A stretch of 64,000 bases of DNA from Chromohalobacter beijerinckii. Lineage in GTDB: Bacteria; Pseudomonadota; Gammaproteobacteria; Pseudomonadales; Halomonadaceae. Positions 1 through 64,000 of the stretch are shown in pieces; within the stretch, counting starts at the first letter, position 1, and each line of letters begins with the position of its first letter. Made by a program: the position numbers and the translations under genes. The stretch covers positions 62,001-126,000 of the forward strand of contig NZ_JAKGAK010000001.1 of assembly GCF_023061185.1 (NCBI RefSeq), given 5' to 3'. Under the pieces are notes generated by a model, which saw only the letters and a program-made list of their open reading frames with translations, did no database searches and was not told the origin of the DNA.

Positions 1-71
1 AAATTGTCGATACGTTGTCCGACCTGCCCTTCGCTTATTTCCACCCACTGTACGTCGCGGCCTTCGGCCAT
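1..71 (-). CDS. rluC: 23S rRNA pseudouridine synthase RluC, N-terminal fragment
   Basis: Only the first 23 codons lie in the window; the gene continues past the left edge. The reverse strand from the ATG at 71 reads MAEGRDVQWVEISEGQVGQR and then IDN, the usual start of the S4-type RNA-binding domain of RluC. RluC makes pseudouridines in 23S rRNA. An AGGAG ribosome binding site lies about 9 bases before the ATG. The divergent arrangement with rne is the same as in Escherichia coli and Pseudomonas, which supports the call. The catalytic domain cannot be inspected here. Confidence 0.8.
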   Translation of the reverse strand, partial: MAEGRDVQWVEISEGQVGQRIDN

Positions 72-789
72 GCGCACCCTCTCCTTTACAAATCGCCACC
101 GAATTGTCGCCGACCGACATTCTACCGCAGCGAGACCGACTTGACGCCAATTGCTGCGTTATCGCTTTACTGTTATATTCGAGGTTCGTTCAAATGGGCA
201 TCAAGCGCCCGTCAGTTGCGCCTGCTTTGCAGACACGCAGGCCCGAACGAAGAACATGACATCCCCGCTGGCGACGACATCATCGTCGCACTAGGGGAAA
301 CGAACGTTTGGAACGCCATGCCCGCCAGTGGCGCATGATATGTTCTGCGCCACCACACGGGGTGACATAAACACCGTGCCGGGGCAGGCGTCGCCGAATC
401 GACTGATTGCTAGCTGTCTGGCGGATGACCGCAGGGCCGGACGGGCACACTCCCGCCGGGACACGTCCTGCCTCCGCCGCGTACTCAACATGCTCTTACA
501 GTGTTCAGGGATGTATACGACAGGATCGATACGAACGGGATAACGAAGTTGAACACCCCTCGAAGCGCTGGCGGGCCCCCTCGTCCACCGCATTCGGCGG
601 CCATCATCAAGCGCATCGTCCCCGCCGGACGATGACGACCGTTGGTATGCCTGTCTTGTCGCCCACGGCCTTCCGGGTCGCCAAGACATCGTCACGACAT
701 GCACTGAGCACAAGCATGCAAGCAAACGATTCGACGCGCCGTTGCCACGCCTTGTCGTTAGACCGGCACGCCTAGTCAGTGAGACTTGC
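72..789. other. Long rluC-rne intergenic region and rne leader
   Basis: This 718-base stretch holds no convincing gene; the small open frames in it show no family resemblance. It probably carries the rluC promoter (a TAGAAT-like box on the minus strand at 119-124, weak) and the rne promoter near 151-179, leaving a leader of about 600 nt. Three perfect stem-loops stand out: 271-289 (7 bp), 328-353 (8 bp) and 614-634 (8 bp). In E. coli rne has a long structured 5' UTR through which RNase E controls its own mRNA; a similar role here is inferred. Confidence 0.6.
151..179 (+). promoter_or_regulatory. Candidate rne promoter with extended -10
   Basis: A TTGCTG box at 151-156 is followed after 17 bases by TATATT at 174-179. 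A TG sits one base before the -10 box, giving an extended -10 element. It points toward rne and would start transcription near 186. Confidence 0.4.
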
Positions 790-2454
790 ATGAAACGAAT
801 GCTCATCAATGCGACACAGCCCGAAGAGCTGCGCGTCGCACTCGTCGATGGACAACGCCTGTACGACCTAGACATCGAATCCGGTGCTCGGGAACAGAAA
901 AAAGCCAACATCTACCGTGGCCGCATTACGCGTATCGAGCCCAGTCTCGAGGCCGCCTTCGTCGATTTCGGTGCCGAGCGCCATGGTTTCCTCCCGTTCA
1001 AGGAAATTTCGCGGGAATACTTCACCAAAGAACCTTCCGGGCGCCCCAACATCAAGGAAGTCCTCAAGGAAGGTCAGGAAGTCATCGTTCAGGTCGACAA
1101 GGAAGAACGCGGCAATAAAGGCGCCGCGCTGACCACCTTCATCAGCCTGGCCGGGCGCTTCCTCGTACTGATGCCCAACAACCCCCGCGCCGGCGGCATC
1201 TCACGGCGCATCGAGGGTGACGACCGCGCGCAGCTCAAGGACGCCATGGGCCAGCTCACCGTTCCCGATAAGATGGGCGTCATCGTGCGCACCGCCGGGA
1301 TCGGGCGTTCCCCCGAGGAACTCCAGTGGGACATGGATTACCTCGTGCAGGTATGGGAAGCGATTACCGAGGAGGCTGGCAAACGTAGCGCGCCCTTCCT
1401 CATCTATCGCGAGTCCAACGTCATCATTCGCGCCATGCGCGATTACCTGCGCCATGATATCGGCGAAGTCTTGATCGACAGCCCCGAGGTACACGAGGAA
1501 GCCCTGCATTTCATCCGCCAGGTCATGCCCTCCTACCAGAACAAGATCAAGCTCTACGCCGACGACGTTCCGCTGTTCTCGCGCTTCCAGATCGAATCGC
1601 AGATCGAGACCGCCTATCAGCGCGAGGTCAAGCTGCCCTCCGGCGGCGCCGTGGTCATCGACCACACCGAAGCTCTGGTGTCCATCGACATCAACTCGGC
1701 ACGCGCCACGCGCGGCAGCGACATCGAGGAAACTGCGCTACAGACCAATCTCGAAGCCTCCGACGAAATCGCACGGCAACTGCGGCTTCGCGACATCGGC
1801 GGCCTAGTAGTCATCGACTTCATCGACATGACGCCGGCCAAGAATCAGCGCGAAGTGGAAAACCGTGTCCGCGATGCGCTCAAGCTCGATCGCGCCCGCG
1901 TGCAGATCGGACGCATCTCGCGTTTTGGTCTGATGGAAATGTCACGCCAGCGCCTGCGGCCCTCGCTCGGCGAAACCAGTGGCGTGGTCTGCCCGCGCTG
2001 CAACGGTCAAGGCACCATCCGCGATGTACGCTCCATCTCGCTGTCCATCATGCGCCTCATCGAAGAAGAGGCCATGAAGGAGCGCAGCTCGCAGATTCGT
2101 GCGGTCCTCCCGGTGCCGGTGGCGACTTATCTGCTCAACGAAAAGCGCAGCGTGCTCAACGACATCGAGCAGCGGCAAGGCGTCCAGGTCGTGCTCTTGC
2201 CCAACCCTGACATGGATACGCCGCATTACGACATGCAGCGTCTGCGCGACGATCAAGTCAATGAAGAAGACGGCCAGCGTTCGAGCTTCGAACTGCCCAC
2301 CGAGACCGAACTGACGCAGGAACCCGACCCGGCGCTCGAAAAGCCGGTGCAGCGCGCGGAAGCGGCGGTCAAGAGCATCGCACACAACGCCCCGGCACCT
2401 ACCTCGCTGCAGACCGATGCCGAACCCCAAGGCAAGTCGAGCGCAGACTCTTAG
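790..2454 (+). CDS. rne: Ribonuclease E, catalytic half, ended by an in-frame TAG
   Basis: Endoribonuclease E catalytic domain of 554 residues, responsible for mRNA decay and rRNA/tRNA processing. The start [10 protein letters not shown] at 790 fits the family; in-frame codons upstream do not align. An S1 RNA-binding domain covers about residues 38-120. The two metal-binding aspartates of the DNase-I-like site are visible as D300 ([11 protein letters not shown]) and D343 (VVIDFIDM). The zinc-link motif CPRCNGQG, which ties dimers into tetramers, begins at C401. The frame stops at TAG 2452-2454, directly before what should be the membrane-anchor helix, and stays open afterwards to 4269. As written, the product is an RNase G-like soluble enzyme without a degradosome scaffold, unless the stop is read through or is a sequence error. 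Confidence 0.9.
2452..2454 (+). other. In-frame amber codon splitting rne
   Basis: TAG follows the codons for GKSSADS in the rne frame. The same frame continues without another stop for 604 codons, starting PSSVTTPATAPEGG and then LFSRMVKGLGKLLNG. One base change (for example CAG to TAG) would create it. The codon is directly visible; its cause is unknown. Confidence 0.9.
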
Positions 2455-2508
2455 CCGAGCTCCGTCACGACGCCTGCAACAGCCCCCGAAGGTGGGCTTT
2501 TCTCACGC

Positions 2509-4269
2509 ATGGTGAAGGGGCTCGGCAAGCTGCTCAATGGCGATGACAGCGCCGCCTCGTCACAAGGCGCCTCGTCACAGAGTGCCGTGTCCGTCGCCGA
2601 GTCGCCCAAGCGCGCGGCCAGCAAGTCTACGACGGACTCCTCGCAGCAGCGCAACCGTAACGGCAACAACCAAGCGGGACGTTCTGGCGACAAGAAAACC
2701 GCCGACAAGCAGCAGCGTCAGACGTCACGCGACACCGACGAGACGCGCCGCGATACAGCGTCCAGCAATAGCAACAACGCTGGTAACAACGCCCGCAATG
2801 GCAATAATAACCGCCGGCGTCGCAATGGCGAGGAATCGCAAGAGCACCAGGCATCGCGCAACGAAGGCCGTCGCGAGGAGAGCAACAACTCGCAATCCAA
2901 CCGCAATTCGCGGCCTTCGCGTGGCTCCGGCAAGTCGAACAATGCCGAACGTAGCGAAAACGCCAGTAATGGCGACAACGCGAAGCAGGACACGCGTAAC
3001 GACGGTCGCAACGAAGCGCGTAACGCCGGTAAATCCAATAAGTCCCGCGCAGACAACAAGGACGCCAAGGCCAATAAGCCCAAGTCGGAGTCTGCAGCAC
3101 AAGCGACGCCTGATGACAAGGCCTCGGCCTCTCCGGCACAAGACGAAACGCCGAAAGCAGACAGCAAGCCGAAGCGCACGCGCAATAACCCGCGCCGTCG
3201 CAGCCGCAAGCATGCCGTGAATCCGCAATCCGTCGCCGAGCAGGAAAAGCTGCAAGCCCAGCAGCAAGAAGCGGCAAGCGAACCAGCGCAAGACGTCCAA
3301 GGTGAAACCGCCAGCGCCGCGCCCTCGCCCGCCAAGCCGGCAGAAGACAAAGCGAGTGCCACGCCGAGCGAGACGGCATCATCCACCGTGACCGAAACGA
3401 CGTCCGAGGCGACGACATCGCCCAGCGAGACGCAGCCGCGCACGGATTCGGATGATAGCGCTCAAGCGGACGAATCGCGCAAGAATGCGGCAACGCCATC
3501 GCGCCCGACCGAAGCACCGGCGGAAGGCAGCACGACCGAGGCGACGCAGACGCCTGCAGCGGATAGCGCCAAGCGTCCCGCCGCCCAGGCGACGTCGAAA
3601 GATGCTCCCGCTGATGACGCTTCACAAACGTCCGCTGACGACTCTCCGGCACAGGCACCGACGCAAGCCGCTACTGAGGATGCCGACGAAACCGTCGAAG
3701 CAGCCCCCAAGGAGGCAGATCTCACAGAGGCAGATCTCACAGAGAAAAGTGGCACAGCTTCTCCGGCCGAGAAGCACGCCCCGCAGGCTAGCGACGCGCC
3801 GGCCACAAACGAGAAATCCGAGCCGTCTACGCCCACCGAGCCCCTTGCGGCTCAGGCGAGCGATGACAAGCCGGCCAACGATGACGTGACGCCGTCCTCG
3901 CAGACAGAAGACGATAACGTCGCAGTCACCGATACGACCGACGCGACAACGCCCAAGGGCAGCGCCGAAGCGCAGGTCAGCTCGGCTTCGACCCCGACGC
4001 CCACACCGGCGCCCGAGGTTGAAACGCCAGCTGCGACCGACGCACCGGCCAGCACCGAGGAAACACCTGCGACGCCGGCCGAGGCTCCGGCACCGACGAC
4101 CACACCGCGTGCCGAGGAAACATCCGCTCCGGCAGCCACTACTGCGGTAGCGTCGCAAGCGCCCCAGGAAACGGCCACGCCGCGTCCGCGTCGTCGTGCC
4201 CACAACGACCCACGCGAACAGCGTCATCGTCTCCAGGAAAACCTCTTCCGCGGCGACGACAACGCCTAA
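2509..4269 (+). CDS. RNase E C-terminal scaffold region, separated by the amber codon
   Basis: This is the continuation of the rne frame (open from 2455). The first internal ATG at 2509 lies inside the expected amphipathic membrane-targeting helix, LFSRMVKGLGKLLNG, comparable to the segment that anchors E. coli RNase E to the inner membrane. Behind it come an Arg/Asn/Gly-rich RNA-binding-like stretch (about residues 30-240 of this piece, including RNNPRRRSRKHA), then a long acidic Ala/Pro/Thr/Glu-rich disordered region. The tail carries RAHNDPREQRHR, similar to the NDPR-containing tail of Pseudomonas-type RNase E. Joined, the two pieces would span 1159 codons, a normal length for the full protein. 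It is either translated by readthrough, reinitiated weakly at 2509, or decaying. A GGTGGG stretch upstream of the ATG is a poor ribosome binding site. Confidence 0.65.
   Translation: MVKGLGKLLNGDDSAASSQGASSQSAVSVAESPKRAASKSTTDSSQQRNRNGNNQAGRSGDKKTADKQQRQTSRDTDETRRDTASSNSNNAGNNARNGNNNRRRRNGEESQEHQASRNEGRREESNNSQSNRNSRPSRGSGKSNNAERSENASNGDNAKQDTRNDGRNEARNAGKSNKSRADNKDAKANKPKSESAAQATPDDKASASPAQDETPKADSKPKRTRNNPRRRSRKHAVNPQSVAEQEKLQAQQQEAASEPAQDVQGETASAAPSPAKPAEDKASATPSETASSTVTETTSEATTSPSETQPRTDSDDSAQADESRKNAATPSRPTEAPAEGSTTEATQTPAADSAKRPAAQATSKDAPADDASQTSADDSPAQAPTQAATEDADETVEAAPKEADLTEADLTEKSGTASPAEKHAPQASDAPATNEKSEPSTPTEPLAAQASDDKPANDDVTPSSQTEDDNVAVTDTTDATTPKGSAEAQVSSASTPTPTPAPEVETPAATDAPASTEETPATPAEAPAPTTTPRAEETSAPAATTAVASQAPQETATPRPRRRAHNDPREQRHRLQENLFRGDDNA
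3712..3741 (+). repeat. Tandem 15-bp direct repeat in the rne scaffold
   Basis: Two identical copies of GAGGCAGATCTCACA follow each other and encode a repeated EADLT unit in the disordered part of the RNase E tail. Slippage in low-complexity coding sequence is the simplest origin. Confidence 0.85.
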
Positions 4270-4305
4270 GCCCCAAGGCGGCCGACTCGGTCGCCTTCCA
4301 GACAT

Positions 4306-4344
4306 AAAAAACGCCTGAAGGAGCGCTCCTTCAGGCGTTTTTTT
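4306..4344. terminator. Bidirectional intrinsic terminator between rne and murB
   Basis: A perfect 14-bp palindrome (arms 4311-4324 and 4325-4338) is flanked by an A-run on the left and a T-run on the right, so it can end transcription of rne rightward and of the murB operon leftward. Confidence 0.92.
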
Positions 4345-4382
4345 ATGGTCGGCTCACCGTTGGCGAGCGCAGGCGGCCCCAG

Positions 4383-5384
4383 CTACCCCATCAGGCGCGG
4401 CTCTCGCTCCAACGCCACTCCAAATGTCTGATACACGGTATCGCGAATATGATCGGCCAATGCCAACAGTTCCTGCCTGTCGCCACCACCTAAGTGCACC
4501 AGCACCAAGGCCTGGCGTTCATGCACGCCAAAGGCGCCCCAGCGAGTCCCTTTGAAGCCACAGCGTTCGATCAACCAGCCCGCGGCCAATTTGACGCTTC
4601 CATCCGGTTGCGGGAAATGCGGCATCACGGGATATTCCTGCAGAAGACGTTCGGCTTGGGTCGCCTCGAGCACGGGGTTGGTAAAGAAGCTGCCGGCGTT
4701 GCCCAACACGGTGGGATCGGGCAACTTCTCTCGCCTCACGGCACACACGGCATCAAAGATCTCCCGCACTTCGGGATGCACCGAGACACGCTGGGCGAGA
4801 TCACCGTAGCCCACGCGCGGCGAAGGACTCCGCGACAACCTCAGCACCACCTGCGTCACCACGACACGCCCCGCCAAGGCGCGTTTGAAAATACTGTCAC
4901 GGTAGGCGAATTCACAATCATCGCGTGTAAAAACGGCTTCGCGGCCATCATCGCAGTGCATGACATGGACCGCCTCCAGCACGTCGGCAAGCTCGACGCC
5001 GTAGGCGCCGATATTCTGGATCGGTGCGGCACCTACATGACCGGGAATCAACGCCAGGTTTTCAATTCCCCACCAACCGCGCTCGACACATGCCGTGGCA
5101 AGAGCGTGCCAGGACAACCCCGCCTGGGCGTATACGAGAACCGTCTGGTCATCGCTTTCTTCCCACCACCAGTCGTCACACGCCACCTGCAAGGTGATCC
5201 CGGGGAGATGGGGAGCCAAGATCAGATTACTGGCACCGCCCACGATGTTGAGCGGCACCGCATCATCCGCTGCCATGACTAACGCGGTGCGTATCTCCTC
5301 ATGCGTGGTGGCCGCGATGAAACGCTCCGCACGACAGGGCAACCCCATCGTATTATCGAGTGTCGCGGCCTTAGCGAGCGCCAT
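4383..5384 (-). CDS. murB: UDP-N-acetylenolpyruvoylglucosamine reductase MurB
   Basis: A 333-residue FAD enzyme that reduces UDP-GlcNAc-enolpyruvate to UDP-MurNAc with NADPH in the cytoplasm, the second committed step of peptidoglycan synthesis. The FAD-binding motif VGGASNLIL lies at about residues 48-56. GNAGSFFTNP (228-237) carries the proton-donor serine S232, and the conserved C-terminal glutamate is in LEREPRLMG. Length and layout fit type I MurB of E. coli. I chose the ATG at 5384 ([15 protein letters not shown]) because it has a GGAG site just upstream and overlaps the end of the phosphatase gene by 14 bases, suggesting translational coupling. It is the last gene of the minus-strand envelope operon, just before a strong terminator. 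Confidence 0.95.
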   Translation of the reverse strand: MALAKAATLDNTMGLPCRAERFIAATTHEEIRTALVMAADDAVPLNIVGGASNLILAPHLPGITLQVACDDWWWEESDDQTVLVYAQAGLSWHALATACVERGWWGIENLALIPGHVGAAPIQNIGAYGVELADVLEAVHVMHCDDGREAVFTRDDCEFAYRDSIFKRALAGRVVVTQVVLRLSRSPSPRVGYGDLAQRVSVHPEVREIFDAVCAVRREKLPDPTVLGNAGSFFTNPVLEATQAERLLQEYPVMPHFPQPDGSVKLAAGWLIERCGFKGTRWGAFGVHERQALVLVHLGGGDRQELLALADHIRDTVYQTFGVALEREPRLMG

Positions 5385-5874
5385 CGCCACGCTCCGAACG
5401 CTGCACTTCAAGGCGCTGACAACAAGTTTCAATCAGACCGTCGGCAGCCTGCTCGATCAAGGCGAACACATTGGCAAAACCATCACCCGGCCCGTAATAC
5501 GGGTCCGGCACCGAGCGTCCTGGGGGCCCTGCAAAATCCAGCAGCAGGCCGAGATGCGCCTGACAGTCGGCAGGCGCCATACGCCGCATATGAGCCAGGT
5601 TGTCTGCATCCATGGCCAGCAGGTAATCGAACGCATGGAAGTCATCGACACGGAGCTGGCGCGCGCATAGTGAGGCAATGTCGATGCCTCGTGCTCGTGC
5701 TTCCTCCTGAGCACGCGGATCAGGCGATTCCCCCACATGCCAGCGCCCGGTACCGCAAGAATCGAGCGCTACGGCCTCCGCGAGGCCCGCCGCGTGCAAA
5801 CGCGCCCTGACGATGCCTTCGGCAGTGGGCGAGCGGCATATATTCCCCAGACACACGAAAAGAATACGGATCAT
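5371..5874 (-). CDS. Low-molecular-weight protein tyrosine phosphatase
   Basis: A 167-residue cytoplasmic phosphatase. The P-loop CX5R is CLGNICRS at residues 8-15 (nucleophile C8, R14), and the general acid is D124 in the DPYYG motif. In other bacteria such enzymes (Wzb/Etp/PtpA type) often dephosphorylate exopolysaccharide tyrosine kinases, but no kinase or capsule gene is seen here. It sits between kdsB (4-base ATGA overlap) and murB (14-base overlap), so it is co-translated with envelope precursor genes. The substrate is unknown, and the name wzb would over-claim. Confidence 0.9.
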
Positions 5875-6644
5875 GTCGCCCCTCCCTCCTCGGCGATCAG
5901 GCGACGCACCCGTTCGAGATCCTCCTGTGTGTCGACCCCCGCCGGATGGGCCTCGCAGGCCAGCGCCACCTGAATGCGATGCCCATGATGCATGGCCCGC
6001 AATTGCTCGAGCTGCTCCAACTGCTCGAGCGGCGACGGTAGCCAGTCGACATACTCAGCCAGGAAACCGGCACGATACGCATAGAGCCCGATATGGCGCA
6101 GCCAGGCATCGGTCTCGAGATGCTCGGGACGCTGGGCGAAGCCCTCTCGGTCCCAGGGCACCGGCGCCCGGGAAAAATACAGGGCGCGCCCGTATAGATC
6201 GCGCACTACCTTGACCACGTTGGGATTGAACAAGGTTTCGACGTTGCCGATGGGCTCCGCCAGAGTGGCGATCGAGGCACTCGCATCGTCGGCGAGACGT
6301 CGTGCCACCTGGTCGATCAGCGACGCCGGAATGAGCGGCTCATCGCCTTGCACGTTGACCACGATGGTATCGGCATCCAAGCCAAGGCGTACCGCGACTT
6401 CGGCGAGACGGTCGGTACCGGAGGGATGATCGCGCTCAGTCAGCATGACCTCGGCCTCATAGGGCCGCATGGCCGACTCGATACGCTCATCATCGGTGGC
6501 CACTACTACACGCGTGGCCCCGCTTTGGCAGGCGCGTCGCCATACGCGCGCGATCATGGGCTCGCCGTGGATATCCAACAGGGGCTTGCCCGGTAGACGC
6601 GACGAGTCATAGCGCGCCGGTATCACCACGACCACCTCATTCAT
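5871..6644 (-). CDS. kdsB: 3-deoxy-manno-octulosonate cytidylyltransferase (CMP-Kdo synthetase)
   Basis: A 257-residue cytoplasmic enzyme that activates Kdo with CTP to CMP-Kdo for transfer onto lipid A. The N-terminal nucleotide-binding motif [15 protein letters not shown] (residues 8-22) is diagnostic. The conserved [10 protein letters not shown] follows near residue 98, and the C-terminal [12 protein letters not shown] segment matches the family. It overlaps the upstream Trm112-like gene and the downstream phosphatase by ATGA quadruplets. The neighbours lpxK and msbA act in the same LPS pathway. Confidence 0.96.
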
Positions 6645-6865
6645 GTCGCGTCATCCCGTGCTTCTCCGGCGCTGCTACGGGTCTTGGCCAGCTTCTCGTC
6701 AGCGTCCATGCGGCGCGCTTGTTCTGCCAGCATCACCGGGATTTCGTCTTCCACGGGATATGCCAGGCCATCGAAGTAACACTTGAGCTCACCGCGCTCG
6801 CGGTCGTACTTGAGCTTGCCCTGACAGTGTGGGCACACCAGCATTGCCAGCATTTGCTTATCCAT
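6641..6865 (-). CDS. Trm112/YcaR family small zinc-ribbon-like protein
   Basis: A 74-residue protein with CPHC at residues 11-14 and a further cysteine at 29, followed by the family segment [12 protein letters not shown]. Bacterial members (YcaR-like, formerly DUF343) are almost always placed between lpxK and kdsB, as here. Their biochemical role in bacteria is not settled; eukaryotic Trm112 activates methyltransferases. The ATG at 6865 lies 3 bases after the lpxK stop, and the stop overlaps kdsB by ATGA. Confidence 0.9.
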
Positions 6866-6868
6866 GGT

Positions 6869-7861
6869 TCACCTCTCGGTCAGCGCCGCCAAGCGGCCTT
6901 CTAGCCAGGTCATCAGCGCCGGATCGGGATGCGCTTCGACATCCAGTACCCAGCACCGTTCGTGCGCGAAAGGACGACATTTGACCGCATCCTTGGCCGT
7001 CATGACCACCGGACGATTGTCGGAAAATTGCAGGTCGGCGGCGTCGAAACGATGATGATCGGCCAACGGACAAGGATCGAATTCGACGTTCAGTCCCGCT
7101 AGCGTCTCGAAGAAACGCGATGGATGACCGATCCCCGCCAGCGCATGCACGCGCCCATTGAACGGCCGCCCCTCGATGGGGTAGCAAACGTCATCGATCA
7201 AATGACGCCAACGCGACGGCTTCAGATGCATGCTGTAGTGAGGCACCGGCAAGTCCTGCTGCAGGGGGCCATTGCCGATGACTGCGTCCACGTCTTCCAA
7301 CCGAGAAAGCGGTTCGCGCAGCGGTCCCGCGGGCAGACAGCGACCATTGCCGAAGCCGCGCGCGCCATCCACCACCACGAGTTCGATATCGCGTCCCATG
7401 GCCAGATGCTGCAGCCCATCATCGGACAGCAGGATGTCACAACCGGCGGCGACCAGCTTGCGCGCGGCGCGCGGGCGGTCGGGGTCGACCGCGACGGGCA
7501 GTCCTGTCTGCGCCGCGAGCATGACCGGTTCGTCACCTGCTTCCGCAGGCGATGTTTCCGGCGTCACGTACAGCGGATAGCGACGTGCGTGCCCACCATA
7601 GCCACGCGACACGATGCCCGGATGCCAGCCACGTTCGGCTAGCCAGCGTGCCATCCATGCCACCAGGGGTGACTTGCCGGTTCCTCCCACGGAAAGATTG
7701 CCGATCACGATCAATGGCACCGGAGGTGCCCAGACCGTCTTCGTGCCACGCTGGTAGGCCCTGCGTCGCGCTCCCATGGCTGAAGCATACAGCCCCGCCA
7801 AAGGACGCAACGGCATGAGCCAGGCCGCGTCACGGTACCAGGCATCCTGCAAGCGACTCAC
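6869..7861 (-). CDS. lpxK: Tetraacyldisaccharide 4'-kinase
   Basis: A 330-residue inner-membrane-associated kinase that phosphorylates the 4' position of the lipid A disaccharide. The Walker A motif GNLSVGGTGKSP is at about residues 54-65, behind an N-terminal hydrophobic segment. I chose the GTG at 7861. It gives the typical start VSRLQDAWYRDA, overlaps the msbA stop as GTGA, and has a strong AGGAGG site within the end of msbA. An upstream ATG would add about 58 residues that do not look like LpxK and would overlap msbA heavily. Confidence 0.95.
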   Translation of the reverse strand: MSRLQDAWYRDAAWLMPLRPLAGLYASAMGARRRAYQRGTKTVWAPPVPLIVIGNLSVGGTGKSPLVAWMARWLAERGWHPGIVSRGYGGHARRYPLYVTPETSPAEAGDEPVMLAAQTGLPVAVDPDRPRAARKLVAAGCDILLSDDGLQHLAMGRDIELVVVDGARGFGNGRCLPAGPLREPLSRLEDVDAVIGNGPLQQDLPVPHYSMHLKPSRWRHLIDDVCYPIEGRPFNGRVHALAGIGHPSRFFETLAGLNVEFDPCPLADHHRFDAADLQFSDNRPVVMTAKDAVKCRPFAHERCWVLDVEAHPDPALMTWLEGRLAALTER

Positions 7862-9597
7862 TCGGCCTCCTGGAATTGCAGTTGGTGAAGCGCGGCATAG
7901 GCGCCATCCTGCGCCAGCAATTCGGTGTGCGTACCGCTTTCGATGATCTCGCCCTGCTCCATGACCAGAATACGGTCGGCACGCTCGATGGTCGACAAGC
8001 GGTGGGCAATGACAAAGGTCGTGCGTCCACGGCACACCGTTTCCAACGCTTGCTGAATATAACGCTCGGACTCGGTATCCAGCGCCGAGGTGGCCTCGTC
8101 GAGCACCAGCACAGGGGCATCCTTGAAAATCGCCCGCGCGATGGCTAGACGCTGCCGCTGGCCGCCGGACAGCATCACCCCGTTATCGCCGACGACGGTT
8201 TCATAGCCATTGGGCAAACGCTCGATGAACTCATGCGCATAGGCGGCGCGGGCAGCGCGCTCGACGGCTTCCCGGTCGGATTCGGGGTGTCCGTAGGCAA
8301 TATTGGCACCGATGGTAGTGTTGAAAAGCGTTACCTGCTGGGAGACCAGCGCGATGCGCTGACGCAGCGGCGATAGCGAGTAGCTCTGGATGTCCACGTC
8401 ATCCAACATCACTCGTCCCTCAGTGGGGCGATAAAAGCGTGGCAACAAGCTCACCAGGGTCGACTTGCCACTGCCGGAACGGCCCACGATAGCGACCATC
8501 TCTCCAGCGGGGATATCCAGATCGATGCCTTTGAGCACCTCGCCCTGGTCCTCGCCATAGTGAAAGCGAACACCCTCGAAACGCACACGTCCGTCGATGC
8601 GCGTCGGCACATAGGTGCCCTCGTCGACTTCGGGCGGTTGCTCGAGAAGGCCGAACAACTCCTGCGAGGCCGATAGCCCCTTCTGGATCGTGCTATTGAC
8701 CTCGGTGAGCTGCCGCACCGGCTTGGCCATCAGCGACGCAGCGGTGATGAAGGCCACGAACTCGCCCGGCGTCATCGAGGCCATCAAGGCCGGCGACATC
8801 GCCAGCCATACCAATCCCGCCAGCGAAAGCGCCACCAATAACTGGATGACCGGCGTGCTGACGGCCTTGGTCAACGCCACCTTCATACTCTGTTCGCGGT
8901 TGTAATCACTGGCCTTAGCGAAACGCGCCTTTTCATAGCCTTCGGCGCCGTGAGTACGTACCACACGATAACCCGATAGCGCCTCGGAAGCGACGTGGGT
9001 GACATCGCCCATCGAGTTCTGAATACGCCGAGACAAGCGCCGGAAGCGCTTGCTAGTGTAACTGACCACAAGGCCAATCAACGGTGTAACGGCCAAGAAG
9101 ATCAACGTCAGCATCCAGTTGGTCCAGAGGAGGTAACTGACCAGGCCGATCACGAACAGGCCTTCACGCAGAATGATGGTAATGGCGTTGGTCGCCGCAC
9201 CGGTCACCTGTTCGACATGATAAGTGACGCGTGACAGCAGATGGCCGCTGGAGTGCATGTCGAAAAAACGCCCCGGCAGGCTCAACATGTGGTTGAACAC
9301 TTCGCAGCGCAACGCATGGACCACATTACGGGCCACATCGCTCATATAATAGGTGCCCAGGAATGTCCCCACGCCCCGTGCCGCGAACATGCCGATCACG
9401 AACAGAGGCAGCATGAAACGAAACGCAGCATCGGGATTCTGGATGCCGTCGATCAGGCGCTTCATCATTTCCGCCAAGGCGGTGCTCGAGGCCGCATAGA
9501 TGGCGTACCCCACCACGGCGGCCATGAATGCTTTCCAATGCGGCTTAACGTATCCCAGCAAGCGACGGTAAAGGGACCAACTGGTAGCGTTTCTCAC
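7858..9597 (-). CDS. msbA: Lipid A export ATP-binding/permease protein MsbA
   Basis: A 579-residue ABC exporter half-transporter that flips lipid A-core across the inner membrane as a homodimer. The six-helix membrane domain spans about residues 20-310. The nucleotide-binding domain has Walker A GRSGSGKST (372-380), signature LSGGQRQR and Walker B VLVLDEATSALD. The start is a GTG at 9597 with GGAG five bases upstream. lpxK follows with a 4-base overlap, so export and the last lipid A kinase are co-expressed. A 78-base gap separates it from comEC upstream. Confidence 0.95.
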   Translation of the reverse strand: MRNATSWSLYRRLLGYVKPHWKAFMAAVVGYAIYAASSTALAEMMKRLIDGIQNPDAAFRFMLPLFVIGMFAARGVGTFLGTYYMSDVARNVVHALRCEVFNHMLSLPGRFFDMHSSGHLLSRVTYHVEQVTGAATNAITIILREGLFVIGLVSYLLWTNWMLTLIFLAVTPLIGLVVSYTSKRFRRLSRRIQNSMGDVTHVASEALSGYRVVRTHGAEGYEKARFAKASDYNREQSMKVALTKAVSTPVIQLLVALSLAGLVWLAMSPALMASMTPGEFVAFITAASLMAKPVRQLTEVNSTIQKGLSASQELFGLLEQPPEVDEGTYVPTRIDGRVRFEGVRFHYGEDQGEVLKGIDLDIPAGEMVAIVGRSGSGKSTLVSLLPRFYRPTEGRVMLDDVDIQSYSLSPLRQRIALVSQQVTLFNTTIGANIAYGHPESDREAVERAARAAYAHEFIERLPNGYETVVGDNGVMLSGGQRQRLAIARAIFKDAPVLVLDEATSALDTESERYIQQALETVCRGRTTFVIAHRLSTIERADRILVMEQGEIIESGTHTELLAQDGAYAALHQLQFQEAE

Positions 9598-9675
9598 GGC
9601 GTCTCCGCTGGTTGAGAGGCTTGCTCACCCCCCTCAAGGGGCAACTGCTGAAGTAGGCAATACGATACACACGTA

Positions 9676-11952
9676 TCAACCGCCGGATTCTACCCCAATG
9701 CACGCCCCTTCGACACCGCCGGGCGGGCGCGCCGGATGCATGCGCACCGCCGGCACGCCCAGCGTGAAACGCAACGCGCCGTCCGTGGCAGTATTCCATA
9801 AGCAACTGCCGGCGCGACGAAAACGGCGCACCACCTCGGGATGCGGATGCCCATGCGTATTGTCCCGGCCGGCACTGAAGATGACTTGCTCCGGCCGAGT
9901 ACGGGCCACAAATGCTGACGAGGAACTGGTACGACTGCCATGATGACCCGCCACCAGGACCGCCAACGGGGACTCGAGCCCTGCAAGCAAGCGCTTTTCG
10001 ATAAAGCCTCCCGCGTCCCCCATGATCAACAAACGCTGATCGCCAGCCGTCACCTGCAACACGCACGAACGGTCATTGTCGGAGCGCGTTACGTCACCCG
10101 CCACGGGCGATAGAAATCGGTAGTCGACGCCATCTCGCTGCCACCCCACGCCTCGGCGACACGCCCGTGTGGCGATACCCACGGGCATCTCCGGTGGCCC
10201 CCACCAGCGCGTAACATGATGCATCTCGTCAATCGTCGCCACCCCGCCGGCATGATCGCGATCGCTATGGCTGACAATGACATCGTCGAAGTGCCGCCCT
10301 GGTGGCCATAGCGACTCTGCGGGTGTAAATCCCGAGCCATAACGCGGCCCAGTGTCGAATAGCAAATGCTGAGTGGCACTACGCAACTCGACTAACTGGC
10401 CTTGCCCTACATCGTGCACGGTAACCACGACCCGACCCGGCGCAATACCGGGCGGACGCAGGACAACCGCCAGGGCGATCAGGCTCACCGAGGCCCACAG
10501 GCGTAGATACCCTACCAATCCGGGGATTAGCCACACCATGCCCAGTGCAGCCAAGATCAGCGCCAGCGGCCATGTCTCCCATATCGGCGGCGACCACACA
10601 GGCAGCCACGTGGCAGCCACCGTCAGCCCTTTCCAAACGCCTTGAGCGAGTCCATCGAACATCCCCCACGGGATCATCGCCAGACTCGGTGACCAGGCCA
10701 GCGCCCAGCCCAGCAGGCCCAGCGGCACCATGATGCTGCCGACGAGCGGCACCGCCAGCAAGTTGACCAACGGCCCCACCGGCGCCAGCCGCTCGAAACC
10801 GATCAGCACGGCGGCAGCCATGAAAGGTGCCAACAAGCATTGCGAGCGTCCCAATGCCCATAGCCATCCCTTCACCCCACGTGGGGCGGGGCGTCCCTGC
10901 CATGCCGAGATCAGCACGCCCACCGCCAGAAACGATAGCCACAGCCCGGGGCGCCACACCGTGAGTGGATCACTCACTACGATCACTAGCAACGCCAGCC
11001 ACCAGGCCTGCCAAGGCCCTGGTGCATGACGTCCGCTGGCCACCCATAGCCCCAGCAAGGCCATCACCGTGGCGCGTAACGCAGGCGGTTCGAACCCCGC
11101 CATACCCGCATATGCCAGTGTCGCAACCCCCGCTAACCACCATGGCCAGGTCGCAAGACGCCAATGCCCTGGTGTCACGCCTCGTGCGAGCAAGCGCAGC
11201 AATACTAGCGTTACGCTTGCCACCAAGCCGACATGCAACCCGGATATGACCATCAAGTGCGTGGTGCCGGTCGCGTTGAGCAAGTCCCAGTCATCTTGCG
11301 TCAGACGCTCGCTAGCGCCCAGGGTAAGCGCCGCCAACCAGCGAGTAGCAAGCTCGGACAATCCCTGTGTATCCAGAAATGCCAAGCCGGCATCGCGCAT
11401 GTTCGAAGACGCGGCACTCAAACGCTGTGTCACGGACGAATCACGCACATAGCCCGTCGCCTGAATGCCCTCGCGCCATAGCCAGGCCGCGTAATCGAAG
11501 CCGTAATCATTGGCGAACCCCTGCGGTGGGCGCATACGCACGCGCCATCGCCAACGATCACCGACATGCAAGGGCGGCGCGTCGTACCAGGACAACCGCA
11601 CCCGTGAAAGCGCTTCGCATGATGGTAAACCGGCCTCTCGAGGTGCGCAGTGCGTGACCGCGACGCGCATGCGCGTCAGCCCTTGATCTTCACTTACCTG
11701 CGTCACCTTCCCGGCGAGCGTGACGTCCTGCCGCGACAAGCCCTCCGGCAACGTGCCTACGCGCTGCTCGGTAACCTGCCACGCGCATAGTCCGGCCACG
11801 ACGAGCATCGCAAGCCATCGCCATCGTCCACACGCCACAGCCAACAGAGTGGCCATACCCCACACGCAGGCAGCACCAGTCAGTCCCCAACAGCCCCAGA
11901 CGCTGCCGACAAGCGCCGCCAGAGCCAGCGGCATCGCCCACCCCAGATTCAT
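9676..11952 (-). CDS. comEC: ComEC/Rec2 family DNA internalization channel
   Basis: A 758-residue polytopic membrane protein thought to carry single-stranded DNA across the inner membrane during natural transformation. It has the family's three parts: an N-terminal DUF4131/OB-like region after the first helices, a competence transmembrane core (about residues 190-500, with GLHVGLVASVTLVLLRLL), and a C-terminal metallo-beta-lactamase-like domain with VSHSDRDHAGG and GHHGSRTSSSSAF. The ATG at 11952 is preceded by AAAGGA. No pilus or other competence gene is nearby, so transformability cannot be judged from this window. Linkage of comEC to msbA is common in Pseudomonas and relatives. Confidence 0.93.
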   Translation of the reverse strand: MNLGWAMPLALAALVGSVWGCWGLTGAACVWGMATLLAVACGRWRWLAMLVVAGLCAWQVTEQRVGTLPEGLSRQDVTLAGKVTQVSEDQGLTRMRVAVTHCAPREAGLPSCEALSRVRLSWYDAPPLHVGDRWRWRVRMRPPQGFANDYGFDYAAWLWREGIQATGYVRDSSVTQRLSAASSNMRDAGLAFLDTQGLSELATRWLAALTLGASERLTQDDWDLLNATGTTHLMVISGLHVGLVASVTLVLLRLLARGVTPGHWRLATWPWWLAGVATLAYAGMAGFEPPALRATVMALLGLWVASGRHAPGPWQAWWLALLVIVVSDPLTVWRPGLWLSFLAVGVLISAWQGRPAPRGVKGWLWALGRSQCLLAPFMAAAVLIGFERLAPVGPLVNLLAVPLVGSIMVPLGLLGWALAWSPSLAMIPWGMFDGLAQGVWKGLTVAATWLPVWSPPIWETWPLALILAALGMVWLIPGLVGYLRLWASVSLIALAVVLRPPGIAPGRVVVTVHDVGQGQLVELRSATQHLLFDTGPRYGSGFTPAESLWPPGRHFDDVIVSHSDRDHAGGVATIDEMHHVTRWWGPPEMPVGIATRACRRGVGWQRDGVDYRFLSPVAGDVTRSDNDRSCVLQVTAGDQRLLIMGDAGGFIEKRLLAGLESPLAVLVAGHHGSRTSSSSAFVARTRPEQVIFSAGRDNTHGHPHPEVVRRFRRAGSCLWNTATDGALRFTLGVPAVRMHPARPPGGVEGACIGVESGG

Positions 11953-11975
11953 TCATCATCCTTTACTTAGCTAAT

Positions 11976-11992
11976 GACGATATATGATCGTC
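11976..11992. promoter_or_regulatory. 17-bp dyad in the comEC/DUF2062 divergent promoter region
   Basis: GACGATATATGATCGTC has perfect 6-base arms around a 5-base centre and lies 24 bases before the comEC ATG. It is a plausible operator or part of a promoter; no regulator is recognised. Confidence 0.3.
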
Positions 11993-12072
11993 TGCTGCGC
12001 GCTCGCGCGCAACGATAGCGAGAGCCCAGGGTTGTATGGATAATGAATCGACACTTCGATAGCTCGTGGACC

Positions 12073-12600
12073 ATGCCCCGCCGACTTCTGCAGCGTTACA
12101 TGCCCCGGCCGGAAACGCTGAAACGCCAAAGATCGCTGCGTTTCATGCATCACCTGCTGGGCGACCCGTCCCTATGGATGCTGTCGCGCCGTAGCGTAGG
12201 CAATGCTTTCATGGTGGGTCTTTTCGTTGCATTACTGCCCATCCCATTACAGATGGTCGTCGCGGCCTTCGGCGCTTGGCTGCTGCGCTGCAACCTGCCA
12301 TTGTCGGTTAGCCTCGTCTGGCTGACCAACCCACTCACCATACCGGTGATTTTCTATTTTAATTACCGTGTCGGTGCATGGCTGCTCGACTCGCCCGCAC
12401 GCCACATGCCCGACCGGCTGTCGACGGCGTGGATTGCCGAGAAAATGGCGGATATCTTACCCGCCTTGCTGACAGGCTCGCTCGTGGTGGCGATCATCGT
12501 GGGCTTGCTCAGCAACCTGATCATTCGGTTGATCTGGCGTTGGCAGGTGTCCCGAAGCTGGAAGCGCCGCGCACGACGGCGCCGCCAGCGTCAGACGTAA
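12073..12600 (+). CDS. DUF2062 domain membrane protein
   Basis: A 175-residue small inner-membrane protein. The start MPRRLLQRYMP matches the family, so I preferred the ATG at 12073; an in-frame ATG at 12043 would add 10 residues. After a short cytoplasmic head there are membrane segments around AFMVGLFVALLPIPLQMVVAAF, VSLVWLTNPLTIPVIFYF and ALLTGSLVVAIIVGLLSNLIIRL, then a strongly basic tail. The TNPLT motif is typical of DUF2062. The function is unknown. It is divergent from comEC and convergent with lolD. Confidence 0.85.
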   Translation: MPRRLLQRYMPRPETLKRQRSLRFMHHLLGDPSLWMLSRRSVGNAFMVGLFVALLPIPLQMVVAAFGAWLLRCNLPLSVSLVWLTNPLTIPVIFYFNYRVGAWLLDSPARHMPDRLSTAWIAEKMADILPALLTGSLVVAIIVGLLSNLIIRLIWRWQVSRSWKRRARRRRQRQT

Positions 12601-12609
12601 CGTCCTCAC

Positions 12610-13320
12610 TCAATCCGCGCTCAGACGTCCCTGATCGAGGCGCATCACGCGGTCTTGATGGGCGGCGAGGCCGGTGTCGTGAGTGACGATGATGAAGGCA
12701 CAGGCGCTACGCGCGGCAAGACTATCCATCAGCGACAGAATATTGCCCGCCGTGGTCTGATCAAGATTACCGGTCGGCTCATCCATCAGCACCAGACTGG
12801 GATCGGTCACCAAGGCACGGGCTATCGCTACGCGCTGCCGCTCCCCTCCCGAGAGTTCACCCGGCTTGTGCTCGCAACGCTCCGCCATGCCCACCCGGGA
12901 CAGAATGTCACGCGCCTTTTCCTGCGCTTCCTGCCGCTTTTGCCCGCGAATGAGCAATGGCATGGCGACATTTTCCAGCGCCGAAAACTCTGCCAGCAAA
13001 TGGTGGAACTGATACACAAAACCGATATGGCGATTGCGAAAGCCGCCTAATGCGCCTTCCCCCATTTCGGTCAGCGACTGACCGGCAACACGTACATGCC
13101 CCGCGCTAGGGCGGTCCAGGCCACCCAAGAGGTTGAGCAATGTGGTCTTGCCTGATCCTGAGCTACCCACTACGGCAACGCGCTCACCGGCACGTACTTC
13201 CAACTCCAGCGCATCAAGCACGGTGACATCCTGCGGGCCCTCGCGGTAAATACGCGTCAAGCCATTGCACTGCAGCATGATCTCATTGTTGGCGTACGTG
13301 GAATTGCCATTCGATGTCAT
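12610..13320 (-). CDS. lolD: Lipoprotein-releasing system ATP-binding protein LolD
   Basis: A 236-residue ABC ATPase that powers release of outer-membrane lipoproteins from the inner membrane to LolA. Walker [12 protein letters not shown], signature [15 protein letters not shown], Walker [13 protein letters not shown] and the H-loop VTHD are all present. The ATG at 13320 has GAGGAA six bases upstream and overlaps nothing essential; an in-frame ATG at 13338 would overlap the permease gene by 8 bases. It follows the LolC/E-type permease. No second permease gene follows, because the next gene is convergent. Confidence 0.94.
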
Positions 13321-13330
13321 CGCGGTTTCC

Positions 13331-14578
13331 TCATTCATAACGCAATACCTCGGCCGGTTGAATACGCGCCGCACGCCAAGCGGGATACAGCGTCGACAGG
13401 AATGTCAGTACGAAGGCCGAGCCCGCGATGATGCCCACGTCGCCCCACTGAAGTTGCGAGGGCAGATAGCTGATGAAATAGACATTGGGATCCAGGAATT
13501 GGATACCCGTCAGCGCCTCGAACCAGGCAATCAAGTCCGATACCGACAACGCCAACACCACGCCGAGCGCTATCCCCACGACGGTGCCAATGGTGCCGAT
13601 CGCCATACCCTGGACCATGAAGATGCGCATGATGGTCCCCGGCTTGGCACCGATGGTCCGCAAAATCGCGATGTCGGCGTGCTTGTCCGTCACCACCATG
13701 ACCAGCGTCGAGACGATGTTGAATGCCGCCACGGCGATGATCACCATCAGCAACAACCCGATCATGCGTTTTTCCATCTGGATCGCCTGAAACAGATTGC
13801 CGTGGGTATAGGTCCAATCGATCCCTCGGTAGCCACTGCCCAGATCGTCCACGATCGCATTGGTGACCGGCCCCGCCTGAAAGAGGTCATCAAGCTCCAG
13901 GCGTAATCCACCGATCGAGTCCCCCAGGCGACCCAGCTTCTGCATGTCTTTGATGTTGGCATAGGCCAGGTTGGCGTCGAGATCAGCGCCTATCTTGAAG
14001 ATGCCGCTGACGGTGAAACGCTTGAGGCGTGGGAAGACGCCCCCCGGCGTGATCGACGCCTCGGGCACCAGCAATGTCACGCGATCCCCCACGCCCACGC
14101 CAAGGTTACGTGCCAGCAAGTCACCCAGCACCACATGCCACTCGCCGGGCGCCAGATCGTCTAGCGAGCCTTGCGTCATGTGCTCGTCGATGATCGATAC
14201 CTTGCTTTCATAGCTCGGCTCGATCCCGTTGACCATGGCTCCCTGGGTGCGACCCTCGGAAGAAAACATGCCTTGCTGTTGAACGAACGGCGCCGCGCCG
14301 ATGACGTGGTCACGCTTCTCCAGGCGTTCGGCGAGTGTCTTCCAGTCCGTCATGCCCCCCTGGGCTTCGATCTTGGTATGCGGCACCATGCCCAATATTC
14401 GTGTTCGCAATTCATGATCGAAACCGTTCATGACCGATAACACGAGGATCAATACCGCCACGCCCAGCATCAAGCCCAGCATGGAAGTCAGAGATATGAA
14501 TGAAATGAAATGGTTGCGACGTTTTGCGCGTACATAGCGCAATCCGATAAGAAACGGCAAGCGATCCAGCATCGACAT
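13331..14578 (-). CDS. Lipoprotein-releasing ABC permease, LolC/LolE (LolF-type) family
   Basis: A 415-residue inner-membrane permease of the Lol system. It has one N-terminal membrane helix (GLMLGVAVLILVLSVMNGF), a large periplasmic domain (about residues 50-265), then three C-terminal helices with the MacB/FtsX layout and the conserved FMVQGMAIGTIGTVVGIALG segment. The start at 14578 (MSMLDRLPFLIGLRYV) has AAGGA upstream; a longer reading from 14698 would add 40 unlike residues. Only one permease gene is present beside lolD, so it may act as a homodimer (LolF-like), or a second permease may lie elsewhere. I therefore leave the symbol blank. Confidence 0.88.
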   Translation of the reverse strand: MSMLDRLPFLIGLRYVRAKRRNHFISFISLTSMLGLMLGVAVLILVLSVMNGFDHELRTRILGMVPHTKIEAQGGMTDWKTLAERLEKRDHVIGAAPFVQQQGMFSSEGRTQGAMVNGIEPSYESKVSIIDEHMTQGSLDDLAPGEWHVVLGDLLARNLGVGVGDRVTLLVPEASITPGGVFPRLKRFTVSGIFKIGADLDANLAYANIKDMQKLGRLGDSIGGLRLELDDLFQAGPVTNAIVDDLGSGYRGIDWTYTHGNLFQAIQMEKRMIGLLLMVIIAVAAFNIVSTLVMVVTDKHADIAILRTIGAKPGTIMRIFMVQGMAIGTIGTVVGIALGVVLALSVSDLIAWFEALTGIQFLDPNVYFISYLPSQLQWGDVGIIAGSAFVLTFLSTLYPAWRAARIQPAEVLRYE

Positions 14579-14797
14579 CGATTCCTTGGTATGAGCCGGG
14601 CTCATGGTACGTGTTTTTGCGTGCTCCTGCATGAGCCAATGACGGCGAAAAAACCATTCGATGGCCGCATCATGGGCAGCGCCTGGTGATATTTGCATCC
14701 GTGCCGGCGAAGGCTAAAATGCCGCAGCCGCCGTCATCATCGACATGACACCGAGATCCTGCCACGGCGTCTTGCTTCAATCTCATAGGAGACCGCA

Positions 14798-15910
14798 ATG
14801 CTCCCACGCCTGTTCCCCGAATGGCATCCCCAAGATGCCATTCAACTCACTTGGCCCAGTGCAGAAAGCGATTGGGAGCCCCTGCTCGAGCGTATTGAAG
14901 CCTCTCTGGAAGCCTTGGTCGTGGCTATCACACGATACCAGCCCGTCTTGGTCGTCGTCGCCGATGACGCAACACGCCAACGCCTCGATTCACGCTTTTC
15001 CCGCTTGGGCATTCATCCCAAACAATGGCATCTCATCGAAGCGCCATCGGACGACACTTGGACCCGCGACCACGGGCCGATTGCCATTGAACGCGACGGC
15101 CAGGTCGTGCTGCTCGATTATTGTTTCACGGGCTGGGGCGGCAAGTTCGCCGCCGAGCGCGATAACGCCCTGACCGCAGCCCTCTCGAGCGTCGGCATTT
15201 ATGCCGCCCCTCGGGAGGCACGCGAGATGGTCCTGGAAGGTGGCGCCATCGACGGCGATGGCGACGGCACGTTACTGCTCACCGAAGCCTGTCTGCTCAA
15301 TCCCAACCGCAACCCACACCTGACGCGTGAAGGCATCGAGGCCACCTTGCGTGACGACATGGGCATCGAACGTTGCCTGTGGCTGACGCAGGGCTACCTC
15401 GAAGGTGACGATACCGATAGCCACATCGACACCCTGGCCCGCTTTTGCGATGCCGAGACCATTGCATATGTGCGCTGCGAGGACCCTGATGACCCGCACT
15501 TCACGGCGTTGGCGCAGATGGAAAGCGAGCTCAAGGCTTTTCAGCGGGCCGATGGCGAGCCTTATCGCCTTATCCCCCTACCCTTGCCCCGCGCATGCTA
15601 TGACCCCGATGATGGCCACCGCCTGCCCGCCACCTATGCCAACTTTCTGATCATCAACGGTGCGGTACTCGTGCCCACCTATGCCGATGCTGCCGATGGC
15701 GTGGCCCTGACGGCACTCGCCAGTGCATTCCCCGGACGCGATATCATTCCCATCGACTGTCGCACCGTGATCCGCCAACATGGCAGCCTCCACTGTCTGA
15801 CCATGCAGTTGCCACGCGGCGCTTTCTTCACCGCGTCCACCGACAGGACCAATGACAGCGGTGCCAATGATCGTAGTGCCAACGATCGCAGTGCCAATGA
15901 CAAGGAGTGA
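14798..15910 (+). CDS. aguA: Agmatine deiminase
   Basis: A 370-residue cytoplasmic guanidine-modifying enzyme that converts agmatine to N-carbamoylputrescine and ammonia. The family motifs are visible: WTRDHGPI, the FTGWGGKF segment, EGGAIDGDGDG, the GDDTDSHIDTLARF stretch with the catalytic histidine, and the C-terminal GSLHCLTMQLPR with the nucleophilic cysteine. AGGAG lies 7 bases before the ATG. The last 20 residues, a repeated (A)ND(R/S) pattern encoded by a 15-bp tandem repeat, look like an add-on to the normal family end. aguB follows after 4 bases, completing the route to putrescine. Confidence 0.94.
   Translation: MLPRLFPEWHPQDAIQLTWPSAESDWEPLLERIEASLEALVVAITRYQPVLVVVADDATRQRLDSRFSRLGIHPKQWHLIEAPSDDTWTRDHGPIAIERDGQVVLLDYCFTGWGGKFAAERDNALTAALSSVGIYAAPREAREMVLEGGAIDGDGDGTLLLTEACLLNPNRNPHLTREGIEATLRDDMGIERCLWLTQGYLEGDDTDSHIDTLARFCDAETIAYVRCEDPDDPHFTALAQMESELKAFQRADGEPYRLIPLPLPRACYDPDDGHRLPATYANFLIINGAVLVPTYADAADGVALTALASAFPGRDIIPIDCRTVIRQHGSLHCLTMQLPRGAFFTASTDRTNDSGANDRSANDRSANDKE
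15846..15905 (+). repeat. 15-bp tandem repeats (about 4 copies) at the 3' end of aguA
   Basis: Units at 15846, 15861, 15876 and 15891 share the pattern GTGCCAAYGATCGYA with some divergence. They encode the C-terminal SAND-like repeats of AguA and lead into the aguB ribosome binding site. Confidence 0.85.
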
Positions 15911-15914
15911 CGCC

Positions 15915-16814
15915 ATGTCCTCGACGCTCAAGGTAGGACTCGTTCAGCAACAAGCCTGGCCCGACAAGGCCCGTAGCCTGCAGGAAAGCGACGCTGGCAT
16001 TCGTGAACTGGCGGGGAAAGGCGCCGAGTTGATTCTGCTTCAGGAACTGCATGCCACGCATTACTTCTGCCAGACCGAAGACGATAGCCTGTTCGATCTG
16101 GCCGAACCGCTCGACGGCCCCAGCGCCAAGCATCTGGCGGACCTAGCCGTCGAGCTCGATATCGTGCTCGTCGGTTCGCTTTTCGAGCGCCGCGCCGCCG
16201 GGCTCTATCACAACACGGCCGTGGTCTTCGATCGTCAGCGCGGTCGTGTTGGCCACTATCGCAAGATGCATATACCCGACGACCCGGGCTTCTATGAAAA
16301 ATTCTATTTCACGCCCGGCGATGCCGAAGAGGACGCCGGATTCGAGCCCATCGAGACGTCCGTCGGCCGGCTCGGCGTCTTGGTTTGTTGGGATCAGTGG
16401 TATCCAGAAGCTGCACGCTTGATGGCCTTGGCCGGCGCCGACCTGCTGCTCTACCCCACCGCCATCGGCTGGCACCCGCCCGACGACGATCCCGAGAAGC
16501 AACGGCAAAAGGACGCCTGGACGTTGATTCAGCGCTCGCACGGGGTGGCCAATGGTCTACCGGTCATGGTCGCCAATCGCGTAGGCCATGAAGCCGACCC
16601 ATCGAATGCGACGTCGGGCATCGACTTCTGGGGTGGCAGCTTCATCTGCGGCCCACAAGGCGAGATATTGGCCCAGGCCGGCGATGACACGACGCAACTA
16701 CTGGTCGAACTCGACATGACACGTAGCGAACGAGTACGGCGGGCCTGGCCCTACCTGCGTGACCGACGCGTCGATGCCTACGCCGATCTCACCAAGCGTT
16801 ACCGCGATCGTTGA
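15915..16814 (+). CDS. aguB: N-carbamoylputrescine amidase
   Basis: A 299-residue nitrilase-superfamily amidase that hydrolyses N-carbamoylputrescine to putrescine, CO2 and ammonia. The Glu-Lys-Cys triad is visible in LLQELH, YRKMHIPDD and VCWDQWYPEA. The family-typical FYEKFYFTPGD and GSFICGPQGEIL segments are present. I chose the ATG at 15915 because GGAG precedes it and MSSTLKVGLVQQ is the normal start; an upstream ATG would add 21 residues coded over the aguA repeats. It forms an operon with aguA. Confidence 0.95.
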   Translation: MSSTLKVGLVQQQAWPDKARSLQESDAGIRELAGKGAELILLQELHATHYFCQTEDDSLFDLAEPLDGPSAKHLADLAVELDIVLVGSLFERRAAGLYHNTAVVFDRQRGRVGHYRKMHIPDDPGFYEKFYFTPGDAEEDAGFEPIETSVGRLGVLVCWDQWYPEAARLMALAGADLLLYPTAIGWHPPDDDPEKQRQKDAWTLIQRSHGVANGLPVMVANRVGHEADPSNATSGIDFWGGSFICGPQGEILAQAGDDTTQLLVELDMTRSERVRRAWPYLRDRRVDAYADLTKRYRDR

Positions 16815-16817
16815 ATA

Positions 16818-16860
16818 GCGGGCCGCACTGGCCCGCCATCCATGGGCGGGCGCTGCCCAT
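16818..16860 (+). other. Three overlapping inverted repeats between aguB and the Tus gene
   Basis: Perfect stems can form at 16818-16836 (7 bp), 16831-16851 (7 bp) and 16842-16860 (6 bp). Because they share arms, neighbouring stems exclude one another. No T-run follows, so this is at best an atypical terminator or an attenuator-like element. Confidence 0.5.
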
Positions 16861-16953
16861 CTACCACTACTGACATTGAACGCTAGGTATACTTGCCAAG
16901 ACGCACCAAGCTTGCCACCATGTATCCATTAGAATTTAGATAACGGTATAAGT

Positions 16954-17814
16954 ATGGAGCGGCAATATCACCTCCTGGCCAGACTCGAGCACGACTTCGA
17001 TCATGTAATCGAAACCTGCGAGGCACTCATCGGCCATGTCGAACACGCGCCACCGAAGGGCTGGGTACTGGGCGATACCCCCTTCGACATCGCATGGCTA
17101 CGCCATGCCCTGCTCGACTTTTGGTATCAAGACGGCCAGGACGGTCGCGCGACGCGCAATTACATCGGCCTGATTGCTGCCGACTCCACATTGCTGGCGT
17201 ACGTCGCCGACATCAATCACGCCAAGCAAACTTTCGCGGCGACACTCGCCGAGATTCGTCAGGACGCACCGAGCCTGCTCCCCGAGATCAAAGCCGTACT
17301 GCCCTTTCGTCATCCCACACTGCACGACCATCTACGTGGCCAGGGTCTGGCGCGCCTGCATCTCAAGCAATGCTGGCGTCACCTGCCCGTGGCAGACGCC
17401 CCGCTTTCGCGCGTACGTCTCGCCTGGTATAGCAGCGGGCGCTCCATCAAGCGACTGAGCGTGCGCGATGCCGAACGGCGGCTTTTGGAAATGGATACGG
17501 AAAGCCCACACATTCGCATCCAGCTACGCCATTTGGCAGACATCCCCGATGGCGAGCCATTGGCACAGGTACAAACCCAGGCCCCCGTCATGCGCGCCAA
17601 TCTTTTCTTTCGCGAAGCGCTCTCGGATGGGCGCATGCGGCGTGCCATGAACCTGCCCTTGCCTCTATTCATTCCAAGCGAAGACGGTCGCTTGCCTTCG
17701 CACAATACCCCGAAGGCAACACCGCCCAACACGCGCACCCGCGCCAAACGCGCCGACACTAAGCTCGAAGACGCTCCCTTCCTGCCCAGCTTGCGGGTCT
17801 ATCGCTACCGGTAG
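16954..17814 (+). CDS. tus: DNA replication terminus site-binding protein (Tus family)
   Basis: A 286-residue protein that resembles E. coli Tus in its spacing and several blocks. An N-terminal RLEHDFDHVIETCEAL helix corresponds to RLNTTFRQMEQELAIF. A central block SRVRLAWYSSGRSIKRLSVR corresponds to the [20 protein letters not shown] region. The end LPSLRVYRYR matches the IPRLHLYVAD terminus. Tus binds Ter sites and stops replication forks in a polar way. I found no match to the E. coli Ter core near the gene, but the site in this lineage may differ. The assignment rests on blocks recognised by eye, not on a search. The 3' end is only 5 bases from the convergent YrhK-type gene. Confidence 0.75.
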   Translation: MERQYHLLARLEHDFDHVIETCEALIGHVEHAPPKGWVLGDTPFDIAWLRHALLDFWYQDGQDGRATRNYIGLIAADSTLLAYVADINHAKQTFAATLAEIRQDAPSLLPEIKAVLPFRHPTLHDHLRGQGLARLHLKQCWRHLPVADAPLSRVRLAWYSSGRSIKRLSVRDAERRLLEMDTESPHIRIQLRHLADIPDGEPLAQVQTQAPVMRANLFFREALSDGRMRRAMNLPLPLFIPSEDGRLPSHNTPKATPPNTRTRAKRADTKLEDAPFLPSLRVYRYR

Positions 17815-17819
17815 CTGTC

Positions 17820-18104
17820 TCAGAATTCCTGACTGCTGGAAGGCAACTGCTTGAGCGTAAGCTGACGGTGCAAACGGATCACCGGGCGAATCAGCAATTG
17901 CACACTGCCCAATACGAACAACCAGATACCCGCTTCCTTGACGCTGCCCTGATAGAAGAAACAGATGCTACCGATCGTGAACCACAGGCCCAGCAAGAGA
18001 TCGTTCACAGTACTGGCCAATTCATGACGGCGGTGGATGATCAATTCTTCGCGCCCCAGTGTGAACGTCGTTTCGTCGCTATGTTGTTTGTCTTCCCGAT
18101 ACAT
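17820..18104 (-). CDS. YrhK-domain small membrane protein
   Basis: A 94-residue protein with two hydrophobic segments, LLLGLWFTIGSICFFYQG (about 36-53) and GIWLFVLGSVQLLIRPVIRL (about 59-78), joined by a short loop; this pattern fits the YrhK domain. The N-terminal half is polar and probably cytoplasmic. The function is unknown. The start is well supported by an AAAGGAGG site 4-5 bases upstream of the ATG. It appears monocistronic and convergent with the Tus gene. Confidence 0.8.
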   Translation of the reverse strand: MYREDKQHSDETTFTLGREELIIHRRHELASTVNDLLLGLWFTIGSICFFYQGSVKEAGIWLFVLGSVQLLIRPVIRLHRQLTLKQLPSSSQEF

Positions 18105-18146
18105 AAAACCTCCTTTTACTCATGTGACGATGGATACCCCAACGCA

Positions 18147-18172
18147 ACGAGCCGGCAAAAGTGCCGGCTCGT
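18147..18172. terminator. Stem-loop downstream of sth
   Basis: Perfect 11-bp arms (18147-18157 and 18162-18172) flank an AAAG loop. It lies 65 bases past the sth stop. There is no clear T-run, so termination is likely but not certain. Confidence 0.5.
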
Positions 18173-18236
18173 CGAATGCCGATCCACGCCGGCGAACACT
18201 CAAGGCTCTTGAACTACGAGCCCATGTCGGCCCGTA

Positions 18237-19628
18237 TCAGAATATACGATTCAGGCCGTTTTGAGCCGCGACGCGATACGCCTCGGCCATGGTCGGATAA
18301 TTGAAGGTGGTATTGATGAAATACTTCAGGGTATTCGCCTCACCCTTCTGCTGCATGATGGCCTGGCCGATATGCACGATCTCGGAGGCCTGGTCGCCGA
18401 AGCAGTGAATGCCCAGAATCTCTAGTGTCTCGCGGTGGAAAAGGATCTTGAGCATGCCCACCGTGTCCCCGGTGATCTGCGCACGCGCGGTGTCCTTGAA
18501 GAACGCCTGCGCTATCTCGTAGGGCACCTTGGCTTCGGTCAACTCGCGCTCGTTCTTGCCCACCGAGCTGATCTCGGGAATCGTGTAGATGCCAGTGGGG
18601 ATATCCTCGACGAAACGAAAGTCTTCTTCCAGGAAGTCATCGCTGGCACTACGTCCCTGGTCGTAGGCGGCACTGGCCAGGCTCGGCCAACCGATGACAT
18701 CCCCCACGGCATAGATATGCGGCACCATGGTGCGATAGTGCTCATCGACCTGTAGCTGACCGCGCCCATTGGGTTCGAGGCCGATGTTCTCCAGTCCCAA
18801 CTGATCGGTATTGCCGGTCCGCCCATTGGCCCACAGAAACGCATCCGCGCGCAGACGCTTGCCAGACTTGAGTTTGACGACCACACCGGACTCATCGCCC
18901 TCGATGCTTTCGTAATCTTCGTTATGGCGCACCAACACGCCATTCTGGCGCAGATGGTAGGAAAGCGCGTCGCTGATCTCGTCGTCGAGGAACGACAAAA
19001 GCCGCTCGCGCATGTCGATCAAGTCAACCTTGACGCCGAGTCCTGAGAAGATCGAAGCATACTCGGACCCGATGACCCCGGCCCCGAAGATGATCAAAGT
19101 GCGGGGCGTATGGGAAAGCCCCAGGACGGTATCCGAGCAATAAATGCGTGGATGCCGGAAGTTGATATCGGCAGGACGATAAGGCCGAGAACCCGTGGCG
19201 ATCACAAACTGCTGAGCGCACAACTCCTCGACGCCTTCCTGATTGTCCCGCACGATCAGGGTGTGCTCGTCACGGAAGTTCGCCACCCCGAAGAAAAGAT
19301 CGATGCGATTGCGTGAATAGAACTGAGTGCGCATCTCGACCTGCTGGTCGATGGTCACCTTGGAACGTTCAAGCACACGAGGAAAGGAAAACCAACGCGG
19401 TTCGCCGATGTCGCGGAACATGCGGTTGGTATTGAACTGCATGATCTGCTTGACCTGGTGGCGTAGCGCCTTGGACGGGATCGTCCCCCAGTGAGTGCAG
19501 TTGCCACCCACCGCTTGCTGCTTCTCGACGATGGCCACGCGTTTGCCGTGCTTGGCCGCGTTGATCGCAGCGCTTTCTCCTGCGGGCCCCGAGCCAATCA
19601 CCACCACATCATAATTGTGAACTGCCAT
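18237..19628 (-). CDS. sthA: Soluble pyridine nucleotide transhydrogenase
   Basis: A 463-residue cytoplasmic flavoprotein that equilibrates NADPH and NADH, usually converting excess NADPH. The FAD motif [13 protein letters not shown] lies at about residues 9-21. The family-typical [15 protein letters not shown] has a single cysteine where lipoamide dehydrogenases have a redox pair. A second Rossmann motif, [16 protein letters not shown], and the C-terminal dimer segment ending [10 protein letters not shown]-like (here [17 protein letters not shown]) follow. I chose the ATG at 19628 ([12 protein letters not shown]), although GAGG is rather far upstream; 19655 would add nine residues. No operon partner is evident. 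Confidence 0.95.
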
Positions 19629-19829
19629 TAGGTTCGCCTGCTCCTCTCGATGCATGAGGAACCGCTGCGATAAGCCTCAACGCAAGACTGGCCACGGCAA
19701 GCGGGGATGACGAGGCATGCTGCCTTCAGGGCGCAGCTCGGATTTCCCGCGATAACATGTCGGGACACGCCCTCGGGCGCCTTGGACTCAACCAACGATT
19801 CCAGCGTCAGTATTGATTGACGAGTGCGC

Positions 19830-20087
19830 TCAGCGTCGAACGGCGTCGTAGCCGAGGTCGGCGCCCCGGTTCTCGTCGCTGGAACGACGTGCACTCTTGC
19901 GGCGCTTTTGATTCTCTTCTTCGCAGACCTTGTCGTTCCCACCGCAGATATCGCATCCCTCCTTGAGACCCAACTGATTGAGCCCCCCGCACGAGCCTGC
20001 AATGGGCTTACGGCCGAGAATGACGCCGATGGCCATGCCGGCCAACAGCAATAGCATCAATGCGAATACCAAAAGCCATACTGTCAT
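19830..20087 (-). CDS. nqrM: Na+-NQR maturation protein NqrM
   Basis: An 85-residue protein with one N-terminal membrane helix (about residues 3-24) followed by a cysteine cluster SCGGLNQLG and CDICGGNDKVC. It belongs to the former DUF539 family now called NqrM, which is needed to insert the iron centre between NqrD and NqrE. Its ATG overlaps the apbE stop by 4 bases (ATGA), and it is the last gene of the nqr operon. The charged C-terminal tail is poorly conserved in the family. Confidence 0.92.
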   Translation of the reverse strand: MTVWLLVFALMLLLLAGMAIGVILGRKPIAGSCGGLNQLGLKEGCDICGGNDKVCEEENQKRRKSARRSSDENRGADLGYDAVRR

Positions 20088-21136
20088 TGCTTTTCCCCTT
20101 CGGACGGCTCATCCGCAAGATAGGTATGAAACGCCTCGCTGAGCTCTGTCTTGAAACCCTCATCGGTTTTGACGATGAAATACGCCGCAATATCCTCACG
20201 GTTCGCCAACGCCATGCCTTTCTCGGGTCCCAGTACCTCCAATGCCGTCGCTAGTCCATCGGCCGTCGCGCTACGCTCGGAGACGACCGTCACTGAGGCA
20301 AGGTGATGCGTGATCGGGCGACCGGTACGCGGATCGATGGTATGCGAGAAACGCTGGCCATCTTCCTCGTAATAATTGCGGTAATCTCCCGATGTCGCCA
20401 CCGCCACGTCTTCGAGTTCGAGCACGCGTTGTACGCTACGCTCCCGAGACACCGGCTTTTCCACGGCGATGCGCCAAGGTTCGCCATTGGGTTTTTCACC
20501 CCGCGTGCGGATCTCGCCACCGACCTCCACGAGATAAGACGTCACGCCCAGTGCATCCAGACGAGCCGCTACTTGGTCGACCCCGAACCCCTTGGCGATG
20601 CCCGAAAGATCGACATACACCGGCTTGGTCTTGGTCAGACGATTGCCATTCAATTTCAGCGCTTGGTAGCCGACCTTGTCCAGCGCCTGGGCGATTTCGT
20701 CATCGTCGGGCACTTCATCCGGACGCATCTCGGGGCCGAAGCCCCACAGGTTGACCGCGCTGCCGATGGTGACATCGAATGCGCCATTCGAGAGATCGCC
20801 GATGTCGATAGCTTCCCCGATCACGTTCGCCGTGGGCGAGGATAATTCGAACGGCTCATCTACCGGCGCGGCATTGAATCGAGACAGCTCGGAATCGGAC
20901 TTATAGGTCGACATCAGGTGGTCGACCTCGTCGAGCGATTCCTTGATGCCATCCTCCAGCGAGGCAAGTTGCTTATCGCTGAAGTCGCCATAGACAGTCA
21001 CATGGTAGCCCGTGCCGAAGATGGGGCCCTCGAAGCGATGCGCTTGCGGCGGTTGATCGCAACCGACCAGCGCCAATAATGCAAACAGGACCAGCCCTCT
21101 CCAGGCCGGTCCTGCACAGTATGCTGCCAGTCTCAT
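20084..21136 (-). CDS. apbE: FAD:protein FMN transferase (ApbE lipoprotein)
   Basis: A 350-residue periplasm-facing lipoprotein. The signal peptide ends in a lipobox with C26 (LALVGC). The ApbE core shows [10 protein letters not shown], the [14 protein letters not shown] segment, [27 protein letters not shown], and the late TATIDPRTG-like motif (here [10 protein letters not shown]). ApbE attaches FMN to threonines of NqrB and NqrC, so its place directly after nqrF, overlapping it by ATGA, is functionally coherent. The ATG also overlaps the nqrF stop, so translation is coupled. Confidence 0.94.
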
Positions 21137-22365
21137 CCGCCGAAGTCGTCCAACATGATGTTTTCAGGCTCTACACCCATATCGGTCAACATCTTGATGA
21201 CGGATGCGTTCATGATGGGCGGGCCGCACATGTAATATTCGCAGTCTTCCGGCGCCGGGTGATCCTTGAGGTACTTCTCGTAAAGCACGTTATGGATGAA
21301 GCCAGTGTCACCTTCCCAATTATCTTCCGGCAAGGGATCGGAAAGCGCGAGGTGCCACTCGAAGTTATCGAACTCCTCGGCCAACTGGTCGTATTCTTCA
21401 TTATAGAAGGTCTCACGCCAGGAGCGGGCGCCATACCAGAACGAGATCTTGCGCGTCGATTCGAGGCGCTTGAGCTGATCGAAGATATGGCTGCGCATGG
21501 GTGCCATGCCCGCACCACCACCAATGAAGATCATTTCCGCATCGGAGTCCTTGGCAAAGAACTCACCGAAGGGCCCCATCACCGTTACCTTGTCACCCGG
21601 CTTGAGCGAGAAGGCGTACGTCGACATCAGCCCCGGTGGATGTCCGGTATTGGGTGGCGGCGTAGCGATACGGATGTTGAACTTGAGAATACCCTTTTCA
21701 TCCGGGTAGTTAGCCATCGAGTACGCGCGGATGATCTCCTCATCGTTCTTGTGGGAGATATCGAAGAGATTGAACTTGTCCCAATCGCCGCGATATTCGT
21801 CTTCGATATCGAAGTCCGAGAACTTGATGTCGTAAGGTGGCGCCACCAGCTGGACATAGCCCCCGGCCCGGAAAGCCACATCCTCGCCTTCGGGCAGCTT
21901 GAGGTTGAGCTCCTTGATGAAGGTGGCGACGTTGGGATTTTCGGTAACCTCGCATTCCCACTTCTTGACGCCGAAGACCTCCTCGGGAACCTCGACCTTC
22001 ATGTCCTGCTTGACCGGCACCTGACACGACAGCCGCCAGCCTTCCTTCTTCTCACGCAGGGTGAAGTGAGACTCCTCGGTGGGCAGAATCGAGCCCCCGC
22101 CGTCGACCACACGACATCTGCACTGGGCGCAAGAGCCGCCGCCACCGCATGCGGAAGAAAGAAAGATGCCATTGGCAGCCAGCGTTTGCAGCAACTTGCC
22201 ACCCGCCTGGGTCGTCAAGGTGTTCTCGGGATCGCCGTTGATCTCGATGGAGACGTCGCCACTGCTGACTAGACGGCTGCGCGCCGTCAGGATCACGGCC
22301 ACCAGACCGAGCACGATCACGGTGAACATGACGACGCCGATCACGATGATGGATGTATCAACCAT
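21133..22365 (-). CDS. nqrF: Na+-translocating NADH:quinone reductase subunit F
   Basis: The 410-residue NADH-oxidising entry subunit. An N-terminal membrane helix (about residues 4-27) is followed by a plant-type 2Fe-2S domain with [12 protein letters not shown] and a later cysteine in WRLSCQ. The FAD domain (RAYSMANYP) and NADH domain ([23 protein letters not shown]) follow. The C-terminus NIMLDDFGG is typical. It lies 22 bases after nqrE and overlaps apbE by four. Confidence 0.97.
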
Positions 22366-22387
22366 GTCGGTTTCCTATTTCCGTTGC

Positions 22388-23008
22388 TTAGAGCTGGATG
22401 CCGGAGAAGGACATGAAGCCCAATGACATCAGTCCGACGGTAATGAACGTAATCCCCAGCCCTTGGAGGCTGGCCGGCACGTCACTGTACTTGAGCTTTT
22501 CACGAATACCCGCCAATGCAGCGATCGCCAGCGCCCAGCCGAAGCCAGCCCCGGCACCGTAGATCACCGATTCGCCGAAGTTGTAGCTACGTTCGACCAT
22601 GAACAGTGAAGCGCCGAGAATCGCGCAATTCACCGTGATCAACGGCAGGAAAACCCCCAACGCGTTATAGAGCGAGGGGACGAACTTATCGAGAAACATC
22701 TCGAGGATCTGAACCAGTGCCGCGATGACACCGATATAACTCAAAAGTCCCAGGAACGACAGGTCGATATTTTCGGCGCCTTCAAGGCCCGTCCAGGTCA
22801 GTGCCCCTTCCTTCAACAGATACGTCAGGATCAGGTTGTTGACCGGCACGGTAATGGTCAGCACCACCACGACCGCGATCCCCAGCCCGATGGCCGAGGA
22901 CACCTTTTTGGAAACGGCAAGAAAGGTACACATGCCGAGGAAGAAAGCCAGTGCCATGTTCTCCACGAACACTGCCTTGACGAAGAGGCTCAGGTAATGC
23001 TCGAACAT
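22388..23008 (-). CDS. nqrE: Na+-translocating NADH:quinone reductase subunit E
   Basis: A 206-residue integral membrane subunit with six helices, in inverted topology relative to NqrD. It carries the conserved half-site cysteines ([15 protein letters not shown] and [12 protein letters not shown]) that coordinate the intramembrane iron centre with NqrD. The ATG at 23008 overlaps the nqrD stop as TGATG and has AAGGAG upstream; a GTG one codon earlier is less likely. Confidence 0.96.
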
Positions 23009-23682
23009 CACACGGACTCCTTAATCTTGGCCTTGCTGTTAGCCACGATCCGGTACTCGGCTTTTTCAACCTGCTCGGTACGAATGCTCCGCAGGACCCA
23101 GATGATCAAACCGATGACGAAGAATGCCGAGGGCGGCAACAGCATCAGGCCGTTGGGCACGTACCAGCCGCCATCCTGCACCGGCGTCAGCACCGTGAAG
23201 CCGAAGACGCTGCCGGAACCGAAAAGCTCACGGAAGAAGCCGACGATCAGCAGGATCACGGCATATCCCAGACCATTACCGACCCCATCGAGAAAGCTCA
23301 TGACGGGGCCGTTTTGCATGGCATAGGCCTCGGCACGGCCCATGACGATGCAGTTGGTGATGATCAGCCCGACGAAGACCGACAGCTGCTTGGACATCTC
23401 GTAGGCATACGCCTTGAGCACCTGATCGACCACGATGACCAGCGAGGCAATGATGGTCATCTGCACGATGATGCGGATCGACGATGGAATATGCTGACGA
23501 ATCAATGAAACGAACAGGTTGGAACACGCCGTGACCGCGATAACGGCCAGGCCCATGACCAACGACACACTCATGGAGTTGGTCACCGCCAGTGCCGAAC
23601 AAATCCCCAGCACCTGCAGCGCGATCGGATTGTTCTTGAAGACCGGCGAGAGAACAACGTCTTTTACGGACTCAGCAGCCAT
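23008..23682 (-). CDS. nqrD: Na+-translocating NADH:quinone reductase subunit D
   Basis: A 224-residue polytopic membrane subunit with cysteines in [12 protein letters not shown] and [17 protein letters not shown] that match NqrE. The start at 23682 ([10 protein letters not shown]) has a GGAG site 7 bases upstream within the end of nqrC; a GTG two codons earlier overlaps nqrC. Only two bases separate the nqrC stop from this ATG. Confidence 0.96.
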
Positions 23683-23684
23683 GT

Positions 23685-24458
23685 TCACGCTCCTTCGGAA
23701 TTGCCGTGGAAGCGGGCGAGATAGGGGCCGAAGCCACTCTCGCTCAGCCAGAAATGCAGCATGTTGGTAACGCCGCGGCTCGTCAGCGTCGCCCCCGACA
23801 AGGCATCGACTTCATACTTGCTGTCGGCGCCGCCCTTGACCAGAGAGATGTCGGGACTCATGCCATCTTCCGCATAAATCTCCTTACCTTTCCACTTCGA
23901 CTTCCAACGAGGATTGTCGACCTCGCCGCCAAGCCCCGGTGTTTCGGAGTGAGAATAGTAGGACAACCCGATAATGGTATTGCCATCGCCTTCAATGGCG
24001 AAGAAGCCACGCATCAGCCCCCACAGGCCCTGCCCTCGAATCGGCAGAATAATCTGCTCGGGGTCATCGGGATTGTCACCTACCAGATAAACCGTCGAGT
24101 ACATCTCTTCGCGCCCAATCCCCGCACTGTCCTCTTCACCGGACAGGGTGCGTGATGTCGCAGGGTCTCTCGCGGCATCGAACTGATCGTAACTTTGCGG
24201 ATCGAATCGGTCGCTGTACTCACCAGTCTCGAGATTGATCACACGCGAGGTAATCAGCTCATCGAACGCATCGTCGACGTCCATCCCCGGCTCGTAGAGG
24301 TCGGCCACCTGCAGGATGTTGCTCTTGCGGTCGAGCTCCTGGTTCTTCTGCTGAGTAGGCTGCAGGACCACGGCGGCGGTCGATACCACCACCGAGCACA
24401 CGATGCAAAGCGCGAGTGCGACCGTTAGCGTCTTCTTGATGGAATTGTTGCTGGCCAT
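23685..24458 (-). CDS. nqrC: Na+-translocating NADH:quinone reductase subunit C
   Basis: The 257-residue subunit with one N-terminal membrane helix (about residues 8-32) and a periplasmic domain. The flavinylation motif SGATLTS (in [13 protein letters not shown]) near the C-terminus carries the threonine that receives FMN from ApbE. Its ATG shares one base with the nqrB stop (TGATG). Confidence 0.96.
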
Positions 24459-25693
24459 CAGGTGGTCTCCTCGGTCGTCGCGGTGGAATACGCGGCATCA
24501 CGCTTCTGGCGGCGCTTGATGTTGGCCTGCACGAAGAAGTGATCGATCATCGGTGCGAACAGGTTGGCGAAAAGAATCGCTAGCATGATGCCTTCCGGAA
24601 ACGCGGGATTGACCACTCGGATCAATACCGTCATCACCCCGATCAAGAGGCCGAACAGCAACTTGCCACGGTCCGTCATCGACGCCGATACCGGATCGGT
24701 GGCCATGAACACCATCCCGAAGGCGAAGCCGCCGAGCACGAAATGCCAATACCATGGCATGCCGAACATCGGGTTGCTGTCCGAGCCAATGGTGGTGAAC
24801 AGCATCGCGGTCAGCGCCATGCCTACGAACACGCCCAGCATGATGCGCCACGAGGCGATACGCGTAATCAGCAAGACCACCGCGCCGATGAGGATCGCCA
24901 ATGTCGAGGTTTCCCCCACCGAGCCGGGAATGAAGCCCAGAAAAGCGTCCCACCAGCTATATGCCTGCTGCACGGCGCCCATGCCGTTCTGTGCCGCCGT
25001 GGAGAGCGCGGTGGCCCCTGTATAGCCGTCGGCGGGGACCCACACGCTATCACCGGAGATCTGCGCCGGGTAGGCGAAATACAAGAAGGCGCGCCCAGTC
25101 AGCGCCGGGTTGAGGAAGTTCTTGCCGGTGCCACCGAAGATTTCCTTGCCGATCACGACCCCGAAGGTAATCCCCAAGGCCACCTGCCACAACGGAATAG
25201 TCGCCGGCAGGATCAGCGCATAGAGCACGGAAGTGACGAAGAAGCCTTCATTGACCTCATGGCCGCGCTTGACGGCGAACAGTACTTCCCAGAACCCACC
25301 GACGACGAAGGTCACCAGATAGATAGGCAGGAAGTAAGTGGCGCCGAGCACGAAGTTGGCCCAGATGCTGCTGGGGTCGTGGCTCCCCGCCAGTGCCATG
25401 GTGATGGCTTCACGCCATCCGCTCATCGCACCGAAGCCGTCGCCAATTGCCATGTTGGCCTGCAGGCCGGCGTTGTACATGCCGAAGAACATCGCCGGAA
25501 AGGTACACAGCCATACCGTGATCATGATGCGCTTGAGGTCGATGCCATCACGCACGTGCGCCGTGCTCTTGGTCACATCCGGGGGGGTATAGAAGATCGT
25601 ATCGACCGCTTCGTACAGCGCGTAGAACTTCTCGTATTTACCACCCTGGTGAAAATGCGGCTCGAGTTTGTCGAGCGTATTACGAATTCCCAT
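24458..25693 (-). CDS. nqrB: Na+-translocating NADH:quinone reductase subunit B
   Basis: The 411-residue main membrane subunit, with about ten helices. The covalent FMN site is [10 protein letters not shown]. The family segments [20 protein letters not shown] and [11 protein letters not shown]-like (here [15 protein letters not shown]) are present. NqrB is thought to form the Na+ path and the quinone site. It starts 2 bases after the nqrA stop. Confidence 0.97.
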
Positions 25694-25695
25694 CG

Positions 25696-27045
25696 TCAGA
25701 CCTCTTTCTCGATCATGGTGAGGTTATCACGCAGGATGGGGCCGTACTCGTACTTGCCGGGGCAAACGTAGGTACAAAGCGCGAGATCTTCTTCATCCAG
25801 CTCCAGACAGCCGAGTTCCATCGAGCTCTCGATGTCGCCCACGATCAATGAGCGCAGCAGCTGCGTGGGCATGATATCCAGCGGCATCACGCGCTCGTAG
25901 GCGCCCACTGGCACCATGGCACGTTCGGAACCGTTGGTGGACGTATTTGGCGAATACCGATTGAGTCCCAGAAACTGAGAGACATAGATGCCCATCACCG
26001 AATGACGCCGCAACCCGAGTGACAGCCAGCCCAGGAAGGCGCGTTTATTGCCCTCTTCGAGCAGCGAGAACTGGCGATGGAAACGCCCCAGGAAACGCCG
26101 CGAGCCTTCAGCGATATCACCACCGAAGACCGAGCCTGAAATCACGCGAGTATCTTCGGGCGATTCGATCTCGCCTTCCAGCAGCTCACTGCTGCTCGCC
26201 CCGAGGCGCGTCCGCAACAAGCGCGGCTGCTTGGCGCGCGGACCGCCGATGGCCACTACGCGCTGTGTCTCAAGGCGCCCTTCGGCAAACAGCTTGCCAA
26301 AGGCGATGACATCCTGATAGCCGAGATGCCATACCTGACGCGCAAGGCTCACCGGCGAAAGATAATGGATGTGGGTGCCCACCAGGCCAGCGGGATGCCG
26401 GCCGGCAAAGGCCTCGAAACGCACGCCTTCGAGCTCGCGGCCCGGCAGCTCGGCACCTTGTCCATGGCATACGAACACTTGGCCCGGAGTGAGATGCTTG
26501 AGCACTTTGAGCCCCTGCTCGAACGCAGCGGCGTCCTCGCCGATCACCACGCTGGGGTCGGCAGAAAGGGGGTGCGTATCGATGGCGGTAACGAAAATAT
26601 CGGCGGGGGTGGCATCGGGTGCGGGCGTGCGAGAATAAGGGCGAGTTCTGAATGCGGTCCAGAGCCCTGAATCGACCAGCTGATCGACGACCGTCTGGCG
26701 CTCCAACCGGTCCAGCGCATCCGCGCCATGCGCCGTGAAGGGTACGGCCTCTTCGTGATCATCGAGCTTGATGACGACCGACAGCAGGCGCCGCTTCTCG
26801 CCACGATTGATCGCCACCACCTCACCTGCGCCTGGTGCCGTGAACCGTACGCCCGGGATCTTCTTGTCGGTGAACAGTAGCTGGCCCAGTTTTACCTTGT
26901 CCCCCTCTCGGACCTCCATCGTCGGCTTCATGCCCACGTAGTCGGTGCCAAGAATCGCCACCTGCCGCACGGGCGGCGCATCGTATATGCGCTGCTCGGG
27001 CGACCCGGCGATGGGGAGATCCAGGCCTCGTTTGACTTCGATCAT
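25696..27045 (-). CDS. nqrA: Na+-translocating NADH:quinone reductase subunit A
   Basis: A 449-residue peripheral, cytoplasmic-side subunit and first gene of the operon. The start [18 protein letters not shown] at 27045 matches the family; the frame is open for 63 codons upstream but without likeness. Conserved parts include [30 protein letters not shown] and the C-terminal [14 protein letters not shown], related to the RnfC family. The complex oxidises NADH, reduces ubiquinone and pumps Na+, which suits a halophile. Confidence 0.96.
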
Positions 27046-27232
27046 AGTCTCGCCCAGTTGTCGGATCTGATGTTTCGAAAGGAAAGGGGTCCATGAACGC
27101 CCACACGCTCGCCACGCGTCTTTTAAGCATGCTGAACAGCGCGGGCAACCTTCACGGTAGTCGGATTCTTTTCTTATCAGACGATTGCTTCTTTCGGCCC
27201 ATGGCCAAGGGCCGTCCCCAAAATCGGGCACC

Positions 27233-27261
27233 ATTATAGAGAGACAAGTGCCGAATGACTA
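27233..27261 (-). promoter_or_regulatory. Predicted nqr operon promoter
   Basis: On the minus strand TAGTCA (27256-27261) and TATAAT (27233-27238) are separated by exactly 17 bases. The -10 box is a perfect consensus. Transcription would start near 27226. Confidence 0.65.
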
Positions 27262-27311
27262 CATAACCTTAGGAAGTATGGGGCTTACGATGGCGCATGC
27301 GAGAAACGACA

Positions 27312-27331
27312 GCGCCCCGGGATCGGGGCGC
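27312..27331 (-). terminator. Stem-loop after gap
   Basis: A perfect 8-bp GC-rich stem (27312-27319 with 27324-27331) and a 4-base loop lie 23 bases past the gap stop. The T-run is interrupted (TGTCGTTTCTCG). Confidence 0.55.
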
Positions 27332-27354
27332 AGGTGAGAAGAGGCGAGTAATAC

Positions 27355-28851
27355 TCAGCGCGTTTCGCGCGGCAAGTACACAAAACGCACGTTGGACATG
27401 TGCTGCAGGATACGCACGACCTGACAGCTATAGCCGAATTCGTTGTCATACCACACATAGAGCACGACCTGACGATCATCGGCGATCGTCGCCTGAGCAT
27501 CGATGATGCCGGCATGGCGATTGCCCACGAAATCGGACGACACCACCTCCGGTGAGTCGACGTAATCGATCTGCTTTTGCATGCGTGAATGCAAAGCCAT
27601 ATCGCGCAGGTACTCGTTCAACGCCTCGCGGTCGGTGGCCTTGTCCAGCGTAAGATTGAGAATGGCCATGGACACATCAGGCGTAGGCACGCGAATGGCA
27701 TTCCCGGAGAGCTTGCCCGACAGCTCGGGCAGCGCCTTGGCCACGGCCTTGGCGGCGCCGGTTTCGGTCAACACCATGTTCAGCGCGGCACTGCGCCCCC
27801 GCCGGTCGCCCTTGTGGTAGTTATCGATCAGGTTCTGGTCGTTGGTATAGGCATGCACCGTCTCGACATGCCCGTGTGCGATACCGAACTCGTCGTTGAC
27901 CGCCTTGAGGATAGGCACGATCGCATTGGTGGTGCACGACGCCGCCGAAAGTACACGGTCGTCGTCGGTAATCTCGTCGTGGTTGATGCCGTGCACGATA
28001 TTCTTGACGTCGCCCTTGCCAGGCGCGGTCAGCAACACCTTCGCCGCGCCCTTGGACGCTAGATGCTGGGACAGGCCTTCCGCATCACGCCACTTGCCGG
28101 TGTTATCGACGACCAGGGCACTCTGGATGCCATACGCGGTGTAATCGATCTCGCTGGGTGAATCGGCATGAATGATCTGGATATAGTTACCGTTGGCGAT
28201 GATCGCCTCGTTTTCATGATCGACGCGGATCGTGCCGGCGAACGGCCCATGCACGCTATCGCGACGCAAAAGACTGGCACGCTTCTCGAGGTCATCGCCG
28301 CCGCCACGCACCACGATGGCACGCAGCCGAAGCAGGTTACCGCCCCCCGCCTTCTCGATCAGGATACGCGCCAGCAGACGACCGATGCGCCCGAAGCCGT
28401 AGAGCACGACATCCTTGGGCTCGCCACCCATGCCGGTATCGGCGTGACGCCCCACGATATCGGCCAGTTCCGTTTCGAGGAAGGCCTTGATGTCGTCTTG
28501 CTCGGAGCGCTTGAAGGCTACCCCCAGCTTGCCGATATCGATGTGCGCCGGCCCTAGCTCAAGCTCGGTCATGGCCTTGACCATCGGCAACGTATCGCGC
28601 ACCGAGAGCTCGATACCCTCGACCTTCTTGACGTAGCGATGATTCTTGAGAATGCGAATGACCGAGCGATTGATCAACGAACGCCCGTACAGGGATGGCA
28701 CGACATTGTACTTGCGGTAGAGACGTCCCAGCAGGGGGATCATCTCCTCGGCCAATGCTTCGTTTTCTTGCCAATCCTGAAAATAGGTCTCGAGTTTTTC
28801 TTGACTCACGGCGGGCCTCGTCACGGCAGCAGGGAACGAAATAAAATGCAT
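27355..28851 (-). CDS. gap: Glyceraldehyde-3-phosphate dehydrogenase, long form with N-terminal extension
   Basis: A 498-residue dehydrogenase of the long GAPDH type that in Pseudomonas lies between nqr and mfd, exactly as here. The nucleotide-binding motif GFGRIG is at residues 152-157, the active-site SCTTN has C306, and the partner histidine is in HAYTNDQN (H333). Standard GAPDH begins about where residue 145 lies here, so an N-terminal domain of some 145 helical residues is extra. It catalyses the glycolytic or gluconeogenic step at glyceraldehyde-3-phosphate; the coenzyme cannot be read safely. The ATG at 28851 is preceded by a weak GGATA; a GTG at 28809 is an alternative. A HexR-like palindrome overlaps its putative promoter. 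Confidence 0.92.
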   Translation of the reverse strand: MHFISFPAAVTRPAVSQEKLETYFQDWQENEALAEEMIPLLGRLYRKYNVVPSLYGRSLINRSVIRILKNHRYVKKVEGIELSVRDTLPMVKAMTELELGPAHIDIGKLGVAFKRSEQDDIKAFLETELADIVGRHADTGMGGEPKDVVLYGFGRIGRLLARILIEKAGGGNLLRLRAIVVRGGGDDLEKRASLLRRDSVHGPFAGTIRVDHENEAIIANGNYIQIIHADSPSEIDYTAYGIQSALVVDNTGKWRDAEGLSQHLASKGAAKVLLTAPGKGDVKNIVHGINHDEITDDDRVLSAASCTTNAIVPILKAVNDEFGIAHGHVETVHAYTNDQNLIDNYHKGDRRGRSAALNMVLTETGAAKAVAKALPELSGKLSGNAIRVPTPDVSMAILNLTLDKATDREALNEYLRDMALHSRMQKQIDYVDSPEVVSSDFVGNRHAGIIDAQATIADDRQVVLYVWYDNEFGYSCQVVRILQHMSNVRFVYLPRETR

Positions 28852-28900
28852 TATCCGTAGCCTTTCATGCCCTTAGCAATGCTTGCTTGGTCGCATGCGG

Positions 28901-28933
28901 TGTAATTCCACTACACCAATAGGCCCTTGACTA
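28901..28933 (-). promoter_or_regulatory. gap promoter overlapped by a HexR-like operator
   Basis: On the minus strand TAGTCA (28928-28933), 17 bases and TGGAAT (28905-28910) form a moderate promoter. The palindrome at 28901-28915, TGTAATTCCACTACA on the plus strand, matches 12 of 15 positions of the HexR consensus TGTAATWWWATTACA and covers the -10 box. Confidence 0.55.
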
Positions 28934-29070
28934 CAGGGCAAAAAAAAGGCAATGAACATCGATTTATGCGACCGTTTTTGACTACAAGAGCGGTAACGGA
29001 CTTGGCTTTAAATCCCCGCGTATCGCCCCCAACCCTTGTTTTGCCTGCTATCATCGTCTCGACTTAGAAA

Positions 29071-32000
29071 ATGAAGCGCACCATGTCGTATTTTTCACCG
29101 CTCGATCCGCCGCATCCTCAGGGCCTGCGTGACACTGTCTATTGGCAACGTCCGCACGCTGCCGCTGGCGCCCTGGCGCTGGCACGCCTCGCCGACGACG
29201 CTCCGCTGATGGTCGTGACTCCCGATACCTCCAGCGCTCAACGGCTCGAAGGCGCGCTGCAGTTCTTTGCCGATCATCCCATCTTATCGTTCCCTGATTG
29301 GGAAACGCTGCCCTACGATAGCTTTTCGCCGCACCAGGACATCGCCTCCACACGCCTCAAGACACTGCGGCAACTGCAAGAAGGGACACGCGGCATCGTC
29401 GTGGTGCCCATCAATACCCTTATGCAACGGCTCCCACCCACCGACTACATCGCCGGTCGCGTGCTTACATTGCACACCGGCATGCAGCTCGACCGGGAAG
29501 GCTTCCGGGAACGCCTCTCGCGGGCTGGCTACCGCGCTGTGGAGACCGTTTACGAACCTGGCGAATACGCGCTTCGTGGTGCCTTGATCGACCTTTACCC
29601 GATGGGCAGCGATCATCCTCTGCGTATCGATCTGTTCGATGATGAAGTCGATACCTTGCGGTACTTCAACCCCGACACTCAGCGCTCTCTGGATAAGGTC
29701 GAACGCGTGGAGTTGCTGCCGGCACACGAATATTCGCTGTCGCGCTCGGCAATCGCCTGCTTCCGCGAAGGGTTCGAGACATTGTTCGACGTCGACCCAC
29801 GCCAATGCCCGCTGTACAACGACGCACTCAAGGGCATTCCGTCTCCCGGACTGGAGCAGTACCTGCCGCTTTTCTTCGAGGAGACCGCCAGCCTGTTCGA
29901 GCATCTGAATGCGCATACGCGCATTGCGCTGATGCCCGGCGTCCACGACGCGGCCGAGCACCACTGGAGCGCCATCGAAAGTCGCTACGACAATCTTGGC
30001 GTCGACCCCACGCGGCCCTTGCTGCCGCCGGCACATGCTTTCGTGCCCGTGCCCGAGGTATTCGCTTCCATCAAGCAGCACCCGCGCGTGGCACTGGTTA
30101 ACGACGACGAATCACACCCGCATGCCAAGGTACCGGCCACGCACCCTCTCCCGGATGTGGCCATTCATGCGCGCGGTCATCACCCGCTCGCCAAATTGGA
30201 GGCGTTTCTCGGTGCCCCCGACGCCCCGCGCGTTCTATTGGTTGCCGAGTCGAGTGGGCGCCGCGAAGCACTGGAAGAAACCCTCGCTCCGTTGGGGCGT
30301 CCTCTGGCCGTGGCCGATGGCTGGCAACACTTCCTGGATGGCAGTGCACCGCTGGCGATTTGCGCGGGCGGCCTAGATGAAGGGCTATGGCTCGACAATC
30401 CTGCCACCTGCGTCATCACCGAAACCGAGCTGTACGGCGATGTCGTTCGCCAGGCACGCCGCCGTGGTCGGGTGACCGATGACAACGAACTCGCCGTACG
30501 ACACTTGGCGGAATTGCGCCCCGGCTCTCCGGTGGTCCACCAGAGCCACGGCGTAGGCCGTTACCAAGGGCTCGAGACGTTGGAAGCCGGCGGTCAGGCC
30601 GCTGAATTCCTGGCGCTTGAATACGCCGGCGGCGCCAAGCTCTACGTTCCGGTAGACAGCCTGCATCTGATCTCGCGTTATGCCGGCGCCACCGATGAAC
30701 TGGCTCCGCTGCATAAACTCGGCTCGGAAACCTGGGACAAGGCCAAGCGCAAGGCGGCCGAAAAGGTACGCGATACCGCCGCCGAGCTGCTGGATACCTA
30801 CGCCCGACGCGAGGCGCGCGAAGGCTTCGCCTGCGACGCGCCCGGCGAGGAATACGCACGCTTCACGGCCAGCTTCCCCTTCGAAGAAACGCCCGATCAA
30901 CACGCTGCCATCGATGCGGTCATCAACGACATGACCGCACCGCGTCCGATGGACCGCGTGGTCTGCGGCGACGTGGGCTTCGGCAAGACCGAAGTCGCCA
31001 TGCGCGCGGCATTTCTCGCCGTGCACTCCGGTCGCCAAGTCGTGGTACTGGTTCCCACTACCCTGCTTGCCCAACAACACTATGACAATTTCCGCGACCG
31101 TTTCGCGGACACTGCGGTCCAGATCGAGCTGCTCTCGCGCTTCACTGCCGGCAAGGGGCAACAAGCGTCGCTGGAGCGCATTAACGAAGGCCGCGCCGAT
31201 ATCGTCATCGGCACCCACAAGCTGCTCTCCAAGACGATGTCGCTCCCCAACATGGGGCTGTTGATCATCGACGAGGAACACCGCTTCGGTGTCTCGCAGA
31301 AGGAAAAGCTCAAGAGCTTACGGGCCGAGATCGATATTCTCACGCTCACCGCGACGCCGATTCCCCGTACCTTGAACATGGCGATGAGCGGCATTCGCGA
31401 TCTCTCGATCATCGCCACTCCTCCGGCACGACGTCTATCGGTCAAAACCTTCGTCCAGCAGCGCAACGAAGGCGTCCTGAAGGAAGCCTTGCTACGTGAA
31501 ATTCTGCGCGGCGGCCAAGTCTACTTCCTCCACAACGAAGTCAAGACGATAGAAACCACTGCCGAGCGCGTTGCCGAGTTGGTACCCGAAGCGCGCGTGG
31601 CCGTCGCCCACGGTCAGCTACCCGAGCGTGCGCTGGAACGCGTGATGTCGGACTTCTATCACAAGCGTTTCAACGTGCTGGTATGCTCGACGATCATCGA
31701 GACCGGCATCGACGTACCTAGCGCCAACACCATCATCATCGAACGCGCCGATAAGTTCGGACTCGCTCAATTGCACCAGCTCCGCGGGCGTGTCGGTCGT
31801 AGCCACCATCAGGCCTATGCTTATCTCCTCACGCCACCGCCCAAGGCGATGACCCAAGATGCGCTCAAGCGCCTCGAGGCGATCGGCCTGGCGGAAGATC
31901 TCGGGGCCGGTTTCACCCTCGCCAGTCATGACATGGAGATTCGCGGCGCCGGCGAACTACTGGGCGATGAACAAAGCGGGCAGATGGAGACGGTTGGCTA

Positions 32001-32535
32001 CAGCCTTTACATGCAAATGCTCGACCGCGCGGTCAAGGCCATCAAGAGTGGCAAGACACCCAATATCGAGTCTCCGTTGGACGATGGCGTAGAAATCAGC
32101 CTCAACTTGCCGTCATTGATTCCCAACGATTACCTACCCGACGTGCAACAGCGCCTGATCATGTACAAGCGCATCGCCAACGCCGAGGATGAAGCCGAGC
32201 TCAAGGAATTGCAGGTCGAGATGATCGACCGCTTCGGCCTGCTACCAGGGCCGCTCAAGACACTTTTCCGCCAGACCCGGCTACGCCAACGTGCCGAACG
32301 CCTGGGCATCGTGCGCCTCGAAGCTGGCGCCGAGCGTGGCCGCCTCACTTTCGGCACGCAAACCGCCGTCGACCCCATGACGCTGGTCCAGATGATCCAG
32401 CAAAACCCAGCGCACTACCGGCTGGACGGCGCGGACACGTTACGTTTTGAAGGCGATATGAGCGACGAGGATAAGCGCTTTTCCCTGCTCGAGGCGTTAC
32501 TCGGACAACTCAACCGCAAGACGGAAGCAGCGTAA
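29071..32535 (+). CDS. mfd: Transcription-repair coupling factor Mfd
   Basis: A 1154-residue ATP-dependent DNA translocase that removes stalled RNA polymerase and recruits UvrA. The UvrB-homology module is at the N-terminus (FPDWETLPYDSFSPHQD). A CarD-like RNA-polymerase-interaction domain begins near residue 480 (VVHQSHGVGRYQGLETL). The RecG-like helicase core has Walker A GDVGFGKTEVAMRA, the DEEH box in IIDEEHRFGV, TATPIPRTLNMAM, and GRVGRSHHQAYAYLL. A TRCF C-terminal domain ends the protein. The ATG at 29071 has no clear ribosome binding site; 29083 (MSYFSPLD) is a possible start. It is divergent from gap. Confidence 0.96.
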   Translation: MKRTMSYFSPLDPPHPQGLRDTVYWQRPHAAAGALALARLADDAPLMVVTPDTSSAQRLEGALQFFADHPILSFPDWETLPYDSFSPHQDIASTRLKTLRQLQEGTRGIVVVPINTLMQRLPPTDYIAGRVLTLHTGMQLDREGFRERLSRAGYRAVETVYEPGEYALRGALIDLYPMGSDHPLRIDLFDDEVDTLRYFNPDTQRSLDKVERVELLPAHEYSLSRSAIACFREGFETLFDVDPRQCPLYNDALKGIPSPGLEQYLPLFFEETASLFEHLNAHTRIALMPGVHDAAEHHWSAIESRYDNLGVDPTRPLLPPAHAFVPVPEVFASIKQHPRVALVNDDESHPHAKVPATHPLPDVAIHARGHHPLAKLEAFLGAPDAPRVLLVAESSGRREALEETLAPLGRPLAVADGWQHFLDGSAPLAICAGGLDEGLWLDNPATCVITETELYGDVVRQARRRGRVTDDNELAVRHLAELRPGSPVVHQSHGVGRYQGLETLEAGGQAAEFLALEYAGGAKLYVPVDSLHLISRYAGATDELAPLHKLGSETWDKAKRKAAEKVRDTAAELLDTYARREAREGFACDAPGEEYARFTASFPFEETPDQHAAIDAVINDMTAPRPMDRVVCGDVGFGKTEVAMRAAFLAVHSGRQVVVLVPTTLLAQQHYDNFRDRFADTAVQIELLSRFTAGKGQQASLERINEGRADIVIGTHKLLSKTMSLPNMGLLIIDEEHRFGVSQKEKLKSLRAEIDILTLTATPIPRTLNMAMSGIRDLSIIATPPARRLSVKTFVQQRNEGVLKEALLREILRGGQVYFLHNEVKTIETTAERVAELVPEARVAVAHGQLPERALERVMSDFYHKRFNVLVCSTIIETGIDVPSANTIIIERADKFGLAQLHQLRGRVGRSHHQAYAYLLTPPPKAMTQDALKRLEAIGLAEDLGAGFTLASHDMEIRGAGELLGDEQSGQMETVGYSLYMQMLDRAVKAIKSGKTPNIESPLDDGVEISLNLPSLIPNDYLPDVQQRLIMYKRIANAEDEAELKELQVEMIDRFGLLPGPLKTLFRQTRLRQRAERLGIVRLEAGAERGRLTFGTQTAVDPMTLVQMIQQNPAHYRLDGADTLRFEGDMSDEDKRFSLLEALLGQLNRKTEAA

Positions 32536-32537
32536 CG

Positions 32538-32566
32538 GGCAGCACCCGCCATGCGGGTGCCCTGCC
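32538..32566 (+). terminator. GC-rich stem-loop after mfd
   Basis: An 8-bp perfect stem (32542-32549 with 32553-32560) extended by four outer pairs past a bulge follows directly after the mfd stop. No T-run follows, so the terminator role is tentative. Confidence 0.4.
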
Positions 32567-32695
32567 AGATCACTCGCACAGATGCACGGATGCGCGCCAT
32601 AAGCCTGCTGAAGGCTTGTGTCGGCATGAAAATACGCCAGAATGCAGGTGACCGTGGCGTCCGCCACTTGCCTGAACGAAAAAGAGTCCATATCC

Positions 32696-33817
32696 ATGCC
32701 GGTTACTTCCCGCGGCCTATCGCCTTTCCTGCTGGCCCCGTTGCTCTCTCTCTCCACGATGGCGCTTGCCGATTCCGCCCCGGGCCCTGTCATCGATCCT
32801 GAGGCAACCAGCTTGCCGAAAACCCAAGCGGGGCCCCACGACCAGCGTGTCACGCGCTTCGAGATCGACGAAGAAAGCAACATCGTCGGCGAAGCACGCG
32901 TCGTCGAAGCCGAAAAGGAAGACACGCTGCTCGACATCGGTCGCTACTACGGGATCGGCTACGAGGAAATGCGCCGCGCCAATCCTGGCGTCAGTGTCTG
33001 GTATCCCGGCGAAGGCACCGAAGTCACGGTCCCCACGCGCTTCATTCTCCCCGATGCCGACCATGAAGGCGTCGTGGTCAACATCCCCGAAATGCGCCTC
33101 TATTACTATCCCGAGCAAAAGGAGGGAGAACCAGCACAGGTGGAGACCTACGCCATCAGCGTCGGGCGCATGGACTGGTCGACGCCGCTGGGAGAGACGA
33201 AGATTACCGAAAAGCAGAAAAATCCGCCCTGGTATCCGCCCCAGTCAATCATCGATGAGCACGCAGAGGACGGCCGAGAACTCCCCGACGTGGTGCCGCC
33301 CGGCCCCGACAATCCGCTGGGCAAGTACAAGATGCGCTTGGGCATCCCCGGCTACCTGATCCATGGTACCAATCGCCCGCAAGGTGTCGGCATGCGCGTA
33401 ACGCATGGCTGCATTCGCATGTTCCCGGAGGACGTAGAGCATCTCTTCGGCAAGCTCCCGGTGGGTACCCAGGTGAACCTGGTCAGCGAACCGACCAAGT
33501 TCGGCTGGCGCGACGAGACACTCTACGTACAGTCTTTCCCTCTGCTCGAGGAAGACCGTCGGTCGCCGGTGCTCAAGCGTGTGCTCGACGCCGATGAAGC
33601 GCTCGTTGCCACCTTGAAACGCCACGATATCGACACCGACATCGATCACCGGCGCCTGGCAGACGCGGTGTTGATTCCCGATGGTGCGGCGGTCGCACTC
33701 AACGTCGAGCCGGAAGAAAAAGCGCCGCGTGAACCGCTGCCTGGCAGCCTGTACGACGCTTTGCCGATGCCGCCGCATCTGCTCTATCAGTCGGTCAGGG
33801 TTCTAGAGTCGACCTGA
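32696..33817 (+). CDS. L,D-transpeptidase with signal peptide and LysM-like module (YbiS/ErfK type)
   Basis: A 373-residue periplasmic enzyme. A signal peptide ends at ALA-DS (about residue 25). A LysM-like region spans about residues 68-115 (EDTLLDIGRYYGIGYEEMRR). The YkuD catalytic domain has HGTNRPQGVGMRVTHGC with the catalytic histidine H237 and nucleophile C239. Enzymes of this layout make 3-3 cross-links or attach Braun lipoprotein to peptidoglycan; the nearby Lpp-like gene favours the second role, as an inference. I chose the ATG at 32696 because it gives a clean signal peptide. Its 3' end overlaps the next, convergent transpeptidase gene by 31 bases. Confidence 0.9.
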   Translation: MPVTSRGLSPFLLAPLLSLSTMALADSAPGPVIDPEATSLPKTQAGPHDQRVTRFEIDEESNIVGEARVVEAEKEDTLLDIGRYYGIGYEEMRRANPGVSVWYPGEGTEVTVPTRFILPDADHEGVVVNIPEMRLYYYPEQKEGEPAQVETYAISVGRMDWSTPLGETKITEKQKNPPWYPPQSIIDEHAEDGRELPDVVPPGPDNPLGKYKMRLGIPGYLIHGTNRPQGVGMRVTHGCIRMFPEDVEHLFGKLPVGTQVNLVSEPTKFGWRDETLYVQSFPLLEEDRRSPVLKRVLDADEALVATLKRHDIDTDIDHRRLADAVLIPDGAAVALNVEPEEKAPREPLPGSLYDALPMPPHLLYQSVRVLEST

Positions 33818-34428
33818 GGCTTGTCATGTAAGGCCGCGATCGGCGCATCGTCGTCCCCTCGGATCACGACGCGTGTGCCGATCGAGACCAGGCGCGTCAA
33901 TTTTTCGATCTGATCGTTGGTGACGGCCACGCATCCTTCCGTCCAGTTAAAGCGCCGATGGATCTCGGGATCGCTACTACCCAAGCCATGAATACCAATA
34001 TAGCCGCCCAGCACCGTATCCTGCGGCGGCGCTCCATCACGATAATAGGCATCCTGGAAATCGGCGTATTCAGTGGGTGACATCAACCCGGCTCGCATCG
34101 CTTCACGTGCAGTATCGAGCTTGGGGTAATCCAGCCCCAGGAAGATATTGAATTTGCTGTCGCGGTTGATGCGATTGATATGAAATTCACCGGTAGGCGT
34201 CATCCTGCTGCCTCGCTGGCGCACGCGCGCTGTTCCACCCCGCCCCAACGCCACCGGCTCGAAGTGCTCGATACGGGTGTCACCGCGATAGATATCCAGG
34301 GTGGAATCATTGTCGTCGATCAAGATCCAAATTTCGTCATCGGCGTTCGCCAGCGCACATGACCCACACCAAACCGCTAACGACAAAACACTCAAGGTCA
34401 TTACCAAAGCACGCGCCCATCGCCTCAT
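33787..34428 (-). CDS. L,D-transpeptidase catalytic domain protein (YafK/short YkuD type)
   Basis: A 213-residue exported protein. A signal peptide covers about residues 1-29 (ending ALANAD). The YkuD domain shows TPTGEFHINRIN, IGIHGLG (H147) and NWTEGCVAVTN with the nucleophile C166. In E. coli, YafK/DpaA-type members cleave Lpp from peptidoglycan, while others cross-link; the sequence alone does not decide. It is convergent with the YbiS-type gene and followed upstream, on the same strand, by the Lpp-like gene. Confidence 0.87.
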   Translation of the reverse strand: MRRWARALVMTLSVLSLAVWCGSCALANADDEIWILIDDNDSTLDIYRGDTRIEHFEPVALGRGGTARVRQRGSRMTPTGEFHINRINRDSKFNIFLGLDYPKLDTAREAMRAGLMSPTEYADFQDAYYRDGAPPQDTVLGGYIGIHGLGSSDPEIHRRFNWTEGCVAVTNDQIEKLTRLVSIGTRVVIRGDDDAPIAALHDKPQVDSRTLTD

Positions 34429-34508
34429 GTTCCACTCCGAATGATCGTGACAAGGCGTTAGCGTACACCGAAAGCCCCCGGGGGCGTCATCCCCGTCAGC
34501 TGCAAACG

Positions 34509-34539
34509 AAAAGGGCCCCGCCGATGGCGGGGCCCTTTT
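34509..34539. terminator. Bidirectional terminator after the Lpp-like gene
   Basis: A perfect 14-bp stem (34509-34522 with 34526-34539) with AAAA and TTTT at its base lies 43 bases past the lipoprotein stop and before the transpeptidase start. Confidence 0.9.
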
Positions 34540-34581
34540 CTGGACCAGGCGTCGAAACGCCGGCCCTATACTGCCTACGCA

Positions 34582-34845
34582 TTACTTGCGCATGGACTTC
34601 TCGAACATACGGTCCATCTCGGCACGATTACGCTGAGTCGCTTCGAGAGCGGCATTCGCATCGCGCTGCGCTTTCTCGGCAGCATTCATTGCCTGCTGAG
34701 ACATGCTCTTGGCTTCAGACGCGTCAGCCTGCGCCTGATCGATATCGCTCTTCATCTGTTCCTGGCCAGAGGCACAACCTGCCAACACGGCCAGAGAGCC
34801 AGCGGCGACCAGAAGCTTGAGCGTGTTCTTGCTGTTGGACAACAT
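34582..34845 (-). CDS. Lpp/OprI-like murein lipoprotein
   Basis: An 87-residue outer-membrane lipoprotein. The lipobox LAGC places the lipidated cysteine at C24. The mature part of about 64 residues is a heptad-repeat helix without proline, expected to form a trimeric coiled coil. It ends SMRK, so the terminal lysine used for covalent attachment to peptidoglycan is present. AAGGAG precedes the ATG. With a strong terminator and its own promoter, it is probably an abundant monocistronic mRNA. Two L,D-transpeptidase genes next door could attach or detach it. Confidence 0.9.
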   Translation of the reverse strand: MLSNSKNTLKLLVAAGSLAVLAGCASGQEQMKSDIDQAQADASEAKSMSQQAMNAAEKAQRDANAALEATQRNRAEMDRMFEKSMRK

Positions 34846-34923
34846 CTGCGTTCTCCTTGAAAACCTTTCTGTGTGTGGTGATGAAGCCCTGATACATCAG
34901 GTCCCTCATGTACCGCCCACAGG

Positions 34924-34951
34924 ATAATACGAATACCGCTAATATCGCCAA
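34924..34951 (-). promoter_or_regulatory. Candidate promoter of the Lpp-like gene
   Basis: On the minus strand TTGGCG (34946-34951), 16 bases, and TATTAT (34924-34929), in AT-rich surroundings, give a leader of about 72 bases. Confidence 0.45.
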
Positions 34952-35164
34952 TATCAATTGCCTGAGAAACGGTAAATTTTCCTGCGCTGCCCATGATCAA
35001 GGGGTTCAGAGATTCCTATTCGTCGCCGAATGGACACACCACCGACGCCGATAAGCGTCATAATCCCCCTCGTGGAAGCGATGACTTACCGTTACACGGC
35101 AGGGTGAGTCAGCGATTAACGTTCCATCAGCATCGTCTTCATTGATATGCAACGCGGCCCCACC

Positions 35165-35200
35165 TAATAAAACGCCCCCACATACGAGCATGTGAGGGCG
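35165..35200 (-). terminator. Intrinsic terminator of the MetE-family gene
   Basis: An 11-bp stem with one mismatch (35173-35183 with 35190-35200) is followed on the minus strand by TTTTATTAGG, 25 bases past the stop. Confidence 0.75.
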
Positions 35201-35224
35201 ACGATCAGACAGGCGCAGCAGAGC

Positions 35225-36337
35225 TCAGTCTTGCCAGACGGCCTTGGCGATATCCACGACGTGGCGCAGCTTGTCCCACTGCTGCGTTTCGCTGAGCAAA
35301 TTGCCCTCCTCGGTCGAGGCAAAACCGCACTGCGGGCTCAGGCAAAGCTGAGAGAGCGGCGCATAGCGCGACGCTTCGGCAATGCGGGCGCTAACCGTAT
35401 CGGCGGGCTCCAGCTCGCCACTCTTGCTGGTGATAAGCCCCAGGACAGCTTGCTTGTGACCTTCAGGCAGAAAGCGCAGTGGCTCGAAACCGCCCGCGCG
35501 CTCGGTGTCGTATTCGAGGAAGTAGGCATCGACATCGACGCGCCCCAGCAGGGTCTCGGCTACCGGTTCATAACCTCCTTCGCTGATCCATGTCGAGCGG
35601 AAGTTACCCCGGCAGACGTGCAGACTGACATGCAGATCGTCGGGACGATCGGCCAACGCGTGGTTGAGCACCTCGGCATAGATGTGTTGCAGACGATCGG
35701 CGTCCTCGCCACGCTCACGCGCCGCCGCCAGCTCCTTCTCGGAGCACAGATACGCCCACACCGTGTCATCGAGCTGAAGGTAACGACAGCCCGCCGCGTA
35801 GAAATGCTTGACCACGTCACGGTAAGTATCGGCCAAGTCGGCGAAGAAGGTATCCAAGGAGGGATAGACACTACTATCGATATTGCGGCGACCGCCACGG
35901 AAGTGCAGCACGCTGGGGCTCGGCAGCGTCATCTTCGGCGTCGCTTTATCGACCGTGCCCGCCAGGAAACGGAAGTGACCGAGCATCGGGTGCTCGGGAT
36001 CGAAGCCCAGCTTGTCGGTCACGCGCACGCTACGCGCCTGCGTCTGCCGCCCCTGAAACTGGATCCCTTGATCCGAGCTATAGCCTTCTACGCCCTTGAG
36101 GTCTTCGAGAAAATCGAAATGCCACCAAGCGCGGCGGAACTCGCCATCGGTGACCGCTTTGAGTCCCAGCGCTTCCTGCTTGGCGACGACACGTCGAATC
36201 TCGGCGTCTTCAACGGCACGCAGCGCCGCGTAGTCACTTTCACCGGCTTGAAAAAGGCGTCTCGCCTGCTTGAGCTCGTCGCTACGCAACAGGCTGCCCA
36301 CGGTGTCGGCACGAAATGGAGGCTGATACTGGCTCAT
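35225..36337 (-). CDS. MetE-family cobalamin-independent methionine synthase-like methyltransferase (short form)
   Basis: A 370-residue protein corresponding to the C-terminal catalytic barrel of MetE, without the N-terminal barrel (E. coli MetE has about 750 residues). The start MSQYQPPFRADTVGSLLR is family-typical. Zinc and substrate residues are visible in LQLDDTVWAYL, SLHVCRGN (His and Cys ligands) and LSPQCGFAS (last Cys ligand). YxjG/YxjH-type proteins like this transfer methyl groups to homocysteine, but the methyl donor is often unknown. A perfect MetR-type box lies 88 bases upstream, which supports a methionine role. Confidence 0.88.
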   Translation of the reverse strand: MSQYQPPFRADTVGSLLRSDELKQARRLFQAGESDYAALRAVEDAEIRRVVAKQEALGLKAVTDGEFRRAWWHFDFLEDLKGVEGYSSDQGIQFQGRQTQARSVRVTDKLGFDPEHPMLGHFRFLAGTVDKATPKMTLPSPSVLHFRGGRRNIDSSVYPSLDTFFADLADTYRDVVKHFYAAGCRYLQLDDTVWAYLCSEKELAAARERGEDADRLQHIYAEVLNHALADRPDDLHVSLHVCRGNFRSTWISEGGYEPVAETLLGRVDVDAYFLEYDTERAGGFEPLRFLPEGHKQAVLGLITSKSGELEPADTVSARIAEASRYAPLSQLCLSPQCGFASTEEGNLLSETQQWDKLRHVVDIAKAVWQD

Positions 36338-36424
36338 AGCGTTTCTCGACTCTCGGCTCGAAGATTAGGGCGCTCACTTTGCCGTGCCACAGCGGCCATG
36401 ACCACTGCATATCCTTCAAGTGAA

Positions 36425-36441
36425 CATGAAAGAAATTCATG
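36425..36441. promoter_or_regulatory. MetR-type operator upstream of the MetE-family gene
   Basis: CATGAAAGAAATTCATG is a perfect dyad with 6-base arms, and its core TGAAAGAAATTCA fits the MetR consensus TGAANNWNNTTCA exactly. It lies 88 bases before the start codon. Confidence 0.6.
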
Positions 36442-36456
36442 ATGCCATGCATGATA

Positions 36457-36486
36457 ACGTCCGGCGCTTTATCGGTCGCCGGACGT
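36457..36486. other. Stem-loop between the small orphan gene and the MetE-family gene
   Basis: Perfect 10-bp GC-rich arms (36457-36466 and 36477-36486) surround a 10-base loop. It may end transcription of the small upstream gene, but no T-run follows. Confidence 0.45.
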
Positions 36487-36526
36487 CATGGCAACAACAC
36501 TATCATCGACCCTTAGGCCAAGCGCA

Positions 36527-36766
36527 TCAATGTACCGTTTCCGGGACCTCTTGCGACTCTTCCTCATTGCCTTCCCACAGGCGCGTGCGCGTGATCGCAT
36601 GATCGATCATCTGACGCGCCACCTCGAAGCGGCTCTGACGCAATAAATCCAGGGCTTCTTCCGAGAAGCGAATACTTACCAATGGCTCACCCTCGGCTTC
36701 GGAAGGCCGAAGCACGACTTCACCATCGGCAAGCTCGACGATTTCCAGAATCGCGGTATCGGACAC
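36527..36766 (-). CDS. Small conserved-looking protein of unknown function
   Basis: I do not recognise a characterised family. The 79-residue product begins MSDTAILEIVELADGEVVLR and continues with EPLVSIRFSEEALDLLRQ, a short beta-rich then helical pattern, acidic at the end; I recall similar small proteins near topA in Pseudomonas. I chose the GTG at 36766, which has GGGAG 9 bases upstream. A longer reading from an ATG at 36832 would have to pass through a strong terminator hairpin at 36795-36824 and is unlikely. Confidence 0.65.
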   Translation of the reverse strand: MSDTAILEIVELADGEVVLRPSEAEGEPLVSIRFSEEALDLLRQSRFEVARQMIDHAITRTRLWEGNEEESQEVPETVH

Positions 36767-36794
36767 GCTATATTCTCCCGTTTGTTCCAATAAA

Positions 36795-36824
36795 AAACGA
36801 CCAAGGCGAACGCCATGGTCGTTT
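36795..36824. terminator. Bidirectional terminator after the topA operon
   Basis: A 9-bp outer stem (36795-36803 with 36816-36824) and a 3-bp inner stem are flanked by a run of six A on the left and TTTCTTTTC on the right. Confidence 0.8.
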
Positions 36825-36864
36825 CTTTTCATTACCTACAGGATACCACCGCATGCATGCGGCG

Positions 36865-37326
36865 TCACCACTCCTCACTGGTCTCACGCAGCTCGTCAAG
36901 CTGAGCTTTGAATCCCGCGATACATGCATCGAGCTCGTCGGACAAGGCCATGCCCGAGGCGCTGGCAATCATGCTCGAGCCGCCGGCACGGCGGCGCGAT
37001 GCGCCTTCGATGTCATGCAGAGACTCGAGGTGCGCCAGTATGCGCTCCAGCCAGCTGCCCTCTCGTCGCGCCAGCTCTCGCAACTGCACGACACCCGCTA
37101 AGGACGGGCCTTGATCGGCCAGCAGCTCGCGCCAATCGTGCCGCGAGAGTTGCGCGTGCTCGGTCAACTCACGCAGCGCCGCGTTGAGCGCCAGCTCCAG
37201 CGTGGCCAGAGCGCCTTCTTCATGCGCCATACGCCGAGCATCGGTATGCTCGTCGTCGGCCCAGGCGGTATCCAATAACAACTGAGCATGGTAGAGCAGC
37301 TGATTGGTACGACCTCTCGGCGTCAT
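36865..37326 (-). CDS. DUF6586-type protein
   Basis: A 153-residue protein, mostly helical, beginning [19 protein letters not shown]. Proteins of this kind lie directly behind topA in Pseudomonas relatives (DUF6586). No catalytic motif, signal peptide or membrane segment is seen. Its ATG overlaps the topA stop by ATGA, so it is translationally coupled to topoisomerase I; a functional link is only inferred. Confidence 0.75.
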
Positions 37327-39956
37327 TTGCGCTTATCCTCGATCCGCCATTTTCCGTCTTCGTACTCGGCACGCCAGCCACTGGCCTTGCCGTCACGCTC
37401 GCTCATCACGTACTGGCTCTTGGTCTTGCGCGAGAAACGAATCTGCGCGTCGCGCCCCTCAGGATCTTCCCCCGGTGCATCGAGCAGGAAATGGTACTTT
37501 TCGGGTAGCTCGTCGCGGTGCGCCTTGAGCTCCTTGACCAAAGGGGGACGCGTTTCACGGTTCTTGGGAAATTGACTCGCCGCCAGAAACAGGCCGCTGG
37601 CGCCATCGCGCAAGACGTAATGATCTTCTACCTTCTGGCAGGCCAACTCGGGCATGGGGATCGGATCCATCTTGGGTGGCGCAACTTCGCCGCTCTTGAG
37701 CAGTTTGCGGGTATTCTTGCAATTCTCGTTGGTACAGCCGAAGTACTTACCGAAACGCCCGGACTTGAGCTGCATCTCGCTGCCGCATTTGTCGCACTCG
37801 ATGACTGGACCGTCGTACCCCTTGATACGAAACTTGCCCTGCTCGATTTCATGCCCGCTGCAATCGGGACTATTGCCGCAGATATGCAGCTTGCGCGTCT
37901 CGTCGATCAGGTAGCTATCCATCGCCGTGCCACATTCCGGGCAGCGGTGCTTGGCTCGCAAGGCTTCGGTTTCGGCCTCCTCATCGGCATCCGACGCTAC
38001 GGCTTCGTCACCCGCGATAAGATCGATGGTCGTCTTGCAACGCTCCTTGGGCGGCAGATTGTATCCCGAGCACCCCAGGAAGACACCGGTCGATGCCGTG
38101 CGAATCTGCATCTTGCGGCCACAAGTAGGACAGTCGATGTCCGTCGGCACTGGCTGATTCGGTCGCATACCCTCTTCGGCCTCGGCATGCTCGAGCTTGG
38201 TCTTGAACTCGGCGTAGAAGGCATCCAGAAGCTCACGCCATTCCCGGTTGCCGGTGGCGATCTCGTCGAGATGATCTTCCATACGTGCGGTGAAGCCGTA
38301 ATCCATCAGGTCGCTGAACGATTCGGCTAAACGGTCGGTGACGATATCACCCAACTTCTCGGCATAGAAACGACGGCTCTCAAGCTTGACGTAACCGCGA
38401 TCCTGAATCGTGGAGATGATCGAAGCATAGGTGGAAGGCCGCCCGATCCCCCGCTTTTCGAGCTCCTTGACCAGGCTCGCCTCGGTATAACGCGCCGTCG
38501 GCTTGGTAAAATGCTGCTGAGGATCGAGGGCCTGCAGGCTCATCGATTGCCCTTTCTCGAGATCCGGAAGTGCCTGATCCTCTTCCTTCTTGCCTGCCGG
38601 CTTCATCACCCGCGTGTAACCGTCGAATTTGAGCACTCGACCACGCGCTTTGAGCTCGAACTCCTCGGCCTCGACGGTAAGCGTCGTCGCCAAGTATTCC
38701 GCCGGCACCATCTGGCAGGCCACGAACTGGCGCCAGATAAGCTCATAGAGGCGCTGGGCGTCGCGCTCCACCGCAAGCTCGTCGCCGTTTTGCGCCACCT
38801 CGGTGGGGCGAATCGCCTCGTGCGCTTCCTGCGCCCCCTCCTTGCTGGCATAACGGTTGGGCGATTCGGGCAGGTACGCTTGGCCGAAACGCTCGTCGAT
38901 ATAAGCCCGGGCACTCTCCACCGCGTCTTGCGACAGGTTGGTCGAGTCGGTACGCATATAGGTGATGTAACCTGCCTCATAGAGACGCTGCGCCAGGGTC
39001 ATGGTCTTCTTCACCGAGAACCCGAGGCGCCCGCTGGCGGCTTGCTGCAGGGTCGAGGTAATGAACGGGGCGTTGGGCTTGGAGCGTGTCGGCTTGGTTT
39101 CGCGATCGGTGATCACCAGCGCCGCCTCGCGCAACGGCGCGATTCGCTCTAGCGTTTCTTGTTCGGAGGTGGGGCGAAACGCCTGGCCTTTATGACGTGC
39201 CACCTCGAAGCGAACTGGCGCCGCATCGCCCTTCTCAGGCACGAGATCGGCGTGAACATCCCAGAACTCCTCGGGTACGAAAGCGCGAATCTCACGCTCA
39301 CGCTCGACGATCAAACGCACCGCCACGGATTGCACCCGGCCCGCCGACAGCCCCCGGGCGATCTTGCTCCACAGCAATGGCGACAGCATGAAACCTACGA
39401 CACGATCCAGAAAGCGCCGTGCCTGTTGTGCCTCGACGCGTGACAGATCCAGTTCGCCGGGGGTCTTGAACGCCTCCTGAATGGCATTCTTGGTGATCTC
39501 ATTGAAGACCACGCGACGATAGCGTGACGCATCGCCACCAATGGTTTCCTGCAGGTGCCAGGCGATAGCCTCTCCCTCGCGGTCCAAGTCGGTCGCGAGA
39601 TAGACGGCATCGGCCTTCTCGGCGTGCTTTTTGAGCTCGGCGACGACCTTTTCCTTCCCCGGAAGGATCTCGTAGTTGGCGTCCCAGCCATGCTCGGGAT
39701 CGATCCCCATGCGGCGCACCAACTGAGTCCACTGCTTATGCTTTTTATAGGTGGCCTTTTCATCAGGCGACATCTTGCGTGTCGCCGCTGCTTGGCGGGC
39801 TCGCTCCTTGGGATCGGTGGCGTTCTTGCCGCTGCCACTTGTCGGCAAGTCACGGATGTGCCCGACACTCGACTTCACCACGAAATCGTTGCCGAGATAC
39901 TTGTTGATCGTCTTGGCCTTGGCCGGTGACTCCACGATGACCAGTGACTTGCCCAT
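37323..39956 (-). CDS. topA: DNA topoisomerase I (type IA)
   Basis: An 877-residue enzyme that relaxes negative supercoils. The TOPRIM domain starts at [19 protein letters not shown] and contains [15 protein letters not shown]. The active-site tyrosine is in [14 protein letters not shown]. The C-terminus holds three Cys4 zinc ribbons: CPTCGRKM...[14 protein letters not shown]...CGNSPDC, and [21 protein letters not shown]...C, followed by a basic end. Length is close to the 865 residues of E. coli TopA. GGAG lies upstream of the ATG. Confidence 0.97.
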
Positions 39957-40391
39957 AACGCTCCGCTCGAATGGCCAACGCGCCCTGTCAGGGCGTCGGC
40001 AGTGATGTCGTGGCCGGGGGACTCTCCCGGCGAAAAATGCGCCTACCCTACCTTAGCGCCTCGTTGCGCGCCAGCCCGTCGCAACACGGGCCTTCAAGCC
40101 AGGTCCATGACGATCTTTACGCCACTGGCTTGAAAAACACTAGACGCGACGCCTTGCCACCGGCAAGCAAAACCAGCATCCAAATCGACATGCTTTCCCT
40201 AGCGGTGCGACTGGCAAGCACCTCCAGAGTCATCCAACCTTGAGACATGTCCATCATGCAAAAAGTGATAATCTAATGTTCACGACCTGGGGGTCATCGC
40301 ACCTGTCGAGACGATGAGGCACAATGTAGTAAAATAACGACATGGCTCGCACGGAGCCGTTACTACCTTTCATGAGGCCAAGGAGAATTCC
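39957..40391. other. Divergent topA-pyk intergenic region
   Basis: This 435-base region has no gene. It contains the two divergent promoters, a 6-bp hairpin at 39981-39995 in the topA leader, and the pyk promoter with a HexR-like site. The topA promoter boxes are not clear to me. Confidence 0.6.
40306..40339 (+). promoter_or_regulatory. pyk promoter with overlapping HexR-like site
   Basis: TCGAGA (40306-40311), 18 bases and TAAAAT (40330-40335) form a moderate promoter. TGTAGTAAAATAACG at 40325-40339 matches 12 of 15 positions of the HexR consensus TGTAATWWWATTACA and covers the -10 box. Confidence 0.45.
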
Positions 40392-41861
40392 ATGCAGAAT
40401 GCGTTTCACGGTCCGATTCGCCGCACCAAGATCGTCGCGACCCTGGGCCCGGCCAGCGACCGCGACGGGGTCCTCGAAGACATGATCTCCGCGGGCGTCG
40501 ACGTGGTACGACTCAACTTCTCCCACGGCTCCGCGGACGATCATCGGCGGCGGCTAAAGGCGGTACGCGATGCTGCCGCACGCGTCGGACGCACTGTCGC
40601 CGCGCTGGGCGACTTACAAGGCCCCAAGATCCGCATCGCACGCTTCAAGGACGAAGCGGTCACGCTCGAGAAAGGCCAGACCTTCGTCATCGACGTTTCC
40701 CTTGATCGTGATGCCGGCGATGCCCAGCGGGTAGGCTGCGATTATCAGGACCTGGCCGACGATGTTGCCCCGGGCGATGTCCTGCTGCTTGACGATGGTC
40801 GACTGGAACTGCAGGTCGAGCGCGTTGACGCCCCGGCTATTCACACCACGGTCAAGGTGGGTGGCAAGCTCTCCAATAACAAGGGCATCAACAAGCAAGG
40901 CGGCGGCCTGTCTGCGGCCGCACTGACCGACAAGGATCGCGAGGATCTCAAGACCGCTATTGATATCGGTGTCGACTACCTGGCTGTGTCCTTCCCACGC
41001 CATGGCGACGACATGCGCCTGGCCCGCGACCTGCTCGGCGAAGCGGGTAGCGAGATCGGCCTGGTCGCCAAGGTCGAGCGCGCCGAGGCAGTCGCCGACA
41101 ACGACACTCTAGATGACATCATCCGCGCCAGCGAAGCGGTCATGGTCGCGCGTGGCGACCTTGGCGTGGAAATCGGCGACGCCCAACTGATCGGCGTGCA
41201 AAAGCGCATCATCCAGCATGCACGTAGTCTTAATAAAGTGGTGATCACCGCAACGCAGATGATGGAGTCGATGATCGACTCGCCGCTACCGACCCGCGCC
41301 GAGGTCTTCGACGTCGCCAATGCAGTGCTCGATGGCACCGACGCCGTCATGCTCTCCGCCGAGACCGCCGCCGGCGATTATCCCGTGGAGACCATCAAGG
41401 CCATGGAGCGCCTCTGTCTGGGCGCCGAACGTGAGCGTGCCGCACAGCAATCGCAGCATCGTATTCATGAAGGCTTTACCCGGGTCGATGAAACCGTGGC
41501 GCTGTCGGCCATGTACGCCGCCAACCATCTCGACGGGGTCTCCGCCATCGTCTGCATGACCGCCACCGGTTATACGCCATTGATCGCCTCGCGCATTCGT
41601 TCCGGCCTGCCGATCGTGGCCTTGGCGCATACCGAAATCGCGCAGCGCCGCATGGCATTGTATCGCGGGGTCGTCTCGCTGCCCTTCGACACACAAAGCC
41701 TCAAACCCACTGAGTTCAATAACCACGCCGTCGATAACCTCGTCTCGCTAGGCATCGTCAAACAGGGCGATCACGTTATCCTGACACGCGGCGATCATAT
41801 GAATGCGCATGGCGGCACCAACACCATGAAGATCATTCAAGTTGGCGACGATATTGATTGA
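40392..41861 (+). CDS. pyk: Pyruvate kinase
   Basis: A 489-residue glycolytic enzyme that converts phosphoenolpyruvate and ADP to pyruvate and ATP. The start [13 protein letters not shown], the [12 protein letters not shown] active-site stretch and the [26 protein letters not shown]-type region (split here into [15 protein letters not shown] and [16 protein letters not shown]) are typical. The catalytic lysine region [11 protein letters not shown] is present. Length and the C-terminal allosteric domain suggest the PykA (type II, AMP-activated) group, but regulation by effectors cannot be read. AAGGAG lies 8 bases before the ATG. Confidence 0.96.
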
Positions 41862-41877
41862 TCAGCACCTTTTGCCG

Positions 41878-41944
41878 GCAAGCTGCCCATAGCTTGCTAC
41901 TTTGAAGCACCGCGACGCATGCCTAGTCTTGGCGGCATGCGTCG
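41878..41944 (+). terminator. Two stem-loops downstream of pyk
   Basis: A 7-bp stem (41878-41884 with 41891-41897) is followed by an 11-bp perfect stem (41913-41923 with 41934-41944) ending in GATTTC. The second is the likelier terminator. Confidence 0.55.
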
Positions 41945-42021
41945 ATTTCACATGCCAGATACGCGTTTTCGGGTTACGCTCAATATTGCAGTGCAGCAAT
42001 TCGTGACCAGGAGCGCCCTTC

Positions 42022-44232
42022 ATGTTTTCCATGCACGCCGCTTGGCTGGAAGCCGCCAGCCCCATTCTCGATCCCTTCGGCCTGATTCGCGCCACCCAGG
42101 ACTACTGGCAGGATACCTTCGAACGCAGCGTGCTCTACTGGGACGTCATGCGTCAGCGTGGCAACCAGTATCTTGAGCACATGGCGCAGACTAAACCCAA
42201 CGTGCTAGGGTTCGAGGCCGAAGTGCTCATGGATGGCCGCGACCTGCCGCGCCCGGTCAACTACGAATTGATGCGCATCCTGCCCCCGCCCGGTATAACG
42301 ATCGACCCGCTCCAGCGCCCTTTCGTCATCGTCGATCCGCGAGCCGGCCATGGGCCCGGCATTGGTGGCTTCAAGCCCGATAGCGAGATCGGCGTCGCCA
42401 TGCGCGCCGGTCATCCATGTTACTTCATCGGCTTTCTGCCGTTTCCGGTGCCGGGACAGCACGTCGAAGATGTCGTCGATGCTGAAATTGCCTTTATACG
42501 CGAGGTCGGCGCTCGTCATGGCGAGGCCAATGAAAAACCCGTGGTGATCGGCAACTGCCAGGCAGGCTGGCAGTTGATGATGGCTGCCGCCCTTGAACCG
42601 GAGGCCTTCGGACCGATTCTCGTCGCTGGCGCACCGCTGTCCTATTGGGCCGGCGAGCGTGGCCGCTACCCCATGCGCTATAGCGGGGGCCTGCTCGGCG
42701 GTAGCTGGTTGACCGCTTTTGCCGGTGACCTGGGTGCAGGGCTCTTCGACGGGGCCTGGTTGGTGCAGAACTTCGAACGCCTCAACCCCGCCAATACGCT
42801 GTGGAGCAAGCAATATCGGCTTTACGCCGACGTCGATCACGAAAGCGAGCGTTATCTCCAATTCGAGCGCTGGTGGGGTGGGCACATCGTGCTCAATGCC
42901 GAGGAAATACAGTACATCGTCGACAACCTCTTCATCGGCAATCGTTTGAGCACTGCCCAACTGATCACCCGCGACGGACGGCGCATCGACCTACGCAACG
43001 TCCGCTCGCCTATCGTGGTGTTCTGCTCGCAAGGCGACAACATCACGCCACCGCCCCAAGCGCTCGGCTGGGTGTCCGATCTCTACGATGGCGTGGACGA
43101 CATCATCGCCAACGAGCAGACCATCGTGTATTGCGTACACGACTCGACCGGGCATCTGGGAATTTTCGTCTCGGGCAGCATCTCGCGCCGCGAACATGCC
43201 GAATTTACCGCCAACATGGACTATATCGACGTCCTGCCCCCCGGCTTGTACGAAACCGCCATCACGCCACGCGATGCGACCGGGGATGCCACCGATGGTG
43301 ACTATCTGCTCGAATTTCGCCCGCGTGGCGTCGACGACCTGCAACCGCTAGTGCAACGACGCGATGACGACGAGCGCCGCTTCGCCACCGTAGCGCGTCT
43401 GTCTGAAAGCGGACTAGCGCTGTATCAACAATACACGCAGCCGTGGATACAAGCCGTCATGACCCCCGAAGCAGGGCGCTGGCTACGCCGACTGCACCCC
43501 ATTCGGCTGGGCTACAAGCTACTCTCCGACCGCAATCCATTGATGTCTACCGTGCCGGTGCTGGCCGAGCGTATTCGTCACCAGCGCCAACCGCTTTCGC
43601 CGGACAATCCTCTGACGCAATGGGAGCGCAGCATAGCCACCCGTATCGAAGAAAACCTCGAGGCCTATGGCGAATGGCGTGACCGCATCAGTGAAGCGCT
43701 TTTCATGAACATTTATGGCCAACCCTGGCTACAAGCGCTTGCCGGCATCGGCCCGGACATGGCGCGCATGCGCCCCCATCCCGGACGCGCACCGGAGCAT
43801 CAACACTTCCTGCGGACGCGACGTGCCGCCTTGCGGGAACGCATCGCCAGTGGTGGCGCACGCGAGGCGGTGGTGCGAGCCTTGATCTACATACTGGGTG
43901 GGGCGCCGACGACCGATGAGCGCAATTTCCAGCGCCTCAAGGCCACGCGCGAGGAACTCGGCAAGAGCCTGGACCTTCAGCAGTTCAAGATGCTGGTCCG
44001 CGAGCAGTTCTTCATTCTCAAGCTCGACGTGCGCGAGGCGCTCGAGGCGCTTCCCACGCTCATCGCACGTAGCGACGCCACGCAGGTCGATGACTACTTG
44101 ACCCACATCACCCACATCCTCGACGCCAGCGGGCCACAAAGCGAGCATGTGCAGAAGCGCCTGGAGCGCGTTCGCACCCTGTTCGAGAAAGCCAGGCCTG
44201 CAGCGCCGAATCACGAGGCGCCGCAGGCATGA
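42022..44232 (+). CDS. DUF3141 protein related to polyhydroxyalkanoate synthases
   Basis: A 736-residue cytoplasmic alpha/beta-hydrolase-fold protein of the DUF3141 family. The nucleophile elbow reads GNCQAGW with C179, the G-x-C-x-G form found in PHA synthases rather than the usual serine. The other two triad positions fit D339 (FCSQGDNITPP) and H378 (STGHLGIFVSG). The first 350 residues thus look like a PhaC core, and the remaining 350 are helical and without known motifs. No phasin, phaA or phaB is nearby, so a role in PHA metabolism is inferred from fold only. GGAG precedes the ATG. Confidence 0.85.
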   Translation: MFSMHAAWLEAASPILDPFGLIRATQDYWQDTFERSVLYWDVMRQRGNQYLEHMAQTKPNVLGFEAEVLMDGRDLPRPVNYELMRILPPPGITIDPLQRPFVIVDPRAGHGPGIGGFKPDSEIGVAMRAGHPCYFIGFLPFPVPGQHVEDVVDAEIAFIREVGARHGEANEKPVVIGNCQAGWQLMMAAALEPEAFGPILVAGAPLSYWAGERGRYPMRYSGGLLGGSWLTAFAGDLGAGLFDGAWLVQNFERLNPANTLWSKQYRLYADVDHESERYLQFERWWGGHIVLNAEEIQYIVDNLFIGNRLSTAQLITRDGRRIDLRNVRSPIVVFCSQGDNITPPPQALGWVSDLYDGVDDIIANEQTIVYCVHDSTGHLGIFVSGSISRREHAEFTANMDYIDVLPPGLYETAITPRDATGDATDGDYLLEFRPRGVDDLQPLVQRRDDDERRFATVARLSESGLALYQQYTQPWIQAVMTPEAGRWLRRLHPIRLGYKLLSDRNPLMSTVPVLAERIRHQRQPLSPDNPLTQWERSIATRIEENLEAYGEWRDRISEALFMNIYGQPWLQALAGIGPDMARMRPHPGRAPEHQHFLRTRRAALRERIASGGAREAVVRALIYILGGAPTTDERNFQRLKATREELGKSLDLQQFKMLVREQFFILKLDVREALEALPTLIARSDATQVDDYLTHITHILDASGPQSEHVQKRLERVRTLFEKARPAAPNHEAPQA

Positions 44233-44244
44233 GCAACGTTCCCG

Positions 44245-46059
44245 TTAGGTGATCTCGATCAATACCTCGCCCGGCGTCACGCGGTCGCCCTTGGCGACGT
44301 GGACGGCTTCGACGGTGCCCGAGACCCGCGCCTGGACCTCGGTTTCCATCTTCATCGCCTCGGTGATCAAGACCGCCTGACCCTCTTCGACGCGGTCGCC
44401 CTTGGCGACCAGCACATCGACGATATTGCCAGGCATGGAGGTCGTGACATGCCCAGGCTGCGAGGCGCGCGCACGGCCCGAGGTCTCGCCGCCGACGAAG
44501 GCATCCTTGGCTTCGAACACGACCTCTTCCGGCATGCCATCGAGCGTCAGATAAACCTGGCGCTTGCCGCCACTATTACCGCCCACGCCGGTGATTTGCA
44601 CTTCGTAGGATTCGCCGTGCACGTCGATGACGAACTCGGTGGGCACGCCTTCGGTCACCGGTCGGTTGGCGTCTCCCGCATCGGGAGCGGGAATCGGCTC
44701 CGAGACCAACGATCCATCGCGTCGTCCCTGCAGGTAATCGCGCCCCAGCTCGGAGAACATCGCATAGGTCAGAACGTCTTCCTCACCCTCGGCCAATTCG
44801 CCGATGTCCTTCGTCAAACGCGCCATCTCGGGATTCAGCCGATCGGCGGGGCGCCCTTCTTCCACCGGGGAATTACCGATGGCCTGACGACGAACGTCGT
44901 CATCCACCGGTGCTGGCGGATGACCATAGCCGCCCTGAAGATAACGTTTCACCTCGTTGGTGATGGTCTTGTAGCGCTCACCGGTAAGCACATTCATCAC
45001 CGCCTGGGTACCGACGATCTGCGAGGTCGGTGTCACCAGGGGCGGATAACCGAGATCGGCGCGCACGCGAGGTATCTCGTTGAACACGTCGCGGATCTTG
45101 GACAGCGCGTTCTGTTCTTTGAGCTGATTGGCGAGGTTGGACATCATGCCGCCCGGGACCTGGTTGATCTGTACCGAGACATCCTCGCGGGTGAACTCAC
45201 TTTCAAAGGCCGCGTATTTCTGGCGCACGCCGCGGAAATAGTCGCCGATCTCCTTGAGCGCTTCGAGATCCAGGCCACTGTCGTAGTCCGTACCTTGAAA
45301 GGCAGCCACCATGGCTTCCGTCGACGGATGGCTGGTACCGCCGGCAAACGCCGATATGCAGGTATCGATATGCCGGCATCCCGCTTCCACGGCCTTGAGA
45401 TGGCACATCGGCGCCAGCCCGGACGTCGCGTGGGCATGCAAGTGGACCGGCACGTCCACGGCCTCGACCAATGCCGCCACCAGCTCGCCCGTGGCATACG
45501 GCGTCAAAAGCCCCGCCATGTCTTTGATGGCGATCGAGTCAGCGCCCATGTCGACTAGCCGCTTGGCCTGATCCACATACATCGCCAGGGTATGCACCGG
45601 GCTCACCGTGTAGCAGATCGTGCCCTGAGCGTGCTTACCACTGGCCTTGACCGCGCGCATGGCGGTTTCCAGGTTGCGCAGATCGTTGAGCGCATCGAAG
45701 ACGCGGAACACATCGACGCCGTTATCCGCCGACTTGGCGACGAAGCGCTCGACGACATCGTCGGCATAATGGCGATATCCCAGTAAGTTCTGGCCACGCA
45801 GCAGCATCTGCAGCGGCGTGTTGGGCATCGCATCCTTGAAGGCGCGCAGGCGCTCCCACGGGTCTTCCTTCAAAAAGCGCACGCAGGCATCGAAGGTTGC
45901 CCCGCCCCATACCTCGAGCGAGTGATAGCCGATGGCGTCCAGCTTGGCACAGGCGGGCAGCATGTCCTCGGTGCGCAGGCGCGTGGCGATCAGCGATTGA
46001 TGGCCGTCACGCAACACGACGTCGGTGATATTGACTTGGGAAGATGATACGGCATTCAT
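44245..46059 (-). CDS. Pyruvate carboxylase subunit B / oxaloacetate decarboxylase alpha-type carboxyltransferase
   Basis: A 604-residue biotin-dependent carboxyltransferase. The N-terminal TIM barrel starts with ITDVVLRDGHQSLIATR, carries metal ligands in the HLHAHATSG region, and ends in a biotinyl domain with the biotinylated lysine in TEAMKMETEV. Members with this layout are either OadA of a Na+ pump or PycB. No oadB or oadG membrane subunit is present, and a biotin carboxylase gene lies 13 bases upstream, so pyruvate carboxylase is favoured. I chose the ATG at 46059 because AGGAG precedes it. Confidence 0.9.
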   Translation of the reverse strand: MNAVSSSQVNITDVVLRDGHQSLIATRLRTEDMLPACAKLDAIGYHSLEVWGGATFDACVRFLKEDPWERLRAFKDAMPNTPLQMLLRGQNLLGYRHYADDVVERFVAKSADNGVDVFRVFDALNDLRNLETAMRAVKASGKHAQGTICYTVSPVHTLAMYVDQAKRLVDMGADSIAIKDMAGLLTPYATGELVAALVEAVDVPVHLHAHATSGLAPMCHLKAVEAGCRHIDTCISAFAGGTSHPSTEAMVAAFQGTDYDSGLDLEALKEIGDYFRGVRQKYAAFESEFTREDVSVQINQVPGGMMSNLANQLKEQNALSKIRDVFNEIPRVRADLGYPPLVTPTSQIVGTQAVMNVLTGERYKTITNEVKRYLQGGYGHPPAPVDDDVRRQAIGNSPVEEGRPADRLNPEMARLTKDIGELAEGEEDVLTYAMFSELGRDYLQGRRDGSLVSEPIPAPDAGDANRPVTEGVPTEFVIDVHGESYEVQITGVGGNSGGKRQVYLTLDGMPEEVVFEAKDAFVGGETSGRARASQPGHVTTSMPGNIVDVLVAKGDRVEEGQAVLITEAMKMETEVQARVSGTVEAVHVAKGDRVTPGEVLIEIT

Positions 46060-46072
46060 GATGGGTATCTCC

Positions 46073-47488
<1,416 letters not shown>

Positions 47489-47625
47489 CGTCTGCCCTCC
47501 GGTTATGGACGTCGCGTTGACACAGCGTGTCATCGTGGCGCCCTCTGGGTCGCTGAGTGCTTGTCGTTATCGTACTCTCACGCTACCCACCGAAGGATCA
47601 ATAGAAAAATTGATATTTTTTTGCC

Positions 47626-47644
47626 AAGCTATAAGTAATAGCTT
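47626..47644. promoter_or_regulatory. Inverted repeat in the lysR-pycA divergent region
   Basis: AAGCTATAAGTAATAGCTT has perfect 7-base arms around a 5-base centre, 20 bases before the lysR start. A dyad in this place fits a LysR-type operator used for autorepression and divergent activation. Confidence 0.55.
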
Positions 47645-47664
47645 ATGACCACGCCGGGGGCGTC

Positions 47665-48639
47665 ATGTCACGACCCAATCTGCTCAATCGTCTGACCTTT
47701 CGCCAATTGCAGGTTTTCCAGGCCGTGCACCGGCAACAGTCCTATTCGCGGGCGGCCGAACAGCTCGGCCTCACACAGCCAGCGGTCAGCGCCCAGATCC
47801 GCCAACTCGAACAGGCACTCGAGCAGCCACTCTTCAAGTACGCGGGCAAGACGCTGCATGTTCTGCCCGCCGCGGATGCACTGGCCGCCTCGGTACAGTC
47901 GATCTTCGGTCAGGTCTCGAGCCTGCAGATGGAGCTTTCCGAGCTGGCGGGCACCATCAGAGGCGAACTCAATCTCGCCGCGGTCAGTACTGCACAGTAC
48001 GTGGTGCCCCATATCCTGGCCCGCTTTCGCGCCCGTTACCCGGAGGTGCAGGTGCGCCTGCGCGTCTGCAATCGCGGCCAGGCGCTGGAGCGTCTCGCCG
48101 AGCGCCGCGACGACCTGGTGATTATGGGCATGGTCCCCGAGGACGCCAACCTCGCCTTCATGCCGATTCTCGACAATGAAATGATCCCCGTGGTGTGGCC
48201 CGGGCACCCGCTGTTGACGGCCGACGCGCCCACGCTCGAGGATTTCACACGCTATTACGTGCTGATGCGCGAACCCGGCTCAGGGACGCGCACCGCGTTC
48301 GAGGACTTCGTCGCTCGCGAGCGAGTATCGCTGCGCCATACCCTGGAGCTTGGCACCAACGAGGCGATCAAGCAGGGGGTCATGGCGCATCTCGGAGTCG
48401 CCGTGCTGCCGCGCCTGGCGGTACAGCTCGAGCTCGCCTCGGGATTGCTGGCCTCACCGACATTGCCGGGCTTTCCGCTACGTCGTTCGTGGTGCACCGT
48501 GCATCCTAAGGATCGTTATCCCACTCCCGTGACCGAGCTCTTCCTGCGCTTCGTCCGGGAATTGCTGCCGGAACTGAACGCCCACTTCAAGGCACCGCTG
48601 GTCCCCGCTCCCGGCCCCAGCTTCGCGTGCACGCCCTGA
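47665..48639 (+). CDS. LysR-family regulator divergent from the pyruvate carboxylase genes
   Basis: A 324-residue regulator. The N-terminal winged helix-turn-helix is LTFRQLQVFQAVHRQQSYSRAA to about residue 65 (TQPAVSAQIRQLEQALEQPLF). The effector domain starts near residue 95 with GELNLAAVSTAQYVVPHIL, close to the CbbR subgroup. Its position, divergent from pycA and sharing a palindrome, matches PycR of Pseudomonas, which acts on pyruvate carboxylase genes. The effector is unknown. Confidence 0.88.
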   Translation: MSRPNLLNRLTFRQLQVFQAVHRQQSYSRAAEQLGLTQPAVSAQIRQLEQALEQPLFKYAGKTLHVLPAADALAASVQSIFGQVSSLQMELSELAGTIRGELNLAAVSTAQYVVPHILARFRARYPEVQVRLRVCNRGQALERLAERRDDLVIMGMVPEDANLAFMPILDNEMIPVVWPGHPLLTADAPTLEDFTRYYVLMREPGSGTRTAFEDFVARERVSLRHTLELGTNEAIKQGVMAHLGVAVLPRLAVQLELASGLLASPTLPGFPLRRSWCTVHPKDRYPTPVTELFLRFVRELLPELNAHFKAPLVPAPGPSFACTP

Positions 48640-48728
48640 TCCATCGCCATCGACCTTGACTCCATCGAGGACGGCCCTCATCTAGGAGGGCAACGTCATT
48701 TCGTTTCGACTTTCCTACGGAGTCAATC

Positions 48729-49751
48729 ATGCAAGCGATCACCACCACCGGTCAGCCCCAGGCCGCCCCCGAGGAGGCCTTCGAAACTCGCCAACGCGAG
48801 ACGCCCACACCCGGCGACTGGGATCTGCTGGTGCGCATTGAGGCGGTCTCGGTCAACCCGGTGGATACCAAGATACGCCAGGGTGCCTTCCTGCCCAGCG
48901 ATCAGCACAATGTGCTCGGCTGGGACGCCGCGGGCCGGGTGGAGAGCGTCGGCGCCAACGTCGAGCACTTCGCCCCGGGAGATCGCGTGTACTATGCCGG
49001 CGAGGTCGAGCGTCCCGGCTGCAACGCCGAATATCAACTCGTCGATGCGCGCCTGGCCGCCAAGGCACCGAGCAAATTGAGCGCCGAGGAAGCGGCCGCC
49101 ATGCCGTTGACTGCCCTGACCGCCTGGGAGGCCCTGTTCGACAAGCTCAAACTGACACAGGGCGAAGATACCCATCGCGAGCAGACCCTGCTGATCATCA
49201 ACGGTGCCGGCGGTGTCGGCTCGATCGCAACGCAAATGGCCCGCCAACTCACTGGCATCAAAGTCATCGCCACGGCGTCGCGCGATACGTCCATAGAATG
49301 GTGTCGGCGCATGGGCGCGCATGAGGTCGTCGATCACCACGACCTCGTGGCGAACATGCAACACGCCGGCCACGAGCAGGTCGACTACATCTTCAATTGC
49401 CATGATATTGGCGACCACTGGGAGAACATGACCACGCTCATTCGGCCCTTGGGCCACATCGTGGCCATCGCCGAGACCCAGAAACCCGTCGATCTCAATG
49501 CTCTGCAAGGCAAGGCGGTGACGTTTAGTTGGGAATTCATGTTCGCGCGGCCATTGCATGGCGCCGACATCGCTCACCAGGGCAAGATCCTGGCCACGCT
49601 CGCCGAGCATTTTGATGCCGGCCATCTGCGCAGCACGCTCAGCGATATCGTCGGCCCATTGACCCCAGCCAATCTCGGGGAAGCCCATCGTCGCCTCGAA
49701 ACCGGACATACCACGGGCAAGCTGGTGTTGAGTGCCATGCCCGAGGCATGA
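48729..49751 (+). CDS. Zinc-binding alcohol dehydrogenase / quinone oxidoreductase-like protein
   Basis: A 340-residue medium-chain dehydrogenase/reductase. The N-terminal GroES-like domain includes SVNPVDTKIRQG and VLGWDAAGRVESVG; the nucleotide motif is NGAGGVGSIATQMARQL. The cysteines that bind catalytic zinc in true alcohol dehydrogenases are absent, so it is closer to NADPH quinone oxidoreductases (the TIGR02817-like group). The physiological substrate is unknown. It appears to be a single-gene unit. Confidence 0.88.
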   Translation: MQAITTTGQPQAAPEEAFETRQRETPTPGDWDLLVRIEAVSVNPVDTKIRQGAFLPSDQHNVLGWDAAGRVESVGANVEHFAPGDRVYYAGEVERPGCNAEYQLVDARLAAKAPSKLSAEEAAAMPLTALTAWEALFDKLKLTQGEDTHREQTLLIINGAGGVGSIATQMARQLTGIKVIATASRDTSIEWCRRMGAHEVVDHHDLVANMQHAGHEQVDYIFNCHDIGDHWENMTTLIRPLGHIVAIAETQKPVDLNALQGKAVTFSWEFMFARPLHGADIAHQGKILATLAEHFDAGHLRSTLSDIVGPLTPANLGEAHRRLETGHTTGKLVLSAMPEA

Positions 49752-49786
49752 CATTCCCATAACCGACACAGTCCTGTGCAAGACGA

Positions 49787-49810
49787 CATGCCCGGCATCG
49801 GCCGGGCATG
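49787..49810 (+). terminator. Stem-loop after the oxidoreductase gene
   Basis: Perfect 10-bp arms (49787-49796 and 49801-49810) with an ATCG loop lie 35 bases past the stop. No T-run follows. Confidence 0.5.
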
Positions 49811-50018
49811 GTATCGCATGCGGCCAGGCGCTCTCCTTGACACTGAAGCGCCATTGCCAGCCTGTCCAGCACTACGCCTTTTGTGGTATGTTGGACGTAT
49901 CAATTCACGCATCATCAGACGTGCCAGGCCCCCCGGAAACGTCGACCGACGCCCTTCCCCTCTTTCTGTGGTAGCGTCGCCTCGGCGCCGTCGGCCGGCT
50001 TGCAGAGAGGCTCACGCT

Positions 50019-51071
50019 ATGAGCGACACTCCTACCCAACGCGTCACCAGCGGCAAGAAATACCGCAACGACCAGGGCATCGCCGCCATCAAGGATGGCA
50101 TGAAGTCACGCGAGCAATCCGCAGGCGATGGCGTCGGCGGTCGCAAGCCCTCATGGTTACGCGTCCAGATGCCCGGCGGTGAACGCTTCGAGGCGGTCAA
50201 GCGCAACGTCAAGGAACACCGGCTCAGCACCGTCTGTGCCGAGTCCCACTGTCCGAACATGGGTGAGTGCTGGAGCAACGGTACTGCCACCATCATGTTG
50301 ATGGGGTCGGTCTGCACCCGGGCTTGTCGCTTCTGCGCCGTCGATACCGGCAACCCGCGAGGCTGGCTGGACCCCGAGGAACCGGCGAATACCGCCGAGT
50401 CGGTTGAGTTGATGGGGTTACGTTACGTGGTACTGACCTCGGTGGACCGTGACGACCTGCCCGATGCGGGCGCTGGCCACTACGCCGACTGCATTCGCGC
50501 GATCAAGGCGCGCACGCCCCAGGTGGCGGTGGAAGCACTGACGCCGGATTTCGATGGCATACCCAGTGCCGTCGAGCGAGTCGTCGATTCCGGCTTGGAA
50601 GTATTCGCTCAAAACGTCGAAACCGTGGAGCGCCTGACACAACGCGTGCGCGATCCGCGTGCCGGTTATCGCAAAACGCTCGATGTGCTGGCGCATGCCA
50701 AGCGCCACCGCCCTGAGATCATTACCAAGACCAGTATCATGCTGGGGCTCGGCGAAACCGAAGAAGAGATCCTCCAGACCTTCGATGACCTTCGCGACAT
50801 CGGCGTCGACATCGTGACACTGGGTCAGTACCTGCAACCGACTCGGAACCACCTACCGGTGGAACGCTGGGTGACGCCCGACGAATTCGAGCACTACCGC
50901 CAGCAGGGCTTGGCAAAAGGCTTCATGGAAGTGCCGTCGGGGCCGTTGGTGCGCTCCAGCTATCGCGCCGACCGAGTGTTCGAGAAGAATAACCTAGGAC
51001 TGGCAGAGCCCGCTGAGGTGCCTGGTCAATCGCCCGATCCCGACCGCATTGCGGTCGTCAACGTCGGCTGA
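50019..51071 (+). CDS. lipA: Lipoyl synthase
   Basis: A 350-residue radical SAM enzyme that inserts two sulfurs into octanoyl groups on lipoyl domains. The auxiliary cluster motif is C73, C78 and C84 ([12 protein letters not shown]), and the radical SAM cluster is C99, C103 and C106 (CTRACRFC). The C-terminal serine ligand motif RSSYRAD is present. I chose the ATG at 50019 ([12 protein letters not shown]), preceded by AGAGAGG; the frame is open 81 codons further upstream but without likeness. The N-terminal 45 residues are a longer head than in E. coli. lipB is convergent rather than in the same operon. Confidence 0.96.
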
Positions 51072-51099
51072 AGACCGCACTTTTCAAGCCTTAGTGATG

Positions 51100-51150
51100 C
51101 AATGAAACCGGCCCGCCGTAGACTAAGTCCACGGCGGGCCGGTTTCATTG
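51100..51150. terminator. Very long bidirectional hairpin between lipA and lipB
   Basis: Arms 51100-51119 and 51131-51150 are perfectly complementary over 20 bp, and a small GAC/GTC stem closes the 11-base loop. The run of complementarity includes AATGAAACC on one side and GGTTTCATT on the other. It serves both converging genes. Confidence 0.88.
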
Positions 51151-51192
51151 GGACGCGCCGCTCGATGTTGGATGACGCTGAACGACGGTGCG

Positions 51193-51849
51193 TCAGGCGC
51201 CGACGGTAGCAACTGGCACGAGCGTTCGCTCCAGCGTTCGCGCCAGACGCTCGGCCAGCTCGACGGCGACCGTATCGCTATCCGGACAATCGTCAACCAG
51301 ATCGGCAAGCCGCGTCATGGCCATGCCGGCATAGCCGCAGGGATTGATGCGCTGAAAAGGAGATAAGTCACCATCGACATTGAGCGCGACGCCATGGAAG
51401 CTGGCGCCGCGTCGAATACGCAAGCCAAGCGAGGCAATCTTGGCCTCGCCGACATAAACACCCGGCGCGTCAGGGCGCGCATGCGCCTCCACACCATACT
51501 CGGCCAGCAACGCGATCACCGTGTTCTCGAGCGCCGATACAAGCTCCCGTACGCCCAGCTTGGCACGACGTACGTCGATCAACGGGTAAAGCACGACCTG
51601 ACCCGGCCCATGATACGTCACCTGCCCACCACGATCAGTGGCGACGACCGGAATATCGCCAGGCATGAGCAGATGCTCGGGCTTACCGGCCTGCCCCTGC
51701 GTGAACACCGGTTCATGCTCCACCAACCAGAATTGATCGGGCGTCGTAGCATCACGCTCATCGGTGAGCTTGCGCATGGCCTGCCACACCGGCTCATAGG
51801 CGCGACGCCCTAGGCGATGCAACTGCACCGGTGGGCGCGCTTCGCTCAT
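51193..51849 (-). CDS. lipB: Octanoyl-[acyl-carrier-protein] transferase LipB
   Basis: A 218-residue transferase that moves octanoate from ACP to lipoyl domains before LipA acts. [12 protein letters not shown], the catalytic lysine in [13 protein letters not shown] and the catalytic cysteine in INPCGYAGM are visible. I preferred the ATG at 51849, with AGGTGG close upstream; a GTG two codons earlier directly follows the ybeD stop and is possible. It is co-transcribed with ybeD and dacC, the usual order. Confidence 0.95.
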
Positions 51850-51855
51850 CGCCAC

Positions 51856-52152
51856 CTACAGCACCATGTGCACACGCCCCGTCGCTTTCAGCGAATGGAA
51901 CAGTGCATTGAGCTGGTCTTGCCCGGTGGCGTGGATCACTACGCGCACGGATTGAAAGCGGCCATTGCGGCTATCGACCATGCGCACGCTGCGACGATCG
52001 AAGCCAGGCGAGTGTTGCTCGACGATATCGACCACGGTGACCTTGAAGTCCGGTGCCGCGTCACCGACGATCTTGATAGGATACTGACAGGGAAACTCGA
52101 TCTTGGGCGCTTCTGGCGATGCACCCTGCTCGGTTGGTGAAGTCTGTTGCAT
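51856..52152 (-). CDS. ybeD: YbeD/DUF493 family protein
   Basis: A 98-residue small protein with an ACT-like ferredoxin fold pattern (IEFPCQYPIKIVGDAAPDF, then QSVRVVIHATGQDQL). Family members sit between dacA-type genes and lipB, as here, and their function is unknown. The ATG at 52152 is preceded by GAGG; a GTG five codons earlier is less likely. Confidence 0.88.
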   Translation of the reverse strand: MQQTSPTEQGASPEAPKIEFPCQYPIKIVGDAAPDFKVTVVDIVEQHSPGFDRRSVRMVDSRNGRFQSVRVVIHATGQDQLNALFHSLKATGRVHMVL

Positions 52153-52219
52153 GAAGAACGGCCTCACATGGGCTCGACATGATATTTCCGAGTATTTTAC
52201 TCAACCTTATCGTATCGAC

Positions 52220-52252
52220 CAAGGGCAAAGCTTTCGAAACGCTTCGCCCTTG
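52220..52252 (-). other. Imperfect stem-loop between dacC and ybeD
   Basis: CAAGGGC at 52220-52226 pairs with GCCCTTG at 52246-52252, and AAGC (52228-52231) with GCTT (52241-52244), with one mismatch. No T-run follows on the minus strand, so it may only weaken or stabilise the downstream message. Confidence 0.35.
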
Positions 52253-52269
52253 AGCCGAACCACAGTGGG

Positions 52270-53472
52270 TTAGTCGAAAAACCCATTCACGAACTGCAGG
52301 ACGCTGTCCCAAAGGCGCTTGAAGAAGCCACCTTCGGAGATCGACTCCAGCGCTACCAGGGGACGCTCGTCGAGCACTTCACCATCCAGCTTGATTTTCA
52401 ATGTGCCAAGCTGCTCTCCCTTCTCGACCGGCGCATCGATGGTTTTCTTGATGTCGAGCTGAGCGTTCAACTCATCACTGTGTCCACGCGGCACGGTCAA
52501 GTACACGTCATCCGCCACGCCCAGACGCAGCTCGTCCTTCTCGCCACCCCAGACACGCGGCTTGTTGAGCACGGCACCAGCTTCGTAGAGACGCTGTGTC
52601 TCGAAGAAGCGGAACCCATAGCTCAACAGTTTCTGAGTTTCTTGGGCTCGTGCCTCGTCAGAATCGGTCCCCATCACCACGGCGACCAGGCGTGTATCGT
52701 CCTTCTTGGCGGATGCCACCAGGCAGTAGCCTGCCGCCTCGGTATGCCCTGTCTTCAAGCCATCGACGTTAGGATCGCGCCACAACAGACGATTACGGTT
52801 GGGCTGACGGATATCGTTCCAGGTGAAGTACTTCTCAGAATACACTTCGTAGTGATCGGGATAATCCTTGATGATGTGCTGCGCAATGACAGCCAGATCG
52901 TGCGCCGAGGAGTAGTGGTCATCGTGCGGCAGACCGGTGGGGTTCATGAAATGCGTATGCTGGAGGTGCATACGTGAGGCCTGCTGATTCATGAGATCGG
53001 CAAAGGCGTCCTCACTGCCCGCGATATGCTCCGACAACGCGACACTGGCATCGTTGCCCGACTGAATCACGACCCCCCTGAGCAAATTGTCGACGCTTAC
53101 TTTGCTACCCGGGTTGAGGAACATCCGCGAGCCGCCGGTGCGCCAAGCATTCTCGCTAATCGTCACCTCGTCGTCGGCATCGATATTTTCGGCGTCGATT
53201 TCACGCTCGACGATATAGGCGGTCATCATCTTGGTCAGACTGGCCGGCGGTAGCTCTTTGTCGGCATTGTGCTCGACCAGGATCTTGCCGCTATCGGCGT
53301 CCATCAGTACCCAGGAAGACGCCGCCAGGTTCGGCGCCGACGGTACCATCGACGACGGCACTGGCGAGGGCTTGGGGGGATCCTCGGCTTGCGCCACAGG
53401 GGTGAGACCACCGACACCTAGCGTGACCAATAAAACAATGCGTAACAATGACGATCGGGCGAACACTCTCAT
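52270..53472 (-). CDS. dacC: D-alanyl-D-alanine carboxypeptidase (PBP5/6 family)
   Basis: A 400-residue periplasmic penicillin-binding protein that trims the terminal D-alanine from peptidoglycan stems. A signal peptide ends about residue 29 (PVAQAE). The catalytic motifs are S78-L-T-K81, S138-G-N140 and K240-T-G. A C-terminal beta domain and a final amphipathic helix (GGFFKRLWDSVLQFVNGFFD) attach it to the inner membrane. The dacA/dacC distinction cannot be made safely; the symbol follows the usual name in this gene cluster. Confidence 0.92.
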   Translation of the reverse strand: MRVFARSSLLRIVLLVTLGVGGLTPVAQAEDPPKPSPVPSSMVPSAPNLAASSWVLMDADSGKILVEHNADKELPPASLTKMMTAYIVEREIDAENIDADDEVTISENAWRTGGSRMFLNPGSKVSVDNLLRGVVIQSGNDASVALSEHIAGSEDAFADLMNQQASRMHLQHTHFMNPTGLPHDDHYSSAHDLAVIAQHIIKDYPDHYEVYSEKYFTWNDIRQPNRNRLLWRDPNVDGLKTGHTEAAGYCLVASAKKDDTRLVAVVMGTDSDEARAQETQKLLSYGFRFFETQRLYEAGAVLNKPRVWGGEKDELRLGVADDVYLTVPRGHSDELNAQLDIKKTIDAPVEKGEQLGTLKIKLDGEVLDERPLVALESISEGGFFKRLWDSVLQFVNGFFD

Positions 53473-53496
53473 GACAACTTTTCTCGCTAAGCGGGG

Positions 53497-54414
53497 TTAC
53501 TCGGTAGCGGAAACGACAAACGACTGGTCAAAACCCGCCGCTTGTAATTCCGCTTTGATGGAATCGAGATGCGACGCATCATGCACAGGCCCTACCTGAA
53601 CACGATACACGGACGCCTCTTCCCTTACGCGTACCGGACGCGATACTTGTCCTTGCAAGCGCTTTTCCAGCGCCTTGGCTCTGGCCGCAGAACTCAGTGC
53701 CGCGACCTGAACATATTGCCCCGTGCCACTCTGACGCTCGGTGGCACGATCTTGCTGGGGCGACTCGGCGGTCGATGCTGCATCCACTGCCCCCTGCACT
53801 GATTCTCGAGCCGGTACGCCCGAGGACGCCTTGGCTACCTTCCCTTGGGATGCTGACTCGGTGGAACGCTTATGCTGCTCGGCCCATTGCTCGGGGTCAA
53901 TGGCTTCCACGCGCACATGCCCTGTACCGTGCCCTAAGATGTCCAAGCGTGCCGCAGCAGCATACGACAGATCGATCAGCCGATCGCCATGAAACGGGCC
54001 ACGATCGTTGACGCGCACGATGACACTGCGCCGATTGTCGAGATTGGTCACACGGACATAGGTCGGCAGCGGCAGCGTGCGATGCGCCGCCGACATCTTG
54101 TACATGTCGTAGGGCTCACCACTGGCAGTGTCATAGCCCTGGAACTTGGTGCCATACCAGGACGCATCGCCTTCTTCCACATAGCCGCTGGGGTCGGACA
54201 GTACATGATAGGTCTCGCCCCACACCTCATACGTGGAGCGATTGCCGCTCTTGGAAAGCGGCTCGTTTTTTGGCACCGCGTCGGGGACATCCGACACATC
54301 GGGCGGTGCGTCCGGATAAGCATCGTTTTTTTGCGTGTAACGACCGCCGCCATCACTGGCACACCCTGCCACCAACAGCATTAATACACACACAAGTACG
54401 CCGCCGACTCTCAT
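53497..54414 (-). CDS. rlpA: RlpA septal-ring lytic transglycosylase-type lipoprotein
   Basis: A 305-residue lipoprotein. The lipobox VAGC gives C18. The double-psi beta-barrel domain shows GDASWYGTKFQGYDTASGEPYD and VRVNDRGPF with the catalytic-type aspartate. A SPOR domain (about residues 225-305) would bind denuded glycan at the septum. Pseudomonas RlpA cleaves such strands, whereas E. coli RlpA is inactive; activity here is inferred. Its ATG overlaps the mltB stop by four bases. Confidence 0.93.
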   Translation of the reverse strand: MRVGGVLVCVLMLLVAGCASDGGGRYTQKNDAYPDAPPDVSDVPDAVPKNEPLSKSGNRSTYEVWGETYHVLSDPSGYVEEGDASWYGTKFQGYDTASGEPYDMYKMSAAHRTLPLPTYVRVTNLDNRRSVIVRVNDRGPFHGDRLIDLSYAAAARLDILGHGTGHVRVEAIDPEQWAEQHKRSTESASQGKVAKASSGVPARESVQGAVDAASTAESPQQDRATERQSGTGQYVQVAALSSAARAKALEKRLQGQVSRPVRVREEASVYRVQVGPVHDASHLDSIKAELQAAGFDQSFVVSATE

Positions 54415-55442
54415 GCATCATCCTTGTCGAGCGATGCCTGGATACCTGCTGCGAGCTCGGTGACGGCCATCGCATATAGGTAACTGTGGTTATAACGCGT
54501 GATCACATAAAAATTCTCATGCCCCAGCGCATAGCGGTAATCTCCCGACTCGAGTGCCAGAGACAACGGGATGACACGCGAGGCGTCGAGCTCACCGCGC
54601 GGCTGTATACCGGCATCGGCAAGAGTTGCCAATCTCACGTAAGGCTTGCGCGTGCGGTTGAAGTCGATCGCTTGCGGCGGCGTCTCGGGACCATCGGCAG
54701 GCGTCACGACCGGCGCCCCACGACGCCACCCATGTTCGGCGAAGTAATTGCCCACGCTACCGATCGCATCCACGGGGTCATCCCACAGGTCGCGCCGCCC
54801 ATCGTCATTGAAATCGACGGCATAGGCGCGGTAACTGGTCGGGATGAATTGCGGGTAGCCCATGGCGCCAGCATAGGAGCCTTTGGGTGCCTCCGGCGAA
54901 ATTCCTTGATCCAGCGTGATCTCGAGAAACGCAGCCAGCTCGCCACGGAAGAACTCGCCCCGAGAGGGGTGACGAAAGGCCAGCGTGGCAAGCGAGTCGA
55001 GTACGCGATGCTGCCCCTTGTGCTGACCGTAACGTGTCTCCACACCGATGATCGCAGCAATATAGGCAGGCGGCACACCATATTCGCGTTCGGCACGCGC
55101 GAGAGCATCACGGTGCTCGCGAATGAACGCTACGCCTTCTTGAATACGCTTGGGCTGCACGAAGATGTCGCGGTATTCGTGCCAACTCAAGCGACGCTCG
55201 GCCGCCCCCTGCATGGCGTCCAGCACTCCCTGGCGAAACTGGGCATGGCGCAATGCCTGGGTCACGTCATCGCGAGAAAGGCCGTTCCCCGATACGTCAT
55301 CGACCCACGCGCGGATATCAGCATGCGAGGCAGGGTCGAACTCCTCGGCTGCATGCGCCGAGGAAAACAGGGCCAACCCGCACAGTAACAATGCCGTCTT
55401 GGAGAATCCTTGCCAATGGGACCGCGCACTATTCCACTTCAT
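54411..55442 (-). CDS. mltB: Membrane-bound/periplasmic lytic murein transglycosylase B
   Basis: A 343-residue exported transglycosylase that cleaves the MurNAc-GlcNAc bond with 1,6-anhydro formation. A signal peptide ends AHA (about residue 31), without a lipobox cysteine, so it is probably soluble, as in SltB forms. The catalytic glutamate is E135 in IIGVETRYGQ, and the family stretch GAMGYPQFIPTSYRAYAVDF is present. It is in a cell-elongation operon downstream of rodA. Confidence 0.93.
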   Translation of the reverse strand: MKWNSARSHWQGFSKTALLLCGLALFSSAHAAEEFDPASHADIRAWVDDVSGNGLSRDDVTQALRHAQFRQGVLDAMQGAAERRLSWHEYRDIFVQPKRIQEGVAFIREHRDALARAEREYGVPPAYIAAIIGVETRYGQHKGQHRVLDSLATLAFRHPSRGEFFRGELAAFLEITLDQGISPEAPKGSYAGAMGYPQFIPTSYRAYAVDFNDDGRRDLWDDPVDAIGSVGNYFAEHGWRRGAPVVTPADGPETPPQAIDFNRTRKPYVRLATLADAGIQPRGELDASRVIPLSLALESGDYRYALGHENFYVITRYNHSYLYAMAVTELAAGIQASLDKDDA

Positions 55443-55500
55443 CAGGCTCTGACTCCTTGGCCCTCGGTTGTCGTCACTTCCATTTTGCGTCGCGCTCTGC

Positions 55501-56598
55501 CTAACGCGGCAACAACCGTCGGTGGGTATGAACGGACATGAGGATACCGAAACCGATCAGCAAGGTCACGCTGGACGTGCCGCCATAACTGACCAGAGGC
55601 AGCGGCACACCGACGACGGGCAAAATGCCGCTGACCATGCCGATATTGACGAACACATAGATGAAGAATGTCAGCACGATGCTGCCCCCGACCAGACGCC
55701 CATAGGTGTCCTGGGCGGTATTGGCGAGAAACAACCCGCGCCCCACGATGAGCACGTAGAGGGCCAGGAATACCAGCATCCCGATCAGTCCCCATTCCTC
55801 TCCCAGTACGGCGCCGATGAAGTCGGTATGGCGCTCAGGGAGAAATTCCAGCTGAGATTGAGTTCCTAAGCCCCATCCCTTGCCGGAGATGCCACCGCTG
55901 CCGATGGCCGTTTTTGACTGGATAATGTTCCAGCCCGCCCCCAACGGGTCGCTTTCGGGGTTGAGAAAGGTCAATACGCGTTGGCGTTGGTACTCATGCA
56001 TATTGAACCAGAGCAAGGGCAAGGCGGATGCAAGGAGCACCGCCAGCAAGCCGATTACCCGCCATGACAAGCCCGCGAGGAAGATGACGAACACTGCCGC
56101 GCAAGCTACCAGCAATGACGTCCCCAGATCGGGCTGGCGCATGATTATCATCACTGGCACGCCGATGATCAAGGCACAAACCAGCAGGTCGCGCATGCTC
56201 GGTGGCAGCGGTCTCTTGTAGAGATACGCCGCTACCATCATGGGCACCGCCAACTTCATCAACTCCGAGGGCTGAAAGCGAACCACTCCGGGGATCTCGA
56301 GCCAGCGCTGTGCCCCCATGCCGATATCGCCCAGAATCTCCACGGCGAGAAGCATCGCTACGCCCAGGAAGTAAGCCAGCGGCGTCCAGCGATACAAGGT
56401 ACCCGGAGAAAACTGGGCGATCACGAACATGGCCAGCAAGGCCACACCAAAACGCGACGCCTGCCCCAACGTGACGGCGAGACTCATGCCACTGGCGCTG
56501 TACAAAACGACCAGCCCCGCCCCCATCAGGCTCAGCAGTAGCAAAAGCAGCCAAGGGTCGAGATGAAGGCGTGACCAGAGGGAGCGCTTGCGCCCCAT
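55501..56598 (-). CDS. rodA: Peptidoglycan glycosyltransferase RodA
   Basis: A 365-residue SEDS-family membrane enzyme that polymerises lipid II with PBP2 during elongation. About ten hydrophobic segments are visible, with the family landmarks VRFQPSELMKLAVP, RQPDLGTSLL, FLPERHTDFIGAVLGEEWG and PLVSYGGTSS. I preferred the ATG at 56598 (MGRKRSLWSRLHLDP). A TTG at 56643 with GGAGG upstream, overlapping mrdA by 11 bases, would add 15 residues and is a serious alternative. Confidence 0.94.
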   Translation of the reverse strand: MGRKRSLWSRLHLDPWLLLLLLSLMGAGLVVLYSASGMSLAVTLGQASRFGVALLAMFVIAQFSPGTLYRWTPLAYFLGVAMLLAVEILGDIGMGAQRWLEIPGVVRFQPSELMKLAVPMMVAAYLYKRPLPPSMRDLLVCALIIGVPVMIIMRQPDLGTSLLVACAAVFVIFLAGLSWRVIGLLAVLLASALPLLWFNMHEYQRQRVLTFLNPESDPLGAGWNIIQSKTAIGSGGISGKGWGLGTQSQLEFLPERHTDFIGAVLGEEWGLIGMLVFLALYVLIVGRGLFLANTAQDTYGRLVGGSIVLTFFIYVFVNIGMVSGILPVVGVPLPLVSYGGTSSVTLLIGFGILMSVHTHRRLLPR

Positions 56599-56632
56599 GC
56601 CATCTGCCGGTGCCCGACTGAAGCGACGCCAT

Positions 56633-58534
56633 TCAAGTCCCTTCAACTTCGACGTCCTCCTTGATGAGTTCTTCGGCTTGATGGGTGTTCTCGTCATCGG
56701 GCAGGAGCCATTCGTCTGCCAGGGCGCGCGCCAGACCCGCAGCATGCGAACTGCCGCCCCCGGCGTTTTCGACGATCACGGCGATGGCTATCTGCGGGTC
56801 GTCCACTGGCGCGAACGCCGTGAACAACGCGTGATCACGCAAACGCTCCTTGAGCTCGTCGGCATCGTATTTCTGATTTTGCCCCAGGGAAAACACCTGT
56901 GCCGTGCCCGACTTGCCCGCCATTTCATACTTCAGTCCCTTACCGATATGACGCGCCGTCCCTTCGCGGCCGCTGACGACTTTCTGCATACCGTTGAAGA
57001 CATCGTCCCACCAGACATCCTTGTCGAGCTTCACATCGCTCTTGGTATTCTTGAAAGGCGGTTCGATCGGCGTCTCACCGACGCGCTTGGCCAAATGTGG
57101 ACGCACCCAGTCTCCTCGGTTGGCCAGCGTTGCCTCGGCCGTTGCGAGTTGCAACGGCGTGACCATCCAGTAGCCTTGCCCGATACCCGCCGAGAGCGTT
57201 TCCCCGGGATACCACGCCTGTCCATATTTCTCGCGTTTCCACTCACGGGAAGGCACGGTCCCCGATGAAGCACCTTGCACATCCAGCGAGGTGACCTCCC
57301 CAAATCCGAACTTGTACATGAAGTTGGATAAGGCATCGATGCCAAGACGATGCGCCATGGTGTAGAAGTAGGTATTGTTGGAAACGGCAAGGGCGCGTTC
57401 CAGATCGACACGCCCGTGCCCCCAGCGCAGCCAGTTACGGTAGTGGCGCGAATCGTTGGGCAGCTTGTAATACCCCGGGTCATAGATGACTTCTTGCGGC
57501 GTCACGACATCATTTTGAAGCGCGGCCAAGGCTTCGAAAGGCTTGATGGTCGAACCAATCGGATAATGACCACGCACGGCCCGGTTGAAAAGCGGCAGGT
57601 CCAGATCCTCCTGCAGCGACTGATAATCCTTGTAGGAAATCCCGGTCACGAACTCGTTGGAATCGAATCCTGGGGCGGAGACCATCGCTAGAATGTCACC
57701 GGTCTGGGGTTGGATCGCGACGATGGAGCCGCGCCGCCCATCCAGCAAATCGTAAGCCATCTGCTGAAGCCGCGTGTCGATGGTCAGCGTCAAGTCCTTG
57801 CCCGGTTCGGGTGGTATACGCTCGAGCTCGCGTAGCACACGACCTCGGGCGTTGGTTTCCACCTTACGTAGACCAGCCTCCCCGTGCAGCGCTTCTTCGT
57901 ACTGCTTCTCGATGCCGGTCTTGCCGATATAATGCGTGCCCGCATAGTTGCCGCTATCAAGCGAGGCCAGTTCTTGCTCGTTGATTCGCCCGACATAGCC
58001 CAGCACATGCGCCATGATCCTGGGAGAGGGATAGTGACGCAGCCACTGTGCTTCGACTTCGACCCCTGGAAGCCGGTAACGATTGACGGCTAACCGCGCG
58101 ATTTGCCGTTCGTTGAGATCGCTCATCAACAACGCCGGCTGATAGGGTCTTTGACGTTGCCGCGACCGTTTTCGAAATGCTTCGACCTGCGTCTCGTCCA
58201 GCCCCAGGATATCGACCAACCGGTCGAGAGTGGCATCAATATCCTGAACCCGCTCGCGTACGATGGTCAGGTTATAGGTTGGGCGGTTTTCAGCGACCAA
58301 TTGACCTTGTCGGTCGTAGATGAGCCCACGCGTCGGCGGCAACGGTTCGACGCGCACACGGTTCTTCTCGGAACGCGTGGTGAAGACATCATGCTCAACG
58401 ACCTGAATATAGAAAAGACGAGCGCCCAACCCCCCGGCCATCAATAATACGAGTAATGCCGCCAGTAGCGAGCGAGCCCGAAACACACGGACTTCTCGAG
58501 CGGTATCCTTGATTGGGTCGCGTCGTTTACGCAT
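56633..58534 (-). CDS. mrdA: Penicillin-binding protein 2 (elongasome transpeptidase)
   Basis: A 633-residue bitopic inner-membrane transpeptidase that acts with RodA in side-wall growth. One helix (about residues 22-44) is followed by the pedestal (TRGLIYDRQGQLVAENRP) and the transpeptidase domain with S328-T-I-K331, S385-N-N387 and K541-S-G543. It overlaps or closely precedes rodA. It is transcribed after rlmH, the normal order in this lineage. Confidence 0.96.
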   Translation of the reverse strand: MRKRRDPIKDTAREVRVFRARSLLAALLVLLMAGGLGARLFYIQVVEHDVFTTRSEKNRVRVEPLPPTRGLIYDRQGQLVAENRPTYNLTIVRERVQDIDATLDRLVDILGLDETQVEAFRKRSRQRQRPYQPALLMSDLNERQIARLAVNRYRLPGVEVEAQWLRHYPSPRIMAHVLGYVGRINEQELASLDSGNYAGTHYIGKTGIEKQYEEALHGEAGLRKVETNARGRVLRELERIPPEPGKDLTLTIDTRLQQMAYDLLDGRRGSIVAIQPQTGDILAMVSAPGFDSNEFVTGISYKDYQSLQEDLDLPLFNRAVRGHYPIGSTIKPFEALAALQNDVVTPQEVIYDPGYYKLPNDSRHYRNWLRWGHGRVDLERALAVSNNTYFYTMAHRLGIDALSNFMYKFGFGEVTSLDVQGASSGTVPSREWKREKYGQAWYPGETLSAGIGQGYWMVTPLQLATAEATLANRGDWVRPHLAKRVGETPIEPPFKNTKSDVKLDKDVWWDDVFNGMQKVVSGREGTARHIGKGLKYEMAGKSGTAQVFSLGQNQKYDADELKERLRDHALFTAFAPVDDPQIAIAVIVENAGGGSSHAAGLARALADEWLLPDDENTHQAEELIKEDVEVEGT

Positions 58535-58597
58535 GGGTCCCCGTTAACAGGCGGGAAGGTGGAAGGTAGCCGCTGAGCAGGCATCGAGCCCCGTCGC

Positions 58598-59065
58598 TCA
58601 TCGGTGATAGGGATGACCAGCCAACAAGGTCCAGGCGCGATACAACTGCTCGGCCAACAGAATACGCACCAGTGGATGAGGCAACGTCAATGCCGAGAGC
58701 GACCAACGTTGCTCGGCCCGCGCCAACAGACGTGAGTCGAGCCCGTCCGGCCCGCCCACTAGGCACGCCACGTCGCGACCGTCCTGGCGCCATTGCTCGG
58801 CGTTGGCAGCCAATCGTTCGGTACTCCAACTTCGACCCTCGACATCCAATGCGATGACACGCTCCTGATCGCGAAGCTTCGCCAGCATGGCATCGCCTTC
58901 GCCCTGAATTGCTCGGGCCACATCGGCGTTCTTGCCCCGCTTGCCGGGTGCAATCTCGACGATGTCCACGCTGAAATCACGCGGCAATCGCTTGAGGTAT
59001 TCATCAACGCCCTGCGTGACCCAGCCGGGCATACGAGTCCCCACGGCGAGAACGCGCAGCTTCAT
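58598..59065 (-). CDS. rlmH: 23S rRNA (pseudouridine1915-N3)-methyltransferase RlmH
   Basis: A 155-residue SPOUT-class methyltransferase acting on the 70S ribosome. The start [16 protein letters not shown], the cofactor-binding LVGGPDGLD and the C-terminal [20 protein letters not shown] (typical YHR end) are diagnostic. Its ATG overlaps the rsfS stop by ATGA. Confidence 0.97.
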
Positions 59066-59433
59066 CCACGCACCTCGCCAAGCGCCCCCTCAACGGATAC
59101 CCCATCGCTGGGCAGATCCGACCACAAGCGCTCAAGGTCATATAGCTGACGGGTCTCGGGCAGCATGACGTGGACCACGAGATCGCCCAAGTCGACCAGG
59201 ACCCAATCGTTCCCCTGCTGCCCTTCGATACCCAAGGGGCGGCATCCCGCTTCCTTGACTTTCTCCACCACGCTCTCGGCCAGGGCGCCGATGTGTCGAC
59301 TCGATGTCCCGCTAGCGACGATCATGGTGTCGGTGACGCTGGTCAGCGAGGCGACGTCGAGTTCGGCAACATCACGTGCCTTGAGTTCCTCGAGCGTGCC
59401 CATTACCAGCGTTTTGAGTGCTTCAGTCTGCAT
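59062..59433 (-). CDS. rsfS: Ribosome silencing factor RsfS
   Basis: A 123-residue protein that binds L14 and keeps the large subunit from joining under starvation. The core [21 protein letters not shown] and [17 protein letters not shown] match the family. I chose the ATG at 59433 by homology ([10 protein letters not shown]); the ribosome binding site GGAG is very close to it, and an in-frame ATG at 59454 remains possible. Confidence 0.93.
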
Positions 59434-59574
59434 AGCTCCTCGTTCATATGTCATACCCCTTCGGGCAAGGCCCGCATTCTACCGCGCTGACACCAAACCG
59501 CCAGGGGCAAGGTTAAAAAGGCCTTGGGGTAGCACCGCCACTCACCAGGCCCCTTTCATTGATTGATGACGACA

Positions 59575-60231
59575 TCATCGATAAAGACGACGCGCCAGGA
59601 GATAGCGTTCCACGGCATCGGGCAACAAATAACGCACGCTTTCACCGCGCTGCAATCGCTCTCGAATTACCGTGGCCGAAATCGCCATGCGCGTGGGCAG
59701 GCTCAAGTGCAGCAAGCCCCCCGCAGGCGACTGCATCAGCGTATCGGCACTCTCCACTTCACGGCCTTCGATCAACGCCTCGAGCGCCGCCGGAAGCGGC
59801 TGTTGGTGATCAGGACGATCGATGACGACGATATGCGCGAGCTCGAACAGACGCGCCGGCTCATGCCATTCGGCCAAGTGCAGATAGGCGTCATACCCCA
59901 GCGCCATGACCAGGCGCGCCTGCGGGCCCAGCTCTTCTCGCAAGGACGCCAGGGTCGCGGTGGAATAGGAAGGCCCCTCGCGGCGGATCTCGCGATCATC
60001 CACGTAAAGCCCCGGTGTGTCAGCGATGCCCAGCGCCAACATGGTCGCGCGCTGTTCAGCATCGACGCCTGGGGTAGCTCGATGCGGTGGCACCCGCGCC
60101 GGGACCATGTGGACACGGTCGAGCGCCAGCGCCTCGCGCAACTCGAGCGCGCTACGCAGATGCCCTACGTGCACGGGATCGAAAGTACCGCCCAGCATCG
60201 CGACGCGCGGCGGGATCTCAGCTGCGCACAT
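59575..60231 (-). CDS. nadD: Nicotinate-nucleotide adenylyltransferase
   Basis: A 218-residue enzyme that makes nicotinate adenine dinucleotide in NAD synthesis. The nucleotidyltransferase signature [13 protein letters not shown] lies at about residues 14-26, and the C-terminal [28 protein letters not shown] matches ISSTxIR. The ATG at 60231 overlaps the proA end by 14 bases; an ATG four codons earlier is possible. The 120 bases after it, before rsfS, show no gene. Confidence 0.95.
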
Positions 60232-61504
60232 GGCCGTCGCCATACACGATGTACTTCTCGCTGGTGAGACCTTCCAGACCGACGGGGCCGCGCGCATGCA
60301 GCTTATCGGTGGAAATGCCGATCTCCGCCCCTAACCCATATTCAAAGCCATCGGCGAAACGCGTCGAGGCATTGACCATGACCGAGCTGGAGTCGACTTC
60401 AGTCAGAAAGCGCCGCGCGTCGGTGAGGTTCTCGGTGACGATGGCATCGGTATGGTGCGAGCCATAGGTATTGATGTGCGTGATCGCATCTTCCAGTGTA
60501 TCGACCACGCGAATGGCCACGATCGGCGCCAGGTATTCGCTATGCCAATCTTCTTCAGTTACGGCGACGGCATCCGCCACCCAGGCCCGCGTCCGTTCAC
60601 ACCCACGCATCTCAACCCCCTTGCGGCGATAGATATCGGCCAACTCGGGAAGTACCCGGGGCGCCGCCTCGGCGTGTACCAGTAGCGTTTCCATGGCATT
60701 GCAGGGCGAATAACGCTGGGTCTTGGCGTTGTCGGCAATGGCCACCGCCTTGGTCGGGTCGGCAGCCTGGTCGACATACACATGGCAGATGCCATCGAGA
60801 TGCTTGATCACCGGCACACGCGCATCTCTCGAGATGCGCTCGATCAGTCCCTTGCCGCCGCGCGGCACGATGACATCGACGAACTCCGGCATGGCGATCA
60901 ATGCGCCGACCGCCGCACGGTCGGTCGTCGCCACGACTTGCACGCAGGCCTCATCGAGCTCAGCGGCCCTGAGCCCCTGGCGGATACAGTCCGCAATGGC
61001 CTGGTTGGAATGGATCGCCTCGGAGCCGCCGCGCAAGATAGTGGCATTGCCTGACTTCAAGCACAGGCTGGCGGCGTCCACGGTCACGTTGGGGCGCGAT
61101 TCGTAGACGATGCCCACCACGCCCAGTGCGACACGCATCTTGCCCACCTGAAGCCCTGAAGGCAGATAGCGCATGTCACGAATCTCGCCGACCGGGTCGG
61201 ACAAGGAGGCCACTTGACGCAAGCCTTCGATCATCATGTCGATACGCGCTGGCGTCAGCGCCAGGCGATCCAGCAGCGCCTCGGCAAGGCCATTGTCGCG
61301 TCCCGCCTCGAGATCGAGGCGATTGGCGGCTTCCAATGCATCGCGCGCCTCATCCAGGGCACTTGCCATGGCGAGTAGCGCACGGTTCTTTTGCGCGGTG
61401 GTGGCACGCGCCAGAACACGTGACGCACCACGTGCCCGTTCACCCATCGCATGCATGTAAGCATCGACGTCGGCGATCTCGGACTCGGAAATTTCAAGGG
61501 TCAT
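60218..61504 (-). CDS. proA: Gamma-glutamyl phosphate reductase
   Basis: A 428-residue NADPH-dependent enzyme of proline synthesis that forms glutamate-5-semialdehyde. The nucleotide-binding [17 protein letters not shown] stretch, the [11 protein letters not shown] segment and the active-site cysteine in [13 protein letters not shown] are present. I chose the ATG at 61504 ([18 protein letters not shown]), since the longer frame from 61567 starts with unlike sequence. Its partner proB is not in the window. Proline is a common osmoprotectant, so it may matter in a halophile, as an inference. Confidence 0.96.
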
Positions 61505-61630
61505 GCGGGCAATTTTCTCCTGGGTATCCGCCGGGAAGCATATGATAAACGGTGCTTTCCGAAGCATGACGGTAGAGACACAACGGCTATACTGCCGGCA
61601 CCGTTGGGAAAGGAATCACTATACGGCACC

Positions 61631-62500
61631 ATGCAGAGCAAATACAAAACACCTCTAACCGGACTTTTCCTGCTGGGCGCGGGACTGGTGACCATCACCG
61701 CCTGGCAGGAAGACGACCCGATCACGCAAGGCTTGCTCATCGCCGCCATTATCGTGTTGACGACGCTTGCGTGGCGTCACTTATCGCGCCGCGCCTGGAC
61801 ATTGGCGATCCCATTGTGTGCCTTGCTTTTGCTGGTGCTACTTTGGCATGCGCCCATGACGTACGCCATCAGCGTATGGCTGTGGCCGATCATGCTGCTC
61901 GCACCGCAACCCCGGCCCATGCGCTACGCCCTCCTGGTGGCCGCCGCACTCGGCTGGTGGCACGTGCAAGTGCCCCTCGGCATGGCGCAAGCCGCCTTGA
62001 GCGGCGCGTTATTGGCCGCACTCATGGCATTGGGATTTGCCAAAGCCACCGAGCACAGCCGGCTACGTCAAGAGCTGGAACGTCGCCATCGCCTCACGCC
62101 GGAAGACTCGATCTGGTCACTCAATCGCCTACGTGAGGATCTGAGCGTTGAATGGTCGCGACGCCAGCGCGAAAACGTCTACGCCGAGCTGATAGTGGTG
62201 CGCCCGTATCAACGCGGCCACAATGCTCGATGGCGTCTCAGGGAGCGCCTGGCCGCCCTTATCCACGCCTTCGAGGGATGTTATCGCGTGGATGCACAGA
62301 CCTTTGCGGTACTGCTGATTTCAAAGGACGAGCAACACGCCTCCTTACGTCGTGACGCGATCTCGACCGAGCTTCAGGAGCACTGCCGTATACGCATCGC
62401 GCCCGTTGCCCCCGATCTCGACCCCATTACGCTGGGCCATGAACTCTCGGTGCAAAACAGCGGCCTGCATTGCCGACAGGAGACAACCGACCATGCCTGA
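61631..62500 (+). CDS. Membrane protein with degenerate GGDEF-like tail (first of a pair)
   Basis: A 289-residue protein that I do not recognise as a characterised family. About six hydrophobic segments fill residues 10-140. A soluble tail begins near residue 155 (EDSIWSLNRLREDLSVEW) and has the size and rhythm of a GGDEF domain. The signature position reads CYRVDAQTFAVLLI, where an active diguanylate cyclase would have a GG(D/E)EF. It is therefore expected to be catalytically dead, perhaps a scaffold or sensor. The start at 61631 follows a distant AAGGAA. It overlaps the next, similar gene by 8 bases. Confidence 0.6.
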   Translation: MQSKYKTPLTGLFLLGAGLVTITAWQEDDPITQGLLIAAIIVLTTLAWRHLSRRAWTLAIPLCALLLLVLLWHAPMTYAISVWLWPIMLLAPQPRPMRYALLVAAALGWWHVQVPLGMAQAALSGALLAALMALGFAKATEHSRLRQELERRHRLTPEDSIWSLNRLREDLSVEWSRRQRENVYAELIVVRPYQRGHNARWRLRERLAALIHAFEGCYRVDAQTFAVLLISKDEQHASLRRDAISTELQEHCRIRIAPVAPDLDPITLGHELSVQNSGLHCRQETTDHA

Positions 62501-63428
62501 GCGTTTTTCGTTGTCACGCCTGCACGCAATGGCATATGCCTGCGGGGCGCTCGTGCTCGCCAGCCTCGCGGCCTGGCACTATCTGATGGGCCATTACCCG
62601 CGCATCCTGCCGATCACCTTCCTGACCATCATGGTGGCTGCCGCCGCCCTGATGGCAAAAAACGCTTACGCTCGTCGACTACCCGCCTACCTGGTGTTGA
62701 TCAGCGGCTACCTGGCGATTGCCGTGGAAGCGCCTTACCTCGAGGCGTCCGGCGCACTTTGGATGGGGGTCCCCCCGATACTCGCAACGTTGCTATTACC
62801 GCCTGGTGCCGCACTCCTCCTCAACGTGTTGCTCGCGCCCATGTGGTTGCTCCTGATCAACTCTGTGCTTTCGACTCCCGCGGGCGGTCTGCAGTACTTC
62901 ACACTCGTCATCATCTCGATACTGCCTCTCGGGTGGTACATGCAACAGTCCCGCCTGCTCAAGACCACCGACCAGCTCGATACGCAAAGCGGCATGCTAT
63001 CGCACGACGCCCTCAGCGAACGACTTATCGCCGAGGTCGCTCGCGCCCGCGTATTGAACCAATCGCTGAGTGCGCTAGTCATTCATTTACCTCAACTCGA
63101 CATGGCCAATGAGCAGTTCGGCCAAGCGGCACAAGACACGCTATTGACGACCTTCTGTCAGGTGGTACAACGCAACTCTCGACGTGGCGATGCACTGGGC
63201 CGGCATCGCCATAGCGTCTTTTGGCTGCTGCTTGCGGACGCGGGGGGAGCCGGCGCTCTCATCGTCCGTGAGCGCTTGACGCATGCGCTCAGAGAAACCC
63301 CGCTCCCCGAAACCGGTGCCATCGAGGCCCAGGCTCGTATTTGTCACCTGGCAGGTGACGAGTGCGCCGAACGTTTCGAGCAACGGCTGATCAAGCGTGG
63401 ATTCAACTTGCTGGAGCCCGATACTTGA
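62493..63428 (+). CDS. Membrane protein with degenerate GGDEF-like domain (second of a pair)
   Basis: A 311-residue protein with an N-terminal membrane region of about five to six helices (residues 12-160). Its C-terminal domain starts with DTQSGMLSHDALSERLIAEV, like the DxLTGLxNR entry of GGDEF domains, and continues SALVIHLPQLDMANEQFGQ, matching the IDxDxFKxxND stretch. The signature loop is GRHRHSVFWLLL instead of GGDEF, so cyclase activity is unlikely. AGGAG lies 9 bases before the ATG, and the gene overlaps the first of the pair by 8 bases, so the two are probably made together. Confidence 0.65.
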   Translation: MPERFSLSRLHAMAYACGALVLASLAAWHYLMGHYPRILPITFLTIMVAAAALMAKNAYARRLPAYLVLISGYLAIAVEAPYLEASGALWMGVPPILATLLLPPGAALLLNVLLAPMWLLLINSVLSTPAGGLQYFTLVIISILPLGWYMQQSRLLKTTDQLDTQSGMLSHDALSERLIAEVARARVLNQSLSALVIHLPQLDMANEQFGQAAQDTLLTTFCQVVQRNSRRGDALGRHRHSVFWLLLADAGGAGALIVRERLTHALRETPLPETGAIEAQARICHLAGDECAERFEQRLIKRGFNLLEPDT

Positions 63429-63430
63429 AC

Positions 63431-64000
63431 GTGACCGAGTGGCTGTACCAATTCTCTCCCTCGCCGACATTACTGGTCTTGATCGTGCTGTTGGTGGCAC
63501 TGCTCGAGTCGCTCGCCGTGGTTGGCCTGCTGGTGCCCGGCATCGTGATACTGACCGCCGCCGCGTCACTGGCCGGGCATCAGCACCTCCCTTTACCGCT
63601 TTTGTTGGCGGCGGCCTTTGCGGGAGCGACACTCGGTGATGGCCTAAGCTTCTGGCTGGGCTATTCTCAGCGCGAACGCGTGCATCGAATGTGGCCATTC
63701 ACCCGCCACCCCGAATGGCTAGCGCGCGGCGTCAATTTCTTCAAGCGCTATGGCGATTTTTCCATCCTCATCGGTCGCTTCGTGGGGCCGGTACGTCCCA
63801 TCGTGCCGATGGTCGCTGGCATGCTGCACATGCCGACATGGCGCTTTGCCGCCGTCAATATCGCTTCCGCCTTGCTTTGGGCCCCCGCCTACCTATTGCC
63901 CGGTTATCTACTCGGCCATTCATGGGACAAACTCCTCGCCTTGCCTGCAAGCAGCGAACGATGGCTCGTTACCCTGGGGCTCGTGCTGATAACGCTGGGA
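63431..64000 (+). CDS. DedA/SNARE-associated (VTT domain) membrane protein, partial
   Basis: The gene runs off the right edge after 190 codons. The translation reads VTEWLYQFSPSPTLLVLIVL, then ESLAVVGLLVPGIVILTAAA, and the family motif FFKRYGDFSILIGRFVGPVR followed by PIVPMVAGMLHMP. DedA proteins act as lipid scramblase or proton-linked transporters in the inner membrane. The start is a GTG at 63431, two bases after the previous stop; a TTG at 63425, overlapping that stop, has a better-placed GGAG. It probably belongs to the same transcript as the two membrane genes. Confidence 0.85.
   Translation, partial: MTEWLYQFSPSPTLLVLIVLLVALLESLAVVGLLVPGIVILTAAASLAGHQHLPLPLLLAAAFAGATLGDGLSFWLGYSQRERVHRMWPFTRHPEWLARGVNFFKRYGDFSILIGRFVGPVRPIVPMVAGMLHMPTWRFAAVNIASALLWAPAYLLPGYLLGHSWDKLLALPASSERWLVTLGLVLITLG

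What the first reader, a model, noticed from the sequence alone, without database searches (positions are those of the whole stretch)
2440..4269. RNase E split by an in-frame amber codon just before the membrane anchor
TAG 2452-2454 ends the catalytic half at residue 554. The same frame then stays open for 604 codons and encodes the amphipathic helix, arginine-rich region and acidic tail expected of the RNase E scaffold. If real, the cell would make a soluble RNase E without membrane attachment or degradosome, or produce the full protein by amber readthrough, or restart at the ATG at 2509 inside the helix. The downstream frame still shows coding character over 1.8 kb, with no second stop or frameshift, so the stop is recent, tolerated, suppressed or a sequence error.
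Basis: partly seen in the sequence, partly recalled or inferred. Interest (0 to 1): 0.75.

Follow-up and report, generated by a model that had tools for sequence, protein, structure and literature searches.

The report
Recent stop codon truncating RNase E
In one salt-loving bacterium the gene for the RNA-degrading enzyme RNase E carries a stop codon halfway along, which should leave a working enzyme without its membrane anchor and partner-binding tail; the change looks recent and is of an already known sort, and a base-call error has not been ruled out.

Summary
In this Chromohalobacter genome rne starts at ATG 790, stops at TAG 2452-2454 (554 aa), and the same frame stays open for 604 codons to TAA 4267-4269. 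The first part is a complete RNase E catalytic half. The second holds the membrane helix, an AR1-like arginine-rich stretch, an acidic stretch and a terminal NDPR motif. All 9 congeners held have one unbroken rne of 1142-1189 aa, so the ancestor was a single gene. The scaffold frame shows no decay: 2 of 151 residues invariant in the congeners have changed, as in sister species. The stop is therefore recent or a base-call error. In 184 kb compared with two relatives no other convincing broken conserved gene was found. None of 58 tRNAs found has a CTA anticodon, RF1 is intact, and TAG ends 16 of 130 intact reference ORFs, so suppression is disfavoured. Restart at ATG 2509 is not excluded. Most likely this is a recent nonsense allele giving a soluble, degradosome-free RNase E, like E. 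coli rne131 or P. aeruginosa rne529. It is mildly interesting and not a new kind of system. A second in-frame stop in the RNase E tail was found in a family member whose contig matches Oceanospirillum maris.

The parts
790..2454 (+). rne, catalytic half only: 554-aa RNase E ending at TAG
   Evidence: Pfam RNase_E_G 1.1e-100, RNase_E_G_Thio 4.3e-33, S1 1.1e-12; NCBIfam NF008074 ribonuclease E 942.5 bits over cut-off 908; 97-99% identity to 9 congeners
2452..2454 (+). in-frame amber codon; the alignment column holds a sense codon in 6 of 9 congeners and a gap in the other 3 (short hypervariable linker)
2455..4269 (+). stranded scaffold frame, 604 codons plus TAA, homologous to the C-terminal half of fused congener rne
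   Evidence: no Pfam or NCBIfam match at E 0.01
2494..2535 (+). membrane-targeting amphipathic helix GLFSRMVKGLGKLL; the windows of highest hydrophobic moment in the stranded frame overlap it
   Evidence: conserved in congeners
2487..2511 (+). possible restart site: ATG 2509-2511 with a G-rich stretch 5' of it
   Evidence: -7.8 kcal/mol pairing with the anti-Shine-Dalgarno, matched or beaten at 2.0% of 1000 random window positions; spacing to the ATG is long; shared by sisters as coding sequence
3166..3225 (+). AR1-like arginine-rich motif KPKRTRNNPRRRSRKHAVNP (name by analogy with P. aeruginosa RNase E; no motif search was run)
   Evidence: motif name from PMC11964227
4189..4248 (+). terminal NDPR motif (PNPase-binding motif in P. 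aeruginosa)
   Evidence: PMC11964227; PMC4435900 lists NDPR for Oceanospirillales and Pseudomonadales
4310..4344 (+). inverted repeat plus T run after the TAA, read by eye as the terminator of the whole original gene
   Evidence: Sequence; the consensus scan listed only minus-strand sites, so this rests on reading alone

Best explanation
A recent, lineage-specific nonsense allele of an ordinary fused RNase E gene. Shown: the ancestral gene was one frame, the stop is unique to this genome among 10 congeneric genomes, and the catalytic half is complete. Inferred: the cell makes a 554-aa RNase E that cuts RNA but has no membrane helix and no binding sites for PNPase and RhlB, so RNase E floats in the cytoplasm and no degradosome is assembled on it. 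The 1.8 kb after the stop is transcribed, up to the distal terminator, but mostly untranslated. From the E. coli and P. aeruginosa alleles one expects viability with slower mRNA decay, slower or cold-sensitive growth and changed motility.
For: 9 of 9 congeners have a single unbroken rne of 1142-1189 aa. The truncated product keeps all catalytic-half domains and passes the NCBIfam RNase E cut-off. In the scaffold half this genome has changed 2 of 151 residues that are invariant in the other nine; the same count is 1 of 150 for G001, 3 of 152 for G002, 3 of 152 for G004 and 5 of 154 for G006. Its private codon changes there, against G002, G004 and G006, are 7 synonymous and 5 nonsynonymous, against 79 and 80 pooled in those three (Fisher P = 0.77), so there is no sign of decay since the stop. 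Of 144 ORFs conserved in two relatives over 184 kb, 130 are at least 92% full length here. The 14 others are rne; 4 beyond the compared stretch; 3 start-choice differences; 1 absent here; and 5 short ORFs with in-frame stops, of which 4 overlap longer ORFs conserved in both relatives and 1 lies across the gap between two longer ORFs. No CTA-anticodon tRNA was found among 58; RF1 is intact. Precedents: E. coli rne131 (residues 1-584) and an evolved IS1 truncation after residue 702 (PMC8361080, passages); P. aeruginosa RNase E 1-529, off the membrane, barely growing at 16 degrees on plates (PMC11964227, passages); E. coli RNase E without its membrane helix, viable but slower growing (PMC6850036, passages).
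Against: One draft assembly of 60 contigs; no reads and no conspecific genome were available, so a base error at this position cannot be excluded. The lack of decay is also what an error or a suppressed stop would give. The test has little power: with 12 private changes, P(5 or fewer nonsynonymous) under neutrality is about 0.02-0.04, which says that the scaffold was under constraint for most of this branch. Nothing measures the protein product.
Confidence: 0.72

Rival explanations
1. The TAG is a base-call or assembly error in a draft genome, and the real gene is an ordinary full-length rne.
For: The downstream half is under the same constraint as in sister species. The stop occurs in one of 10 genomes of the genus. 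Draft assembly of 60 contigs. Most other short rne frames found in the family are contig ends or frame shifts, several of them in incomplete genomes.
Against: It is a substitution, not a homopolymer indel. No other convincing broken conserved gene was found in 184 kb. Completeness 100 and contamination 0.02.
Confidence: 0.18
2. The gene is now a working two-piece gene: ribosomes end at TAG 2452 and restart at ATG 2509, so the cell makes a catalytic RNase E and a separate scaffold with most of the membrane helix.
For: ATG 2509 is the only in-frame ATG after the stop and lies 54 bases past it. The stretch before it pairs with the anti-Shine-Dalgarno at -7.8 kcal/mol (2.0% of 1000 random positions are as strong).
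Against: The same stretch exists as coding sequence in sisters with an unbroken gene (-7.8 in G002 and G004, -7.7 in G006), so it did not arise for restart. Spacing to the ATG is long. No plus-strand promoter-like site between stop and ATG. In E. coli the catalytic part and the C-terminal part did not complement each other as separate proteins for flagella (PMC12399333, passages).
Confidence: 0.06
3. Amber suppression or natural readthrough still makes useful amounts of full-length RNase E.
For: The frame is intact and constrained.
Against: 58 tRNAs found, none with a CTA anticodon. RF1 is intact with a score like that of 4 congeners. 16 of 130 intact reference ORFs end in TAG, against 85 TGA and 29 TAA. 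The tRNA list lacks Ile-GAT and Ala-TGC, so a few tRNAs, probably in collapsed rRNA operons, were not seen.
Confidence: 0.03

Closest known systems
E. coli rne131 (BL21 Star) and the Evo21(DE3) IS1 truncation of rne
   Same: RNase E loses much or all of its C-terminal scaffold while the catalytic half stays complete; viable (PMC8361080, passages)
   Different: rne131 ends at residue 584, after the E. coli membrane helix (565-582 in PMC4435900); Evo21 keeps 702 residues. Here the helix is lost too. Those alleles come from a suppressor screen or an evolution experiment; this one is in a sequenced genome and untested
P. aeruginosa rne529 (constructed RNase E 1-529)
   Same: Cut before the membrane helix; loses helix, AR1, other RNA-binding motifs and NDPR (PMC11964227, passages). 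This is the best functional match
   Different: Constructed deletion in another genus; here a nonsense codon with the scaffold DNA still in place
E. coli rne-deltaMTS (cytoplasmic RNase E)
   Same: RNase E off the membrane (PMC6850036, passages)
   Different: Only the membrane attachment site is deleted there; here the whole scaffold is lost as well
In-frame TAA in the rne scaffold of G191 (contig length and position agree with Oceanospirillum maris DSM 6286)
   Same: An in-frame stop in the disordered half with 339 open codons after it and a terminal NDPR motif
   Different: Stop after residue 778, past the membrane helix and an arginine-rich stretch; only the distal part is cut off

Membership tests
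RNase E (catalytic half) | S1, RNase E/G and small C-terminal domains in one chain, over the RNase E cut-off | tested here: met
   Pfam S1, RNase_E_G and RNase_E_G_Thio; NF008074 942.5 bits against 908
Gammaproteobacterial RNase E with scaffold | Catalytic half continuous with membrane helix, arginine-rich motif and terminal partner-binding motif | tested here: not met
   All parts are present in the DNA, but a TAG separates them from the catalytic half; 9 of 9 congeners have one continuous frame
C-terminal truncation allele of rne (rne131, rne529 type) | Catalytic half complete and in frame to the stop | tested here: met
C-terminal truncation allele of rne (rne131, rne529 type) | Parent gene full length in close relatives | tested here: met
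   9 of 9 congeners
C-terminal truncation allele of rne (rne131, rne529 type) | Stop confirmed in the organism and full-length protein absent | not testable with these tools
   No reads, conspecific genomes or proteome held
Amber-suppressing or stop-recoding genome | tRNA with CTA anticodon, altered RF1, or several conserved genes with in-frame TAG | tested here: not met
   58 tRNAs without CTA (Ile-GAT and Ala-TGC tRNAs not seen, so the list is incomplete); RF1 intact; besides rne, 5 of 144 reference ORFs have in-frame stops here, all short, 4 of them shadows of longer conserved ORFs, and only one holds a TAG, together with a TGA
Two independent genes | Own promoter and start for the downstream gene; split also in relatives | tested here: not met
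   No plus-strand promoter-like site by a sigma-70 consensus scan; fused in 9 of 9 congeners

The most novel reading that the evidence does not exclude
A natural isolate has recently uncoupled RNase E: a free, soluble catalytic enzyme from the first frame and a separately made scaffold, restarted at ATG 2509, that gathers PNPase and RhlB at the membrane without the nuclease. It would be a degradosome split in two by one codon.
Probability: 0.04. Interest if true: 0.6.

Novelty: new member of a known kind. Interest (0 to 1): 0.27.

Why it matters
If real, it is a natural counterpart, in a free-living halophile, of laboratory RNase E truncations, and it shows that losing membrane attachment and degradosome assembly together can be tolerated outside the laboratory models. 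With the in-frame stop found in G191, it suggests that the disordered half of RNase E is an occasional target of loss. That could be measured across isolates. If it is a base error, it is a caution for annotation.

Tried and rejected
Independent downstream gene: rejected, since the frames are fused in 9 of 9 congeners and no promoter-like site lies between stop and ATG on the plus strand. Decay of the scaffold after the stop: none seen, with low power. Suppressor tRNA: none found. Recoding: not supported. Literature: searches listed no paper that I recognised, from titles and abstract starts, as describing a natural nonsense allele of rne in this family; one search listed 20 of 138 papers and one search listed 20 of 26. 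One search found one paper holding both 'Chromohalobacter' and 'RNase E', seen as a listing only. These searches cover open-licence full texts only.

Family survey: the other short rne frames that I opened resolved to contig ends, frame shifts or, in G191, an in-frame stop. In the order-level survey (145 genomes) the RNase E rows with frames under 800 aa were G000, G347, G355, G322, G313, G382, G297 and G377. For G313 and G355 the contig ends inside the gene. G347, G322, G382 and G297 lie within about 1000 bases of a contig end on the side of the 3' part (coordinates only). G377 was not resolved: my script found no start there. Several genomes in that call had no listed RNase E row or only weak ones (for example G328, G376, G397, G367, G411), and I did not follow them. 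I dropped this survey from the argument. A structure prediction was not run, since the stranded half is disordered by analogy and the question does not turn on a fold.
Full report
What is there. The window is G000:C1:62001-126000 of a 3.34 Mb draft in 60 contigs, completeness 100, contamination 0.02. The window's own record is not named by any tool, so the genus is inferred from these. rne runs from ATG 790 to TAG 2452-2454 (554 aa); the same frame then runs 604 codons to TAA 4267-4269. The first product has the S1, RNase_E_G and RNase_E_G_Thio Pfam domains and passes the NCBIfam RNase E cut-off with 942.5 against 908 bits, matching profile positions 1-549 of 1068. The downstream frame matches no Pfam or NCBIfam family at E 0.01, as expected of a disordered region.

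Chance. With the base composition of the stretch, 604 codons would stay open with P about 3.5e-6, and the other five frames hold 4 to 29 stops. Homology settles it better: in 9 of 9 congeners (G001-G009) one unbroken frame of 1142-1189 aa covers both halves. The TAG column lies in a hypervariable linker; 6 of the 9 congeners have a sense codon there and 3 have a gap.

Anatomy of the stranded half. A membrane-helix motif GLFSRMVKGLGKLL at 2494-2535 coincides with the highest hydrophobic moments in the frame. An AR1-like motif lies at 3166-3225 and the NDPR motif at 4189-4248. Residues 61-260 after the stop are basic and 261-575 acidic. In P. aeruginosa NDPR is needed to bind PNPase and AR1 to bind RhlB (PMC11964227, passages). 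NDPR is listed for Oceanospirillales and Pseudomonadales in PMC4435900 (passages). That these motifs bind the same partners here is inference.

Age of the stop. In the scaffold half this genome has changed 2 of 151 residues invariant in the other nine. The same count is 1 of 150 for G001, 3 of 152 for G002, G003 and G004 each, 9 of 158 for G005, 5 of 154 for G006, 2 of 151 for G007, 23 of 172 for G008 and 93 of 242 for G009. Private codon changes against G002, G004 and G006 are 7 synonymous and 5 nonsynonymous in this genome, and 79 and 80 pooled over the other three. Under neutrality 5 or fewer of 12 would be nonsynonymous with P about 0.02-0.04. So the scaffold was constrained for most of this branch, and the stop is young, or an error, or somehow bypassed. 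The numbers are small.

Mosaic gene. The closest congener changes along rne. Among G002, G004 and G006 it is G006 through most of the catalytic half, G004 from about residue 561 to 880, and often G002 after that, with exceptions. The first switch lies near the stop, in the linker. Recombination may have shaped this linker, but nothing shows that it made the stop.

Is the genome or its code at fault? I compared 184 kb of this genome with G002 and G006: of 144 ORFs conserved in both relatives, 130 are at least 92% full length here, ending in TGA 85, TAA 29 and TAG 16 times. The 14 exceptions are rne; 4 ORFs beyond the compared stretch; 3 start-choice differences; 1 ORF of 562 aa without a counterpart; and 5 short ORFs (91-180 aa in G002) with in-frame stops here. 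Of these 5, 4 overlap longer ORFs that are conserved in both relatives, so they are shadows; their stops are TGA, TGA, TGA and TAA. The fifth, 180 aa, holds a TAG and a TGA and lies across the gap between a 601-aa ORF, also 601 aa in G002, and a 359-aa ORF; it is probably not a gene, but I cannot prove it. An earlier comparison of the window alone with three relatives gave 45 of 50 ORFs within 8% of the length, rne being the only large truncation; one small ORF (86 aa in G002) aligned only in part and was not followed. RF1 is intact, 545.7 bits against 544.7-547.7 in 4 congeners. RF00005 found 58 tRNAs; reading them with ARAGORN gave 58 genes and no CTA anticodon. Ile-GAT and Ala-TGC are absent from that list, so rRNA-operon tRNAs were probably not assembled and the list is not complete. 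Suppression is disfavoured.

Restart. ATG 2509 is the only in-frame ATG after the stop; five in-frame GTG codons follow. The 22 bases before it pair with the anti-Shine-Dalgarno at -7.8 kcal/mol, a value reached by 2.0% of 1000 random positions, but with long spacing. G002 and G004 have the same value and G006 -7.7 with an unbroken gene. The true start at 790 scores only -3.6, reached by 28% of random positions, so this measure predicts little. The only promoter-like site found in 300-4500 is on the minus strand.

How unusual. Of 275 genomes of the family, 274 had some match. Frame lengths were read over, because one search listed only part of its rows; the handles not listed there were collected by hand. 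G235 had no match and G150 only an RNase G-like one. Frames under 800 aa were seen in 9 genomes: G000; G191, an in-frame TAA after residue 778 followed by 339 open codons with a terminal NDPR motif; G180, a frame shift within the scaffold; G137, G273 and G245, which I read as frame shifts, in genomes of 76, 89 and 86% completeness; G275 and G140, cut by contig ends in the stretches fetched; and G288, several pieces in a genome of 74% completeness (not examined further). A stop later than about residue 800 would have been missed. So a clean in-frame stop in the earlier part of the scaffold was seen in 2 of these genomes, and one before the membrane helix only here. G191's contig length (335836) equals that of NZ_AUGW01000003.1, Oceanospirillum maris DSM 6286.

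What it does. If the base is right, the cell makes RNase E 1-554. Published alleles say this is survivable. E. coli rne131 lacks the non-catalytic region and an evolved strain lacks the last 359 residues (PMC8361080, passages). E. coli RNase E without its membrane helix supports growth, more slowly (PMC6850036, passages). P. [quoted passage not shown] An E. coli truncation (Rned500) is not flagellated, and the two parts must act in one chain (PMC12399333, passages). Nothing here measures the phenotype of this organism.

Verdict. The best reading is a recent nonsense allele of a known kind; the main rival is a base-call error.

Noticed in passing
   Followed up: partly
L191 (G180:C6:18500-26000), locus about 3797: RNase E frame shifts in the scaffold before a stop after residue 709; the rest of the scaffold, with its NDPR motif, continues in another frame. 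Real mutation or indel error.
   Followed up: partly
window 790-4269: rne is a mosaic: nearest congener is G006 through most of the catalytic half, G004 after about residue 561, often G002 after about residue 881; the first switch lies near the stop.
   Followed up: partly
G000, whole draft: The tRNA list lacks Ile-GAT and Ala-TGC, suggesting that rRNA operons are collapsed or missing in the assembly.
   Followed up: no
G000 and G002 syntenic stretch, G2 joined coordinates 141644-143332: A 562-aa ORF shared by G002 and G006 has no counterpart in the compared part of this genome.
   Followed up: no
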